Part shown: positions 1 to 46,885 of the stretch, piece by piece
Position numbering within the stretch: position 1 is the stretch's first letter
Layout: each line of letters opens with the position of its first letter
Source of the DNA: Clostridia bacterium
Lineage (GTDB): Bacteria > Bacillota > Clostridia > Oscillospirales > CAG-272
Assembly (NCBI GenBank): GCA_017452475.1
Contig: JAFTMJ010000081.1
Span: 1 to 46,885, forward strand
DNA length: 46,885 bases
Reading direction: 5' to 3'
Notes under the pieces: generated by a model
Databases searched by the model: none
Told to the model about the DNA's origin: nothing
The model's input: only the letters and a program-made list of their open reading frames with translations
Made by a program: the position numbers and the translations under genes

Positions 1-60
1 CTTTTGCAATATTTTTTCGACAGTTTTTTGCTGCCTTTTTTCTCTATACCTTTTTTGCAT
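1..60 (-). CDS. 5' end of an unidentified gene, cut by the window edge
   Basis: An ATG at 58-60 (minus strand) opens a frame that stays open to the window edge, so only the first 20 codons are visible. The peptide begins MQKRYREKRQ and is strongly basic. An AGGAG Shine-Dalgarno (complement of 68-72) lies seven bases upstream, which supports a genuine start. This SD sits in the 3' arm of a 16-bp perfect hairpin (61-106), so translation may be controlled by RNA folding. Twenty residues are too few to name a family. Confidence 0.45.
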   Translation of the reverse strand, partial: MQKRYREKRQQKTVEKILQK

Positions 61-106
61 AAGAATACTCCTAAACTCGCTTTCTTGCCTGTTTAGGAGT
101 ATTCTT
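61..106. promoter_or_regulatory. 16-bp perfect inverted repeat covering an SD; plus-strand terminator or minus-strand SD-masking hairpin
   Basis: Arms 61-76 and 91-106 are perfectly complementary with a 14-base loop. On the plus strand the hairpin is followed by TGTTTTTT, as in a rho-independent terminator for a gene left of the window. On the minus strand its 3' arm contains the AGGAG of the gene starting at 60 and ends one base before that ATG, so the same structure would hide the ribosome-binding site. Both readings are compatible. Confidence 0.6.
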
Positions 107-153
107 TGTTTTTTATTCGTTTCTTAACTTAATGGTATTGCGAAAAATCGGTC

Positions 154-1536
154 TTATTTTAGTCCGGGTATCAAGGCAGTTGCAATTCCCAAGTAGATAA
201 GCAAGGAAAGTGCATCAACAATTGTTGTAATAAACGGGCTTGCCATAACCGCAGGGTCAAGCCCAACTCTTTTTGCAAGGATAGGCAAGCAGCAGCCAAC
301 AAGCTTAGCAACAATTATTGTAATTAATAAAGTGAAGCTGACAACAACGGATATTTCCACAGTAACTGCGTCGTTACCAAGCATAAGGTTATCAATGAGC
401 ATCATTTTTGCAAAGGTTGCAACACCAAGCACAACACCGCAGAGAAGTGAAACCCTCAGCTCCTTAAATAAAATCTTAAAGATATCTCCAAGCTTAATTT
501 CTTCAATTGCAAGACCGCGGATTATTGTAACTGAGGTTTGACCGCCTGCATTACCGCCGGAGCCCATTATCATAGGGATAAAAGCGGTTAAAACAACGCA
601 GCTTGCAAGCTTACTTTCAAATGAGGTGATGATTTGGCTTGTAAAGGTAGAGGTAAGCATAAGTAAAATTAACCACGGAATACGATTCCTCCAAATGGTG
701 AAGGGGCTTGTGGCAAGATACGGCTTATCTGAAGGTATAATAGCAGCCATTTTTTCAATATCCTCAGTTGCCTCCTCCTCCATAACGTCGATAGCGTCAT
801 CGACAGTGATAATACCAACCAAGCGGCTTTCCTTATCAACAACAGGCAGAGCCAAGAGGTCGTATTTGCTCATTTCCTTGGCAACAACCTCTTTGTCCTC
901 GTGGGTGAGGGCAAAAATAACATTTGTCTCCATAATATCGGAGATAATCATATCCTCATCGGAGAGGAGAAGCCTTTTGGCGGTAACATAGCCAAGCAAG
1001 GTTCTGTCAGGCTTTGTAACATAGCAGGTGTAAATTGTTTCCTTATCAACACCTGTACGCTTAATACGCTTTAATGCATCCTCAACGGTTATATCCTCAT
1101 TAAGGCTGACATACTCGGTTGTCATTAAGCTTCCCGCAGAGTCCGGGGGATATTTTAGAATTTCATTAATAGTTTTTCTTGTTTCGGGGTCTGAGTTGTT
1201 AAGCATTCTCTTAACAACATTTGCCGGCATTTCCTCGATAATATCAACAGTATCATCAATGTAAAGCTCTTCAACAACCTGTCTTACCTCATTATCGGTA
1301 AGCGAGGTTAAAAGCTCCTCCTGCTGGTCTGTTTCCATTTCAACAAAAGCCTCAGCCGCTAAATCCTTTGGCAAAAGCCTAAAAAGGGTGGCAAGCTTTT
1401 TTGGGAACTCTGCCAAAATAAGAGATAAGTCGGCAGGCTCCATTTCCTTAATTAATTCCTTAATATCATAGAATTTGCGCTCTTCAAGAAAGGAATCAAT
1501 TTGTTCAATAATTTCTTTTATTTCAAGCTCTTCCAT
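154..1536 (-). CDS. mgtE: Magnesium transporter MgtE
   Basis: Mg2+ (and possibly Co2+) channel/transporter of the inner membrane, about 460 aa, the usual length. The order of parts is typical: an acidic N-terminal helical domain (residues about 10-135), a CBS pair (about 140-265) that senses cytosolic Mg2+, and five C-terminal membrane helices. The TM region carries the family signature GGNAGGQ (about 328) and a late helix with TTIVDALSLLIY, which holds the conserved pore Asp. I place the start at 1536, five bases after a perfect AAGGAGG; an in-frame GTG at 1572 would add 12 residues but would run through the SD. A 25-codon ORF lies 38 bases upstream on the same predicted transcript, and the SD can pair with a CCTCC just after that ORF's stop. 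Confidence 0.96.
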   Translation of the reverse strand: MEELEIKEIIEQIDSFLEERKFYDIKELIKEMEPADLSLILAEFPKKLATLFRLLPKDLAAEAFVEMETDQQEELLTSLTDNEVRQVVEELYIDDTVDIIEEMPANVVKRMLNNSDPETRKTINEILKYPPDSAGSLMTTEYVSLNEDITVEDALKRIKRTGVDKETIYTCYVTKPDRTLLGYVTAKRLLLSDEDMIISDIMETNVIFALTHEDKEVVAKEMSKYDLLALPVVDKESRLVGIITVDDAIDVMEEEATEDIEKMAAIIPSDKPYLATSPFTIWRNRIPWLILLMLTSTFTSQIITSFESKLASCVVLTAFIPMIMGSGGNAGGQTSVTIIRGLAIEEIKLGDIFKILFKELRVSLLCGVVLGVATFAKMMLIDNLMLGNDAVTVEISVVVSFTLLITIIVAKLVGCCLPILAKRVGLDPAVMASPFITTIVDALSLLIYLGIATALIPGLK

Positions 1537-1541
1537 ATTTT

Positions 1542-1563
1542 CCTCCTTATTAAATTTCGGAGG
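1542..1563 (-). promoter_or_regulatory. Possible SD-sequestering hairpin of mgtE
   Basis: The mRNA has CCTCC (1559-1563) pairing with GGAGG of the mgtE SD (1542-1546) across a 12-base loop. The short stem lies directly downstream of the leader ORF stop codon (1575-1577), the geometry expected for translational attenuation. Five base pairs alone are weak; the placement gives it interest. Confidence 0.35.
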
Positions 1564-1574
1564 GGAAGGCACTA

Positions 1575-1652
1575 TTAAAGATTTGCGTTATGAACGCAAA
1601 ATCCCAAATATGGCATTCTCCCTCGAGGGTTGGTGACGTTACTTGCGTCCAT
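1575..1652 (-). CDS. 25-aa leader ORF upstream of mgtE
   Basis: ATG at 1652, TAA at 1575-1577, 25 codons. GGAG lies eight bases before the ATG. The peptide starts MDASNVTNPRGRMPYLG and ends in VHNANL. The ORF begins about 25-30 bases after the predicted transcription start and ends 38 bases before the mgtE ATG. Its last third encodes a stem-loop with perfect 8-bp arms (1582-1589 and 1593-1600, loop of 3), and codons 9-11 form the palindrome CCCTCGAGGG. The layout resembles leader-peptide control as known for enterobacterial mgtA (MgtL), but the peptide is not proline-dense like MgtL and I do not recognise it. Confidence 0.5.
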   Translation of the reverse strand: MDASNVTNPRGRMPYLGFCVHNANL

Positions 1653-1685
1653 AATTAAATCTCCTTTCGTTAATCTTACTTGTAT

Positions 1686-1714
1686 ATTATAATTTTTTTT
1701 GGCGTAAAAATCAA
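1686..1714 (-). promoter_or_regulatory. Sigma-A promoter of the mgtE leader
   Basis: -35 TTGATT (1709-1714), 17-base spacer, -10 TATAAT (1686-1691) on the minus strand. Transcription would start near 1679, giving a leader of about 140 nt before mgtE. Confidence 0.65.
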
Positions 1715-1716
1715 TA

Positions 1717-2724
1717 CTATTTTCTAATAAATTTTTTCTTCGCAGCTTTTTTGATGAAAATTATTGAAAAGGCAATAAAAATTCCTACAATTACAACATT
1801 AATTGGTTTTGCTGTTGTTTCAAAAACGGCATAAGATGCTGTGACAGGGTTTAGGCATAGAAGCCTTACTGACACCAAAGAAAAAATACCGCATAAAATG
1901 CCTTGGAATATTTTAATTAATAAAAATTCTGTTTTTCTAATTGTTGCATCGTTACACACGCAAAAAGTTTGAAAGCACATACATATTCCCCCAAAGCCTA
2001 CAGAAAATCCTGTAAAAAAGGCGGCTAAATCTATATTTGTAATTGAAACCGAGCTTGTTGCTCCTGTGCTAATTTCAAATAAAGAGGAAACAATCATAGA
2101 TAAAATGCTTCCGTTTAATGAAAAAACAGAAATAAAAATCTCCTTTAACACAGTAAAAAATACGGTAAATCCACAAATTTCAAGCATAGTAAATGTGCAT
2201 CCTTGTACTGAGCTTACAACAGACGATAGTAAGGGCTTTTTTGAAATGCTAATATCCGACATTTTGTTTTTTCTTAAAAAGAATAAAATTAAAGCGGTTA
2301 TTATTTGAAAAAAATATAGCATAACTCCAAACAGTATACTGTCCCAAAGTAATGCTCCAACATAAGAAACTACAAATCCCACACCGGCATTAGATGTTAG
2401 CCCCACAGTTCCCGTAATATCCTTGCCTTGACCTTCTCTTGAAATTAATTTTGGACCGACGATAAATCCCGAAAGGAAGGAAAAAATAAGTATATTAATT
2501 TTGTTGAATTTTTTGCCTTTAACTATGGATGCGCCACTTTCCAAGGCTATAGATGACAAAACCATAAAGGGGAAAATACAAGGAATTAGTTGGGTTACAC
2601 ATCTGTAAAGAACACAAATTACTTGTTTGCTCATATCTTTAACGTTTGCAAAACAAAAAACCATACAAAACAGTATAAACGTAACGGTAGCAAAATTTTT
2701 AAATACCTTTGTAATTATGATCAC
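1717..2724 (-). CDS. YlbJ-like sporulation integral membrane protein
   Basis: About 330 aa polytopic membrane protein with eight or more hydrophobic segments. The stretch SGFIVGPKLISREGQG followed by TSNAGVGFVVSYVG (about 85-125) corresponds to the SGFPxGAK and NNAGPAF-like motifs of YlbJ, a mother-cell protein needed for spore formation in Bacillus. Divergent pairing with yqfC-yqfD fits a sporulation role. The start is unusual: the first in-frame start-like codon is GTG at 2722-2724, but it lies inside a perfect GAGGTGAT Shine-Dalgarno, too close to serve it. The codon at normal distance downstream is ATT (2713-2715). The next in-frame ATG is about 20 codons in. Confidence 0.7.
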   Translation of the reverse strand: MIIITKVFKNFATVTFILFCMVFCFANVKDMSKQVICVLYRCVTQLIPCIFPFMVLSSIALESGASIVKGKKFNKINILIFSFLSGFIVGPKLISREGQGKDITGTVGLTSNAGVGFVVSYVGALLWDSILFGVMLYFFQIITALILFFLRKNKMSDISISKKPLLSSVVSSVQGCTFTMLEICGFTVFFTVLKEIFISVFSLNGSILSMIVSSLFEISTGATSSVSITNIDLAAFFTGFSVGFGGICMCFQTFCVCNDATIRKTEFLLIKIFQGILCGIFSLVSVRLLCLNPVTASYAVFETTAKPINVVIVGIFIAFSIIFIKKAAKKKFIRK

Positions 2725-2774
2725 CTCATTTTCATAATATTTAGTAAAAATATATGATGCCTAAGGAGCAAAAA

Positions 2775-3056
2775 ATGTCAAAAAAGAGCTTTAGTCAGTT
2801 TATTAATGAAAAATTCGATATCCCATTGGATGCCATAGCTTCTGTCCCTACCGCGCAGATGATTGGAAACACAATTCTTTCAATAGACGGCTGCGTTGGA
2901 ATAAAAAAGTATGAAACGGAGGAAATTGTCATTCGTACAAGGGACTATATGCTAAAAATTTCAGGGGAGTCCCTATCAATGCTAACATTTTCAAACGGTA
3001 GAGTGAGTATTCGCGGTGAGATAAGCTCCTATTGTGTAGAAAGAGTGGGAAAATGA
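2775..3056 (+). CDS. yqfC: Sporulation protein YqfC
   Basis: 93 aa, the normal size for YqfC, a small YabP/YqfC-family protein made in the mother cell under sigma-E in Bacillus. The middle of the protein, with IRTRDYMLKISGESLSML, matches the family's beta-strand core. The start at 2775 is chosen because AAGGAG lies six bases upstream; a frame-open ATG at 2754 has no SD. The stop overlaps the yqfD start as ATGA. First gene of the yqfC-yqfD-phoH-ybeY-era-recO-mutS2 operon. I saw no convincing sigma-E promoter in the 50-base divergent gap to the ylbJ-like gene. Confidence 0.88.
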   Translation: MSKKSFSQFINEKFDIPLDAIASVPTAQMIGNTILSIDGCVGIKKYETEEIVIRTRDYMLKISGESLSMLTFSNGRVSIRGEISSYCVERVGK

Positions 3057-4225
3057 AGCGTATTTTTAGCGAATACATAATAGTTGTAGAAAAAGAAAAA
3101 AAGCGGGAGTCGGTAAGCATTCTTTTAAGTAAGGAGCTTCCGTATAAAAAGACATCCTTGCTCCCAGACGGTAGGATGGAAATTTACGCAAGCTATCGAC
3201 AACACAAGGAAATATGTAAATGTTTTTATAACGAGAGCGTAGAGCATAAAATTACGGAAAATAAGGGAATACTGAGCGTTTTTTCACCGTTAAAAGGTAG
3301 GATTGGATTGTATATAGGCATGATATTTATGCTTGTGACCTTGATTTATTCATCAAATATTGTTTGGTGTATAAATGTGGAGGGCAACAGAAAATTAACA
3401 GATGAAGAGATAATTAATGAGCTACATAATGTTGGCTTTGATCTAGGTGATTATGTTCCTAAAATTGATTACGACAAGCTACAAAACAAAGTGCTTTTAA
3501 ACAGTGATGATCTTGCTTGGATTTCCATAAATATTAACGGAAATGTTGCAAATGTAAAAGTTAAGGAAAAGCTTCATAATGAAAAAGAAAATAAAAAAGT
3601 TTTGTATTCAAATATCGTTGCTAAAAGTGACGGATATATTACTTCAATTTCGGTAATCGACGGCAAAAAAGCTGTTAACATTGGCAATGTGGTAAAAAAA
3701 GGAGAAATCCTAATAAGCGGGGTTATAGATTCACAGGCTGAAGGAGTAAGATACGAGCAGGCAAGGGGAGAGGTGCTTGCCTATGTTAATAAGAAAATAT
3801 CAGTAGAAATTCCACTAAACAGTACAAAAAAGGTGTATACGGGTGTGAAGTATAAAAATAAAAGTTATAAAATATATAATTTTCCTTTATTTTTTTCCTC
3901 AAACTATGGAAATCAAAGTGGGTTTTATGATACAATAGAGAAAAAGGAAAAGCTCTGCTTTATGGGCATAAAAAATATACCAATTACAGTAATAACCACC
4001 GCTTGCTATGAGTATGAGCTAATAGATGTTAATTTGTCGGTTGAGGAGGCAAGTCAGCTTGCCAATATTGAGCTTAAGAATAAGCTCGATGCGGCTTTAT
4101 GCGGTTCTACAATTATTAACAAGTCTGTTAGCACACGGTGTGACGGTGAGAGGTATTATCTTGACTGTGAATTGTATTGCTTGGAGGACATTGCACTTGA
4201 GCAGGAGTTTTTCGTAACTGAATGA
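3053..4225 (+). CDS. yqfD: Sporulation protein YqfD
   Basis: 390 aa, close to Bacillus YqfD (398 aa). A cytoplasmic N-terminal part of about 80 residues is followed by one membrane helix (about 83-105, GLYIGMIFMLVTLIYSS) and a large extracytoplasmic part with the family's VEGN...L..GV.P..D pattern right after the membrane. The start overlaps the yqfC stop in ATGA; an in-frame ATG at 3032 lies within yqfC and is not needed. YqfD is a sigma-E-dependent sporulation protein with no settled biochemical role. Translational coupling with yqfC suggests the two are made together. Confidence 0.9.
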   Translation: MKRIFSEYIIVVEKEKKRESVSILLSKELPYKKTSLLPDGRMEIYASYRQHKEICKCFYNESVEHKITENKGILSVFSPLKGRIGLYIGMIFMLVTLIYSSNIVWCINVEGNRKLTDEEIINELHNVGFDLGDYVPKIDYDKLQNKVLLNSDDLAWISININGNVANVKVKEKLHNEKENKKVLYSNIVAKSDGYITSISVIDGKKAVNIGNVVKKGEILISGVIDSQAEGVRYEQARGEVLAYVNKKISVEIPLNSTKKVYTGVKYKNKSYKIYNFPLFFSSNYGNQSGFYDTIEKKEKLCFMGIKNIPITVITTACYEYELIDVNLSVEEASQLANIELKNKLDAALCGSTIINKSVSTRCDGERYYLDCELYCLEDIALEQEFFVTE

Positions 4226-4235
4226 CGGAGGCCAT

Positions 4236-5243
4236 ATGGCAGAAAGAAGCTTAACTACCTCATCTCCAAACGCAACAAGCGCTCTGTTTGGCGCTTTTGA
4301 TGTTAATATCAATGCAATTGAAAATGCGTTTAAAGTGCGCATTATTAATAGACCCTCAAGCAGTAACATTGGGGACTGTATAACCGTTACAGGTGAAGAA
4401 GATGGTGTAAATGACGCATATGAAGCGCTTATGTACCTAAACAAGATGACGGAGATGAATAGTGTAATAACCGACCAAACCGTTGACTATGTCATATCTA
4501 TGGTTAGAGATAAGCGGACAAGTGAGCTAAATGAGCTTGATGATAACTGCTTTTGTGTTAGCGCAAAGGGCAGACCGATTAAGGCAAAAACCTTAGGTCA
4601 GCAGAGGTATGTTAATTGTATCAAAAACAACACTGTCACAATAGGCGTTGGACCTGCAGGTACAGGAAAAACCTTTTTGGCAGTTGCAATGGCAGTTAAG
4701 GCACTAAGAAATAAGGAGATTAGCCGCATAATTTTGACCCGTCCTGCTGTTGAGGCAGGTGAGCACCTTGGCTTTCTTCCGGGTGACCTTCAAAGCAAGA
4801 TTGACCCATATCTGCGCCCGCTTTATGATGCGCTTTACGAAATGCTGGGCAACGAAACCTGTATGAAGTATCTTGAAAGGCAGATTATTGAAATTGCTCC
4901 GCTTGCATATATGCGAGGACGCACGCTTGATGATTCCTTTATAATTCTTGATGAGGCACAAAACACCACCCAAGAGCAAATGAAGATGTTTTTAACCCGT
5001 ATCGGCTTTAATTCTAAGGTTATCGTTACAGGCGACTTGTCACAAACTGACCTGCCAGAGGGCAAAAAGAGTGGACTTGCACAGGCAGTAAGAATACTTA
5101 AGGATATTGAGGGCATTGCTATACATCACTTTAACGAAAAGGATGTTGTCCGCCACAAGTTAGTTCAAAAAATAATAGTAGCTTACGAAAAATACGAAAA
5201 CGAAAACAAAGGACAAAGACAACCGAAGGGGAGTAAAAAATGA
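4236..5243 (+). CDS. phoH: PhoH-family ATPase (PhoH-like, YlaK/YbeZ type)
   Basis: 335 aa with a KH-like N-terminal region and a C-terminal PhoH P-loop domain. Walker A GPAGTGKT is at 139-146 and the Walker B region SFIILDEAQNTT near 230. RNA-linked NTPase; the bacterial YbeZ relative acts with YbeY in ribosome and RNA maturation, and here ybeY is the next gene. ACGGAGG lies six bases before the ATG at 4236. The last codon overlaps the ybeY ATG (ATGA). In Bacillus, yqfF (pgpH) lies between phoH and ybeY; it is absent here. Confidence 0.93.
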   Translation: MAERSLTTSSPNATSALFGAFDVNINAIENAFKVRIINRPSSSNIGDCITVTGEEDGVNDAYEALMYLNKMTEMNSVITDQTVDYVISMVRDKRTSELNELDDNCFCVSAKGRPIKAKTLGQQRYVNCIKNNTVTIGVGPAGTGKTFLAVAMAVKALRNKEISRIILTRPAVEAGEHLGFLPGDLQSKIDPYLRPLYDALYEMLGNETCMKYLERQIIEIAPLAYMRGRTLDDSFIILDEAQNTTQEQMKMFLTRIGFNSKVIVTGDLSQTDLPEGKKSGLAQAVRILKDIEGIAIHHFNEKDVVRHKLVQKIIVAYEKYENENKGQRQPKGSKK

Positions 5244-5701
5244 ATTTAACAGTTGATTTTAAGGACGAGCAGGAAATATATGAAATAAGGGTTGCAATGC
5301 GCGCAGTTGTGCGCAAGGCCATATTTAACACCCTTGTTTATGAGGGCTTCGATAAGGATGTTGAGGTTTCTGTAACCTTTACCGATAACGAGCATATTAA
5401 GGAGCTAAATAGCCAATATAGGAACAAAAATGTCGCAACTGATGTGCTTTCATTTCCAATGTTTGATGATTTTAGCACTGCCTTGGAATATGATAGCTTG
5501 CCTCTTGGCGACATCGTAATTTCTGTTGAAAGAGCTGCACTGCAGGCTTCCCACCTTTGCCACAGCCTTTACCACGAGGTTGCCTTCTTAACTGTTCATT
5601 CAACTCTTCATTTGTTGGGATACGACCACGAAACCTCACCCGATGATGAGGAGGAGATGTTTAGAAAACAAAGAGAAATAATGGAGATAATAGGATTTTA
5701 A
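5240..5701 (+). CDS. ybeY: Endoribonuclease YbeY (rRNA maturation factor)
   Basis: 153 aa, normal length. The zinc site HxxxHxxxxxH is complete (H120, H124, H130 in HSTLHLLGYDH). The usual Gly after the first His is Ser here. YbeY is a single-strand metal-dependent endoribonuclease for 16S rRNA 3' maturation and ribosome quality control. The upstream RNTDVLSF-like motif is seen as NVATDVLSFPM. Overlaps phoH by 4 bases and shares one base with era (TAATG), so translation is coupled across the three genes. GGGGAG lies just upstream of the start. Confidence 0.95.
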   Translation: MNLTVDFKDEQEIYEIRVAMRAVVRKAIFNTLVYEGFDKDVEVSVTFTDNEHIKELNSQYRNKNVATDVLSFPMFDDFSTALEYDSLPLGDIVISVERAALQASHLCHSLYHEVAFLTVHSTLHLLGYDHETSPDDEEEMFRKQREIMEIIGF

Positions 5702-6594
5702 TGAGAAAGACAGCGTTTATTGCCATAGTCGGTAGGCCAAATGTAGGAAAAAGCACATTGCTCAATGCCATTTTAGGTGAAAAGGTTGCAATTGTTTCCT
5801 CTAAGCCACAAACTACAAGAAACAGAATAACAGGCATATACACAAAGGATGAAAACCAAATTGTTTTCCTTGATACCCCGGGCTTTCAAAAGCCGAGAAC
5901 CAAGCTTGGTGAATATATGCTGGCGGCTTCAGGCTCCTCAATCGGTAGCTCAGATGCAACCATTTTAATTGCCGATGTTTGCCATCCGCTTGGCGAAATT
6001 GAAAAGAATATAATTGAGAGAATAAAGGCGTCAAAGCTGCCTTCCATTCTTGTGCTTAATAAAATCGATATGTCTAACCCCGAGCAGGTTGCAAAGACCA
6101 TCAAGGAGTACGACGACTATTACAAATTCGATGCAGTTGTTCCCACCTGTGCTTCAAGAAACCAAGGGGTTGATGCAGTAATTAGCGAGTGTGAAAAGTT
6201 TTTAACCGAGAGTGACTGGTTCTTCCCCGAGGATATTATTACTGATCAACCGGAAAGAAGCATAGTTTCCGAAACAATTAGGGAAAAAATCCTTCGCACC
6301 TTAAACGATGAGGTTCCCCACGGAACAGCTGTTTCCATTGAGGAGTTTAAGGATGAGGGCGATATTATTCGTGTAAGAGCCGATATTTATTGCGAAAAAG
6401 CGTCCCATAAGGGTATTATCATCGGTAAAAACGGTGAAACGCTAAAAAGAATAGGCTCATATGCAAGAGAAGACCTGGAAAGGTTTTTCGGTGTAAAAAT
6501 TTACCTAAACCTTTGGGTTAAGGTTAAGGAAAAGTGGAGAGACAGTACTCTAAACCTTAATAACCTTGGCTACAATCTTAAGGATTTACAATGA
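5701..6594 (+). CDS. era: GTPase Era
   Basis: 297 aa. GTPase domain with G1 GRPNVGKST (11-19), G2 region QTTRNRI, G3 DTPG (about 59) and G4 NKID (about 121), then a C-terminal KH domain with the GIIIGKNGETLK loop (about 235). Era binds the 3' end of 16S rRNA and checks 30S assembly, so it acts in the same process as YbeY encoded just before it. Start overlaps the ybeY stop; its own stop overlaps recO (ATGA). Bacillus places dgkA and cdd between ybeY and era; neither is present here. Confidence 0.97.
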   Translation: MRKTAFIAIVGRPNVGKSTLLNAILGEKVAIVSSKPQTTRNRITGIYTKDENQIVFLDTPGFQKPRTKLGEYMLAASGSSIGSSDATILIADVCHPLGEIEKNIIERIKASKLPSILVLNKIDMSNPEQVAKTIKEYDDYYKFDAVVPTCASRNQGVDAVISECEKFLTESDWFFPEDIITDQPERSIVSETIREKILRTLNDEVPHGTAVSIEEFKDEGDIIRVRADIYCEKASHKGIIIGKNGETLKRIGSYAREDLERFFGVKIYLNLWVKVKEKWRDSTLNLNNLGYNLKDLQ

Positions 6595-7382
6595 CGGAGA
6601 TTAAGCAAAACGGCTTAGTAATTTCCGAGCGTGACCTTGGGGAAAATGATAAGATTTTGACCGTGCTTACCGAAAGGTACGGCAAGCTTTCCGTTGTTGC
6701 AAAGGGAGCTAAAAGTGTTCGCAACAGGCATATGCCCTCAACGCAGCTCTTTGCTTATTCCTCATTGGGACTTAGAAAAAAAGGAAATTATTACTATATT
6801 ACCGATAGTGATTTAATTGAAAACTACTACGACATTCGCAATGACATTGTCAAGCTTTCCCTTGCCACCTTTATATGCGATGTAATCAACGATGTGGCGC
6901 AGGAGGGAAATAACGAGGATGAAATTTTGCGCCTTGCCCTCAATATGCTTTTCGCAATTTCAAAGGAAATTAAGCCTCTTGAGGTCATCCGCGCGGTATT
7001 CCAGCTACGTTTAGCCTCGGAGCTTGGATTTACACCCAGCATCGATGCCTGTCACGTATGTAACGAAAGCTCATCAAATGAGTATTATTTGGATATAATT
7101 GACGGTGTTGTAACTTGTCCGAGCTGCAAAAACAAGACAAACTTTACCTTTGAGGATAATCCATTTTACGAAAAGGGCTTAAATAAGCCTGTTGCGGTTG
7201 TTTCAATGTCAGTGCTTAAGGCTATTGATTTTGTTTGTACTACATCACAAAATAAGCTTTTGTCCTTTTCCTTGGGGGACAGTGAGTGGACAAGCTTTTT
7301 TGATGTTAGCGAAAAATTTTTGTTAAACCACTTGGAAAGAGGGTTTTATTCCCTTGACTTTTATAAATCACTTCTATTTTAA
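6591..7382 (+). CDS. recO: DNA repair protein RecO
   Basis: 263 aa. The N-terminal OB fold starts with GLVISERDLGENDKILTVLTE, typical of RecO. A C-terminal four-Cys zinc site is visible as CHVC about 20 residues before CPSC (about 150-178). RecO loads RecA on SSB-coated DNA with RecR and anneals strands in gap repair. Start overlaps the era stop in ATGA, so coupled translation is likely. era-recO adjacency is conserved in Firmicutes. Confidence 0.94.
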   Translation: MTEIKQNGLVISERDLGENDKILTVLTERYGKLSVVAKGAKSVRNRHMPSTQLFAYSSLGLRKKGNYYYITDSDLIENYYDIRNDIVKLSLATFICDVINDVAQEGNNEDEILRLALNMLFAISKEIKPLEVIRAVFQLRLASELGFTPSIDACHVCNESSSNEYYLDIIDGVVTCPSCKNKTNFTFEDNPFYEKGLNKPVAVVSMSVLKAIDFVCTTSQNKLLSFSLGDSEWTSFFDVSEKFLLNHLERGFYSLDFYKSLLF

Positions 7383-7390
7383 GGAGAAAC

Positions 7391-9769
7391 ATGTTAAATC
7401 TTGAAAAATCCGTAAGGATACTTGAATTTGATAAAATTTCAAATATGCTTTCCTCCTTTGCACAGACAGAAGGAGCAAGAAAGCGTGCCCTTGCTCTCGT
7501 ACCGTCCTCTAACACCGGCACAGTTGAGCGTCGTCAGGAGCTGACCGCCAACGCAAAGGAAATGGCGGGAATCAAAGGAGCGCCCTCCTTTAATAGCATT
7601 CCCGAAATTCTTGACACTGTTGAAAAAGCGGAGAAGAATTCGATATTATCACCAAGAGAAATTCTTGATGTTGCATCAGTGCTTCACACATCAAGGCTTT
7701 TACTTGAATATATCCATACAGACGCAATTAAGCCCTGTCTGCTTTCTGAAATTTTTGAGCGCCTTGTTCCCAACAAGACCCTTGAAGCGCGAATTTTCAA
7801 GGCTATAATCGGCGAGGACCTCATTGCTGATGATGCAAGCCCCGCTTTAGCGGATATTAGAAGGAAAATCCGCTACCAAACCAACAAAATTCGTGAGGTT
7901 TTGCAGAGCTACCTTGTTGGTGAAAAATCTAAGCACCTGCGTGAAGCCCTTGTTACAATGCGTAACGGTAGGTATGTTTTGCCTGTAAAATCAGAGGACA
8001 AAAACGATATTAAGGGTCTGGTGCACGACGCCTCGGGTACAGGCGCCACCTTATTTATTGAGCCGCTTGCCGTTGTTGAAGCAAACAATGAGTTAAGGTC
8101 ATTAATGGGGCAGGAGGCAACCGAAATTGAGCGAATTTTGGCTGAATTTTCAACGGAAATTGCTGATTTTGGTATGCAACTGAGCAACAATTATCGAAAT
8201 ATTACCGAAATTGCATTTTGCTTTGCCTGCGCAGAGCTTTCATATAAAATGAATGCAATTCGACCTACATTTAATAACAAGGCTTTTGTTTCCTTTGATA
8301 GAGCAAGGCACCCCTTGCTTGACCCTAAAAGGGTTGTGCCTATAAATATTGTTTTGGGCGGCGAATATAATATGCTTGTAATCACAGGTCCTAACACGGG
8401 CGGTAAAACCGTTACCTTGAAAACTCTCGGCTTATTTGCCCTGATGGCGCAGGCAGGCTTACAGTTGCCCTGTGATAATGCGGAAATTTGCGTTTTTGAC
8501 GGGATTTTTCCCGATATTGGTGATGAACAGAGTATTGAACAGTCCTTATCAACATTTTCATCCCATATGGTATCAATAGTTAATATTTTGAACTCATCAA
8601 CCAAAAATTCACTTGTATTGTTCGACGAGCTTGGCGCAGGTACTGACCCGATTGAGGGTGCGGCGCTTGCACAGTCGGTTCTTGAGGAAGTTCTAAGCAG
8701 TTGCGCTCTTTGTGCTGCAACCACCCACTATGCGGAGCTAAAGGCATTTGCGTTAAACACTGACCGAGTTTCAAATGCATCCTGTGAGTTTGACATTAAT
8801 ACTCTCAAGCCTACATATAGGCTTATAATCGGCTCACCCGGAAAATCAAATGCTTTTTTAATCTCTCAAAAGCTTGGTATTTCCGATGAAATAATTTCCC
8901 GCGCAAAGGAGCTAATTTCAGATGATTCCAGGAGCTTCGAGGCAGTTATTGAACGCTTAGAGGCAACAAGGCTGGAGCTTGACAAGGAAAAGGAAAAAGA
9001 AAAAAGGCTTCGCCGTGAATTTGAAGCATTTAAGCAATCTGCCGAAAAGGAGCTTAAGGACAAGCTTGCAAATGCGGAGAAGGAAAGTGAAGCAATGCTT
9101 GAAAAGGCAAGGCAAATGGTAAGCGGCGCCCGTGCAAGCGCAGAGTTTGTATTTAATAAGCTCGATAAAATTCAAAAGGAGAAGGACTCAAAGGATTTTT
9201 CGGGCAAATACAGTTCATTAAAAAAGGATTTGCGCGCTAAGCTTTCAAGCGATGATGATTTGTACAATCCCATCGAAGAAATTGACGAAAATTATGTTTT
9301 ACCAAGACCTCTTGTAAAGGGTGACAATGTAATTTTAAGAAATCTTGGCAGTGAGGGCGTCTTGCTTGAAAATCCCGACAAAAACGGTAATGTTACAGTT
9401 CAATCGGGAATTCTTAAGACTAAAACTAACATCAAAAATCTTGCTTTGGTTGCTGAAAAGAGAGAAGAAAAGAAGCAAAAGCCGCAAATTGCAGCTTTCA
9501 AGCAAAAAACACTTGTGACAAAGGAATTTTCTGCATCCTGTGATGTCAGAGGAAAAAATATAGAGGATGCTTGGCTTGATATCGATAAGTATCTTGACGA
9601 GGCACTTATGTTCGGTGTAAAAAGCGTAACAATTGTCCACGGCAAGGGCACAGGAGCCCTGCGAAAGGGACTTTGGGAGTTTTTTAGAAGGGATGCAAGA
9701 ATTAGAAAATACAGGAACGGTGAATATGGCGAAGGAGACTTCGGTGTTACCGTTATAGAGTTAAAATAA
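7391..9769 (+). CDS. mutS2: Endonuclease MutS2
   Basis: 792 aa, usual length for MutS2. MutS core and clamp regions are followed by the ABC-type ATPase (Walker A GPNTGGKT at about 333-340, Walker B LVLFDELGAGTDP near 412), a long charged coiled coil (about 510-610) and a C-terminal Smr nuclease domain (about 716-790) with DVRG and the HGKGTGALRKG motif. MutS2 acts on recombination intermediates and, in Bacillus, on collided ribosomes through Smr. GGAG lies just before the ATG, eight bases after recO. Last gene of the operon; no clear terminator hairpin follows. Confidence 0.96.
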   Translation: MLNLEKSVRILEFDKISNMLSSFAQTEGARKRALALVPSSNTGTVERRQELTANAKEMAGIKGAPSFNSIPEILDTVEKAEKNSILSPREILDVASVLHTSRLLLEYIHTDAIKPCLLSEIFERLVPNKTLEARIFKAIIGEDLIADDASPALADIRRKIRYQTNKIREVLQSYLVGEKSKHLREALVTMRNGRYVLPVKSEDKNDIKGLVHDASGTGATLFIEPLAVVEANNELRSLMGQEATEIERILAEFSTEIADFGMQLSNNYRNITEIAFCFACAELSYKMNAIRPTFNNKAFVSFDRARHPLLDPKRVVPINIVLGGEYNMLVITGPNTGGKTVTLKTLGLFALMAQAGLQLPCDNAEICVFDGIFPDIGDEQSIEQSLSTFSSHMVSIVNILNSSTKNSLVLFDELGAGTDPIEGAALAQSVLEEVLSSCALCAATTHYAELKAFALNTDRVSNASCEFDINTLKPTYRLIIGSPGKSNAFLISQKLGISDEIISRAKELISDDSRSFEAVIERLEATRLELDKEKEKEKRLRREFEAFKQSAEKELKDKLANAEKESEAMLEKARQMVSGARASAEFVFNKLDKIQKEKDSKDFSGKYSSLKKDLRAKLSSDDDLYNPIEEIDENYVLPRPLVKGDNVILRNLGSEGVLLENPDKNGNVTVQSGILKTKTNIKNLALVAEKREEKKQKPQIAAFKQKTLVTKEFSASCDVRGKNIEDAWLDIDKYLDEALMFGVKSVTIVHGKGTGALRKGLWEFFRRDARIRKYRNGEYGEGDFGVTVIELK

Positions 9770-9789
9770 TATTATTTTATATAAAAGAC

Positions 9790-9818
9790 TTGAAATTTAT
9801 CGCATCCGTTGCTATAAT
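9790..9818 (+). promoter_or_regulatory. Sigma-A promoter of rhaBA
   Basis: -35 TTGAAA (9790-9795), exactly 17 bases, -10 TATAAT (9813-9818), 46 bases before the rhaB ATG. One mismatch to consensus in all. Confidence 0.8.
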
Positions 9819-9824
9819 TATAGC
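9811..9824. promoter_or_regulatory. 14-bp perfect palindrome over the rhaB -10 box (candidate operator)
   Basis: GCTATAATTATAGC is perfectly self-complementary and contains the whole -10 hexamer. A dimeric repressor bound here would block open-complex formation. No regulator gene lies next to it. Part of the symmetry comes from the TATAAT itself, so this is only a candidate. Confidence 0.4.
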
Positions 9825-9863
9825 GATACTGTAAAAATTCATTTAATTTGAAAGGAAAATAGT

Positions 9864-11348
9864 ATGTCTAAACTAAAAATGCTTGCAATTGACTTAGGTG
9901 CCTCAAGCGGACGCGGAATTGTTGGCTCCTTTGACGGTAAGAAATTTGAAATCAACGAAAACCACCGTTTCCCTAATGAGCCTGTTAACACTAATGGCAA
10001 TTTCAACTGGGACATTCTTAGAATATTCCATGAAATTAAGGCTTCGATTTCAAAATGCGCTTTGTCTGATGACAAGGATATCGCCAGCATTGGTATTGAT
10101 ACCTGGGGCGTTGACTATGGCTACATTGACAAAAACGGAGCTTTAATGGCTAACCCTTACCACTACCGTGATGCAAGAACAGACGGTATTCAGCCATATG
10201 CATTTAAGACAGTTCCTTTTGAAGAGCTTTATGGTATTACAGGAATTCAAACAATGAATTTCAATACAATTTACCAGTTAGCGGCTGATTTAAGGGATAG
10301 ACCTTATATTGTTGAAAACGCTGAAAGGCTTTTGTTTACTCCTGACCTTCTCAACTATTTCTTGACAGGCGAAAAGTACACAGAATATACAATCGCATCA
10401 ACAGGCGCAGTTCTTGACGCAAAAAAGAGAGCAATCTCCAAAGAGCTTTTGAACAAATTTGGTATAAGAGAAAGCCTCTTTTCCCCTGTTGTTATGCCGG
10501 GTCATAGGATTGGTAAGCTCACCCCTGCGTTGATTGCCGAGCTTGGTGATATTAAGGCTAATGTTGTTAATATCGCTGCCCACGATACAGCAAGCGCTGT
10601 AATTGCTGTTCCTGCAAAGCGCGGTGATGACTTTGTATACATAAGCAGTGGCACATGGTCACTGATGGGTGTTGAAAACGATGAGCCGGTTATAAATGCT
10701 GAGTCTATGCGCTATAACTTTACAAACGAGGGCGGCGCAGGCGGAAAGATCCGTTTCCTAAAGAACATTATGGGTCTGTGGCTCGAGCAAGAGTCAAGAA
10801 GACAATGGAAGAGAGAAGGCAGTGTTTACTCCTTTGATGAGCTTACTGAGCTTGCCCTTCAATCTAAGCCTTTTGCTTGCTTTATTGACCCTAACGATAC
10901 TTTGTTCTCACCTGCCGGGGATATGCCGGGCAGGATTAGAGAGTTCTGTAAGAAAACAAACCAATATGTTCCGCAAGCAGTTGGCGAAATTGTTCGTTGC
11001 ATTTTCGAGAGCCTTGTTCTTTGTTACAGACATACAATTGAAAGCATAGAGAATATGACAGGTAAGAAATACAACTCCATCAACATCGTTGGCGGCGGTA
11101 CAAAGGAAAAAATCCTTTGCCAATGGGCGGCGGATGCTTCTGACAGAACAGTTTATGCAGGTCCTGTTGAGGCTACCGCAATCGGTAATATCGTTATGCA
11201 GACAATTGCTGCGGGTGAAATTAAGGATATTGCAGAGGCAAGGGAAATCATTCGTGATTCCTTTGATGTTAAGGTATATGAGGCTAACCATAGTGATGCT
11301 TGGGATGATGCCTACAATAGATATTTAAGTATTTGTAAAGAGGTGTAA
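9864..11348 (+). CDS. rhaB: Rhamnulokinase
   Basis: 494 aa FGGY-family sugar kinase that phosphorylates L-rhamnulose to L-rhamnulose-1-phosphate. The N-terminal phosphate-binding loop DLGASSGRG is at about 10-18, the second domain has HDTASAV (about 240), and the adenosine site IVGGGTKEKILCQWAAD lies near 410. The WGVDYGYID segment is typical of RhaB among FGGY kinases. AAAGGAAAA precedes the ATG. The next gene is rhamnose isomerase, two bases away, which settles the substrate. Aldolase (rhaD) and a rhamnose transporter are not in the window. Confidence 0.93.
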   Translation: MSKLKMLAIDLGASSGRGIVGSFDGKKFEINENHRFPNEPVNTNGNFNWDILRIFHEIKASISKCALSDDKDIASIGIDTWGVDYGYIDKNGALMANPYHYRDARTDGIQPYAFKTVPFEELYGITGIQTMNFNTIYQLAADLRDRPYIVENAERLLFTPDLLNYFLTGEKYTEYTIASTGAVLDAKKRAISKELLNKFGIRESLFSPVVMPGHRIGKLTPALIAELGDIKANVVNIAAHDTASAVIAVPAKRGDDFVYISSGTWSLMGVENDEPVINAESMRYNFTNEGGAGGKIRFLKNIMGLWLEQESRRQWKREGSVYSFDELTELALQSKPFACFIDPNDTLFSPAGDMPGRIREFCKKTNQYVPQAVGEIVRCIFESLVLCYRHTIESIENMTGKKYNSINIVGGGTKEKILCQWAADASDRTVYAGPVEATAIGNIVMQTIAAGEIKDIAEAREIIRDSFDVKVYEANHSDAWDDAYNRYLSICKEV

Positions 11349-11350
11349 TT

Positions 11351-12598
11351 ATGGTAAATGAAATGTATGAATTAGCCAAAAAGGCATATGCTGAGCTTGG
11401 TGTTGACACTGATGCGGCTATTGAGAGGCTCAAGAATATTCCTATCTCCATTCAGTGCTGGCAGGGTGACGACGTTAAGGGCTTTGAAAGCAAGGGTCCT
11501 TTAACGGGCGGTATCCAAACAACAGGTAACTATCCCGGCGCTGCAAGAAACATTGAGGAGCTTCAGGCTGACTTTGACAAGGCAGCTTCATTAATCCCCG
11601 GTAAAAAGAAGATTTGCTTGCACGCAATCTATCTTGACAATAAGGGTGAGTCAATTCCAAGAGACCAAATTAAGCCCGAGCATTACGATGTTTGGATTAA
11701 GTGGGCGAAGGAGAAGGGCTACGGTGTTAACCTTGACCCAACCTGCTTCTCACATCCATATTCCGAGGATGGCTTTACACTTAGCCACCATGATGAAAAG
11801 ATCCGTAAGTTCTGGATTGACCATGTAATCGCAACAAGAAAGATTGCTGAGTACATTGGTAAGGAAATGGGACAGGTTTGCGCAAGTAACTATTGGATTC
11901 CTGACGGATTTAAGGATATCCCTGTTGACAGAAACGGTTACAGAAAGCGCCTTGAGGATTCCTTAGACCAAATTTTCGCAGTTCCGGTGGACCCAAAATA
12001 CAATGTTGCCGCACTTGAGGGCAAGGTGTTCGGTATCGGCGCTGAAAGCTGTACAATCGGCTCAAATGACTTCTATCTCGGCTATTGTGCAAAGAAGGGT
12101 CAGTATTTAACACTTGATGCGGGCCACTTCCACCCAACAGAATTTATTTCTGACAAGATTAGCACTGCTTTGCAGTTTACGCCAGGCTTACTCCTTCACG
12201 TTTCCCGTCCTGTAAGATGGGACAGTGACCACGTTGTTATTTTTGACGACGAGCTTAAGGCAATTGCACAGGAAATTGTAAGAAGCGGTGAGCTTGATAG
12301 AATTCACATCGGTCTTGACTTCTTTGATGCAAGCATTAACAGGGTTGCTGCTTGGACAATTGGCGCAAGAAATCTTGAAAAGGCTTTGCTTTACGCGCTT
12401 CTTGAGCCAACGGAGCTTCTTAAGAAATATGAGCTTGAGCTTGACTACACATCCCGCTTAGGCTTGCTTGAAACTCTTAAGTCATATCCGTTTACCGCAG
12501 TATGGCAGAAATATTGCCAGGAGTGCGGTGTTCCAACAGGTTATGATTGGATGAAGGAAGTTAAGGAATACGAAAAAGAGGTTCTTTCTAAGAGATAA
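11351..12598 (+). CDS. rhaA: L-rhamnose isomerase
   Basis: 415 aa, usual length. Converts L-rhamnose to L-rhamnulose with Mn2+. Family regions include SIQCWQGDDVKGFE near the start, GVNLDPTCFSHP (about 130), SNYWIPDG (about 180) and HIGLDFFDASINRVAAW (about 318). The SD GAGGTG overlaps the rhaB stop, so rhaB and rhaA are translationally coupled. Downstream, 76 bases separate it from prs; that gap holds a small hairpin (12623-12639) without a T-run, so read-through into prs is possible. Confidence 0.95.
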   Translation: MVNEMYELAKKAYAELGVDTDAAIERLKNIPISIQCWQGDDVKGFESKGPLTGGIQTTGNYPGAARNIEELQADFDKAASLIPGKKKICLHAIYLDNKGESIPRDQIKPEHYDVWIKWAKEKGYGVNLDPTCFSHPYSEDGFTLSHHDEKIRKFWIDHVIATRKIAEYIGKEMGQVCASNYWIPDGFKDIPVDRNGYRKRLEDSLDQIFAVPVDPKYNVAALEGKVFGIGAESCTIGSNDFYLGYCAKKGQYLTLDAGHFHPTEFISDKISTALQFTPGLLLHVSRPVRWDSDHVVIFDDELKAIAQEIVRSGELDRIHIGLDFFDASINRVAAWTIGARNLEKALLYALLEPTELLKKYELELDYTSRLGLLETLKSYPFTAVWQKYCQECGVPTGYDWMKEVKEYEKEVLSKR

Positions 12599-12674
12599 TT
12601 GATGCTGTTTAAGCATAAAAGTTTGTTTGGGGCAAACAACGAAAATAATTATTAACAATCAACGGGGGTTTATA

Positions 12675-13784
12675 ATGAATTTAAACGGTGAATTAAAGGT
12701 AATTGGTATGAGAGGCTGTGAGGAGTTCACAGCACAAGTAGATAATTATTTGAAGCAGCTAAGGGGCAGTGATACATCCTTTGTTGCAAGCGTACAGTGC
12801 CCAAGGTTCGGCTCAGGCGAAGCAAAGGCGCTAATCAATGAATCTATGAGAGGCTTGGATCTTTACATTATTTCCGATTGCTTTAACTACGGTGTTACAT
12901 ACAATATGTACGGTATGCAGGTTCCAATGAGTCCTGATGACCATTTTCAGGATTTAAAGAGAGTAATTGCCGCAACTGGTGGTAAAACAAGAAGAATTAG
13001 CGTAATTATGCCTATGCTATATGAGGGCAGACAGCACAAGCGTACCGCAAGGGAGTCCTTGGACTGTGCTTTGGCATTGCAGGAGCTTACCGCTATGGGT
13101 GTTACCAATATAATTACCTTTGACGCACACGACCCAAGAGTTCAGAATGCTATTCCGCTAAACGGCTTTGACAGTGTAAGACCTACATATCAAATGCTCA
13201 AGGCTTTGGTAAGAAACGTACCTGAGGTTGTTCTTGACAAGGATAACATTATGGTTGTTTCTCCCGACGAGGGCGCTATTGGCAGATCTATGTATATCGC
13301 ATCCGTTTTGGGCATTGAGCTTGGTATGTTCTATAAGAGACGTAACTACTCAATCATTGTTGACGGTAAGAACCCAATCGAGGCTCACGAATACCTGGGC
13401 AAAGACTTGTCCGGCAAGGATGTTATTGTTGTTGACGATATGATTTCCTCAGGCGACTCTATGATTGATGTTGCATTGCAGCTTAAGGAAAGAGGAGCAA
13501 AGAGAGTATTTGTTTTTGCTACCTTCGCTTTGTTCTGCAACGGCCTTGAAAAGTTTGACAAGGCTTATGAGGATGGCATTTTCGATAAAATTTTTGCAAC
13601 TAACTTGACATACCATACAAAGGAAATTCTTTCAAGGGAGTGGTATTGCGATGTTAATATGAGCAAATATGTATCTTATATCATTGATACAATTCACAGA
13701 GACGCTTCAATCAGCGATCTTTTGAACCCTGTACAGAAAATCCGTGCTTTACACGATAAGCACATTGAATCTCAATCTGAGTAA
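12675..13784 (+). CDS. prs: Ribose-phosphate pyrophosphokinase, long clostridial type
   Basis: 369 aa, longer than the usual 310-320 aa enzyme. Makes PRPP from ribose-5-phosphate and ATP for nucleotide, His and Trp synthesis. Recognisable parts are SVQCPRFGSGEAKALI (the ..F..GE.. substrate region), MPMLYEGRQHKR (corresponding to PYARQDRK), TFDAHDPRVQNA, and a C-terminal PRPP loop VIVVDDMISSGDSM (about 249-262). This loop departs from the common DDxxDTGGT. The start at 12675 is taken because GGGGG lies seven bases upstream; an ATG at 12627 has no SD. argS follows after 16 bases. Confidence 0.88.
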   Translation: MNLNGELKVIGMRGCEEFTAQVDNYLKQLRGSDTSFVASVQCPRFGSGEAKALINESMRGLDLYIISDCFNYGVTYNMYGMQVPMSPDDHFQDLKRVIAATGGKTRRISVIMPMLYEGRQHKRTARESLDCALALQELTAMGVTNIITFDAHDPRVQNAIPLNGFDSVRPTYQMLKALVRNVPEVVLDKDNIMVVSPDEGAIGRSMYIASVLGIELGMFYKRRNYSIIVDGKNPIEAHEYLGKDLSGKDVIVVDDMISSGDSMIDVALQLKERGAKRVFVFATFALFCNGLEKFDKAYEDGIFDKIFATNLTYHTKEILSREWYCDVNMSKYVSYIIDTIHRDASISDLLNPVQKIRALHDKHIESQSE

Positions 13785-13800
13785 TAAAGGAAGTTAAGTA

Positions 13801-15516
13801 ATGTATAATTTTAAAAATACCGTTGCACAGGATTTGCTATCTTGCTTAACTAAGCTATCAGACGGAATTAATTTAACTAAGGAAGAGGTTATGGATATGT
13901 TTGAATATCCACCTGACTCTTCTTTAGGTGATATTGCTTTCCCTTGCTTTAAGCTTAGCAGAATATTAAGAAAGGCACCCCCTGTTATTGCCAAGGAAAT
14001 ATCCGAAATGTTTACTTCAGATGTTGTTTCCAAAGCAGTGGCTGTTAACGGCTATTTAAACATATTTGTTTCAAGCGAATATTTAATTAAGAATGTTTTA
14101 CTTGAAATTGAACAAAAGGGCGAAAAATACGGCTCTGACGGCTCAGGCAACGGCAAGGTTGCGGTGTTTGACTATTCCTCTCCTAATGTTGCAAAGCCAT
14201 TTCATATAGGTCACCTTGGTACCACTGTTATCGGTCATTCCTTGAAAATGCTACATCAGTTCCAGGGCTATGACTGCGTTGGTATTAACTATTTGGGTGA
14301 CTGGGGCACACAGTTTGGTAAGCTTATTGTTGCATATAACCTTTGGGGTAGCCGCGAGGCTGTTGAAAAGGGCGGAGTTGACGAGCTTGTTTCCTTATAT
14401 GTTAAGTTCCATAACGAGGCGGAGAAGGATGAAACCCTTAACCAAAAGGCTCGTGATGAGTTTACAAAGCTGGAGCACCACGATGAAACAAACATTATGC
14501 TTTGGAAATGGTTTGTTGAAATCAGATTAAATGAGTATCAAAAAACATATAAGCAGCTTGGCATTGAGTTCGACAGCTATAAGGGCGAAAGCTTTTATAC
14601 CGATAAAATGCCTGCCCAGGTTGAAAAGCTCCGTCAAAGCGGTCTTTTAAAGATTGATGACGGTGCCTCAATCGTTGATCTTTCAGAATATAATATGCCT
14701 CCTTGTCTTATTCTTAAAAAGGATGGTTCAACCCTTTATCCTACAAGGGATATTGCGGCAGCTGTTTACCGTAAGAATGAGTATAAGTTTGATAAGTGTG
14801 TTTATGTAACATCTGCGGGTCAGTCCCTCCACTTCGCACAGTGGTTCAAGGTTGTTGAAATGATGGGATATGATTGGCACGACCAGCTTGTTCACGTTCC
14901 TTACGGCACCGTTAGCATAAACGGTGAAAAGCTTGCAACAAGAACAGGTAATGTAATTTTGCTTAAGGATTTATTTGCCACAGCAATTGAGAAGGTAAGC
15001 GAAATTATTAATGAAAAAAATCCCGATCTCCCTAACAAGGAAGAGGTTAGCGAGGCTGTTGGCGTTGGCTCGGTTGTTTTCTATTATTTGTACAACAACC
15101 GTATCAAGGACATTAACTTTATAATGAAGGATGCCTTAAGCTTTGAGGGTAACACAGGTCCGTATGCGCAGTACACATATGCCCGTACCTGTGGCATTTT
15201 GGAAAAAGCAAGCAACATTAACGCATATGAAACAAAGCCTGTTATAACTGTCAATGAGGAGACAGAGCTTTTAAAGGTTCTTTCCAAGTTTAATGAAGCA
15301 GTCAATAGCGCAATAAGAGAGTACGAGCCATCAATTATAACAAGGTATATCATTGATGTTTGTACTGCGTTTAACAAGTTCTATCATAACTGTCAAATTG
15401 TAACCGCTGATAGCATTGAGGTAAGAAACACCCGTATAAGATTAACAGATGCAACTAAAACTGTGCTTGGAACTGCTTTTGGTCTTATTTGCATGAAGAA
15501 AACAGAAAAGATTTAG
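13801..15516 (+). CDS. argS: Arginyl-tRNA synthetase
   Basis: 571 aa class I synthetase. The N-terminal additional domain is followed by the HIGH signature as FHIGHLGTT (about 133), the ArgRS-specific LGDWGTQFGKL (about 163), and the KMSKS-equivalent ATRTGNVILLKDLF (about 380). The C-terminal anticodon domain contains GPYAQYTYAR and ends in LICMKKTEKI. AAAGGAAG lies six bases upstream of the ATG. No T-box or other leader structure is present in the 16-base gap after prs. yebC follows 13 bases later. Confidence 0.97.
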   Translation: MYNFKNTVAQDLLSCLTKLSDGINLTKEEVMDMFEYPPDSSLGDIAFPCFKLSRILRKAPPVIAKEISEMFTSDVVSKAVAVNGYLNIFVSSEYLIKNVLLEIEQKGEKYGSDGSGNGKVAVFDYSSPNVAKPFHIGHLGTTVIGHSLKMLHQFQGYDCVGINYLGDWGTQFGKLIVAYNLWGSREAVEKGGVDELVSLYVKFHNEAEKDETLNQKARDEFTKLEHHDETNIMLWKWFVEIRLNEYQKTYKQLGIEFDSYKGESFYTDKMPAQVEKLRQSGLLKIDDGASIVDLSEYNMPPCLILKKDGSTLYPTRDIAAAVYRKNEYKFDKCVYVTSAGQSLHFAQWFKVVEMMGYDWHDQLVHVPYGTVSINGEKLATRTGNVILLKDLFATAIEKVSEIINEKNPDLPNKEEVSEAVGVGSVVFYYLYNNRIKDINFIMKDALSFEGNTGPYAQYTYARTCGILEKASNINAYETKPVITVNEETELLKVLSKFNEAVNSAIREYEPSIITRYIIDVCTAFNKFYHNCQIVTADSIEVRNTRIRLTDATKTVLGTAFGLICMKKTEKI

Positions 15517-15529
15517 TAAGAGGTAATTT

Positions 15530-16258
15530 ATGTCAGGACATAGCAAATGGAAAAATATAATGCATAAAAAAGAGAAGACCGATGCGCAAAAGGCAAAGAT
15601 CTTCACTAAAATAGGTAAGGAAATGGCTATTGCCGTTAAGGCTGGCGGTCCTGACCCAACAACAAACTCAAAGCTTGCTCAGCTCATTGCCAAGGCTAAA
15701 GCAAACAACGTTCCTAACGATAACATCGAAAGAACAATTAAAAAGGCAAGCTCCGCTGATTCTGCGGCACTTGAGGAAATGAGATATGAGGGCTACGGTC
15801 CTGGTGGAGTTGCTGTAATTGTTACTGCGGCAACTGATAATACTAACCGCACAACACCTGAAATTCGTTCTTATTTCAGCAAATACAAGGGAAACCTTGG
15901 CACAACCGGTTGCGTTGGTTATCTTTTTGAGGACAAGGGCGTTATTATGATATCCAAGGATGAGGGATATGATGAGGATGCACTTATGGAGGCTTCCTTA
16001 GAGGCTGGCGCTGCTGACTTTATTTCAGACGATGATGCGTACATTATTTACACAGAGGATAGCGATTTAGAGGCTGTTGCTGAAGCAATTGAGGCAGCGG
16101 GCTTTAAATATGCATCCTGCGAGCATGACAAAATTCCTTCAAACTATGTAACACTTACATCCGAGGATGATATTAAGTATATGGGTCTTCTCATTGAGCA
16201 TCTTGAGGATAACGATGATGTTACTGAGGTTTACCATAACTGGGAAAATTGCGATTAA
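15530..16258 (+). CDS. yebC: YebC/PmpR family protein (TACO1-like)
   Basis: 242 aa, begins with the family hallmark MSGHSKWKNIMHKKEKTDAQ and contains GPGGVAVIVTAATDNTNRT (about 85). Members are described as DNA-binding regulators, and more recently as factors that relieve ribosome stalling at proline stretches. The position after argS does not discriminate between these. GAGG lies before the ATG. The gene ends at a strong hairpin shared with convergent manA. Confidence 0.93.
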   Translation: MSGHSKWKNIMHKKEKTDAQKAKIFTKIGKEMAIAVKAGGPDPTTNSKLAQLIAKAKANNVPNDNIERTIKKASSADSAALEEMRYEGYGPGGVAVIVTAATDNTNRTTPEIRSYFSKYKGNLGTTGCVGYLFEDKGVIMISKDEGYDEDALMEASLEAGAADFISDDDAYIIYTEDSDLEAVAEAIEAAGFKYASCEHDKIPSNYVTLTSEDDIKYMGLLIEHLEDNDDVTEVYHNWENCD

Positions 16259-16260
16259 AA

Positions 16261-16287
16261 AATGGTGGCAAAAGCCACCATTTTTTT
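16261..16287. terminator. Bidirectional rho-independent terminator (yebC / manA)
   Basis: Nine-bp perfect stem 16261-16269 with 16274-16282, loop AAAA, T-run on the plus strand and A-run (T-run on minus) on the other side. Sits between the convergent stops of yebC and manA. Confidence 0.9.
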
Positions 16288-17242
16288 AGTTTATTTTAGA
16301 AACAATTACCTCTACGTTTCCTCTGATAACATATCCGCCCATTCCTGCGGGAATAAAGTAACTGTCTCCCTTATTTAATGCGTATTCCTTATTATCGCAG
16401 AAAATTGTACCCTCGCCTTCTAAGCAGAGCACGGAGTTAAAGCTTTCCTTGCTTGCTACCAAAAACATAGCGGAGGAGGTTTTGTATCTGTCTACCTTAA
16501 AATACTGACAGTTTGCCAGGTTAGAGTCAACAAGCTTTTCATCATTAGAATATCTAATAGCATCAATTTCCTGCTCATTTCTGTTTACAATAACATTTAG
16601 GGCATCATTTATATGAAGCTCCCTTGGCTTGCCGTCCTTACCAACCCTGTTGTAATCGTAAACACGGTAGGTAATGTTGGAGTTTTGTTGAATTTCGGCA
16701 AGCAAAATGCCTGCGCCGATTGCGTGGACTAAGCCTGAAGGAATAAAGAAAACATCGCCCTTTTTTACAGGCACATAATTGAGCATTTCCTCAACCTTAC
16801 CATCATTAATAGCCTGTGCAAACATTTCGTTTGTAACGCCTTCCTTTAAGCCGTAAACAAGCTTTGAGCCCGGCTTTGCATCAATAATATACCACATTTC
16901 TGTTTTACCAAGGCTATTTGCGTTCTTAAGTCCGTATTCATCATCTGGATGAACTTGAACAGAAAGATTATCCTCAGCATCAATAAACTTAATTAAAAGA
17001 GGGAAGCGGTCTAATTTTTTATTTGACACAACCTCGTAGCCGTTTTTCTCGATATATTCAGCCAGGGTGTAACCATCAAACTCACCGCCGACAATTTTGT
17101 TCATTCCGTCATCGCGAACAGTAAGCTCCCAGCTTTCCGCAATATTTTCAAGCTCAGATTGCTTATTATATTCATTTTTCAGTCTGTTTCCTCCCCAAAT
17201 TATTTCTTTAAAAACAGGGGCAAGCTTAATTGGTGAAATCAT
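16286..17242 (-). CDS. manA: Mannose-6-phosphate isomerase, class I
   Basis: 318 aa, the short Firmicute form. Interconverts fructose-6-P and mannose-6-P using Zn2+. Zinc-site motifs are present: SVQVHPDDEYG (about 97) and FFIPSGLVHAIGAGILLAEIQQ (about 165), followed by the active-site Arg segment TYRVYDYNR. The start MISPIKLAPVFKEIIWGG is typical. AAGGAG precedes the ATG. Monocistronic, with its own sigma-A promoter and a shared terminator. Confidence 0.94.
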   Translation of the reverse strand: MISPIKLAPVFKEIIWGGNRLKNEYNKQSELENIAESWELTVRDDGMNKIVGGEFDGYTLAEYIEKNGYEVVSNKKLDRFPLLIKFIDAEDNLSVQVHPDDEYGLKNANSLGKTEMWYIIDAKPGSKLVYGLKEGVTNEMFAQAINDGKVEEMLNYVPVKKGDVFFIPSGLVHAIGAGILLAEIQQNSNITYRVYDYNRVGKDGKPRELHINDALNVIVNRNEQEIDAIRYSNDEKLVDSNLANCQYFKVDRYKTSSAMFLVASKESFNSVLCLEGEGTIFCDNKEYALNKGDSYFIPAGMGGYVIRGNVEVIVSKIN

Positions 17243-17271
17243 AATAATCTCCTTAAAATTGTACTAATTAA

Positions 17272-17299
17272 ATTATATCATTTATTTGAAAAAAGTCAA
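17272..17299 (-). promoter_or_regulatory. Sigma-A promoter of manA
   Basis: -35 TTGACT (17294-17299), 16-base spacer, -10 TATAAT (17272-17277) on the minus strand, 30 bases before the ATG. Confidence 0.7.
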
Positions 17300-17320
17300 T
17301 AAGCAGAGAATAAATACGAT

Positions 17321-17351
17321 AAAAAAATAGGGCACAGAGCCCTATTTTTTT
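17321..17351 (-). terminator. Rho-independent terminator after khpA
   Basis: Stem AATAGGGC / GCCCTATT with loop ACAGA, flanked by A7 and T7. It overlaps the last codons of khpA and closes the ylxM-ffh-rpsP-khpA operon. Confidence 0.85.
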
Positions 17352-17586
17352 ATTTAATTTCAACTGTAACCTTTCTGTCGTCAATTTTAGCAACGCTTCT
17401 CATTACAGTACGGATAGCCTTGGCAATCTTGCCGCGCTTTCCGATAATCATGCCCATATCTTCTTCGGCAACACTTAAAGTCAAAAGTATTTCATTTCCT
17501 TCTTCGTGTTCTGTTACAGAAACCTGTTCAGGATGGTCTACAATTGACTTAGCCATGTTACTGAGAACTGTGCTTAGATCAATCAT
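17350..17586 (-). CDS. khpA: KH-domain RNA-binding protein KhpA
   Basis: 78 aa single KH domain with the GxxG loop in MIIGKRGKIAKAIRTV (about 45-60). KhpA (YlqC) pairs with KhpB/EloR and binds many RNAs; it affects cell elongation in streptococci. The start at 17586 follows AAGGTG by seven bases; an upstream in-frame ATG at 17619 lacks an SD. It follows rpsP as in most Firmicutes, but rimM-trmD-rplS, which normally come next, are absent: a terminator follows instead. Confidence 0.92.
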   Translation of the reverse strand: MIDLSTVLSNMAKSIVDHPEQVSVTEHEEGNEILLTLSVAEEDMGMIIGKRGKIAKAIRTVMRSVAKIDDRKVTVEIK

Positions 17587-17634
17587 TTTCACACCTTGAT
17601 TATTCGTAAAAATAATCACCTTTCATTAAATAGA

Positions 17635-17880
17635 TTATTTTACGATACCACTCTTCTTAAGCAAGGACTTAACAGTTTCAGTTGGCTGTGCACCGTTTGC
17701 AATCCACTTTTCAGCCTTTTCAGCATCAATCTTGATTTCAGCTGGGTTTGTAAGTGGGTTGTAGTAACCGATCTCGTCGATGAACTTACCGTCTCTTGGT
17801 GATCTCTCATCTGCCACAACTACACGATAGAAGGGAGCTTTCTTTGCGCCCATTCTTCTAAGTCTCATTTTTACTGCCAT
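17635..17880 (-). CDS. rpsP: 30S ribosomal protein S16
   Basis: 81 aa. Begins [20 protein letters not shown], the S16 signature, and contains [17 protein letters not shown]. Primary 16S rRNA-binding protein of the 30S platform. The start at 17880 follows GGAGG by eight bases; the longer frame (from 17895) would begin inside the SD. Part of ylxM-ffh-rpsP-khpA. Confidence 0.97.
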
Positions 17881-17933
17881 TTTGTTTTCCTCCAATTAAA
17901 TTACATTAATATTTTATTTTTTATAAAAAGCCA

Positions 17934-19274
17934 TTACATAAACGGCGTTTTCATCTTTTTACCGAAAAGACAGCCAAATCCGCGGAATTTTCCTGATGAA
18001 ACTTGCTTCATCATTTTTCTCATTTGCTCAAACTGCTTCAGTAGTTTATTAATCTCCTCAACAGATGTTCCGCTTCCTGCCGCAATTCTTTTCTTTCTTG
18101 ACGATGTTAAAATATCGGGGTTTTCGCGCTCCTTTTTCGTCATAGAAAGGATAATAGCCTCAGTATGCATAAGCATATTTTCGTCTATCTGCACATCCTT
18201 GCCGCCCATGCCGGGAATCATAGCAAGCATGCTTTCTAAGGATCCCATCTTCTTTAACTGTGCAAGCTGATCAAGATAATCGGTAAGAGTAAAGGTGTTT
18301 TCCCTCATTTTCTTTTCAAGCTCTTCGGCCTTTTTCTTATCAAAAGCCTCTTCAGCCTTTTCAATTAAAGAGAGAACATCTCCCATACCAAGTATTCTTG
18401 AAGCCATTCTGTCAGGGTAGAAAGGCTCAATGGCATCCATTTTTTCGCCTGTACCAATGAATTTGATTGGCTTACCGGTAACATATCGGACAGAAAGCGC
18501 AGCACCGCCACGAGTATCACCGTCAAGCTTAGTTAGAATAACACCGGTAATTTCAAGCATTTCATTAAATGTTTGGGCAACATTTACAGCATCCTGACCA
18601 AGCATAGAGTCAATTACCAAAAGGATTTCGATAGGCTCAGTTGCTTTTTTTATCTCCTGAAGCTCCTTCATAAGAACCTCATCAATGTGTAAACGACCTG
18701 CGGTATCAATAAACACCATATCGTAACCTTGCTTTTTTGCGAAAGCAAGAGCATTTTTGGCAATTGAAACAGGATTTTTTGATTTTTCCTCGGCATAAAC
18801 CGGGATATTTAGCTTTTCGCCAACAACCTGTAGCTGCTTTATAGCGGCAGGACGGTAAACATCACAAGCTACAAGCAACGGGTTTTTACCTTGCTTCTTA
18901 TATAGACCTGCAAGCTTTCCTGCGTGGGTGGTTTTACCCGCGCCCTGTAAGCCCGCCATCATAATTACTGTTGGTGGCTTAGATGAAATTTCAAGCTTCG
19001 CTTGGGTTTTACCCATAAGCTCAATAAGCTCTTCATTAACAATTTTAACAACCTGCTGGGCAGGTAATAGGCTTTCCAAAACCTCAGAACCGATAGCACG
19101 TTCTGTAACGTTTTTTATAAAGTCCTTAACCACCTTGAAGCTAACGTCAGCCTCCAAAAGAGCAAGCTTGATTTCGCGCATACCCTCTTTTACATCGGCG
19201 GCGGATAATTTACCTTTATTTCTAAAACGCTTGAAGGCATTGGCAAGCTTTTCAGTTAAGCTCTGAAACGCCAT
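17934..19274 (-). CDS. ffh: Signal recognition particle protein Ffh
   Basis: 446 aa. N-domain helices (1-90), GTPase domain with GLQGAGKTTHAGK (about 106-118), DTAGR (about 189) and TKLDGDTRGGAAL (about 247), and a C-terminal M domain (about 310-446) with IPGMGG and the SSRKKRIAAGSGTSVEEIN RNA-binding helix. Targets nascent membrane and secreted proteins to FtsY with SRP RNA. AGGAGG upstream. Preceded by ylxM, the usual partner. I found no SRP RNA gene in the window. Confidence 0.98.
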   Translation of the reverse strand: MAFQSLTEKLANAFKRFRNKGKLSAADVKEGMREIKLALLEADVSFKVVKDFIKNVTERAIGSEVLESLLPAQQVVKIVNEELIELMGKTQAKLEISSKPPTVIMMAGLQGAGKTTHAGKLAGLYKKQGKNPLLVACDVYRPAAIKQLQVVGEKLNIPVYAEEKSKNPVSIAKNALAFAKKQGYDMVFIDTAGRLHIDEVLMKELQEIKKATEPIEILLVIDSMLGQDAVNVAQTFNEMLEITGVILTKLDGDTRGGAALSVRYVTGKPIKFIGTGEKMDAIEPFYPDRMASRILGMGDVLSLIEKAEEAFDKKKAEELEKKMRENTFTLTDYLDQLAQLKKMGSLESMLAMIPGMGGKDVQIDENMLMHTEAIILSMTKKERENPDILTSSRKKRIAAGSGTSVEEINKLLKQFEQMRKMMKQVSSGKFRGFGCLFGKKMKTPFM

Positions 19275-19285
19275 ATTATACCTCC

Positions 19286-19642
19286 TTAATAGTCAGCCAT
19301 TTCATTAATCTTTTCAATCAATAAATGGATTCTTGAAGAAATATCTTCATTATTAATTTCAGAATTAATTATTTCCAATTCGGAAGCAATTTCTGAAGAT
19401 TTGTCGCGTACCTTTATAAATCTTGATGCTAAGTGTAATTTAGCTTCCATATCAATTAAAATGGTTTCACCTTTTTTTAAAACGCTGCGCACGCCTTGAC
19501 GGGAAATGTCAAAGCTATCAGCAATTTCGGCAAGAGAGCAATCCTCATTATAATACATATTAAGCATTTCATTTTGACGCTCTGACAAGATGTCACCATA
19601 GAAATCAAGCAAAAGAGAAATACTAAGATTTTTTTCAAACAT
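19286..19642 (-). CDS. ylxM: YlxM-family HTH protein (UPF0122)
   Basis: 118 aa. A sigma-70 region-4-like helix-turn-helix is clear: YYNEDCSLAEIADSFDISRQ followed by GVRSVLKKGE (about 28-60). YlxM associates with SRP in Gram-positives and modulates its GTPase activity in Streptococcus; a DNA-binding role is also possible. Length is typical. First gene of the ffh operon, behind a near-consensus promoter. GAGG lies nine bases before the ATG. Confidence 0.9.
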   Translation of the reverse strand: MFEKNLSISLLLDFYGDILSERQNEMLNMYYNEDCSLAEIADSFDISRQGVRSVLKKGETILIDMEAKLHLASRFIKVRDKSSEIASELEIINSEINNEDISSRIHLLIEKINEMADY

Positions 19643-19680
19643 AATATACCCTCGTTATGTGTAAACCAAATTACTTTACA

Positions 19681-19709
19681 AGTATATCACGTAAGTTACA
19701 GTTTGTCAA
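19681..19709 (-). promoter_or_regulatory. Sigma-A promoter of ylxM-ffh-rpsP-khpA
   Basis: -35 TTGACA (19704-19709), 17-base spacer, -10 TATACT (19681-19686) on the minus strand, 38 bases before ylxM. Confidence 0.85.
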
Positions 19710-19830
19710 GAGGAAAATAAAATAAAGATAAAATTTTCTCAGAAATCTAATTATACAAAATATTTCTTATTTGGAAATTATAGTTTTAAATCTGTAACTT
19801 AAGTAAAAAGCACAACAAGTACACAAAACT

Positions 19831-20068
19831 TATTATATTTTGATGTAATAGCAATTATAAAGAAAAATAAATGGGTTTTCACTAAACACCGTAACTTTTA
19901 AAGAAAAAATCATTTAAATAAAATTTTATATTTGATGAAATGTTCATTTCAAACAAAATTAATACCGTTTTCACAGACACTAAAATTTTCTATAAAAACA
20001 CTTCTAATAAAAAATTAATTTTGATGTAATGTTCATTTTAAATAAAAATAAACCCGTTTTCACGAAGG
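19831..20068 (+). repeat. Three degenerate direct repeats, period about 90 bp
   Basis: Units at about 19831-19884, 19921-19980 and 20011-20068 share an order of sub-motifs: TTTGATGWAATR, an imperfect dyad, an A-rich stretch, then YNSGTTTTCAC. In unit 2 the dyad is GAAATG-TT-CATTTC. The units are spaced 92 and 89 bases apart. A fourth unit lies in inverse orientation at 20397-20452. No coding potential is visible. Function unknown. Confidence 0.6.
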
Positions 20069-20343
20069 GTCATATTTTTTAAAACCATAAAAGTGTAAGT
20101 ATGCAAGGGTAATAAAAATTTTTTTGCAATATAAATAAATTTATAATTAGAAAAAATTTAAAAACCGCGAAGCCAAGAGGTACAAGCATCCTTCATTGTT
20201 TTCGCCCCATTCTCTTGATTATATAAAATTTTGATTTTGTATAATTAGGTCAATTGGCAATTATGCATGCTCTGCTTTTATTTTTAAAATTTTCGCAACA
20301 CTTTCTTAATTTACATTATACCAACGGTTAGCAATGAAAAAGA
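20069..20343. other. AT-rich intergenic stretch, no clear gene
   Basis: No long ORF. On the minus strand an extended -10 box TGGTATAAT (complement of 20315-20323) could start a transcript towards 20150, where a GGGG-led 12-codon ORF is seen (ATG at 20198, peptide MKDACTSWLRGF, stop near 20160), ending close to a T-rich tract. Also visible: CAAGAG/CTCTTG complementary hexamers flanking that ORF's start. A small RNA or peptide is possible but not established. Confidence 0.2.
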
Positions 20344-20365
20344 AAAAGACACAAGGGTGTCTTTT
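20344..20365 (-). terminator. Rho-independent terminator downstream of spoIIID
   Basis: Nine-bp stem 20344-20352 with 20357-20365, loop of four, followed on the minus strand by TTTTTCTTTTTC. Lies about 90 bases after the spoIIID stop, beyond the inverted repeat unit. Confidence 0.65.
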
Positions 20366-20396
20366 CGAATTAGTTAATTTTTTTGTAAAAAGCACT

Positions 20397-20452
20397 GTCC
20401 GTGAAAACGGGATTATTTTCTTAAAATTTTATGTAGTGTACATAAAATTAAT
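20397..20452 (-). repeat. Fourth copy of the intergenic repeat, inverted
   Basis: Read on the minus strand it has the same order as the copies at 19831-20068: AAATTAATTTT, a perfect dyad TTTTATGTA-CAC-TACATAAAA, an A-rich stretch, then CCCGTTTTCACGGACA. It begins right after the spoIIID stop and would be in the 3' UTR of that transcript. Its dyad is perfect though the bases differ from copy 2, which hints that pairing is conserved. Confidence 0.6.
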
Positions 20453-20453
20453 T

Positions 20454-20714
20454 TTATTTGATTTCGTTTTTATATTTTCTTTTTGTTGCTTCTCCGCCGC
20501 GTAGGTGCCTTTCCTGCTTATTCACTTGCAAGACTTCCATTACCCTTTCATAAAGCGTGTAATTTACTTTTGACAATTTTTCTGTTATGTCCTTATGTAC
20601 AGTTGATTTACTAATGCCAAAATTTTTTGCTGTGTCACGCACAGTTGTTTTATTCTCTACCAAATAATTTGCAAGAGCTTCACATCTTGAATTCAAAGAA
20701 TCTAATTCTATCAT
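20454..20714 (-). CDS. spoIIID: Sporulation transcriptional regulator SpoIIID
   Basis: 86 aa, as expected. The helix-turn-helix is at about 24-47 (TVRDTAKNFGISKSTVHKDI), matching SpoIIID, and a basic tail (RGGEATKRKYKNEIK) follows, which in Bacillus makes extra minor-groove DNA contacts. In sporulating Firmicutes it acts in the mother cell, repressing and activating sigma-E genes before sigma-K takes over. AAGGGG precedes the ATG. It lies downstream of galM but after a strong terminator, so it is probably its own unit. Confidence 0.93.
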   Translation of the reverse strand: MIELDSLNSRCEALANYLVENKTTVRDTAKNFGISKSTVHKDITEKLSKVNYTLYERVMEVLQVNKQERHLRGGEATKRKYKNEIK

Positions 20715-20751
20715 AACCGCCCCTTATTTTATGTTATGATAAAATATATGA

Positions 20752-20779
20752 AAAAACTCGCATTGATATGCGAGTTTTT
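20752..20779 (-). terminator. Rho-independent terminator after galM
   Basis: Twelve-bp perfect stem (20752-20763 with 20768-20779), loop TGAT, with T-runs on both strands. It starts five bases after the galM stop. Confidence 0.88.
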
Positions 20780-20783
20780 CAAA

Positions 20784-21836
20784 TTATCTTACAAATTCAA
20801 ATACTGTGGTGAAATTATAAATTTCAGAGGGATCAAGTATACAGCTTGGAAACTCGGGACGGTTTGGTGAGTCAGGTGCGTGCTGTGTTTCCATACAAAC
20901 GGCACAACGCTTCTTTTGCGGCGTATTGTTTTTAAACGGAGATTCACTCTCATCAATACAGTTAGCTGTATAAATTTGAACACAGGGCTGGTTTGTATAC
21001 ACCCTCATGCTTCTGCCGGAATATGTATCTGTCAATGTGGCAATATGCTTAACAGTTCCGTCACTGTTTAAAATATAGTTATGGTCATAGCCTTGACCGA
21101 ACTTTAGTTGAGCATCATCAGCATCAATATGCTTGCCAATAAGCTTCTCTGTTCTAAAATCAAAAGGAGTATTCTCCACGTAAAGCTCCTTACCTGTTGG
21201 AATAAGATGCTCATCAATTTCAGAAATCTTGTCTGCATCGAGCCAAAGCTTGTGGCTGGTAATTTTGCTTGAACCAAATCCACCTAAATTAAAATATGCG
21301 TGATTTGTGAGGTTTAAAACCGTCTTTTTATCTGTTGATGCCAAATAATTAATTTTAAGAGTATTGTTATGGTCAAAGCTATAAATTACTTTAACGCTTA
21401 AGTTTCCGGGATAGCCCTCCTCCATATCCTTGCTAAAATATGACATTTCGAGGTAAAGAGTTGTCCCTATTTCATAATACTTAGCATCCCAAAGCTTTTT
21501 GTCAAAGCCTTCTTTGCCGCCGTGGAGATGGTTTTCACCTTCATTATTATAAAGCTTATACTCTACTCCATCAATTGAAAATTTTGAGCTTTTAATTCTA
21601 TTTCCAAATCTGCCAATAATAGCGCCTTGGTAGCCACCGTTGGTAAGATAAGAATTTACATCATCGTAGCCGCAAATAACATCAGCAAGCTGACCGTTTT
21701 TGTCAGGTACGTTAATGGAAACAAGCGTTGCACCAAGGGAAATTACCTTAACGCTTGAACCAAATGCGTTTACAAGAGTATATGCGTAAACTTCCTCTCC
21801 GCTTGGCATTTTGCCAAATACTTCTCTTTTAATCAT
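20784..21836 (-). CDS. galM: Aldose 1-epimerase (galactose mutarotase)
   Basis: 350 aa. Interconverts alpha and beta anomers of galactose and glucose. Catalytic regions are seen: NEGENHLHGGKEGFDKKLW (about 76), VLNLTNHAYFNLGG with the acid His (about 177), GQGYDHNYIL, and the base Glu in METQHAPDSPNRPEFP (about 315). Starts two bases after galE, so the pair is cotranscribed; the two genes work in the Leloir pathway. galK and galT are not in the window. Confidence 0.95.
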   Translation of the reverse strand: MIKREVFGKMPSGEEVYAYTLVNAFGSSVKVISLGATLVSINVPDKNGQLADVICGYDDVNSYLTNGGYQGAIIGRFGNRIKSSKFSIDGVEYKLYNNEGENHLHGGKEGFDKKLWDAKYYEIGTTLYLEMSYFSKDMEEGYPGNLSVKVIYSFDHNNTLKINYLASTDKKTVLNLTNHAYFNLGGFGSSKITSHKLWLDADKISEIDEHLIPTGKELYVENTPFDFRTEKLIGKHIDADDAQLKFGQGYDHNYILNSDGTVKHIATLTDTYSGRSMRVYTNQPCVQIYTANCIDESESPFKNNTPQKKRCAVCMETQHAPDSPNRPEFPSCILDPSEIYNFTTVFEFVR

Positions 21837-21838
21837 AA

Positions 21839-22852
21839 TTAGTCACCGTATCCGTTAGGATTTTTCTTCTGCCAGTTGGCAGCATCAAGGCACATTTTAT
21901 CAATTCCGTAAACAGCCTTCCAGCCAAGCACCTCATATGCCTTTTTAGGATTAGCATAGCACTCGTCAATGTCACCGGGGCGTCTTTCGCAAATTTCATA
22001 CTTAATTTCGTGTCCAACAGCCTTTTCAAATGCGTGGATAATATCAAGAACAGAATATCCAACGCCTGTACCTATATTAAAATGCTCTACACCTGTAACC
22101 TTTGCTGCTCTGTCAAGCGCCTTAAGATGCGCATTTGCAAGGTCAACAACGTGAATATAATCGCGCACACCTGTTCCGTCGGGAGTTGCGTAGTCATTTC
22201 CGAATACATTTACATGGTCATATTTGCCAAAAGCAACCCTTGCGACGTAAGGAAGCAGGTTGTTTGGAATTCCCTTGGGGTCCTCACCCATAAGTCCGCT
22301 TTCGTGGGCGCCAATTGGGTTAAAATATCTCAAAATGGAAATGCTCCAATCCTTATCTGAAACATAAATGTCAGAAAGAATTCTTTCTATCATAAGCTTG
22401 GTTTCACCATAGGGGTTGGTTGTGGAAAGAGGGAAATCCTCATTAATCGGCACTGACTGCGGCTTGCCGTAAACAGTTGCAGACGAGGAAAAAACAATTC
22501 TCTTGCAATTGTACTTTGACATCACATTGCAGAGGTTTAATGTACCTGTAATATTATTGTGATAGTACCACATAGGCTTAGCAACGCTTTCACCAACAGC
22601 CTTTAGACCTGCAAAATGAATTACAGAGTCAATATTATTCTCCTTAAATACCTTTTCGATATCCTCAATATTTAAAATATCACCTTGATAGAACTTGGGC
22701 ATTTTCCCCGTAATTTCCTTAATTCTGTCAAGGACGCAAAGCTTGGAATTGCAAAGGTTATCTAAAATAACAACCTCTCTGTTATCGTTCAAAAGCTGAA
22801 CAACGGTGTGAGAACCGATAAATCCGGTGCCGCCTGTAACTAAAATAGCCAT
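21839..22852 (-). CDS. galE: UDP-glucose 4-epimerase
   Basis: 337 aa extended SDR. NAD-binding GGTGFIGSH (7-15), conserved DNLCNS, catalytic Ser/Tyr/Lys as SSSATVYG and YGETK (about 148-152), and the family's RYFNPIGAHESG and GTGVRDYIHVVDLA blocks. Converts UDP-galactose to UDP-glucose with NAD+ as cofactor. AAGGAG lies eight bases before the ATG. Divergent from the Crp/Fnr gene, with separate promoters in the 146-base gap. Confidence 0.97.
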   Translation of the reverse strand: MAILVTGGTGFIGSHTVVQLLNDNREVVILDNLCNSKLCVLDRIKEITGKMPKFYQGDILNIEDIEKVFKENNIDSVIHFAGLKAVGESVAKPMWYYHNNITGTLNLCNVMSKYNCKRIVFSSSATVYGKPQSVPINEDFPLSTTNPYGETKLMIERILSDIYVSDKDWSISILRYFNPIGAHESGLMGEDPKGIPNNLLPYVARVAFGKYDHVNVFGNDYATPDGTGVRDYIHVVDLANAHLKALDRAAKVTGVEHFNIGTGVGYSVLDIIHAFEKAVGHEIKYEICERRPGDIDECYANPKKAYEVLGWKAVYGIDKMCLDAANWQKKNPNGYGD

Positions 22853-22881
22853 AATTTACTCCTTTATTTTTATTCTATTAT

Positions 22882-22910
22882 ATCATATAACATTTAGAGT
22901 GAAAAATCAA
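22882..22910 (-). promoter_or_regulatory. Sigma-A promoter of galE-galM
   Basis: -35 TTGATT (22905-22910), 17 bases, -10 TATGAT (22882-22887) on the minus strand. It is back-to-back with the divergent promoter at 22929-22957. Confidence 0.6.
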
Positions 22911-22928
22911 GATATTTATAGAAAATAC

Positions 22929-22957
22929 TTGACATTTTTTATCAAAAATGTTATGAT
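22929..22957 (+). promoter_or_regulatory. Sigma-A promoter of the Crp/Fnr-ABC operon
   Basis: Perfect -35 TTGACA (22929-22934), 17 bases, -10 TATGAT (22952-22957), 41 bases before the regulator's ATG. Confidence 0.82.
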
Positions 22958-22960
22958 ATA

Positions 22961-22976
22961 TGTATCAAATGATACA
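22961..22976. promoter_or_regulatory. 16-bp palindrome, candidate Crp/Fnr-type operator
   Basis: TGTATCAAATGATACA is a perfect dyad with the 5-6-5 layout of Crp/Fnr sites (TGTnA-N6-TnACA). It covers the transcription start just after the -10 box, so binding would repress. The half-site pair TATCA/TGATA also occurs at 22940-22958 across the -10. The adjacent Crp/Fnr gene is the obvious candidate to bind. Confidence 0.6.
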
Positions 22977-22998
22977 CTTTTGAGAAAGTGATGATAAT

Positions 22999-23631
22999 AT
23001 GGACAAAAGAAAGCTTATAAAAGACGGTTTCTTCCTATTTAAGAACATTGATGAAAAGCAGGTAGAAGAAATTTTATCTCTTGACGGTATTTGTGAGAGC
23101 AAGTATTTGCAGGGGGAAATAATTCAAAATTGCAGTCACTGTGACAAGGTCGGAATAATCGTTAAAGGGAAGGCAGTAGTTAGGTCAGGCGTTGACGGTG
23201 TTATTATAAACAGATTAGTAAAAAATGATGTTTACGGTGCCGCTGCTCTTTTTGACAAGCCTACCTATTCAACCATAGTACAAGCAACATCCGATTGTAC
23301 CGTAATTACAATGGATAAATCGTTTATCAAAAAATGCTTTGATATTAACAGCACAACTGCGGAAAACTATATTGAATTTCTTGCTAATAAAATAAGCTTT
23401 CTTAACAAGAAGATTAACGCATTTACCGCCAAAAGCGCAGAAAATAAGCTGTATTCTTATTTACTGCAAATGCCAAGGGACGGTAATGTTCTTGAATTAA
23501 ATGTTGATATGTCTACCATTGCAAAAATGATAGGTATAGGTCGTGCCACCCTATATAGGTCATTTGAAAAGCTTGAAAAAGCGGGCACAATAACAAAAAA
23601 AGATAAAATAATTATTTTCAACGAGGTGTAA
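22999..23631 (+). CDS. Crp/Fnr family transcriptional regulator
   Basis: 210 aa. An N-terminal cyclic-nucleotide-type beta-roll (about 10-125; GIIVKGKAVVRS and LVKNDVYGAAALFD), a dimer helix (about 130-150), and a C-terminal winged HTH with MSTIAKMIGIGRATLYRSFEKL (about 170-191). The effector is unknown: the cAMP-binding Arg/Ser signature is not seen, and two Cys close together (QNCSHC, about 48) could be redox- or metal-sensitive, though this is speculation. The stop is one base before the ABC lipoprotein gene, so it probably controls that transporter and, through the overlapping dyad, itself. Confidence 0.9.
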   Translation: MDKRKLIKDGFFLFKNIDEKQVEEILSLDGICESKYLQGEIIQNCSHCDKVGIIVKGKAVVRSGVDGVIINRLVKNDVYGAAALFDKPTYSTIVQATSDCTVITMDKSFIKKCFDINSTTAENYIEFLANKISFLNKKINAFTAKSAENKLYSYLLQMPRDGNVLELNVDMSTIAKMIGIGRATLYRSFEKLEKAGTITKKDKIIIFNEV

Positions 23632-23632
23632 A

Positions 23633-24613
23633 ATGAAAAAGATATTGTCATTTTTATTAATTTTTGTACTTTCTCTTGGTATGCTCTTTTCCTGCGGTGA
23701 TGAAGAACCAAGTGTTGGCGAAAACGGAAAAACAAACATAAAAGTTGCTGTGCTTAACGGCACCACAGGCTTCGGCATGGCGCACCTAATGGAGCAAAAT
23801 GCAAACAAAAAAGCAAGTAACAACTATACATTTACAGTTGAAAAGGAAGGCACCGATATAATTGCTCAGCTCATTAACGGCACTGTTGACATTGCTGCTT
23901 TGCCAACTAATGCCGCATCCGTAGTATATAATAAAACTCAGGGCGCAGTTAAGGTCCTTGCAATTAACACCCTTGGCGTTCTTTATGTTTTGGATACTTC
24001 AGGAGAAATAAAGAATATAGGCGACCTTGAAGGAAAAACAATTTACTGTCCAGCACAAAACCCACAGTTTATTTTAAATTATCTTTTAAAGAAAAACAAT
24101 ATAAATGCAACAATTGATACAACATATTCTGCCCCGGCAGACCTACAACAGGCACTTGCGGCAAATAAGCTTGGCGAAAACGCAATCGCAGTATTGCCTG
24201 AGCCAATGGTTACAATAACTCAAAAGGCTAATTCTGCCGTTAAGGTAGCTCTTGATTTAACCGCCGAGTGGGATAAGGTTAATGACAGTCAGCTTGTACA
24301 GGGCTGTGTTGTAGTTAGAAACGAGTTTTTGAAAAAAAATAAGGATGCAGTTGAAAGCTTTATGGCTGAGTATAAAACATCTATCGAATACTTGAAAACA
24401 AACACTGCAGATGCTGCAAAGCTTGTTGTTAAGTATGGTATTTTCGCAAACGAGGGTGTTGCAAAGCTTGCAATACCGAAATGTAATGTAACTTATATGG
24501 ACGGTGCTGATATGAAGGCTGCAATGATAGGCTTCTTAACAGCAATGAAGTCTGTTGCACCCGCTTCAATCGGCAATGACCTACCAACTGATGACTTTTA
24601 CTTCATAAAATGA
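23633..24613 (+). CDS. ABC transporter substrate-binding lipoprotein (SsuA/THI5-NMT1 type)
   Basis: 326 aa. Signal peptide with a lipobox LFSC, lipidated Cys at 21. The fold is the type II binding-protein family that includes SsuA, TauA and ThiY: VAVLNGTTGFGMAHLM near the N-terminus, DIAALPTNAASVVYN (about 82), and IAVLPEPMVT (about 187). Substrates of this family are aliphatic sulfonates, taurine or thiamin pyrimidine precursors; the sequence does not decide which. GAGGTG overlaps the regulator's stop. Overlaps the permease gene by 4 bases. Confidence 0.9.
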   Translation: MKKILSFLLIFVLSLGMLFSCGDEEPSVGENGKTNIKVAVLNGTTGFGMAHLMEQNANKKASNNYTFTVEKEGTDIIAQLINGTVDIAALPTNAASVVYNKTQGAVKVLAINTLGVLYVLDTSGEIKNIGDLEGKTIYCPAQNPQFILNYLLKKNNINATIDTTYSAPADLQQALAANKLGENAIAVLPEPMVTITQKANSAVKVALDLTAEWDKVNDSQLVQGCVVVRNEFLKKNKDAVESFMAEYKTSIEYLKTNTADAAKLVVKYGIFANEGVAKLAIPKCNVTYMDGADMKAAMIGFLTAMKSVAPASIGNDLPTDDFYFIK

Positions 24614-25371
24614 AAAAAGCAGTAAAGGTTGTTCTGATTATTGCCTTTTGGGTAGCTATATGGTGGATTTTATCCTTAATAATAGACAATGTCCTATTGT
24701 TCCCCGATCCTTTAACGGTGTTAGCTCGTCTGGGACAAATGACAATTACTGCTGATTTTTGGATAAGCTTATTAACCTCCATACTTCGAGTAATGCTTGG
24801 CATTATTTTAGCTATAGTTTTAGGCACACTAATTGCGTTTTTGTGCGCAAAAGTAAAGATTGTCTATGATATTCTCTATCCGTTTATGACCGTAATTAAG
24901 GCAACCCCTGTGGCTTCTTTTATCATTTTAATTGTTCTGTTTATCGGCAAGGACACAGTTCCGTCAATCATCTCCTTATTAATGGTTATGCCCGTTGTTT
25001 GGGCTAATGTGTATGAGGGAATCAAAAACATAGACATAAGCTTGAAAGAGGTTTGTACCGTATACAAGCTAAGTCCTATTAAAAAGCTTAAGGTGTTATA
25101 TTTGCCGTCGGTAATGCCCTACTTTTTATCCGCCGTTCTCTCCTCTATCGGCTTAGGATGGAAGGCGGGCATTGCCGCTGAAATACTTTATCCGCCCCTT
25201 AAATCAATCGGTAAAGCAATGATGGATGCAAAATCGTTATTTATCACAGAAGACCTGTTTGCTTGGACCTTTGTTGTAGTAGCTCTTAGCTTACTGTTTG
25301 AGCTAATTATTAAATTATCCTTCAAATTTAATCCTAAGAAAAAGGCAGGAGCTAAGGATGAAAATAATTGA
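24610..25371 (+). CDS. ABC transporter permease (SsuC/TauC/ThiX type)
   Basis: 253 aa with six predicted membrane helices. The cytoplasmic EAA-type loop is LKEVCTVYKLSPIKKLKVLYLPSVMP (split: LKEVCTVYKLSP about 137, then KVLYLPSVMPYF). Start is the ATGA overlap with the binding protein. It pairs with the downstream ATPase gene, whose ATG lies 14 bases inside this gene's 3' end. With the lipoprotein it would form an importer. Confidence 0.9.
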   Translation: MKKAVKVVLIIAFWVAIWWILSLIIDNVLLFPDPLTVLARLGQMTITADFWISLLTSILRVMLGIILAIVLGTLIAFLCAKVKIVYDILYPFMTVIKATPVASFIILIVLFIGKDTVPSIISLLMVMPVVWANVYEGIKNIDISLKEVCTVYKLSPIKKLKVLYLPSVMPYFLSAVLSSIGLGWKAGIAAEILYPPLKSIGKAMMDAKSLFITEDLFAWTFVVVALSLLFELIIKLSFKFNPKKKAGAKDENN

Positions 25372-25924
25372 TTTGACCAAAAGGTTTGATGATAAAACTG
25401 TTTTTGATAATTACTCCTTAGAGCTTAATGATGGAGCAGTAACCTACATTATGGGGTCCTCCGGAATTGGAAAAACAACTCTTTTGTGAATTATTAGTGG
25501 CTTGGATAAGGACTTTAGCGGCACAGTCGAATATAACGGAAGCCTTGCCTATGTTTTCCAAGAGCCGCGACTATTCCCTACGCTAAATGTTTTACAAAAC
25601 ATCGCTATTGTAAATGACAATTCCAAATTTGACCCAAGAGAGCTACTTAAGCTTTTGGAGCTTGAGGACACGGAAAGTATGATGCCAAACGAGCTTTCGG
25701 GAGGAATGAAAATGCGCCTTTCTATTGCTCGTGCAATTTACAGCGACGCTGACATAATTCTTATGGATGAGCCGTTTGCTTCTCTTGATGAGGATATGAA
25801 GGAAAGAATAGCGCCAAAGATTTTTGAGCTTTTAAAGGGAAAAACCATTATTGTTATTTCACATCAGCTAAACGATGCAGAAAAATATGCAGACAACATA
25901 GTTAAAATTGAAAAAACGGACTGA
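25358..25924 (+). pseudogene. ABC transporter ATPase interrupted by an in-frame TGA
   Basis: Reading from the ATG at 25358 (AAGG just upstream), the frame gives MKIIDLTKRF..., Walker A GSSGIGKTTLL and then a TGA at 25487-25489, codon 44. The same frame continues without a further stop for 144 codons with a complete set of motifs: IISGL, Q-loop YVFQEPRLFPT, signature LSGGMKMRLSIARA, Walker B IILMDEPFASLDE and H-loop ISHQ. The missing residue is the Arg of the TLLRxIxGL motif, so CGA to TGA is the simplest change. At 188 codons it is short for the family (about 240). No SD precedes the internal ATG at 25502, which also lacks Walker A. Confidence 0.85.
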
Positions 25925-25938
25925 AAAGTCCGTTTTTT
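25911..25938. terminator. Bidirectional rho-independent terminator
   Basis: Twelve-bp stem AAAAAACGGACT / AGTCCGTTTTTT (25911-25922 with 25927-25938), loop GAAA. It overlaps the end of the ATPase frame and serves both it and the convergent Cys-rich gene. Confidence 0.9.
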
Positions 25939-25939
25939 G

Positions 25940-26791
25940 TTAGTTACAGCCGCAGCCCTTATCCTTTTTGTTAACTATGCTCGGTCCTGTGCAGGGGCAC
26001 CCAGTACCGTTAAATACAGGTGGAGAAAACTCGTTAACCGGGAAAGCCATGGACTTAAACAGTGTACAAGGGTCATCCTCTTGTGCAGTTACGCACTCCT
26101 TATCGGGAATATTGTACTCTGTGGCGTTTACGATTAGCTGTGCCGGTCTTTCGATTTTAACTACCGAAAAGAAGCCGAGAGAAACAACCAGCGCCTTGTC
26201 GTCTCTTTCGCAAAGCTTACCGTTAATATGGTGATATACAAAGTCGGGGATATCGTCAATGCAACAGCAGCAACAGCACGGGAATACCCTTGGCTCAACC
26301 ACCTTTGTGTTCAATATTATTGGGTCAACAACCTCTAACACTGCAATTGGCAAATTGTTTGTGCGGTTGCCTTCACAGGGGTGAGGATTGCAAAAGCCTG
26401 AAGTATTCTGCTCACTCTTGAATACATTTACATTACCCTCACTGCCGTAAAGGATAACCTTCTTTTCAACTATTGCAATTCCCTCAAACTCCTGGATGTT
26501 TCCTTGAGAAATGCACGCCTCAAATGTGATTTTCACATACATTTTGATGTTAAGCTGATAAAAGCCTCTGTTAAATGGCACATCGTTAATATCAATGTAA
26601 GCAGAAACAATCTTGGCGCACTTAGCTCTGATTATTGATGTACGGTCGATGATCTCCTCTCCGAAATCTGTCAAGTACACCCTTACATTTTCGAAGCAAT
26701 CCTTGTCACGGCAAGAATCAAGCACTCTAAAGGTGTCAATACAGATGTTCTCTTTTTGGTGAGGAGTGGAACAAAATTTATTATCCATCAT
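25940..26791 (-). CDS. Cysteine-rich protein, probable spore coat/exosporium component
   Basis: 283 aa with 21 Cys, including six in a row (CCCCCC, about 172-177, encoded at 26261-26278) and paired motifs DSCRDKDC, FCNPHPC, CPC and CGC near the ends. No signal peptide or membrane helix. The middle (about 60-140) looks like beta-sandwich strands (YQLNIKMYVKITFEACI; GIAIVEKKVILYG). I know similar proteins only as unnamed clostridial proteins. Cys-rich, cytosolic and preceded by a sigma-K-like promoter, it fits a coat or exosporium protein cross-linked by disulfides. The start at 26791 follows GGGAGG by about ten bases; 26788 is an equal second ATG. Confidence 0.75.
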   Translation of the reverse strand: MMDNKFCSTPHQKENICIDTFRVLDSCRDKDCFENVRVYLTDFGEEIIDRTSIIRAKCAKIVSAYIDINDVPFNRGFYQLNIKMYVKITFEACISQGNIQEFEGIAIVEKKVILYGSEGNVNVFKSEQNTSGFCNPHPCEGNRTNNLPIAVLEVVDPIILNTKVVEPRVFPCCCCCCIDDIPDFVYHHINGKLCERDDKALVVSLGFFSVVKIERPAQLIVNATEYNIPDKECVTAQEDDPCTLFKSMAFPVNEFSPPVFNGTGCPCTGPSIVNKKDKGCGCN

Positions 26792-26842
26792 TAGGTAATT
26801 ACCTCCCACAAAATTGAAGAGTCAAAAAGACTTCTTCCTTAA

Positions 26843-26869
26843 TATCATATGCTGATAATAATAATTTGT
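26843..26869 (-). promoter_or_regulatory. Sigma-K-like promoter of the Cys-rich gene
   Basis: On the minus strand AC (26868-26869), 16 bases, CATATGATA (26843-26851), an exact match to the Bacillus sigma-K pattern AC-N16-CATANNNTA. It lies about 50 bases before the start codon and there is no sigma-A alternative close by. The pattern is short, so chance is not excluded. Confidence 0.5.
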
Positions 26870-26891
26870 CATATTTTCCCGCAAAACATAT

Positions 26892-26924
26892 AAAAAAGGA
26901 ATCTGGCACGCGCCGCCAGATTCC
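26892..26924 (-). terminator. Rho-independent terminator of a minus-strand transcript
   Basis: Ten-bp GC-rich perfect stem (26898-26907 with 26915-26924), loop of seven, followed on the minus strand by T6. It ends the transcript coming from the P-loop gene at 27908 through the short-ORF region and isolates the Cys-rich gene. Confidence 0.85.
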
Positions 26925-26979
26925 CGTATATTTCATATTATAATATGTACATCAATCTATATAAACTACACGAACTACA

Positions 26980-27042
26980 CTAAGGTTTCGGTAAACACTC
27001 ATTATTCAAGAAATACTTTTTAGCGTAAAATTCGTTTTGCAT
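26980..27042 (-). CDS. 20-aa SD-led small ORF, last of the array
   Basis: ATG at 27042, TAG at 26980-26982. AGGTGA lies seven bases upstream. The peptide begins MQNEFYAKKYFLNNECLP and ends in KP. It is the longest of seven short ORFs and the last before the terminator at 26892-26924. No family recognised. Confidence 0.35.
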   Translation of the reverse strand: MQNEFYAKKYFLNNECLPKP

Positions 27043-27428
27043 TGGATAATCACCTAATTTAACCTTTGCTGTATTTCGTTTTAGTTTTATACGTTTTTCT
27101 TATTAATATCCCATTGGTTTGTCCCCGTTTTTCCTAAATTTCTTTCATAAAGAATTTAATCATAGGAAACACCTCTAATGTTATTAAATTTTGAATGAAA
27201 AACAAATTAGTACATTGGTTTATCCTCACTATTAATTAGATTTCCAGTAGATGATACCTCTTAAACATAGAAACACCTCAGTTCCTATTAGAATATAACT
27301 GTAAATCCTTAGCTAACTCCTGCGAAATCAAACATTACTCAGCCTCATTTACCCAAATCGTTAATAATAACGTGTGCTGTATATTAACCTTTCCGTGGTT
27401 AGCTGTTAAAATTAGATAAATCGTTCAT
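26980..27428 (-). other. Array of seven very short ORFs, each with its own SD
   Basis: About 590 bases separate the P-loop gene from the terminator. On the minus strand they hold seven ATGs with a GAGG/GGGG/AGGTGA box 5-8 bases upstream: 27428-27399 (MNDLSNFNS), 27335-27309 (MFDFAGVS), 27268-27236 (MFKRYHLLEI), 27215-27207 (MY), 27163-27134 (MIKFFMKEI), 27114-27103 (MGY) and 27042-26980 (20 aa). Initiation regions fall into types: GAGGTGTTTC(C)TATG at 27268 and 27163, spaced 105 bases, and GRGGAYRRRCCAATG at 27428, 27215 and 27114. They look like a duplicated unit of two start sites. All frames close at once, so no long product is made. Whether they are translated is unknown. Confidence 0.4.
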
Positions 27429-27500
27429 TGGCCCATCCTCAACATTCTTGATTATTTAGGGGTAATCAAATGATGCACAGTGGTTTTAGCTATAACCTAA

Positions 27501-27908
27501 TTAGAGATACTTTTTAATATTGTCTGTTGCGTTTTCAACAGGCATTGAAAGTGTCATAACTAAGTTAACGTCATTTTTAGCAGCCAAATTGTCAGCCTCG
27601 ACAACAAATTTATCGAAAGCTTCCAGGTCTCTGTTACAAATTCTAAAAGTAGCATCGATAAAGAGATCTGTGATATCGTGGTTACTTGCTAACAATCCGG
27701 CGATAAAACCGTAAAGCGATTGTGCATCATTTATCATATACTCATCAGAATTGATAAGTCTACAATTATAATTAAGTGTTAGTCTTAAATTGTCGCCCTT
27801 TTCGATACACACCACAGAGCCCTTGGAGCTCTCCAGTGCGGAATTTATCATCTCGATAAGCGTTTTTGTTTTGCCAGTGCCTTTCACACCGATGATAATT
27901 TTCATCAT
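27501..27908 (-). CDS. Small P-loop NTPase-like protein of unknown function
   Basis: 135 aa. A Walker A motif GVKGTGKT (7-14) near the start and a Walker B-like strand DLFIDATFRI (about 84-93). No further domain follows, so this is about the size of a minimal P-loop core. The rest predicts an alternating alpha/beta fold. Similar stand-alone proteins occur in clostridial genomes under names such as ATP-binding protein, without a known role. Start 27908 follows GGAGG by eight bases; the second ATG is at 27905. A sigma-A promoter lies upstream. The short-ORF array is on the same predicted transcript. Confidence 0.75.
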   Translation of the reverse strand: MMKIIIGVKGTGKTKTLIEMINSALESSKGSVVCIEKGDNLRLTLNYNCRLINSDEYMINDAQSLYGFIAGLLASNHDITDLFIDATFRICNRDLEAFDKFVVEADNLAAKNDVNLVMTLSMPVENATDNIKKYL

Positions 27909-27946
27909 ATTGTTGTCCTCCACAATATCTTTTTCTTTCTGATTTA

Positions 27947-27975
27947 ATTATACACTACATATTGCAAAAAATCAA
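27947..27975 (-). promoter_or_regulatory. Sigma-A promoter of the P-loop gene
   Basis: -35 TTGATT (27970-27975), 17 bases, -10 TATAAT (27947-27952) on the minus strand. Confidence 0.7.
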
Positions 27976-28051
27976 TAGGTTTTATGAAAAATATCTAATA
28001 ATTTTGAATTTTTTATTGGTTTTTTAAGTATTTTACCTAAAACAAAGCAAA

Positions 28052-28082
28052 AATAATCCGCCCTAAAACAGAACGGATTATT
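28052..28082 (-). terminator. Rho-independent terminator after pgi
   Basis: Nine-bp stem AATAATCCG / CGGATTATT (28052-28060 with 28074-28082), 13-base loop, T-rich tail on the minus strand. Six bases after the pgi stop. Confidence 0.75.
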
Positions 28083-28087
28083 AAAAA

Positions 28088-29428
28088 TTACTTTATTCTC
28101 TTTGTAAGCTCTTCTCTTAACTCCTCATAGCCTTCCTTACCGAGCAAAGCAAACATATTCTTCTTATAGCTCTCAACACCCGGCTGATTAAATGGATTAA
28201 CACCAAGTGTGTAGCCGGAGATTGCGCAAGCAAGCTCAAAGAAGTATACTAAATAGCCGAAGGAATATTCACTTCTGTCCTCAAGCTCCAAAACAATGTT
28301 TGGAACGTTACCGTCAGTATGTGCGAACAAGGTTCCGAGCATAGCGGTGTGATTAACAAAATCAAGATCCTTGCCGGACAAGAAGTTAAGCTTATCAACA
28401 TTATCAGGGTCAAACGGAATTAAAAGCTCATCGTTTGACTTTTTAATGTCAAGAACAGTTTCAAACATCATACGTGTGCCGTCTTGAATAAACTGACCCA
28501 AGGAGTGTAAATCAGTTGAGAAAATTACAGAGCTTGGGTAAATACCCTTACCGTCCTTACCCTCACTTTCACCGTAAAGCTGCTTCCACCACTCGCAAAG
28601 CATCTGTGCAGCAGGCTCATAAGCTGCCAAAATCTCAAGGCTCTTACCCTTGCGCAAAAGGATATTGCGGATTGCAACATACTTTAGACAGTCATTTTCA
28701 TCTATATTAGCCTTTGTATAAGCATCACGGGCATCCTGCGCGCCCTTCATCATTGAATCAATATCGATTCCCGCAACAGCAATCGGCAATAATCCAACAG
28801 CTGTAAGAACGGAAAATCTTCCGCCAACATCATCAGGTACAACGAAGGTTTCGTAGCCGTTTTCATCAGAAAACTTCTTTAATGTTCCTTTAGCCTTATC
28901 TGTTGTTGCAAAAATTCTATCCTTCGCACCCTCTTTACCGTATTTCTGTTCAAGCAAAGCTCTGAAAACTCTGAAAGCAACTGCGGGCTCGGTTGTAGTA
29001 CCGGACTTTGAAACAACATTAACGCAAACATCCCTGCCCTCACAAATTTTGAGTAAATCATTCAAGGCAGAAGCGCTAATAGAGTTACCTGCAAAGTAAA
29101 TATCGGGAGTTTTCTTGCCTGGAATATTGTTATATACGGGGGACTTAACAAACTCAATTGCTGCCCTTGCGCCAAGATATGAGCCGCCAATACCGATAAC
29201 TACGAAAACGTCGCAGCTATTTTGAATTCTCTTTGCAGCATCCTTTATTCTTGCAAACTCATCCTTATCGTAATCTACGGGCAAATCAATCCAACCCAAA
29301 AAGTCATTGCCTGCGCCTGTGCGTGAATTTAAAAGTGACTGCGCAGCATAAACTTCACCGGAGATTGTGTCAATATCCTCTTTTGAAATATAACCGTTTA
29401 AAAATTTATCGTTTAATTTAAGTGCCAT
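28088..29428 (-). CDS. pgi: Glucose-6-phosphate isomerase
   Basis: 446 aa, the Firmicute length. Interconverts glucose-6-P and fructose-6-P. Sugar-phosphate-binding SIS folds show [17 protein letters not shown] (about 76), [16 protein letters not shown] (about 138), the active-site [16 protein letters not shown] (about 199) and SLGQFIQDG (about 310). The C-terminal catalytic Lys segment is [16 protein letters not shown] (about 412). Monocistronic with a promoter and a terminator. GAGGTAC lies upstream of the ATG. Confidence 0.97.
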
Positions 29429-29442
29429 GGAATTGTACCTCT

Positions 29443-29470
29443 ATAATATAATACTTTATATATATTACAA
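29443..29470 (-). promoter_or_regulatory. Probable promoter of pgi
   Basis: -35 TTGTAA (29465-29470), 16 bases, -10 TATTAT (29443-29448) on the minus strand, in a very AT-rich gap. Confidence 0.4.
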
Positions 29471-29509
29471 CAACTCGCACTAAAATTCAACAGTTTTTTA
29501 AACTTTTTT

Positions 29510-30658
29510 TCAATTTAAAATAAAATTTTCAAACACTTTACCAAATAATTCAAAAAAAGTAATTTCTTTAACACTTTCATAGGCAATAATTGGCATCTCA
29601 CCTATTATTTTACCGTCTAATTTATATACTATTTTTCCAACTGCTTCACCGCTTTTTATCGGTGCATTTAAGTATTCGGGTAATTTTGTTTCACTTGTAA
29701 TTTTTTCACTTGCACCAAGGTTTTCAAGCAGCCTAAAATCCTCATATCCAACCCTTACACTATCAACGGCTCCGCCCTTTACCTTCACTGTTCCGCACTC
29801 ATGCTTAGGCTTGTTTATTATTTCATAATTTGCAAATCCGAAATTTAATAGCTTACTTGCTATGATATTTCTTTCGTTTGATGTTTCAGCACCCATTATA
29901 ACAGTAACCAAGTGCATTTCTCCCCTTTTTGCACTTGCACTGATGCAGAACCCGGCACCGCTTGTGTATCCTGTTTTTAAGCCTGTAATGCCACGGTATG
30001 ATTTAACAAGCTTGTTGGTGTTTGAAAGCCCAAATTCTCCGTTTCTTATAGTATCCATCCAAATGGTTGTATAATCTGTTATTTTTTCGTGCTTTAGCAG
30101 CTCCCGTGACATAACCGCAATGTCAAATGCGCTTGTCAAATGATTTGTTACATCGTCATCCAAGCCGGTTGCGTTTTCAAAATGTGTGTTTTTCATTCCA
30201 AGCTCACTTGCCCTTTTATTCATTTGAGCAATAAATGCCTCCTCACTGCCGCCTATATGCTCTGCCAAAGTGACCGCCGCATCATTAGCTGAAGAAACAA
30301 CTACACACTTTATCAGCTCATTTACGCTCATTTGCTCCCCGGGCTCTAAAAACACCTGCGATCCACCCATGGAAGCAGCATTTTCACTAACCGTTAGCAT
30401 TTGGTCATATTTCAGCTTTCCACCTTCAATAGCTTCAAATGTTAAAAGCAGGGTCATTATTTTTGTTACAGATGCAGGAGGCAGTGCTTGGTTCATATTT
30501 TTTTCGTACAATACAGTACCCGTTGTCACATCCATAAGAACAGCGCTTTTTGCATTTATTTCTATTGAAGGCTCCTTTATGCTAAGAGCCGAAATATGTA
30601 AGCAGAAGCATAACACCAAAAGAATTGATAAAAATACCGAAACTAATTTTTTTCTCAT
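29510..30658 (-). CDS. D-alanyl-D-alanine carboxypeptidase (PBP5/DacF family)
   Basis: 382 aa secreted enzyme. An N-terminal signal segment (about 5-24) is followed by the S11 peptidase domain: SVTK with the nucleophile Ser at 63, SSAND (about 119) for the SxN triad, and LKTGYTSGAG (about 222). A C-terminal beta domain and a final hydrophobic/amphipathic stretch probably anchor it to the membrane. It trims terminal D-Ala from peptidoglycan stem peptides. In spore formers, DacF-type enzymes set cortex cross-linking; sequence alone does not separate this from a vegetative enzyme. GAGGTG precedes the ATG; the TspO-like gene ends nine bases upstream. Confidence 0.93.
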   Translation of the reverse strand: MRKKLVSVFLSILLVLCFCLHISALSIKEPSIEINAKSAVLMDVTTGTVLYEKNMNQALPPASVTKIMTLLLTFEAIEGGKLKYDQMLTVSENAASMGGSQVFLEPGEQMSVNELIKCVVVSSANDAAVTLAEHIGGSEEAFIAQMNKRASELGMKNTHFENATGLDDDVTNHLTSAFDIAVMSRELLKHEKITDYTTIWMDTIRNGEFGLSNTNKLVKSYRGITGLKTGYTSGAGFCISASAKRGEMHLVTVIMGAETSNERNIIASKLLNFGFANYEIINKPKHECGTVKVKGGAVDSVRVGYEDFRLLENLGASEKITSETKLPEYLNAPIKSGEAVGKIVYKLDGKIIGEMPIIAYESVKEITFFELFGKVFENFILN

Positions 30659-30667
30659 AATTCACCT

Positions 30668-31198
30668 CTAATTAATCATAGCAATGGTTAAAGCCAAATA
30701 GCAATTATATAAAATCCAAAGCATATGCATCCCTATTAACAGTGTCCACAAGGAATATATCCTAATGGATGAAATCAAAGCCAAGAAGCACAAAAGCAAA
30801 ACGATAACAAAGAATACAAAAGCTATAAATGGAGAAAGTGACCTAAAAAATATAGGATAAATACAAAGTGAAAGCAAAAATCCTATTATCAAAAATATTG
30901 ATACTTTTGTTGCCTCTTGATGCCTGAATTTTTCGCATCCAAACAGTACACCGCCAATAATCAGCCCAAAAATTGCAAAGCTGAGCGCCCACAAAAAATA
31001 CATAAGTCCAATAGGTAAGGCGCTTCTCGGAAAAATGTAAAATAACATTACCCTGTCAGCTCTACCGCCAATAAACCAACTTAAAATTCCCAAAGCAAGG
31101 GTAATTCCACAGCAAATTAACGACGGTTTAATTTTAAACAGCCTTACATCATGCATCATTCTGTCAAAAAAACAGTTTATCCTTTTAATAAGCTTCAA
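30668..31198 (-). CDS. TspO/MBR-like membrane protein
   Basis: 176 aa with five hydrophobic segments, the TspO number. The segment FPRSALPIGLMYFLWALSFAI resembles the FPPxWxFxxVWxxLY part of TspO, and the end HMLWILYNCYLALTIAMIN resembles the last TspO helix. The N-terminal 30 residues are an added basic helix. Trp content is low for the family, so the call is moderate. TspO proteins bind porphyrins or sterol-like ligands. Start is TTG at 31198, six bases after GAGGTG; a GTG at 31207 is part of the SD itself. The SD lies in the terminator stem of the upstream PBP gene. Confidence 0.55.
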   Translation of the reverse strand: MKLIKRINCFFDRMMHDVRLFKIKPSLICCGITLALGILSWFIGGRADRVMLFYIFPRSALPIGLMYFLWALSFAIFGLIIGGVLFGCEKFRHQEATKVSIFLIIGFLLSLCIYPIFFRSLSPFIAFVFFVIVLLLCFLALISSIRIYSLWTLLIGMHMLWILYNCYLALTIAMIN

Positions 31199-31231
31199 AA
31201 AAATCACCTCACAATAATATATGAGGTGATT
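31197..31231 (-). terminator. Terminator hairpin that contains the next gene's SD and abuts its TTG start
   Basis: Ten-bp perfect stem AATCACCTCA / TGAGGTGATT (31231-31222 with 31211-31202 read on minus), 10-base loop, followed by T7. It begins six bases after the PBP stop. The 3' arm holds GAGGTGAT, the SD for the TspO-like gene, and the TTG start (31196-31198) takes its T's from the T-run. Transcripts that read through would hide their own SD. Confidence 0.8.
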
Positions 31232-31236
31232 AATTT

Positions 31237-33453
31237 TTAAATTCTATTTGATATTAAATATTCATCGTCTAATACGGTAATTTGCTTGTCAAGCTCTCTT
31301 TCATAATTTAAAAGTGACACCCTTCTCTTTTTCCAAAACGGTACAAAGCCAGTGGCAATCTTACCCGTTGAAATGTTAATATCTACCGTTTTATGAATAT
31401 TACATTCGTTTCTCGGAATATCGCTGAATTTAAAATATCCCTTGTATGATCTTAAGCCCCTTGGGTCGCACATACAGCTTTCTGTCGGTATCCCTCCCGA
31501 GTCAAAGCAAACATCACATTCATAAATTCCGCCGGGGCTTTCAAACCCCCTTGTTAAATCCAAATTTTCGTGGGCTTTTTTCATAATTGCATCAAATAAT
31601 GTGCATGATGGATTAACCAAGTAATTCAAAGGAGCAGGTGTGTCAAAGCCTGTCCACACACCGCAAACGTAATACGGTGTGTAGCCTACAAACCATTTGT
31701 CCTCATTTCCGCTTGAAGTTCCCGTTTTGCCTGCCGTATCAATACTGCCCTTAAGGCTTATACAGGAGGCGGTGCCCCTGTCAACCACACCCTTAAGCAT
31801 CATTGTCATAATGTAGGCATTTTCTCTGCTCATAACTCGATTCTTTTTAGGATTTTTTTCAAGAATACCGTTTCCAAAAGCATCCGTTACCTTAAGATAT
31901 GTTTTAGGTGATGAAATCTCGCCACCGTTAACAAAAGAACAATAGGCATTAGTTATATTTAGTAGGCTTTCACCGTAGGTAAGCTGACCTAAAGCAAGGC
32001 TTGCTTCATTTTTGTCCTTCGTCTCATCAACCGTAATACCCAAGCGTTTTAAATGATTAATTGAATTATCAATTCCTACATCCTTAAGCGCTTTAACCGC
32101 CACAGTGTTAATAGAATGCTCAACCGCATAGCTGATAGGAACTAAACCTCTGAACTTGTTTGGTGAGTTTTTAGGCCAATATCGGTCCTCGGTTAGCTTA
32201 AGCGGAGTGTCATCATATACACTTGAATAGTTAAATGCTCCGTTTTCAAGCCCTAAGGAATATACGGACAATGGCTTAATTACCGAGCCGGGAGGGCGCT
32301 TTGCATCAGTTGCACGGTTAAAAACTAAATTTCCGGTCTTTTCACCGGTTCCACCAACTAAGGCTAATACATCATTAGTATACGGGTCAATTATTACACA
32401 GCTCGACTGTGGATATTTCCCATTTTGGTGAGACATATATGCCATATAGCTCTTATATACCTCCTCTGCTTGCTTTTGTAAGGTCGGGTCAATGACGGAA
32501 TATATGTTAAAGCCACCCTTTAATATTAGGCCTCTAACCGCTGATTTCTTTAGGTTATACTTTTTGCTCATATCCGTGCTTATTTCATCTAACATAGCCT
32601 CCGTGTACCAGGAATATATTCCGCTGCTCCTGTTATTCTCCACTTGGCTGCTAACCCTTACCTCCTCTTGCCTTGCTTGCTCATATTCCTCCTTATCTAT
32701 ATATCCCTGCTCCCACATTAGCTGCAGCACCAATTCTCGGCGGCTTTTGTTATTTTCCATATTTGTGTACGGGTCATATTTCTTGGGGTTTTGAACAATT
32801 GAAGCTAAGGATGCACATTCAGCCAAGGTTAAGTCAGAAACATCCTTACAAAAATAAAGCTTCGATGCCGCCTGAACGCCATAGCAATTCTGCGACATAT
32901 AAACTACATTTAAATAAGACTCAAGTATTTCATTTTTACTTAAATTTTTTTCTATATTTCTTGCCCGAAATATCTCCTCAAGCTTTCTTTTTGGTGAAAT
33001 TGAGTTATCTCCTGTAACATTTTTTATAAGCTGTTGCGTGATTGTAGAGCCACCGTAACCGCTTTTATCAAACTTAAAAATATAGTTTAAAAATGCCTTT
33101 GCAGTACGCATCCAATCAACACCCTTATGCTCATAAAAGCGCTTATCCTCAACAGCAATAAATGCGTTTTTCAGGTTTGATGGCATATCGTAAATCGATT
33201 TCCATTCGCTTTTTTCTAAAAAAAGCTCCTCTTCCTTTAGCTCAACAGGTATGCCTACTCTGTTTTGTCTATCATCATATTCATAGTAGTATATCTTTGT
33301 TGAGGAAGTACCTTTGCTTTTAAATAAAGAAATGTCAACTTCCTTATCAAGATTTGCATAAACATATATTCCAAAAGAAATAATTAAAACAATACTTAAA
33401 ATTAATACTGTAATCAAAATTTTAGCAAGGGCAGATTTTTTCTTTTCCTTCAA
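31237..33453 (-). CDS. Class A penicillin-binding protein (PBP1a type)
   Basis: 738 aa bifunctional enzyme. One N-terminal membrane helix (about 10-32) is followed by a GT51 glycosyltransferase (about 75-245: AVEDKRFYEHKGVDW with the catalytic Glu, GGSTITQQLIKN, RKLEEIFRA) and a transpeptidase (about 330-640) with SVIK (PPGSVIKPLS, about 395), HSIN for SxN (about 455), and KTGTS (about 575). The C-terminal tail has four Cys in CDVCFDSGGIPTESCMC. It polymerises and cross-links peptidoglycan. The start codon is TTG at 33453, eight bases after GAGGTG. Confidence 0.95.
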   Translation of the reverse strand: MKEKKKSALAKILITVLILSIVLIISFGIYVYANLDKEVDISLFKSKGTSSTKIYYYEYDDRQNRVGIPVELKEEELFLEKSEWKSIYDMPSNLKNAFIAVEDKRFYEHKGVDWMRTAKAFLNYIFKFDKSGYGGSTITQQLIKNVTGDNSISPKRKLEEIFRARNIEKNLSKNEILESYLNVVYMSQNCYGVQAASKLYFCKDVSDLTLAECASLASIVQNPKKYDPYTNMENNKSRRELVLQLMWEQGYIDKEEYEQARQEEVRVSSQVENNRSSGIYSWYTEAMLDEISTDMSKKYNLKKSAVRGLILKGGFNIYSVIDPTLQKQAEEVYKSYMAYMSHQNGKYPQSSCVIIDPYTNDVLALVGGTGEKTGNLVFNRATDAKRPPGSVIKPLSVYSLGLENGAFNYSSVYDDTPLKLTEDRYWPKNSPNKFRGLVPISYAVEHSINTVAVKALKDVGIDNSINHLKRLGITVDETKDKNEASLALGQLTYGESLLNITNAYCSFVNGGEISSPKTYLKVTDAFGNGILEKNPKKNRVMSRENAYIMTMMLKGVVDRGTASCISLKGSIDTAGKTGTSSGNEDKWFVGYTPYYVCGVWTGFDTPAPLNYLVNPSCTLFDAIMKKAHENLDLTRGFESPGGIYECDVCFDSGGIPTESCMCDPRGLRSYKGYFKFSDIPRNECNIHKTVDINISTGKIATGFVPFWKKRRVSLLNYERELDKQITVLDDEYLISNRI

Positions 33454-33531
33454 AAAAATTCACCTCTTTTCGTATACAAAATTATTATTTGCACAATAAT
33501 ATCTCATATACGGCAAAAAGGAGTTTAAAAT

Positions 33532-33912
33532 ATGGAACAAGAATACGAAAATAGCCAATTTATCAATAAAAAACACTTTGTTTTATCAATGATTTTACTT
33601 GTTGCATTAATGATAACACTGTTCTTATCTGTTTTTATTGCGTTAAACGGTAAAATTACAAATTCAAATCAAGTAATTAAAGAGGTAACCGTCCCTGTAT
33701 ATAAGGATGTAGAGACAGTAACTCCCGATTATGTAAGCTATACTGTAAAAGCATTTGACGGAAAAGTAGGGGTTTATAAAAACGATGATTTTCAATACAC
33801 CTTAGACATTTATGTATTTACCTTACCCAAAGAAGATCAAAAGCTCTTGAACCAAGGCATTTTAGCTACCTCAGAGCAAGAGCTTAATGATATTTTATCA
33901 GCTTATTATTGA
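33532..33912 (+). CDS. BofC-like membrane-anchored protein
   Basis: 126 aa. A short cytoplasmic end and a membrane helix (about 17-40) are followed by an extracytoplasmic domain. The C-terminal half (YTVKAFDGKVGVYKNDDFQ ... LPKEDQKLLNQGILATSEQELNDIL) resembles the C-terminal domain of BofC, the forespore protein that restrains SpoIVB signalling to pro-sigma-K processing. This resemblance is from memory of the motif YxIKEYxGKIAVF...LPxxDxxxLxxGI and needs a profile search. AAGGAG before the ATG. Divergent from the PBP gene; its last 7 bases overlap the convergent dnaE end. Confidence 0.6.
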   Translation: MEQEYENSQFINKKHFVLSMILLVALMITLFLSVFIALNGKITNSNQVIKEVTVPVYKDVETVTPDYVSYTVKAFDGKVGVYKNDDFQYTLDIYVFTLPKEDQKLLNQGILATSEQELNDILSAYY

Positions 33913-36900
33913 TCCTTCAAAATTACGGCATCGGCGCCAAGAATAGCTTTTAATGCGCCAACAATTTCGGAAGAAGCTGTTATGGTTAAGCCGGATGCCT
34001 TTACATATTTCTTTGCTTTATTGTCAAAGAAAATTATTTCAGTGTCACCCGAATATTCCTTTAATAACTCAATTATCTCTGTAACCAAAGGTGCGTCAAT
34101 GCTTTCGACCTTTAAATAGAGCTTTGAGCTAATCTTTTTTGCCATTTCAAACTCTGTGTTTGAAGTAACCGTTTTGCAGGTATTTAAAATGACCTTTGGC
34201 TGCTCCTCATCCTTTAAGCTAATTTGACCTTCAACAAAAATCACATTGTCAACGGTCAAAACAGATGAGTAATTATCAAAAGCTTTTGGGAAAACGATTA
34301 GCTCAATTTCACCGTAAGAGTCGGATATTTTGATAAATGCCATATTGTCATCATTTTTTGTTTTCTTTACCGTACGCGAGGTGATAAGACCGGCTATTGA
34401 AACCTGCTTTCTGTCAGTTAATTCCTCATCCGCCAGAATATCGCTGATTTCTCTTGGCTTTAACACTGACAAATGCTTATCATAAGAGTCAAGAATATGT
34501 CCTGAAAAGCAAAGCCCAAGCACATCTCTTTCGTAAAGAAGCAGGTCCTTCATCGGAAATTCTTCTAGATCGGGATAGGAAATTTTTGGTATAGTGCCTG
34601 CTACCTCCTCACCTGACATTAGCTGTGTTATATCAAGCTGACCGTTGGCGGTAGTTTTGGAAATGCTGTGTGCGCCGTCAATTGCCGCCTCATAAACTCT
34701 AAACAGCTGTGACCTATATTTACCAAGGGAGTCAAAGGCACCGGCTTTAATTAAGGACTCAACCTGCCTCTTATTAATATCGGCATCCTTTAAGCGGTAT
34801 ATGAAATCATCAAAATCCTTATATTTGCCGCCTGAGAGCCTTTCTTCAACAATAGAATTGATAAAATTCCTACCCACATTCTTTATTGCTAAAAGACCGA
34901 ACCTAATATTATTGTCTTCAACAGAAAAAGTAACATCACTAAAGTTAATATCAGGTGGCAAAACCTTAATTCCAACCTTACCGCACTCATCAATATAGTC
35001 AGTCATCTTATCTGTTGAGCCAAGCACAGAGGTGATTAATGAGGCATAATATTCCTTGGGGTAATTTGCCTTAAGATAAGCAGTTCTGTAAGAAATAAAG
35101 GCATATGCCGCTGCGTGTGACTTGTTAAACGCATACTTTGCAAAGCTTTCCATTTCGTTAAAAAGCTCAGTAGCCGTTTCCTTGCCAAGCCCGTTTTCCA
35201 TAGCACCGCTTATAAATACTTCTCTTTCCTTTATAAGCTCGTCAACCTTCTTTTTAGACATTGCCCTGCGGACAATATCTGCCCTGCCATATGAATACCC
35301 CGCAACCTTACTGAATATTTGCATAACCTGCTCTTGGTATACTATACAACCGTAGGTTGACTTTAAAATGGGTTCTATCAATGGTGTTTTATAAACAATC
35401 TTTGATTTATCGTGCCTACGCTCAATGTATTGCGGAATTGAGTCCATAGGACCGGGGCGGTAGAGCGCTATTGTGGCAATTATGTCCTCAATGCTCTCTG
35501 GCTGAAGCTTTGTTAGCACCTGCTTCATTCCGGCTGACTCAAGCTGAAAAACACCGTCGGTTCTGCCCGAAGAAATAAACCTGTATGTTTTCTTATCATC
35601 AAGAGGGACACGCTCAACGCTGAAATCGGGCTCTTTTTTGCGAATAATTTTTTCAGTGTCAGCAATAATTGTTAGATATCTCAATGCCAAGAAATCGAAC
35701 TTTAAAAGCCCTAATTTTGCCACAGTATCCATATCATACTGCGTCACGGCAACACCGCCGTTTGTGGCAAGGGGTAAATATTCAACTATTGGCTTGTCTG
35801 TTATTACAACTCCTGCCGCATGGGTTGATGCGTGCCTTGGCATACCCTCAAGGGCTATTGCCGTATCAAAAAGCTTTTTAATATTGTTATCGTTATTGTA
35901 AAGCGTTTTAAGCTCAGCAACCTCATTTAATGCCTCAGGCAAGCTTACATTAAGTCGTCTCGGAATTAGCTTGGAAATCATATCCACATCATTATATGGA
36001 ATTTCAAGAACTCTTCCAACATCCTTAATTGCCGCCTTTGCCGCCATTGTACCAAAGGTTACGATTTGCGCCACATGGTCACTTCCGTACTTTCTCTTTA
36101 CATACTCAATAACCTCATCGCGTCTTTCATAGCAAAAGTCGGTATCAATATCAGGCATACTAACTCTTTCAATATTTAAAAAGCGCTCAAACAAAAGGTC
36201 AAATTTAATAGAATCTACATCGGTAATTCCAAGCAAAAAGGCAACCAAGCTACCGGCACCGGAGCCTCTGCCGGGACCTGCGGGTATGTCGTTGCTTTTT
36301 GCAAAATTTATAAAATCCCAAACGATTAAAAAGTAATCGTTATACCCCATTGTATCAATAACGGACAGCTCATACTCTATTCGTTCCCTATATTCCTTTT
36401 CGGGATGGTCGCTAGTATAAACAATTTTGCCGTCAGTCAGCCTTTTTTCAAGACCTCTGTAAGCAAGGGTGCTTAGATATTCCTTTGATGTAATTCCGGT
36501 TGGTAAAATATATTTAGGTAGCTTTGTTATACCGAATTCAAAATCAAAATTACATTTGTCCGCAATCTTTCCCGTATTTTCGATAGCTTCTTTAACACTG
36601 CCGAACAGTGAAAGCATTTCATCTTCGCTCTTTAGATAGAACTCATTAGTCGGAAACATAGAGCCCTTGCCCTTGGAGATGGTGGTGTTCATCTGCACCG
36701 ACATTAAAACAGTTTGCAGGTACGCATCCTCTTTTTGCAAATAATGAACATCATTTGTACATACAAGCTGTGTATCGGTTTCCTTGGCTAATTCAATAAG
36801 AGTTGCATTAACCTCCTTCTGTTCATCAATACCGTGGTTTTGCAGCTCCAAATAATAGTCATCCCTGCCGAAAATTTCCTTCATTTTGTCGATGTGCTTT

Positions 36901-37367
36901 TTGGCGCCTGCAATGTCACCTGCAAGTATTGCTGAGGGAATATAACCTGCTAAGCACGCGGAGAGGGCAATTAATCCCTCACTATGCTCACTAAGGATAT
37001 CAATATCTATTCTCGGCTTAACATAAAAGCCATCAGTATATCCGCTTGAAACGAGGAAAGAAAGGTTTTTGTATCCGGTTTCGTTTTTGGCAAGTAAGAC
37101 CAAATGATAATACGGGGAGTTATTAACCCTAATCTTTTCAAATCGTGAGCCCGGGGACACATATACCTCGCACCCGATTATAGGCTTGATTCCCTCGTCC
37201 TTGCAAGCCTTATAAAATTCAACGGTGCCAAACATGTTACCGTGGTCAGTAATAGCAACTGCCCTTTGTCCGAGCGCCTTGACCGCCCTTGGTATATCCT
37301 TAATTCGGCAAGCACCGTCAAGCAAGCTGTACTCACTGTGGAGGTGCAAATGTACAAAATTTGACAT
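33906..37367 (-). CDS. dnaE: DNA polymerase III subunit alpha (DnaE)
   Basis: 1153 aa. N-terminal PHP domain (HLHSEYSLLDGACRI, about 6), then the palm with the catalytic Asp pair in PDIDTDF (about 403-409), fingers with GPGRGSGAGS and RPGPMD, and a C-terminal OB fold (about 990-1070, VSIAGLITSRTVKKTKNDDNMAFIKI). Firmicutes carry both PolC and DnaE; this is the DnaE type without an inserted proofreading exonuclease. AAGGAT lies upstream of the ATG. Follows whiA by 14 bases, in the murB-whiA-dnaE order. Confidence 0.97.
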   Translation of the reverse strand: MSNFVHLHLHSEYSLLDGACRIKDIPRAVKALGQRAVAITDHGNMFGTVEFYKACKDEGIKPIIGCEVYVSPGSRFEKIRVNNSPYYHLVLLAKNETGYKNLSFLVSSGYTDGFYVKPRIDIDILSEHSEGLIALSACLAGYIPSAILAGDIAGAKKHIDKMKEIFGRDDYYLELQNHGIDEQKEVNATLIELAKETDTQLVCTNDVHYLQKEDAYLQTVLMSVQMNTTISKGKGSMFPTNEFYLKSEDEMLSLFGSVKEAIENTGKIADKCNFDFEFGITKLPKYILPTGITSKEYLSTLAYRGLEKRLTDGKIVYTSDHPEKEYRERIEYELSVIDTMGYNDYFLIVWDFINFAKSNDIPAGPGRGSGAGSLVAFLLGITDVDSIKFDLLFERFLNIERVSMPDIDTDFCYERRDEVIEYVKRKYGSDHVAQIVTFGTMAAKAAIKDVGRVLEIPYNDVDMISKLIPRRLNVSLPEALNEVAELKTLYNNDNNIKKLFDTAIALEGMPRHASTHAAGVVITDKPIVEYLPLATNGGVAVTQYDMDTVAKLGLLKFDFLALRYLTIIADTEKIIRKKEPDFSVERVPLDDKKTYRFISSGRTDGVFQLESAGMKQVLTKLQPESIEDIIATIALYRPGPMDSIPQYIERRHDKSKIVYKTPLIEPILKSTYGCIVYQEQVMQIFSKVAGYSYGRADIVRRAMSKKKVDELIKEREVFISGAMENGLGKETATELFNEMESFAKYAFNKSHAAAYAFISYRTAYLKANYPKEYYASLITSVLGSTDKMTDYIDECGKVGIKVLPPDINFSDVTFSVEDNNIRFGLLAIKNVGRNFINSIVEERLSGGKYKDFDDFIYRLKDADINKRQVESLIKAGAFDSLGKYRSQLFRVYEAAIDGAHSISKTTANGQLDITQLMSGEEVAGTIPKISYPDLEEFPMKDLLLYERDVLGLCFSGHILDSYDKHLSVLKPREISDILADEELTDRKQVSIAGLITSRTVKKTKNDDNMAFIKISDSYGEIELIVFPKAFDNYSSVLTVDNVIFVEGQISLKDEEQPKVILNTCKTVTSNTEFEMAKKISSKLYLKVESIDAPLVTEIIELLKEYSGDTEIIFFDNKAKKYVKASGLTITASSEIVGALKAILGADAVILKDQ

Positions 37368-37381
37368 ATCCGTATCCTTTC

Positions 37382-38248
37382 TTAATCTTTGTTTTCAAAT
37401 TCATTATAATACTCCAATATCTTTTCAAGCCTATGATAGACGCCTGATTTTGATATGGGAGGAGAAAATTGCTTGCCAAGCTCGGTGAAGCTCAGCTCCT
37501 TATGCTCTATTCGCTTTACTGCCATTTCACGCAAATGCTCAGGCAAACGATTAATGGCTTCAGCTTCAATCATTTGCTCAATAACGGTGTTATACTTATT
37601 TGATGCCAAAATTGATTTATTAATATTAGCAGCATCACAATTTGTTACCCTATTAGCGTTATTTATAAGCTCTTTATTAATCTTGCTATTCATTATATCA
37701 AATGCCAAAGACGTGGCACCAATGCTTGCAAAAAAATCCTCAATAGCCTCGCTTCTCTTTAAATAAAGGACGAACTTATCGTTTCTTTTTGTTCTAAGCG
37801 GCTGAATTCCAACATCATTAAGAACGCAAAATATCTGTTCTGCCTTGTCTTCATTATTAAAAACCAGCTCCAAACGGTATGATTTATTAGGGTCATTAAC
37901 CGTTCCGCAAGCAAGAAAAACACCGCGTAAAAACATTTCCTTGCAGCGTCCGCACCGCAACACATTCTTTTTTATCTTTTCATAGCTCTCATATCTTAAA
38001 AAGCTATTTGAAATCATTATTCTGTTTTTTTCATATTTATATTCAAATTCCTTTTTAACTGACAATTGCTCGCATAGACTGACAAAATGCTGACCTATCT
38101 CGTGATTTAAGCATTTTAGCGACACCGTGCCATCATAAACTTCACCGCAAAACAAAATGCCGTAAAGCAAGGAATAACCGCAACAGCTTTTAAGCCTTGC
38201 ACCGTATTCAGTTAATTCTTTCTTTACACGCTTTGCAAAGGAAATCAT
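37382..38248 (-). CDS. whiA: DNA-binding protein WhiA
   Basis: 288 aa. N-terminal LAGLIDADG-like domain (SCCGYSLLYGILFCGEV; LRGVFLACGTVNDPNKSYRLEL) without nuclease residues, joined to a C-terminal WhiA HTH (about 245-285, LSFTELGKQFSPPISKSGVY). Regulates sporulation in actinomycetes and chromosome segregation/division in Bacillus. AGGTGA lies just upstream. It normally follows rapZ (yvcJ) and yvcK; here it directly follows murB with a 7-base gap. Confidence 0.95.
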   Translation of the reverse strand: MISFAKRVKKELTEYGARLKSCCGYSLLYGILFCGEVYDGTVSLKCLNHEIGQHFVSLCEQLSVKKEFEYKYEKNRIMISNSFLRYESYEKIKKNVLRCGRCKEMFLRGVFLACGTVNDPNKSYRLELVFNNEDKAEQIFCVLNDVGIQPLRTKRNDKFVLYLKRSEAIEDFFASIGATSLAFDIMNSKINKELINNANRVTNCDAANINKSILASNKYNTVIEQMIEAEAINRLPEHLREMAVKRIEHKELSFTELGKQFSPPISKSGVYHRLEKILEYYNEFENKD

Positions 38249-38255
38249 ATTTCAC

Positions 38256-39152
38256 CTATTCTATATAAATTATTTCTTCTTCCAAATTAATTTTATACTG
38301 CTCGTTAACCTTACGCTTAACAATTTCAATCAAATCATTAACATCGGCAGCAGTTGCGCCTCCGATGTTTACGATAAAGCCTGCGTGCTTTGTTGAAACT
38401 TGGGCGCCGCCCACTGTGTAGCCCTTTAAATTTAAGCTATCAATCATTTGTGAAGCATAGCCCTGCTCAGGCTTAATAAATGCGCTTCCTGCGCTTGGCA
38501 GATTAAGCGGTTGGGCTTCCCTCCGCCTTGATATATTATCATTCATTTTATCGTAAATTTCGCTTTTAGAGCCCTTTTGAAGCTCGAATTTTGATAAAAT
38601 CAAAATTAAACGGGACTTTCTGAACACAGAGCTTTTTACGGAAAAGATATGCTCCGCATTTGATAAAACAACCAGCTTGTCACTGCAAATATCGTATGCT
38701 AAGCTCTCTTTAAGCACAGTAGAAATATCGGAACCAAAGGCAGAAGCATTCATTGCCACAGCGCCGCCTACTGTGCCGGGGATGCCGTACGAAAATTCCA
38801 AGCCGCAAAGCTCCTCGTCAAATGCAAATTTAGAAACCTTTGTAATGGGAGCACCACACTCTGCAACCACCAAATTATTTTCTCTTGATATGCTATTCAG
38901 CTTGCTTGTAGCAATTATGGCACCGTCATAAAAGCCATCGGTAAAATAGCAATTACTGCCGTTGCCAATTACAACGAACTTATCATTTTTTAAAATCCGA
39001 AGAATATCAATTAACTGCCGACGGTTTTTTGGAAAAATCACAATTTTGGCATCTCCGCCTATACGGAATGTAACAAGCTCTGAGGTGCTGTAATTTTCCT
39101 TAAATTCAACACCGTTTTTCTCCAAATAGTGTAAAAGACTTCGATAATTCAT
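38256..39152 (-). CDS. murB: UDP-N-acetylenolpyruvoylglucosamine reductase
   Basis: 298 aa, FAD-dependent. Makes UDP-MurNAc from the enolpyruvyl intermediate. FAD-binding VIGNGSNCYFTDG (about 62-74), GIPGTVGGAVAMNASAFG (about 122-139), catalytic Ser region LPSAGSAF (about 220), and the VSTKHAGFIVN block (about 253) are present. This is the shorter type II layout typical of Firmicutes. GGAG lies seven bases before the ATG. Probably starts the murB-whiA-dnaE unit. Confidence 0.95.
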   Translation of the reverse strand: MNYRSLLHYLEKNGVEFKENYSTSELVTFRIGGDAKIVIFPKNRRQLIDILRILKNDKFVVIGNGSNCYFTDGFYDGAIIATSKLNSISRENNLVVAECGAPITKVSKFAFDEELCGLEFSYGIPGTVGGAVAMNASAFGSDISTVLKESLAYDICSDKLVVLSNAEHIFSVKSSVFRKSRLILILSKFELQKGSKSEIYDKMNDNISRRREAQPLNLPSAGSAFIKPEQGYASQMIDSLNLKGYTVGGAQVSTKHAGFIVNIGGATAADVNDLIEIVKRKVNEQYKINLEEEIIYIE

Positions 39153-39211
39153 ACAGGTTCTCCATTCAGCTTATTTGCTAAATTTTATGAAAAACCTTTA
39201 AAATTAAGCAC

Positions 39212-39243
39212 AAACACGCACCTAAATATAAGGCTGCGTGTTT
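39212..39243 (-). terminator. Terminator-like hairpin after recN
   Basis: Nine-bp perfect stem AAACACGCA / TGCGTGTTT (39212-39220 with 39235-39243) plus an inner CCT/AGG pairing. Four bases after the recN stop. The T-run on the minus strand is short (TTTGTGC), so termination may be partial, with read-through into murB. Confidence 0.5.
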
Positions 39244-39247
39244 TACT

Positions 39248-40960
39248 TTATATTTCCTTAAGTAACTCGGTTGATTGAGAAATAAGCTCCTTTGCAGCAT
39301 CGAATTGCTTTTCTGTCAAATCAATACCGCCAATAATCCTTGCAATTTCATCAATCCTGCCCTGCTCATTAAGCAAAACAACGCTTGTTTCCGCTCTGCC
39401 GTCAATTTCATTTTTCTTAATAAAATAATGGTTTTGGGCAAGCGCCGCAATCTGCGCGGAATGCGTTACGCAGAAGGTTTGCGTGCTCTTTGATATTTTA
39501 GCAAGCTTTACACCGATTTTCTGTGATGTGCTACCGGACACTCCCGTATCAATTTCGTCAAAAATAACAGTATGAGCGCCGTTTTTCTCTGAAACAGTAC
39601 TTTTCAAAGCAAGCATAATTCTTGCAAGCTCGCCGCCCGACGCAATTTTATTCATAGGCGCAAGCTCCTCGCCAACATTGGTCGCAATTAGAAACTCAAC
39701 ATCATCATATCCTAAGCTGTTAAGCACACTTTTTCCGTCCTTTTCACACTGCTGAACCTCAATCTTGAAGCAAACCTTAGGCATATCCAAATATTCAAGA
39801 TTATCCTTTACAAGCTTACTAAGTCTGTGTGAAGCGCTAACCCTTGCTTCGTGTAGCTTTTCAGCAACCGTACAAGCGCTTGCATAAATGCTCTTATATT
39901 CAAATTTCAAATCCTGTATTAAATTTTCTGAATTTTCAAATTGACTCAGCTTGTTTTCGGCATTTTCTCTAAATGCCAATACTTCTTCAATACTACCGCC
40001 ATACTTTCTTTCAAGCCTTTGAATTAAAGCAAGCCTATCTTCAACTAAATCAAGCTGCCTTTGTGGGTCATCTACACCTTCAAAAGCTCCAAATTCTTTC
40101 GCTCTTTCAGCAATATCCTCAAGCTCATATTTAAAGTCATTAAGCTTGTCACATAGTTCCTGCGCCTCAGGAACCACATCAACAATTCTGTTCAATGCCT
40201 CCATCGCCTTGGTTACCAATGAGGAAGCGCTAATTCCGCTTTCGTTTTGTAAAAGCGCTTTGTAAACAGTAGATGTGTTTTTTATGAGCTTTTCAGCGCC
40301 CTTAAGCCTGTTTCTTAATTCTAAAAGCTTTTCTTCCTCATCAATATCCTTTAGCTTCGCGGCAGAAATCTCCTTAATTTGATAGTTAAGGATATCAACC
40401 ATAGTATCCTTCTGCTTTGTTTCCTCCGTTAGCTTGTTTAACTGAGCTTTGATGGAGGTTAGCTTGGAATATAGCTGAGAATATTCATTTATAGCATCAT
40501 CGTGATTGGCATATTCATCAAGAAGCTTAATATGGTTAGCCTTGTTTATAAAGCTCTGATTTTCATTTTGACCGTGAATATTAATAAGCTTTATGCCAAC
40601 CGCCTTTAGCTGTGTTAAGGTTGCAGGGGAAGAATTAATTTTTATAATGCTCCTGCCGTCAAGAGAAAAGCTCCTGTAAATTGAAAACGAATCATCCCTG
40701 TCATAATTCACGCCTAACTCATCACACAAGGAATATACATCATCATTTACATTTGAAAAAATAGCAGAAACAACGGCACGCTCTTGCCCGTGTCGTATCA
40801 TATCCTTTGATGTTTTTGCCCCAAGCAAGCAGTTAATGCTGTCAATAATAATTGACTTGCCGGCTCCGGTTTCGCCTGTGAGAACATTAAAGCCGTTATC
40901 AAAGGTTAAATCAAGCTTTTTTATCACGGCAATATTTTCAATATGCAAAAAATCAAGCAT
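39248..40960 (-). CDS. recN: DNA repair protein RecN
   Basis: 570 aa SMC-like ATPase. Walker A GETGAGKS (29-36), a long coiled-coil middle (about 160-380), then signature GGELARIMLALK and Walker B IFDEIDTGVSG (about 455-480) and the CVTHSAQIAA switch. Acts early at double-strand breaks. AGGAG lies five bases before the ATG. Follows argR as in Bacillus, but spoIVB and spo0A, its usual Firmicute neighbours downstream, are absent here. Confidence 0.96.
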   Translation of the reverse strand: MLDFLHIENIAVIKKLDLTFDNGFNVLTGETGAGKSIIIDSINCLLGAKTSKDMIRHGQERAVVSAIFSNVNDDVYSLCDELGVNYDRDDSFSIYRSFSLDGRSIIKINSSPATLTQLKAVGIKLINIHGQNENQSFINKANHIKLLDEYANHDDAINEYSQLYSKLTSIKAQLNKLTEETKQKDTMVDILNYQIKEISAAKLKDIDEEEKLLELRNRLKGAEKLIKNTSTVYKALLQNESGISASSLVTKAMEALNRIVDVVPEAQELCDKLNDFKYELEDIAERAKEFGAFEGVDDPQRQLDLVEDRLALIQRLERKYGGSIEEVLAFRENAENKLSQFENSENLIQDLKFEYKSIYASACTVAEKLHEARVSASHRLSKLVKDNLEYLDMPKVCFKIEVQQCEKDGKSVLNSLGYDDVEFLIATNVGEELAPMNKIASGGELARIMLALKSTVSEKNGAHTVIFDEIDTGVSGSTSQKIGVKLAKISKSTQTFCVTHSAQIAALAQNHYFIKKNEIDGRAETSVVLLNEQGRIDEIARIIGGIDLTEKQFDAAKELISQSTELLKEI

Positions 40961-40972
40961 TGTGACTCCTAA

Positions 40973-41419
40973 TTATCTACCTGCTATTTTTGAAATTTTA
41001 TTTGTAATGCTCTTGCTCGCTTCCTCTGATTTAGATACTAAGATTATGCAGTCATCTCCTGCAACGCATCCGAGAATATCAACATCGTGCAAGGTATCAA
41101 TACCTGCTGCAACAGCTTGGGCAAGTCCCGGGCTTGTCTTGATAACAACATTGTTCAAGGCATACTTAATGTCTGTAATAGATGCAAAAAGCGCGTGGTT
41201 ATATGTACCGGAGCTGTCGAGCTCGCTTTTTGGCGCAACATACTTATAAACGCCGTTGTCAAGCACCTTTACAAGCTTTAATTGCCTAATATCACGGGAA
41301 GCAGTTGCCTGGGTAGCATTAAATCCCTCTTTTTTAAGAGCATCTATTAAGTCCTCTTGTGTTTCGATATTTTTGGTAGCAATAATCTCCAAAATTTTCT
41401 CTTGTCTCTTCGGTTTCAT
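40973..41419 (-). CDS. argR: Arginine repressor ArgR
   Basis: 148 aa. N-terminal winged HTH with TQEDLIDALKKEGFNATQAT ... SRDIRQLKLVKV (about 15-50) and C-terminal hexamerisation/arginine domain with SPGLAQAVAAGID (about 97) and GCVAGDDCIIL. Represses Arg synthesis and activates catabolism in an Arg-dependent way. The start at 41419 follows GGAG by six bases; the longer frame begins with a GTG overlapping that SD. Sits between tlyA and recN as in many clostridia; nadK, often between tlyA and argR, is missing. Confidence 0.95.
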   Translation of the reverse strand: MKPKRQEKILEIIATKNIETQEDLIDALKKEGFNATQATASRDIRQLKLVKVLDNGVYKYVAPKSELDSSGTYNHALFASITDIKYALNNVVIKTSPGLAQAVAAGIDTLHDVDILGCVAGDDCIILVSKSEEASKSITNKISKIAGR

Positions 41420-41431
41420 TTTACTCTCCAC

Positions 41432-42205
41432 TTATTCTAATACGATTTTTTTGATTTTTGTTCTATCTAAAGCTGTACCATTCTTAGCAAACACAGCAAT
41501 ATATTCGGTATTTCCGTCACCACCCTGAATAGGGGATTTATCAAAAGCTAAACATACTAATCCGCAAGCAGCGGCGCAATCAATTACAGACATAACACCA
41601 TTTAGTCTTGCGTGCTTATCCTTTACAATACCGCCCTTGCCTACGTTTGCTTTACCTACCTCGAACTGCGGCTTAATTAGGCTTAGGTATACACCGCCAT
41701 CCTTCAATATTTCAGTAGCTCTCGGTATAATATGATTTTGCGAAATAAAGGAAACATCAATCGTAACAATATCCGCTTTTTCACCTACCACCTCTAAAGA
41801 AAGCTCTCTGGCGTTAAAATTTTCAATAGAAGCAACGCGGTTGTCATTTTTTAATTCACTTGCAAGCTGATCTGTTCCCGAGTCTATTGCATAAACCCTT
41901 TTGGCCCCGTTTAATAGCAAGCAATGGGTAAACCCACCTGTCGAAGCGCCAATGTCAACGCAAATCTTATTATTTACATCAACCTTTGAAAGCTTAAGTA
42001 GACCCTCAAGCTTAAGTCCCCCGCGGGAAACATACGGGCAGGTGTCTTTTATCTCAACGGTATGCTCCAAAGCCTCGTTTATATCGGCAGAGGACTTTGT
42101 AACAGTTAGTCCGTCAATTTTAACATTTCCCTCTTCAATAAGAAATTTTGCCTTTTGCCTGCTTTTTACAAAGCACCTTTGAAATAAATATAAATCAGCT
42201 CTCAT
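41432..42205 (-). CDS. tlyA: TlyA family rRNA (cytidine-2'-O)-methyltransferase
   Basis: 257 aa. N-terminal S4 RNA-binding domain (1-60; RADLYLFQRCFVKSRQKAKFLI) and a C-terminal FtsJ-like SAM methyltransferase with VDIGASTGGFTHCLL (about 83-97), and IDVSFISQNHI (about 145). TlyA methylates rRNA and determines capreomycin sensitivity in mycobacteria; the older hemolysin name is misleading. Start shares a base with the ispA stop (TAATG). In Bacillus dxs lies between ispA and this gene; it is absent here. Confidence 0.93.
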   Translation of the reverse strand: MRADLYLFQRCFVKSRQKAKFLIEEGNVKIDGLTVTKSSADINEALEHTVEIKDTCPYVSRGGLKLEGLLKLSKVDVNNKICVDIGASTGGFTHCLLLNGAKRVYAIDSGTDQLASELKNDNRVASIENFNARELSLEVVGEKADIVTIDVSFISQNHIIPRATEILKDGGVYLSLIKPQFEVGKANVGKGGIVKDKHARLNGVMSVIDCAAACGLVCLAFDKSPIQGGDGNTEYIAVFAKNGTALDRTKIKKIVLE

Positions 42206-43107
42206 TATTTATTTCTTCCAACCATATAATTTGCAAGGTCTATCAAAGATCGATTATCCTTGTCATCATAGTATTTTTCAATTGAAGCAATTGCATCCTT
42301 TGTCATACTGTCAACAAGCCCTTGTGCTTCATCAACGCTCATAAACGTAAGTGATGTAGTCTTGCCGTTTTTATCATCGGAGCCAACGGGCTTACCAAGA
42401 GTTTCGCAATCTGCAATTCTGTCAAGAATGTCATCTCTTATTTGAAAAGCAATTCCTAAATTAGTTGCATAGCTTTCAATATCATCAATTATATCCTTGC
42501 TTGGATTGTCACAGGCGGCATAATAGCCAAGAAGCATAGCGCACCTAATCAAGGCACCGGTTTTCAACGAATGCATCACCTTAAGCTCATCGAAGCTTTT
42601 TATGTTATTCATAGAGCTTAAGTCAATCATTTGTCCGCCCGCCATGCCGCTAAAGCCCGCGCATTTTGACAGAGCTAATGTAGCCAGCCTAATACTTTTA
42701 TCACTAACTAAGTTGTTAGATGCCAATACCTCAAATGCGTATGTTAAAAGTGTATCGCCTGCCAAAAGTGCAACACCCTCACCAAAAACCTTATGGTTTG
42801 TGGGCTTGCCCCTACGCAAATCATCATTGTCCATACAGGGCAAATCATCGTGAATTAATGAATATGTATGTATCATTTCAAGCGCGCAAGCAAAGGGTAT
42901 CGCTTTTTCAACAGAAGCGTCGCCGGAAAATAGCTTGTACGCTTCCATAACGATGAACGGTCTAATTCTCTTTCCACCGTAAAGCAAGCTATACCTCATG
43001 CTTTGGGCAAGACCGTTATCGTCCTTATTTGAAAGATAGTCATCAAGCGCTTTTTCAACCTTCTGTGCATTTTCATTTAATAGTTTAGCAAAGTCGTTAT
43101 TGTTCAT
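42205..43107 (-). CDS. ispA: Farnesyl/geranyl diphosphate synthase
   Basis: 300 aa trans-prenyltransferase. First Asp-rich motif DDLPCMDNDDLRRG (about 86) and second DDILD (about 222), with GGKRIRP near residue 44. The aromatic/short pattern before the first motif fits a C15 (FPP) enzyme, but chain length is inferred. Makes precursors for undecaprenyl-P and quinones. Overlaps xseB by 11 bases and shares a base with tlyA. Confidence 0.95.
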   Translation of the reverse strand: MNNNDFAKLLNENAQKVEKALDDYLSNKDDNGLAQSMRYSLLYGGKRIRPFIVMEAYKLFSGDASVEKAIPFACALEMIHTYSLIHDDLPCMDNDDLRRGKPTNHKVFGEGVALLAGDTLLTYAFEVLASNNLVSDKSIRLATLALSKCAGFSGMAGGQMIDLSSMNNIKSFDELKVMHSLKTGALIRCAMLLGYYAACDNPSKDIIDDIESYATNLGIAFQIRDDILDRIADCETLGKPVGSDDKNGKTTSLTFMSVDEAQGLVDSMTKDAIASIEKYYDDKDNRSLIDLANYMVGRNK

Positions 43108-43330
43108 CTGCGGTAAAATCCTTTTCCTCTAATTCGCCATCTTTATTTACAAGTATTTTTACGGATTTTTCTACAGCCTCAAGCTTGCTGTTGCATTGCT
43201 TCACCAAGCCCACGCCCTCCTCAAAGAGAGATAGGGATTTTTCCAAGGGATAATCTCCGCTTTCAAGCAAATCAACAATCTCCTCAAGCCTTTCAAGAGA
43301 CTTTTCGAAGCTTAATTCCTTTTTAGCCAT
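43097..43330 (-). CDS. xseB: Exodeoxyribonuclease VII small subunit
   Basis: 77 aa. FEKSLERLEEIVDLLESGDYPLEK (split FEKSLERLEEIVDLLE, then SGDYPLEKSLSLFEEG) is the XseB signature. Forms the long stalk of ExoVII with XseA and degrades single-stranded DNA. Its ATG overlaps the end of xseA by 8 bases, giving coupled synthesis of both subunits. Confidence 0.95.
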   Translation of the reverse strand: MAKKELSFEKSLERLEEIVDLLESGDYPLEKSLSLFEEGVGLVKQCNSKLEAVEKSVKILVNKDGELEEKDFTADEQ

Positions 43331-44573
43331 TTTTCTCTCTCCTTTCTTTTTTGGTAACAGTAGCGCTTATTCTACCGTCACACAGCATTATATTTATATT
43401 ATCATTAATTTCTACACTGTTTACAGTGCTTATAACTCTGTTTTCACTATCGCAAATTGCACCATAGCCTCGATTTAAAACCGACATTGGGTTAAGCGCT
43501 AAAAGCTTGGCGTTCAACTGAATAAATTTTTCCCTATCCTGCTTTATTCTGTCTTGAAATGCCTTATATAGCTTATCTGTAGCGCCGGCAAGCTTTAAGT
43601 TTGGAATATCGAGCAAGGTTAGCGGCTTTACAAGCACCCTTGAAGATGCCAAGTCATCAAGCCTTACCCTGTATGCCTCAACAGTATTTATAATTGAGTC
43701 AAGGGCTCTTTGGCTGAATTCGTTTAATCGGTAGGCTATTTCTTCAATATTCGGTGTTGCAAGCTCCGCTGCGTGTGACGGTGTTGCCGCACGAACATCA
43801 GATACAAAATCGCAAATTGTAAAGTCTATTTCATGTCCAACCGCAGAAATCACAGGAATGTGCGACCTAAAGATAGCACGGGCAAGCCCCTCATCATTAA
43901 ATGCCCAAAGATCTTCCATTGAGCCGCCGCCCCTGCCGATTATAATTACATCAACAGAATTCATAATGTTAAAGTATTCAATACCCTTAATTAGCTCGCC
44001 GGGGGCGTCCGTACCCTGAACAAGAGAAGGAAAAACAACAATTTTTGCACAGGGATACCTCCTTGTTGCAACCTTTATTATATCCTTTACCGCCGCCCCT
44101 GTTGGGGATGTAATTACACCTATAGTATTTGGGTATTTAGGAATTGACTTTTTATGCGCATCATCAAACAGCCCTTCTTCATTCATCTTTGCTTTAAGCT
44201 GTTCAAAAGCCAAATGTAATGACCCAATTCCGTCAGGCTGCATTGACTCAATGTAAAGCTGATAGCTGCCGGCTTGAGAATAAACACCAATTCTGCCGCT
44301 AACAATAACGCGCATTCCGTCTTGAGGCTTAAACCTCACCCTTTGAGCATAACTGCGAAACATCACAGCCCTAATTTCACTCTTATCATCCTTTAATGTG
44401 AGATAAAAGTGTCCAGAGGAATGCTTTTTAAAGTTGGAAATCTCGCCAACTGCATAAATCTCCTGCAGCTGCGCCTCCTCCTCAATTAATCCCTTGATGT
44501 AGCTGTTAATTTCATATATTGATTTTGGTATTGGAGGCAAAACATTTCCGTCATCATCAAACCTATAATTCAT
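43323..44573 (-). CDS. xseA: Exodeoxyribonuclease VII large subunit
   Basis: 416 aa. N-terminal OB fold (about 20-115: VGEISNFKKHSSGHFYLTLKD) and nuclease domain with VITSPTGAAVKDI (about 155), VIIGRGGGSMEDLWAFNDE (about 210) and SAVGHEIDFTICDFVSD (about 240), all family hallmarks. The C-terminal coiled part is followed by the LNRGYGAICD segment. TAGGAGG lies seven bases before the ATG. Confidence 0.97.
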   Translation of the reverse strand: MNYRFDDDGNVLPPIPKSIYEINSYIKGLIEEEAQLQEIYAVGEISNFKKHSSGHFYLTLKDDKSEIRAVMFRSYAQRVRFKPQDGMRVIVSGRIGVYSQAGSYQLYIESMQPDGIGSLHLAFEQLKAKMNEEGLFDDAHKKSIPKYPNTIGVITSPTGAAVKDIIKVATRRYPCAKIVVFPSLVQGTDAPGELIKGIEYFNIMNSVDVIIIGRGGGSMEDLWAFNDEGLARAIFRSHIPVISAVGHEIDFTICDFVSDVRAATPSHAAELATPNIEEIAYRLNEFSQRALDSIINTVEAYRVRLDDLASSRVLVKPLTLLDIPNLKLAGATDKLYKAFQDRIKQDREKFIQLNAKLLALNPMSVLNRGYGAICDSENRVISTVNSVEINDNINIMLCDGRISATVTKKERREKNG

Positions 44574-44592
44574 ATGCTTTCCTCCTAATTAG

Positions 44593-45534
44593 TTATTTGA
44601 AAAAACTATTTTTTGTAAGTATGGCTATTCCACAAGCATTATCGGTACTAAATTCAGGCTCAGCAAAATATACATCCTGAAACATAGAAGATAAGTGAGC
44701 TTGAATAATCTTATTACTCATAACTCCGCCTGCAAAAACAACCTTAATATTGCCCTGCTCTTTCCTTATATTTTCTGTTAGCTTTTCAATCGTTTTTGAA
44801 ATAAAGGTAAAAATATAGGAGGCAACAACCCTTGGGTTCTTAGTTTCCTTATATAACTTAAGCGCAAGGTTTTCAAGCCCGGACAAATTACATTCAACGC
44901 CATTTACACAAACCTTGCATGGAGGCGGGACCATCTTGTTTTCCAATGCTAAACGCTCAAGCTCCTTACCGCAAGGGAATTTTAGACCCATTTTCACACC
45001 TATTCTGTCAATTGCCTGTCCTGCGTGCAGGTCAACACTTCCACCTAAAATTGAAACCTCAAAGCCTGCTAAATCGGGCTTTACCAAAACAATTTCTGTA
45101 GTTCCGCCCGAAACATGGAACGCAACAAACGGCTCCGTTGGTGTTAGCTTTGCTGAATAAAGCGCCGCTTGTATATGCCCATTTTGATGCGAAAACTCAT
45201 ATGCAGGTATGTTATATAAGGCGGAAATCATTTCTCCAACCGCCTTACCAACAAGAAAGCACGGCATATATGAACCCACAGCATCTCTTGGATAAGCAGA
45301 GTATCCAATTGCGGCTATTTCATAGTCTGCGTGCTTCTCCTTAATTCTTGCTGAAATCACCTGAAAGTTTTTAACGTGGGCAAAAACCGCATCACTTTGC
45401 CTTAAGCCGTTTTCCCCATCCTTTACCGGAAGTAGCTCCTTATAGCTTTCTAAAATTGCCCCATCCTCATCGCAAATCGCACAGGAGGTGGTATAATTAC
45501 TTGTGTCAATGCCAACAAAGACCTTTTTAGTCAT
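44593..45534 (-). CDS. TsaD/Kae1-family paralogue (peptidase M22-like)
   Basis: 313 aa ASKHA-fold protein. It begins VGIDTSNYTTSCAI, has the metal-binding HxxxH in SHQNGHIQAAL (about 113-117), a second phosphate loop VAFHVSGGTTEIVL, and the C-terminal FAGGVMSNK and FSTDNACGIAI with the third metal-ligand Asp. These match the TsaD family, but the HMEGH core differs (HQNGH), and the position between nusB and xseA is that of a clostridial paralogue rather than of tsaD itself. The start at 45534 follows AAGGGG; it overlaps nusB by 8 bases. A role other than tRNA t6A formation is possible. Confidence 0.8.
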   Translation of the reverse strand: MTKKVFVGIDTSNYTTSCAICDEDGAILESYKELLPVKDGENGLRQSDAVFAHVKNFQVISARIKEKHADYEIAAIGYSAYPRDAVGSYMPCFLVGKAVGEMISALYNIPAYEFSHQNGHIQAALYSAKLTPTEPFVAFHVSGGTTEIVLVKPDLAGFEVSILGGSVDLHAGQAIDRIGVKMGLKFPCGKELERLALENKMVPPPCKVCVNGVECNLSGLENLALKLYKETKNPRVVASYIFTFISKTIEKLTENIRKEQGNIKVVFAGGVMSNKIIQAHLSSMFQDVYFAEPEFSTDNACGIAILTKNSFFK

Positions 45535-45937
45535 TTTTGAGCCCCTTAGCAATATTGTTCAAAACACCGTTGATGTATGAAACAGAGCCATCCTCGCCAT
45601 ATTGCTTTGCCAATTCAACCGCTTCATTAATAGAAATAGCGACAGGTAGATTTGCAAGCATCATTTCATAAACGCTTATTCTCATAATAGATAAAGTTGT
45701 TTTTGAAAGCCTATTAAGCTTCCAGCCGCTTAAGTTTGCACAAATCACCTCATCAAGCCTTTCAACATTATCGCAAACTCCTAAAAACAGGGTTTTTACA
45801 CTTTCCGCCTCATCATCCTCACATACAAAGTTGTCATATGCTCTTTCATAGTATGAAACAGGGGACTCCTCTTTATTAAATTCATATCCAAATACTAATT
45901 CGAATGCATTTTTTCTAACTTTTCTCTTACCAAGCAT
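45527..45937 (-). CDS. nusB: Transcription antitermination protein NusB
   Basis: 136 aa. RKVRKNAFELVFGYEF at the start and MRISVYEMMLANLPVAISINEAVELAKQYG (in parts: YEMMLANLPVAISINEAVEL) near the end are NusB signatures. Binds boxA RNA with S10 in rRNA antitermination. The start at 45937 follows AAGGAAA by seven bases; the frame is open to 46012 but that part has the promoter in it. First gene of the nusB-to-recN run. Asp23/Gls24-type genes, often upstream, are absent. Confidence 0.93.
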   Translation of the reverse strand: MLGKRKVRKNAFELVFGYEFNKEESPVSYYERAYDNFVCEDDEAESVKTLFLGVCDNVERLDEVICANLSGWKLNRLSKTTLSIMRISVYEMMLANLPVAISINEAVELAKQYGEDGSVSYINGVLNNIAKGLKND

Positions 45938-45970
45938 AGTTAATTTCCTTATAATATATTTAGTAATTAA

Positions 45971-45999
45971 ATTATATATTTTTTTCATATCATTGTCAA
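45971..45999 (-). promoter_or_regulatory. Consensus sigma-A promoter of the nusB operon
   Basis: -35 TTGACA (45994-45999), 17 bases, -10 TATAAT (45971-45976), both perfect, on the minus strand. No mismatches, so strong expression is expected. Confidence 0.9.
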
Positions 46000-46057
46000 G
46001 ATAAATATTCATTTTTTATGAATATTTTATCTTTTTTGCATATTTTTTATGATTTGC

Positions 46058-46086
46058 TTGAAATTGTTGCTTTTTTATGGTATCCT
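46058..46086 (+). promoter_or_regulatory. Weak promoter candidate for the membrane gene at 46114
   Basis: -35 TTGAAA (46058-46063), 17 bases, -10 TATCCT (46081-46086). An alternative -10 TATAAT at 46092-46097 has a poorer -35. Confidence 0.35.
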
Positions 46087-46113
46087 ATCAATATAATTTC
46101 GAGGAGTTTTGTA

Positions 46114-46731
46114 ATGAGAAAAAAGGAAAAGGAAAAATCAAGCACAATCGTATTTCGTATACTGTTTCTTTCTTGTATGATATACGCACCGATTTGCTTT
46201 ATCATAAATTTAATTTGCACCCTTTCCGTTGCAAGGAGCTTTATGCTTAGTCCCTGGGCAGGTGCATTGATATTCTTAATTTGCGGTATAACCTCTATAG
46301 TTGTTGTTTTAAAAGGGAAATTCAAAAAAATTAATACTCCGCTTAATATCTTCAAAATCGCAAGTATTTCGTTTACAATTTTGTCCTTCGTAATTGCTAC
46401 TGTATCTTTAATAATTGAAAACGGACAAATGTGGAACCTTTACGGGCTTTTAGATGTTTTTGTTTTTTCTTTAGTTATTGCTTGCATTAAATCTTTCGTC
46501 AAGCTTAAGAGCTATTTAGTAAATTCTTTGATATATTACGCCGCTTCAATTACTGCATTTATGCTTTTAACCACCGTTATCGCAAACTATAACGAAAGCA
46601 ATATTGCAATGCTTCTTTTTGGTGGGTTCACTTTAGCATACGTCATTATTGCTATATTTTATTTCTTTGTCAGACGCTCCTTTGCAAGCTACGATAATGA
46701 GGATAAGGAATACAAGCCAATGTTTAATTAA
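46114..46731 (+). CDS. Six-helix integral membrane protein, function unknown
   Basis: 205 aa. A basic N-terminus (MRKKEKEKSS) is followed by six hydrophobic segments at about 15-38, 46-68, 76-101, 107-130, 135-160 and 165-190, then an acidic tail YDNEDKEYKPMFN. No motif I recognise. The start at 46114 is taken because GAGGAG lies seven bases upstream; the same frame is open back to 46018, but that part has no SD and contains the promoter region. Divergent from nusB. Could be a transport or sensor subunit; no evidence favours either. Confidence 0.7.
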   Translation: MRKKEKEKSSTIVFRILFLSCMIYAPICFIINLICTLSVARSFMLSPWAGALIFLICGITSIVVVLKGKFKKINTPLNIFKIASISFTILSFVIATVSLIIENGQMWNLYGLLDVFVFSLVIACIKSFVKLKSYLVNSLIYYAASITAFMLLTTVIANYNESNIAMLLFGGFTLAYVIIAIFYFFVRRSFASYDNEDKEYKPMFN

Positions 46732-46748
46732 GCTTAATAAAACAAAAA

Positions 46749-46885
46749 GGGGCTGACACATTAAGAAAGCCCTAAAAAGTAAAAAAACAACCACTCTTTA
46801 CCGAAAAGGTATTGAGTGGTTGTTTGCTTTGATGTATAATTAAATTGCGACAAATAACTAACAAAAAAGCGAGGTAATTATACAC
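46749..46885 (+). mobile_element. Possible left end of an insertion sequence, cut by the window
   Basis: GGGGCTGACACATTAAG begins at 46749 and resembles the GGGxCTG(T/A)C(G/A)CATTAA-type termini of clostridial IS elements (family not certain). It is followed by a 12-bp perfect hairpin (46785-46796 with 46814-46825), a promoter (TTGAGT 46812-46817, 17 bases, TATAAT 46835-46840) and a GAGG SD at 46871-46874, 11 bases before the window edge. The layout points to a transposase start just outside. No ORF is visible inside, so this is an inference. Confidence 0.4.
46785..46825. repeat. 12-bp perfect inverted repeat near the right edge
   Basis: AAACAACCACTC / GAGTGGTTGTTT with a 17-base loop. Its right arm overlaps the -35 of the promoter at 46812. 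No long T-run follows on the plus strand, though A7 precedes it, so it could terminate minus-strand transcripts entering from the right. Confidence 0.6.

Follow-up and report, generated by a model that had tools for sequence, protein, structure and literature searches.

The leader upstream of mgtE in the DNA analysed here (the window, a 46,885-nucleotide stretch from a Clostridia bacterium) is probably a ribosome-operated attenuator, in which expression of mgtE depends on translation of a short upstream ORF (uORF) and Mg2+ is the most likely signal. Comparison with related sequences supports conservation of the uORF at the level of translation, competing RNA helices in the leaders of the genus, and an association with Mg2+ transporter genes. 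The best reading is that the leader resembles MgtL and MgtQ of enterobacteria in concept, with a peptide of a different family. Leader-peptide sensing of Mg2+ has been worked out in enterobacteria, and the known device of Bacillota is the M-box; the uORF would be a second, apparently undescribed device, located before mgtE and mgtA in many families, including a large family without a detected M-box. It may represent a widespread, so far undescribed route to magnesium sensing, and the many sequences on hand lend themselves naturally to testing whether the behaviour of ribosomes at given codons reports cellular Mg2+.

Organization of the mgtE leader

The leader lies on the minus strand of the window and contains a promoter, a 25-codon ORF with its own Shine-Dalgarno (SD) site, and a CCTCC element (1563-1559) complementary to the mgtE SD GGAGG (1546-1542), followed by the mgtE start at 1536. 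The preliminary description had reported all of these, and they recur in the genus. The features are as follows:

1686..1714, minus strand: promoter TTGATT-N17-TATAAT, hexamers read in the sequence
1661..1665, minus strand: SD site of the leader ORF, AGGAG, an SD also preceding the uORFs of relatives
1575..1652, minus strand: uORF (leader ORF) of 25 codons, MDASNVTNPRGRMPYLGFCVHNANL, conserved in frame
1643..1654, minus strand: segment 1 of stem 1:2, UUAUGGACGCAA, taking in the uORF start codon; covariation
1588..1599, minus strand: segment 2 of stem 1:2, UUGCGUUCAUAA, also used by local hairpin 2:3; covariation
1580..1603, minus strand: local hairpin 2:3 at the uORF end, GAUUUUGCGUUCAUAACGCAAAUC, which excludes 1:2
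1620..1625, minus strand: uORF codons 10-11, CGA GGG, with CGA kept by all members of the genus and GGG by nearly all
1624-1620, minus strand: anti-anti-SD strand A, GAGGG; the extended A:B helix covaries
1559..1565, minus strand: anti-SD strand B, CCCCUCC, whose partner is the mgtE SD or strand A
1542..1546, minus strand: mgtE SD GGAGG, strand C; B:C covariation
154..1536, minus strand: mgtE, magnesium transporter and controlled gene (TIGR00400, 477 bits)

The leader of the window folds more stably than its own shuffles (z = -2.7, from a single sequence), and an Rfam search of the whole window matched no family. Hairpin 2:3 corresponds to the strong stem-loop previously noted for the end of the ORF, but it competes with a second pairing for the same segment; two conserved helices, stem 1:2 and the pairing of the PRG codons with the anti-SD, had been missed. 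An in-frame GTG had also been placed directly after the leader stop. This codon, at 1572, is in frame with mgtE and not with the leader, and it would add an extension of 12 residues to MgtE (MPSPPKFNKEEN, window 1572-1537); relatives lack the GTG, which is probably incidental.

Conservation of the uORF within the genus

Among 29 genomes searched, 16 close mgtE orthologues were found, with 71-85% identity besides the window's own. The uORF lies upstream of mgtE in 16/16 of them, and its SD, start and frame are kept in every case; in G132, a contig break splits the locus, so that the leader is found on L003 and mgtE on L014. The peptide consensus of the genus is MD[AT][SG]..[ST].PRG, with C usually the next residue. 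From the core NPRGRMPYLG proposed earlier, PRG is conserved and the rest is not. At the [ST] position, the codons AGT, TCN and ACN are all used, a sign of selection at the amino-acid level. The BLOSUM similarity of the uORFs peaks in frame 0, at 2.83 compared with 1.03 for permuted columns (0/2000 as high), and omega, taken from single-base codon differences, is approximately 0.23. Three members of the genus carry three additional codons ahead of PRG, with the frame intact, and in 13/14 members the same promoter hexamers precede the uORF start by 57-66 nt. From this conservation we infer that the uORF is translated. Loss of the reading frame, or frame-breaking indels between close relatives, had been named as evidence against such a leader; all close relatives keep the frame. 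The kept frame, the omega value and the covariation of helix B:C described below all support the proposal of a translated leader ORF combined with an SD-masking hairpin as a translational attenuator.

Two leaders of the genus, L018 and L020, have a uORF-mgtE spacer of well over 100 nt and PRS in place of PRG, which suggests a different expression platform. L026, L027 and L028, from genomes of the genus whose only MgtE is a diverged paralogue (27-29% identity), lack the leader.

Competing RNA helices in the genus

The competing-helix switch was examined in the genus, and covariation of each helix was assessed by swapping its arms between species, with the SD hairpin testable in 13 leaders. Stem 1:2, which joins the uORF start to codons ~17-21, reaches -20.7 kcal/mol in native combinations and -14.6 kcal/mol in swapped ones (0/5000 permutations). 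The B:C helix, formed by the anti-SD and the SD, occurs in 13 leaders and covaries with p ~0.001. An earlier test of A:B with short arms gave a weak signal (p 0.034). The extended A:B helix, in which the PRG codons and the bases following them pair with the anti-SD and the bases preceding it, scores -14.4 in native and -11.0 in swapped combinations (0/20000 permutations), and its covariation persists when the invariant core is taken out.

A:B and B:C are mutually exclusive, as are 1:2 and local hairpin 2:3, while A:B encloses 2:3. Covariation thereby supports two exclusive states: 1:2 together with B:C, in which mgtE would be off, or A:B, in which mgtE would be on. The former is also the predicted fold of the bare RNA. 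In partition functions for 13 leaders of the genus, the mean accessibility of the mgtE SD is 0.06 in the bare RNA, rises to 0.39 with the 5' part masked as far as the CGA codon, and returns to 0.05 on additional masking of CGAGGG. Masking of the 5' part raises accessibility in 10/13 leaders. For the leader of the window itself, the prediction for A:B is only 0.24, and the rise on masking is small, from 0.00 to 0.13. As modelled, the alternative helix would free the SD depending on the position of the ribosome.

Distribution beyond the genus

The upstream regions of mgtE were gathered from the family and the order (n=151), and 80/151 contain a uORF accepted by motif: 14/16 in the genus, 31/69 in the family's other genera and 35/66 in the order search. 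The two remaining regions of the genus are the one with the contig break and a near-duplicate that was left out. The 80 uORFs were chosen by motif, and less biased checks were therefore added. A strict pattern, M[DE].[GSD][SGND] with a strong SD, is found in 51/151 mgtE upstream regions; local shuffles give a mean of 0.1 (max 1), and the reverse strand gives 0. Across 245 whole genomes from the order, a DNA pattern (AGGTG, ATG/GTG, GAY, GG, AGY) has 29 matches, 27 of which lie upstream of mgtE (25) or mgtA (2), and the reversed-pattern control gives 2 matches anywhere in the same 245 genomes. In a class sample of other orders, 4/7 pattern matches precede mgtE (control 1). In a phylum sample (control 3), the match in L289 lies upstream of mgtE and that in L293 upstream of mgtA; the other four matches are probably due to chance. 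A family-level protein search with the 25-residue peptide returned chance matches for the most part, a DNA similarity search with the leader returned mainly unrelated promoter or SD matches, and pattern scans of contigs with codon-exact PRGRMPYLG or a fixed SD spacing, patterns that were too strict, returned no matches.

Variants of the uORF, typically MDAGSS...PGRS, are thus found upstream of mgtE across many of the order's families and in a few genomes outside the order; typical peptides are MDAGSSTAGTVPRSRQ, MDAGSTNGTIPGRSTT, MDTGSSANFKPGGRSV and MDSGSRGTVGLCRF. Across orders, the uORFs are grouped here by pattern and gene context. The uORFs are 20 to 79 codons long, mostly 24-31, and their C-terminal half lacks sequence conservation. 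Residue 2 is D or E in 74/80, a figure partly shaped by the motif selection. Outside the genus, no uORF is recognisable in about half of the mgtE upstream regions, so there are other modes of control as well.

The expression platform differs between lineages. A clear intrinsic terminator lies 3' of the uORF in 13/66 leaders outside the genus, where shuffles give a mean of 1.7 (max 3), and in 1/14 leaders of the genus; this stricter count with shuffles superseded a looser one of 48/80. With SD masking in the genus and terminators in part of the others, the leader ORF appears as the common part and the expression platform as the variable part.

The uORFs of L178, L191 and L207, which start MEPGSTCSPEPDGRRR, MEPGSKRSPDPDGQRR and MESGSKRSPEPDGRHR, combine an acidic start, prolines and then arginines, and are nearer to enterobacterial MgtL than the other members.

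Association with mgtA and the M-box

The element is not confined to this locus: besides being widespread, it also precedes mgtA, whose product is a P-type ATPase unrelated to MgtE. At 17 further mgtA loci in the order, the uORF is found at nine (L230-L234, L237, L239, L240, L245). The leaders L237, L239, L240 and L245 have a related yet distinct start, MDSDS/MDSDG ... P..R, and some of them possess a second, overlapping ATG a few bases upstream. Since all controlled genes share a role in Mg2+ uptake, Mg2+ is taken as the signal. An MgtL-like Mg2+ response of the leader is plausible and well supported by gene context.

In L194/L233, L207 and L293, the uORF and mgtA come directly after an M-box aptamer (89-160 bits). 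In L207 (1261-2070), the M-box is followed by two MDxGS-type uORFs in a row (MDAGSRRKYSLN... and MESGSKRSPEPDGRHRS...) and then by mgtA, placing three candidate Mg2+ devices upstream of one gene. In L293 (1284-1512), from a different class, the M-box scores 160 bits, with an MDTGSSTDGENKY uORF ~65 nt further on and then mgtA. L158, L162 and L163 have an M-box before mgtE and no recognised uORF. A search that recovered the controls of Bacillus subtilis and Lactococcus lactis detected no M-box in 123 genomes of the window's family; together with the absence of an M-box from the window, this agrees with the earlier view that no M-box is involved.

Codon choice and alternative explanations

The first part of the uORFs is marked by a pronounced codon choice. 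Within codons 2-16 of the 80 uORFs, CGA makes up 77/116 Arg codons (66%), compared with 5% in mgtE genes, and AGT makes up 110/181 Ser codons (61%), compared with 9%. CGT, which is read by the same tRNA as CGA, accounts for 1/116 Arg codons. The bias towards CGA and AGT declines past codon 16, and the same preference is seen in a partly independent set, the uORFs of mgtA and additional mgtE genes (CGA 16/31, AGT 31/58). Of the AGT occurrences, 111 are in frame and 11 are not, and the hexamer CGAAGT is in frame in 29/29 cases, at differing distances from the start. As the frame is kept while the spacing varies, RNA structure alone is a poor account of the codon signal. In the genus, CGAGGG doubles as strand A, so its conservation there is not creditable to decoding alone. 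The genome of the window has tRNA-Arg genes with anticodons ACG, CCG, TCT and CCT as well as tRNA-Ser GCT, and tRNA-Arg TCG is absent from the tRNA genes found. Inosine tRNA decodes CGU, CGC and CGA (PMC3711424). With no TCG found and Ser GCT present, both CGA and AGU should be wobble-read.

The same attenuator could respond to a signal other than Mg2+, with slow or uncharged tRNA-Arg and tRNA-Ser at CGA and AGU setting the position of the ribosome, and with arginine or general translation stress as the stimulus, as in amino-acid attenuators or rbfL of Staphylococcus aureus. The strong in-frame enrichment of CGA and AGT fits this idea, as does the reading of CGA only by an inosine tRNA in the window genome, where no TCG tRNA-Arg was found; the arginine-sensing rbfL leader of Staphylococcus aureus (PMC13009471) is a precedent. 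The controlled genes, however, belong to two unrelated Mg2+ transporter families, and some leaders combine the uORF in tandem with the M-box, which is itself a riboswitch for Mg2+. CGA usually occurs once or twice per uORF, and runs of one amino acid's codons, by which amino-acid attenuators are recognised, are absent from the uORFs; one or two Arg codons per uORF is unlike such attenuators. This alternative is considered unlikely.

A pure RNA element, such as a new riboswitch for Mg2+ or another metal whose open frame is coincidental and whose translation is irrelevant, is less probable still. It would account for the conserved bases CCNCGAGGG, the covarying helices and the Mg2+ transporter gene downstream, but not for amino-acid conservation in frame at an omega of 0.23, for conservation of SD and start codon, or for a start-to-core spacing that changes by multiples of three with CGAAGT in frame 29:0 and AGT 111 vs 11; nor was there an Rfam match. 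The RNA-only riboswitch was rejected on these frame statistics. The conserved N-terminal peptide could also belong to an independently acting small protein, perhaps one that regulates MgtE or MgtA, whose gene just happens to lie next to the transporter gene. This is very improbable, given an unconserved C-terminal half, a length that varies widely from 20 to 79 codons, and codon and RNA constraints that focus on the first 16 codons and the base-paired segments. A functionless chance ORF and hairpin, suggested by the commonness of short ORFs and a single-sequence fold z of only -2.7, is contradicted by conservation, covariation and the pattern searches, and its probability is negligible.

Proposed mechanism of the switch

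Under the preferred reading, a ribosome-operated attenuator responding to Mg2+, the off state would consist of segment 1 paired with segment 2 and of B paired with the mgtE SD (C). In the on state, strand A would pair with B around hairpin 2:3, and the SD would be freed. A ribosome at the uORF start, covering segment 1 and short of codon 10, would favour the on state, and a ribosome on codons 10-11 would hide strand A and favour the off state. With enough Mg2+, ribosomes would reach the wobble-read CGA, pause over A and then complete the uORF, after which the RNA would return to 1:2 and B:C, turning mgtE off. With little Mg2+, ribosomes would stall or drop off before CGA, having made only the peptide of the acidic start (MD..S); initiating ribosomes would keep segment 1 covered, A:B would form, and mgtE would be on. 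The drop-off step is modelled on MgtL (PMC11282234) and mgtQ (PMC8092293). The direction of the switch follows from this footprint argument, and a stall at CGA could act in the opposite way. In other lineages the uORF is retained, and a subset employs an intrinsic terminator downstream of it instead.

A broader and distinctly tentative reading is that these are Mg2+-sensing leader ORFs across Bacillota in which decoding itself acts as the sensor, through CGA read by inosine and AGU read by G:U, both weak wobble pairs, behind the acidic start peptide; the progress of the ribosome would in this way come to depend on Mg2+. That each lineage would then link this sensor to an output of its own, be it SD masking or intrinsic termination, at times with an M-box in series, is likewise held with low confidence.

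Comparison with known systems

In attenuators of the erm/cat type, the position of the ribosome on a leader peptide frees a downstream SD via alternative hairpins, and antibiotics are sensed. The freeing of the SD by ribosome position and alternative hairpins is the modelled likeness here, whereas the downstream genes are Mg2+ transporter genes. The features common to leaders of the erm/cat/mgtQ type, namely a short ORF with its own SD, a main SD within a hairpin and an alternative helix, are all found.

In MgtL, which precedes mgtA in Escherichia coli and Salmonella, Glu2/Asp4 lead to ribosome drop-off at low Mg2+ (PMC11282234). The likeness consists of a short leader ORF before a Mg2+ transporter gene and an acidic residue 2, and some members, MEPGSTCSPEPDGRRR and MESGSKRSPEPDGRHR, are similar in look. 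The peptide of the window, in contrast, starts with MDASNV and contains neither EPDP nor an alternating acidic/proline N-terminus, and the leader is therefore not filed as MgtL. The uORFs described here also mostly precede mgtE rather than mgtA, use SD masking or intrinsic termination in place of the Rho site of MgtL, and show a strong CGA/AGT codon choice.

In mgtQ, which precedes mgtB in Salmonella, abortive translation of the uORF turns mgtB on, and the acidic residues Asp2 and Glu5 matter (PMC8092293). An acidic residue 2 is shared, as are alternative stems (1:2 and 3:4, or 2:3) that hide the RBS of the transporter gene in one state. Unlike the uORF here, which occurs in many Bacillota, mgtQ has eight codons and a different peptide and is located between two genes of one Salmonella operon.

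The M-box (ykoK, RF00380) also controls mgtE and mgtA in Bacillota, and in some loci it stands in tandem with the uORF or replaces it, but it is an aptamer of ~169 nt without a peptide, and its covariance model is unmatched in the window. In the pe20 operon of Mycobacterium tuberculosis, an M-box is followed by a conserved uORF and controls its translation (PMC12810186). The likeness lies in the layout, the direct succession of M-box and conserved uORF, while the downstream genes and the phylum differ. The mgtE motif in PMC11109978 is confined to Thioalkalivibrio and is offered there as a riboswitch candidate. In the open-access part of the literature, no description of this leader-ORF family was found.

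In the window, sporulation genes adjoin the mgtE locus, as matched by the yqfC and yqfD models and weakly by ylbJ, all under the curated cut-offs; these neighbours suit a spore-forming lineage of Bacillota.
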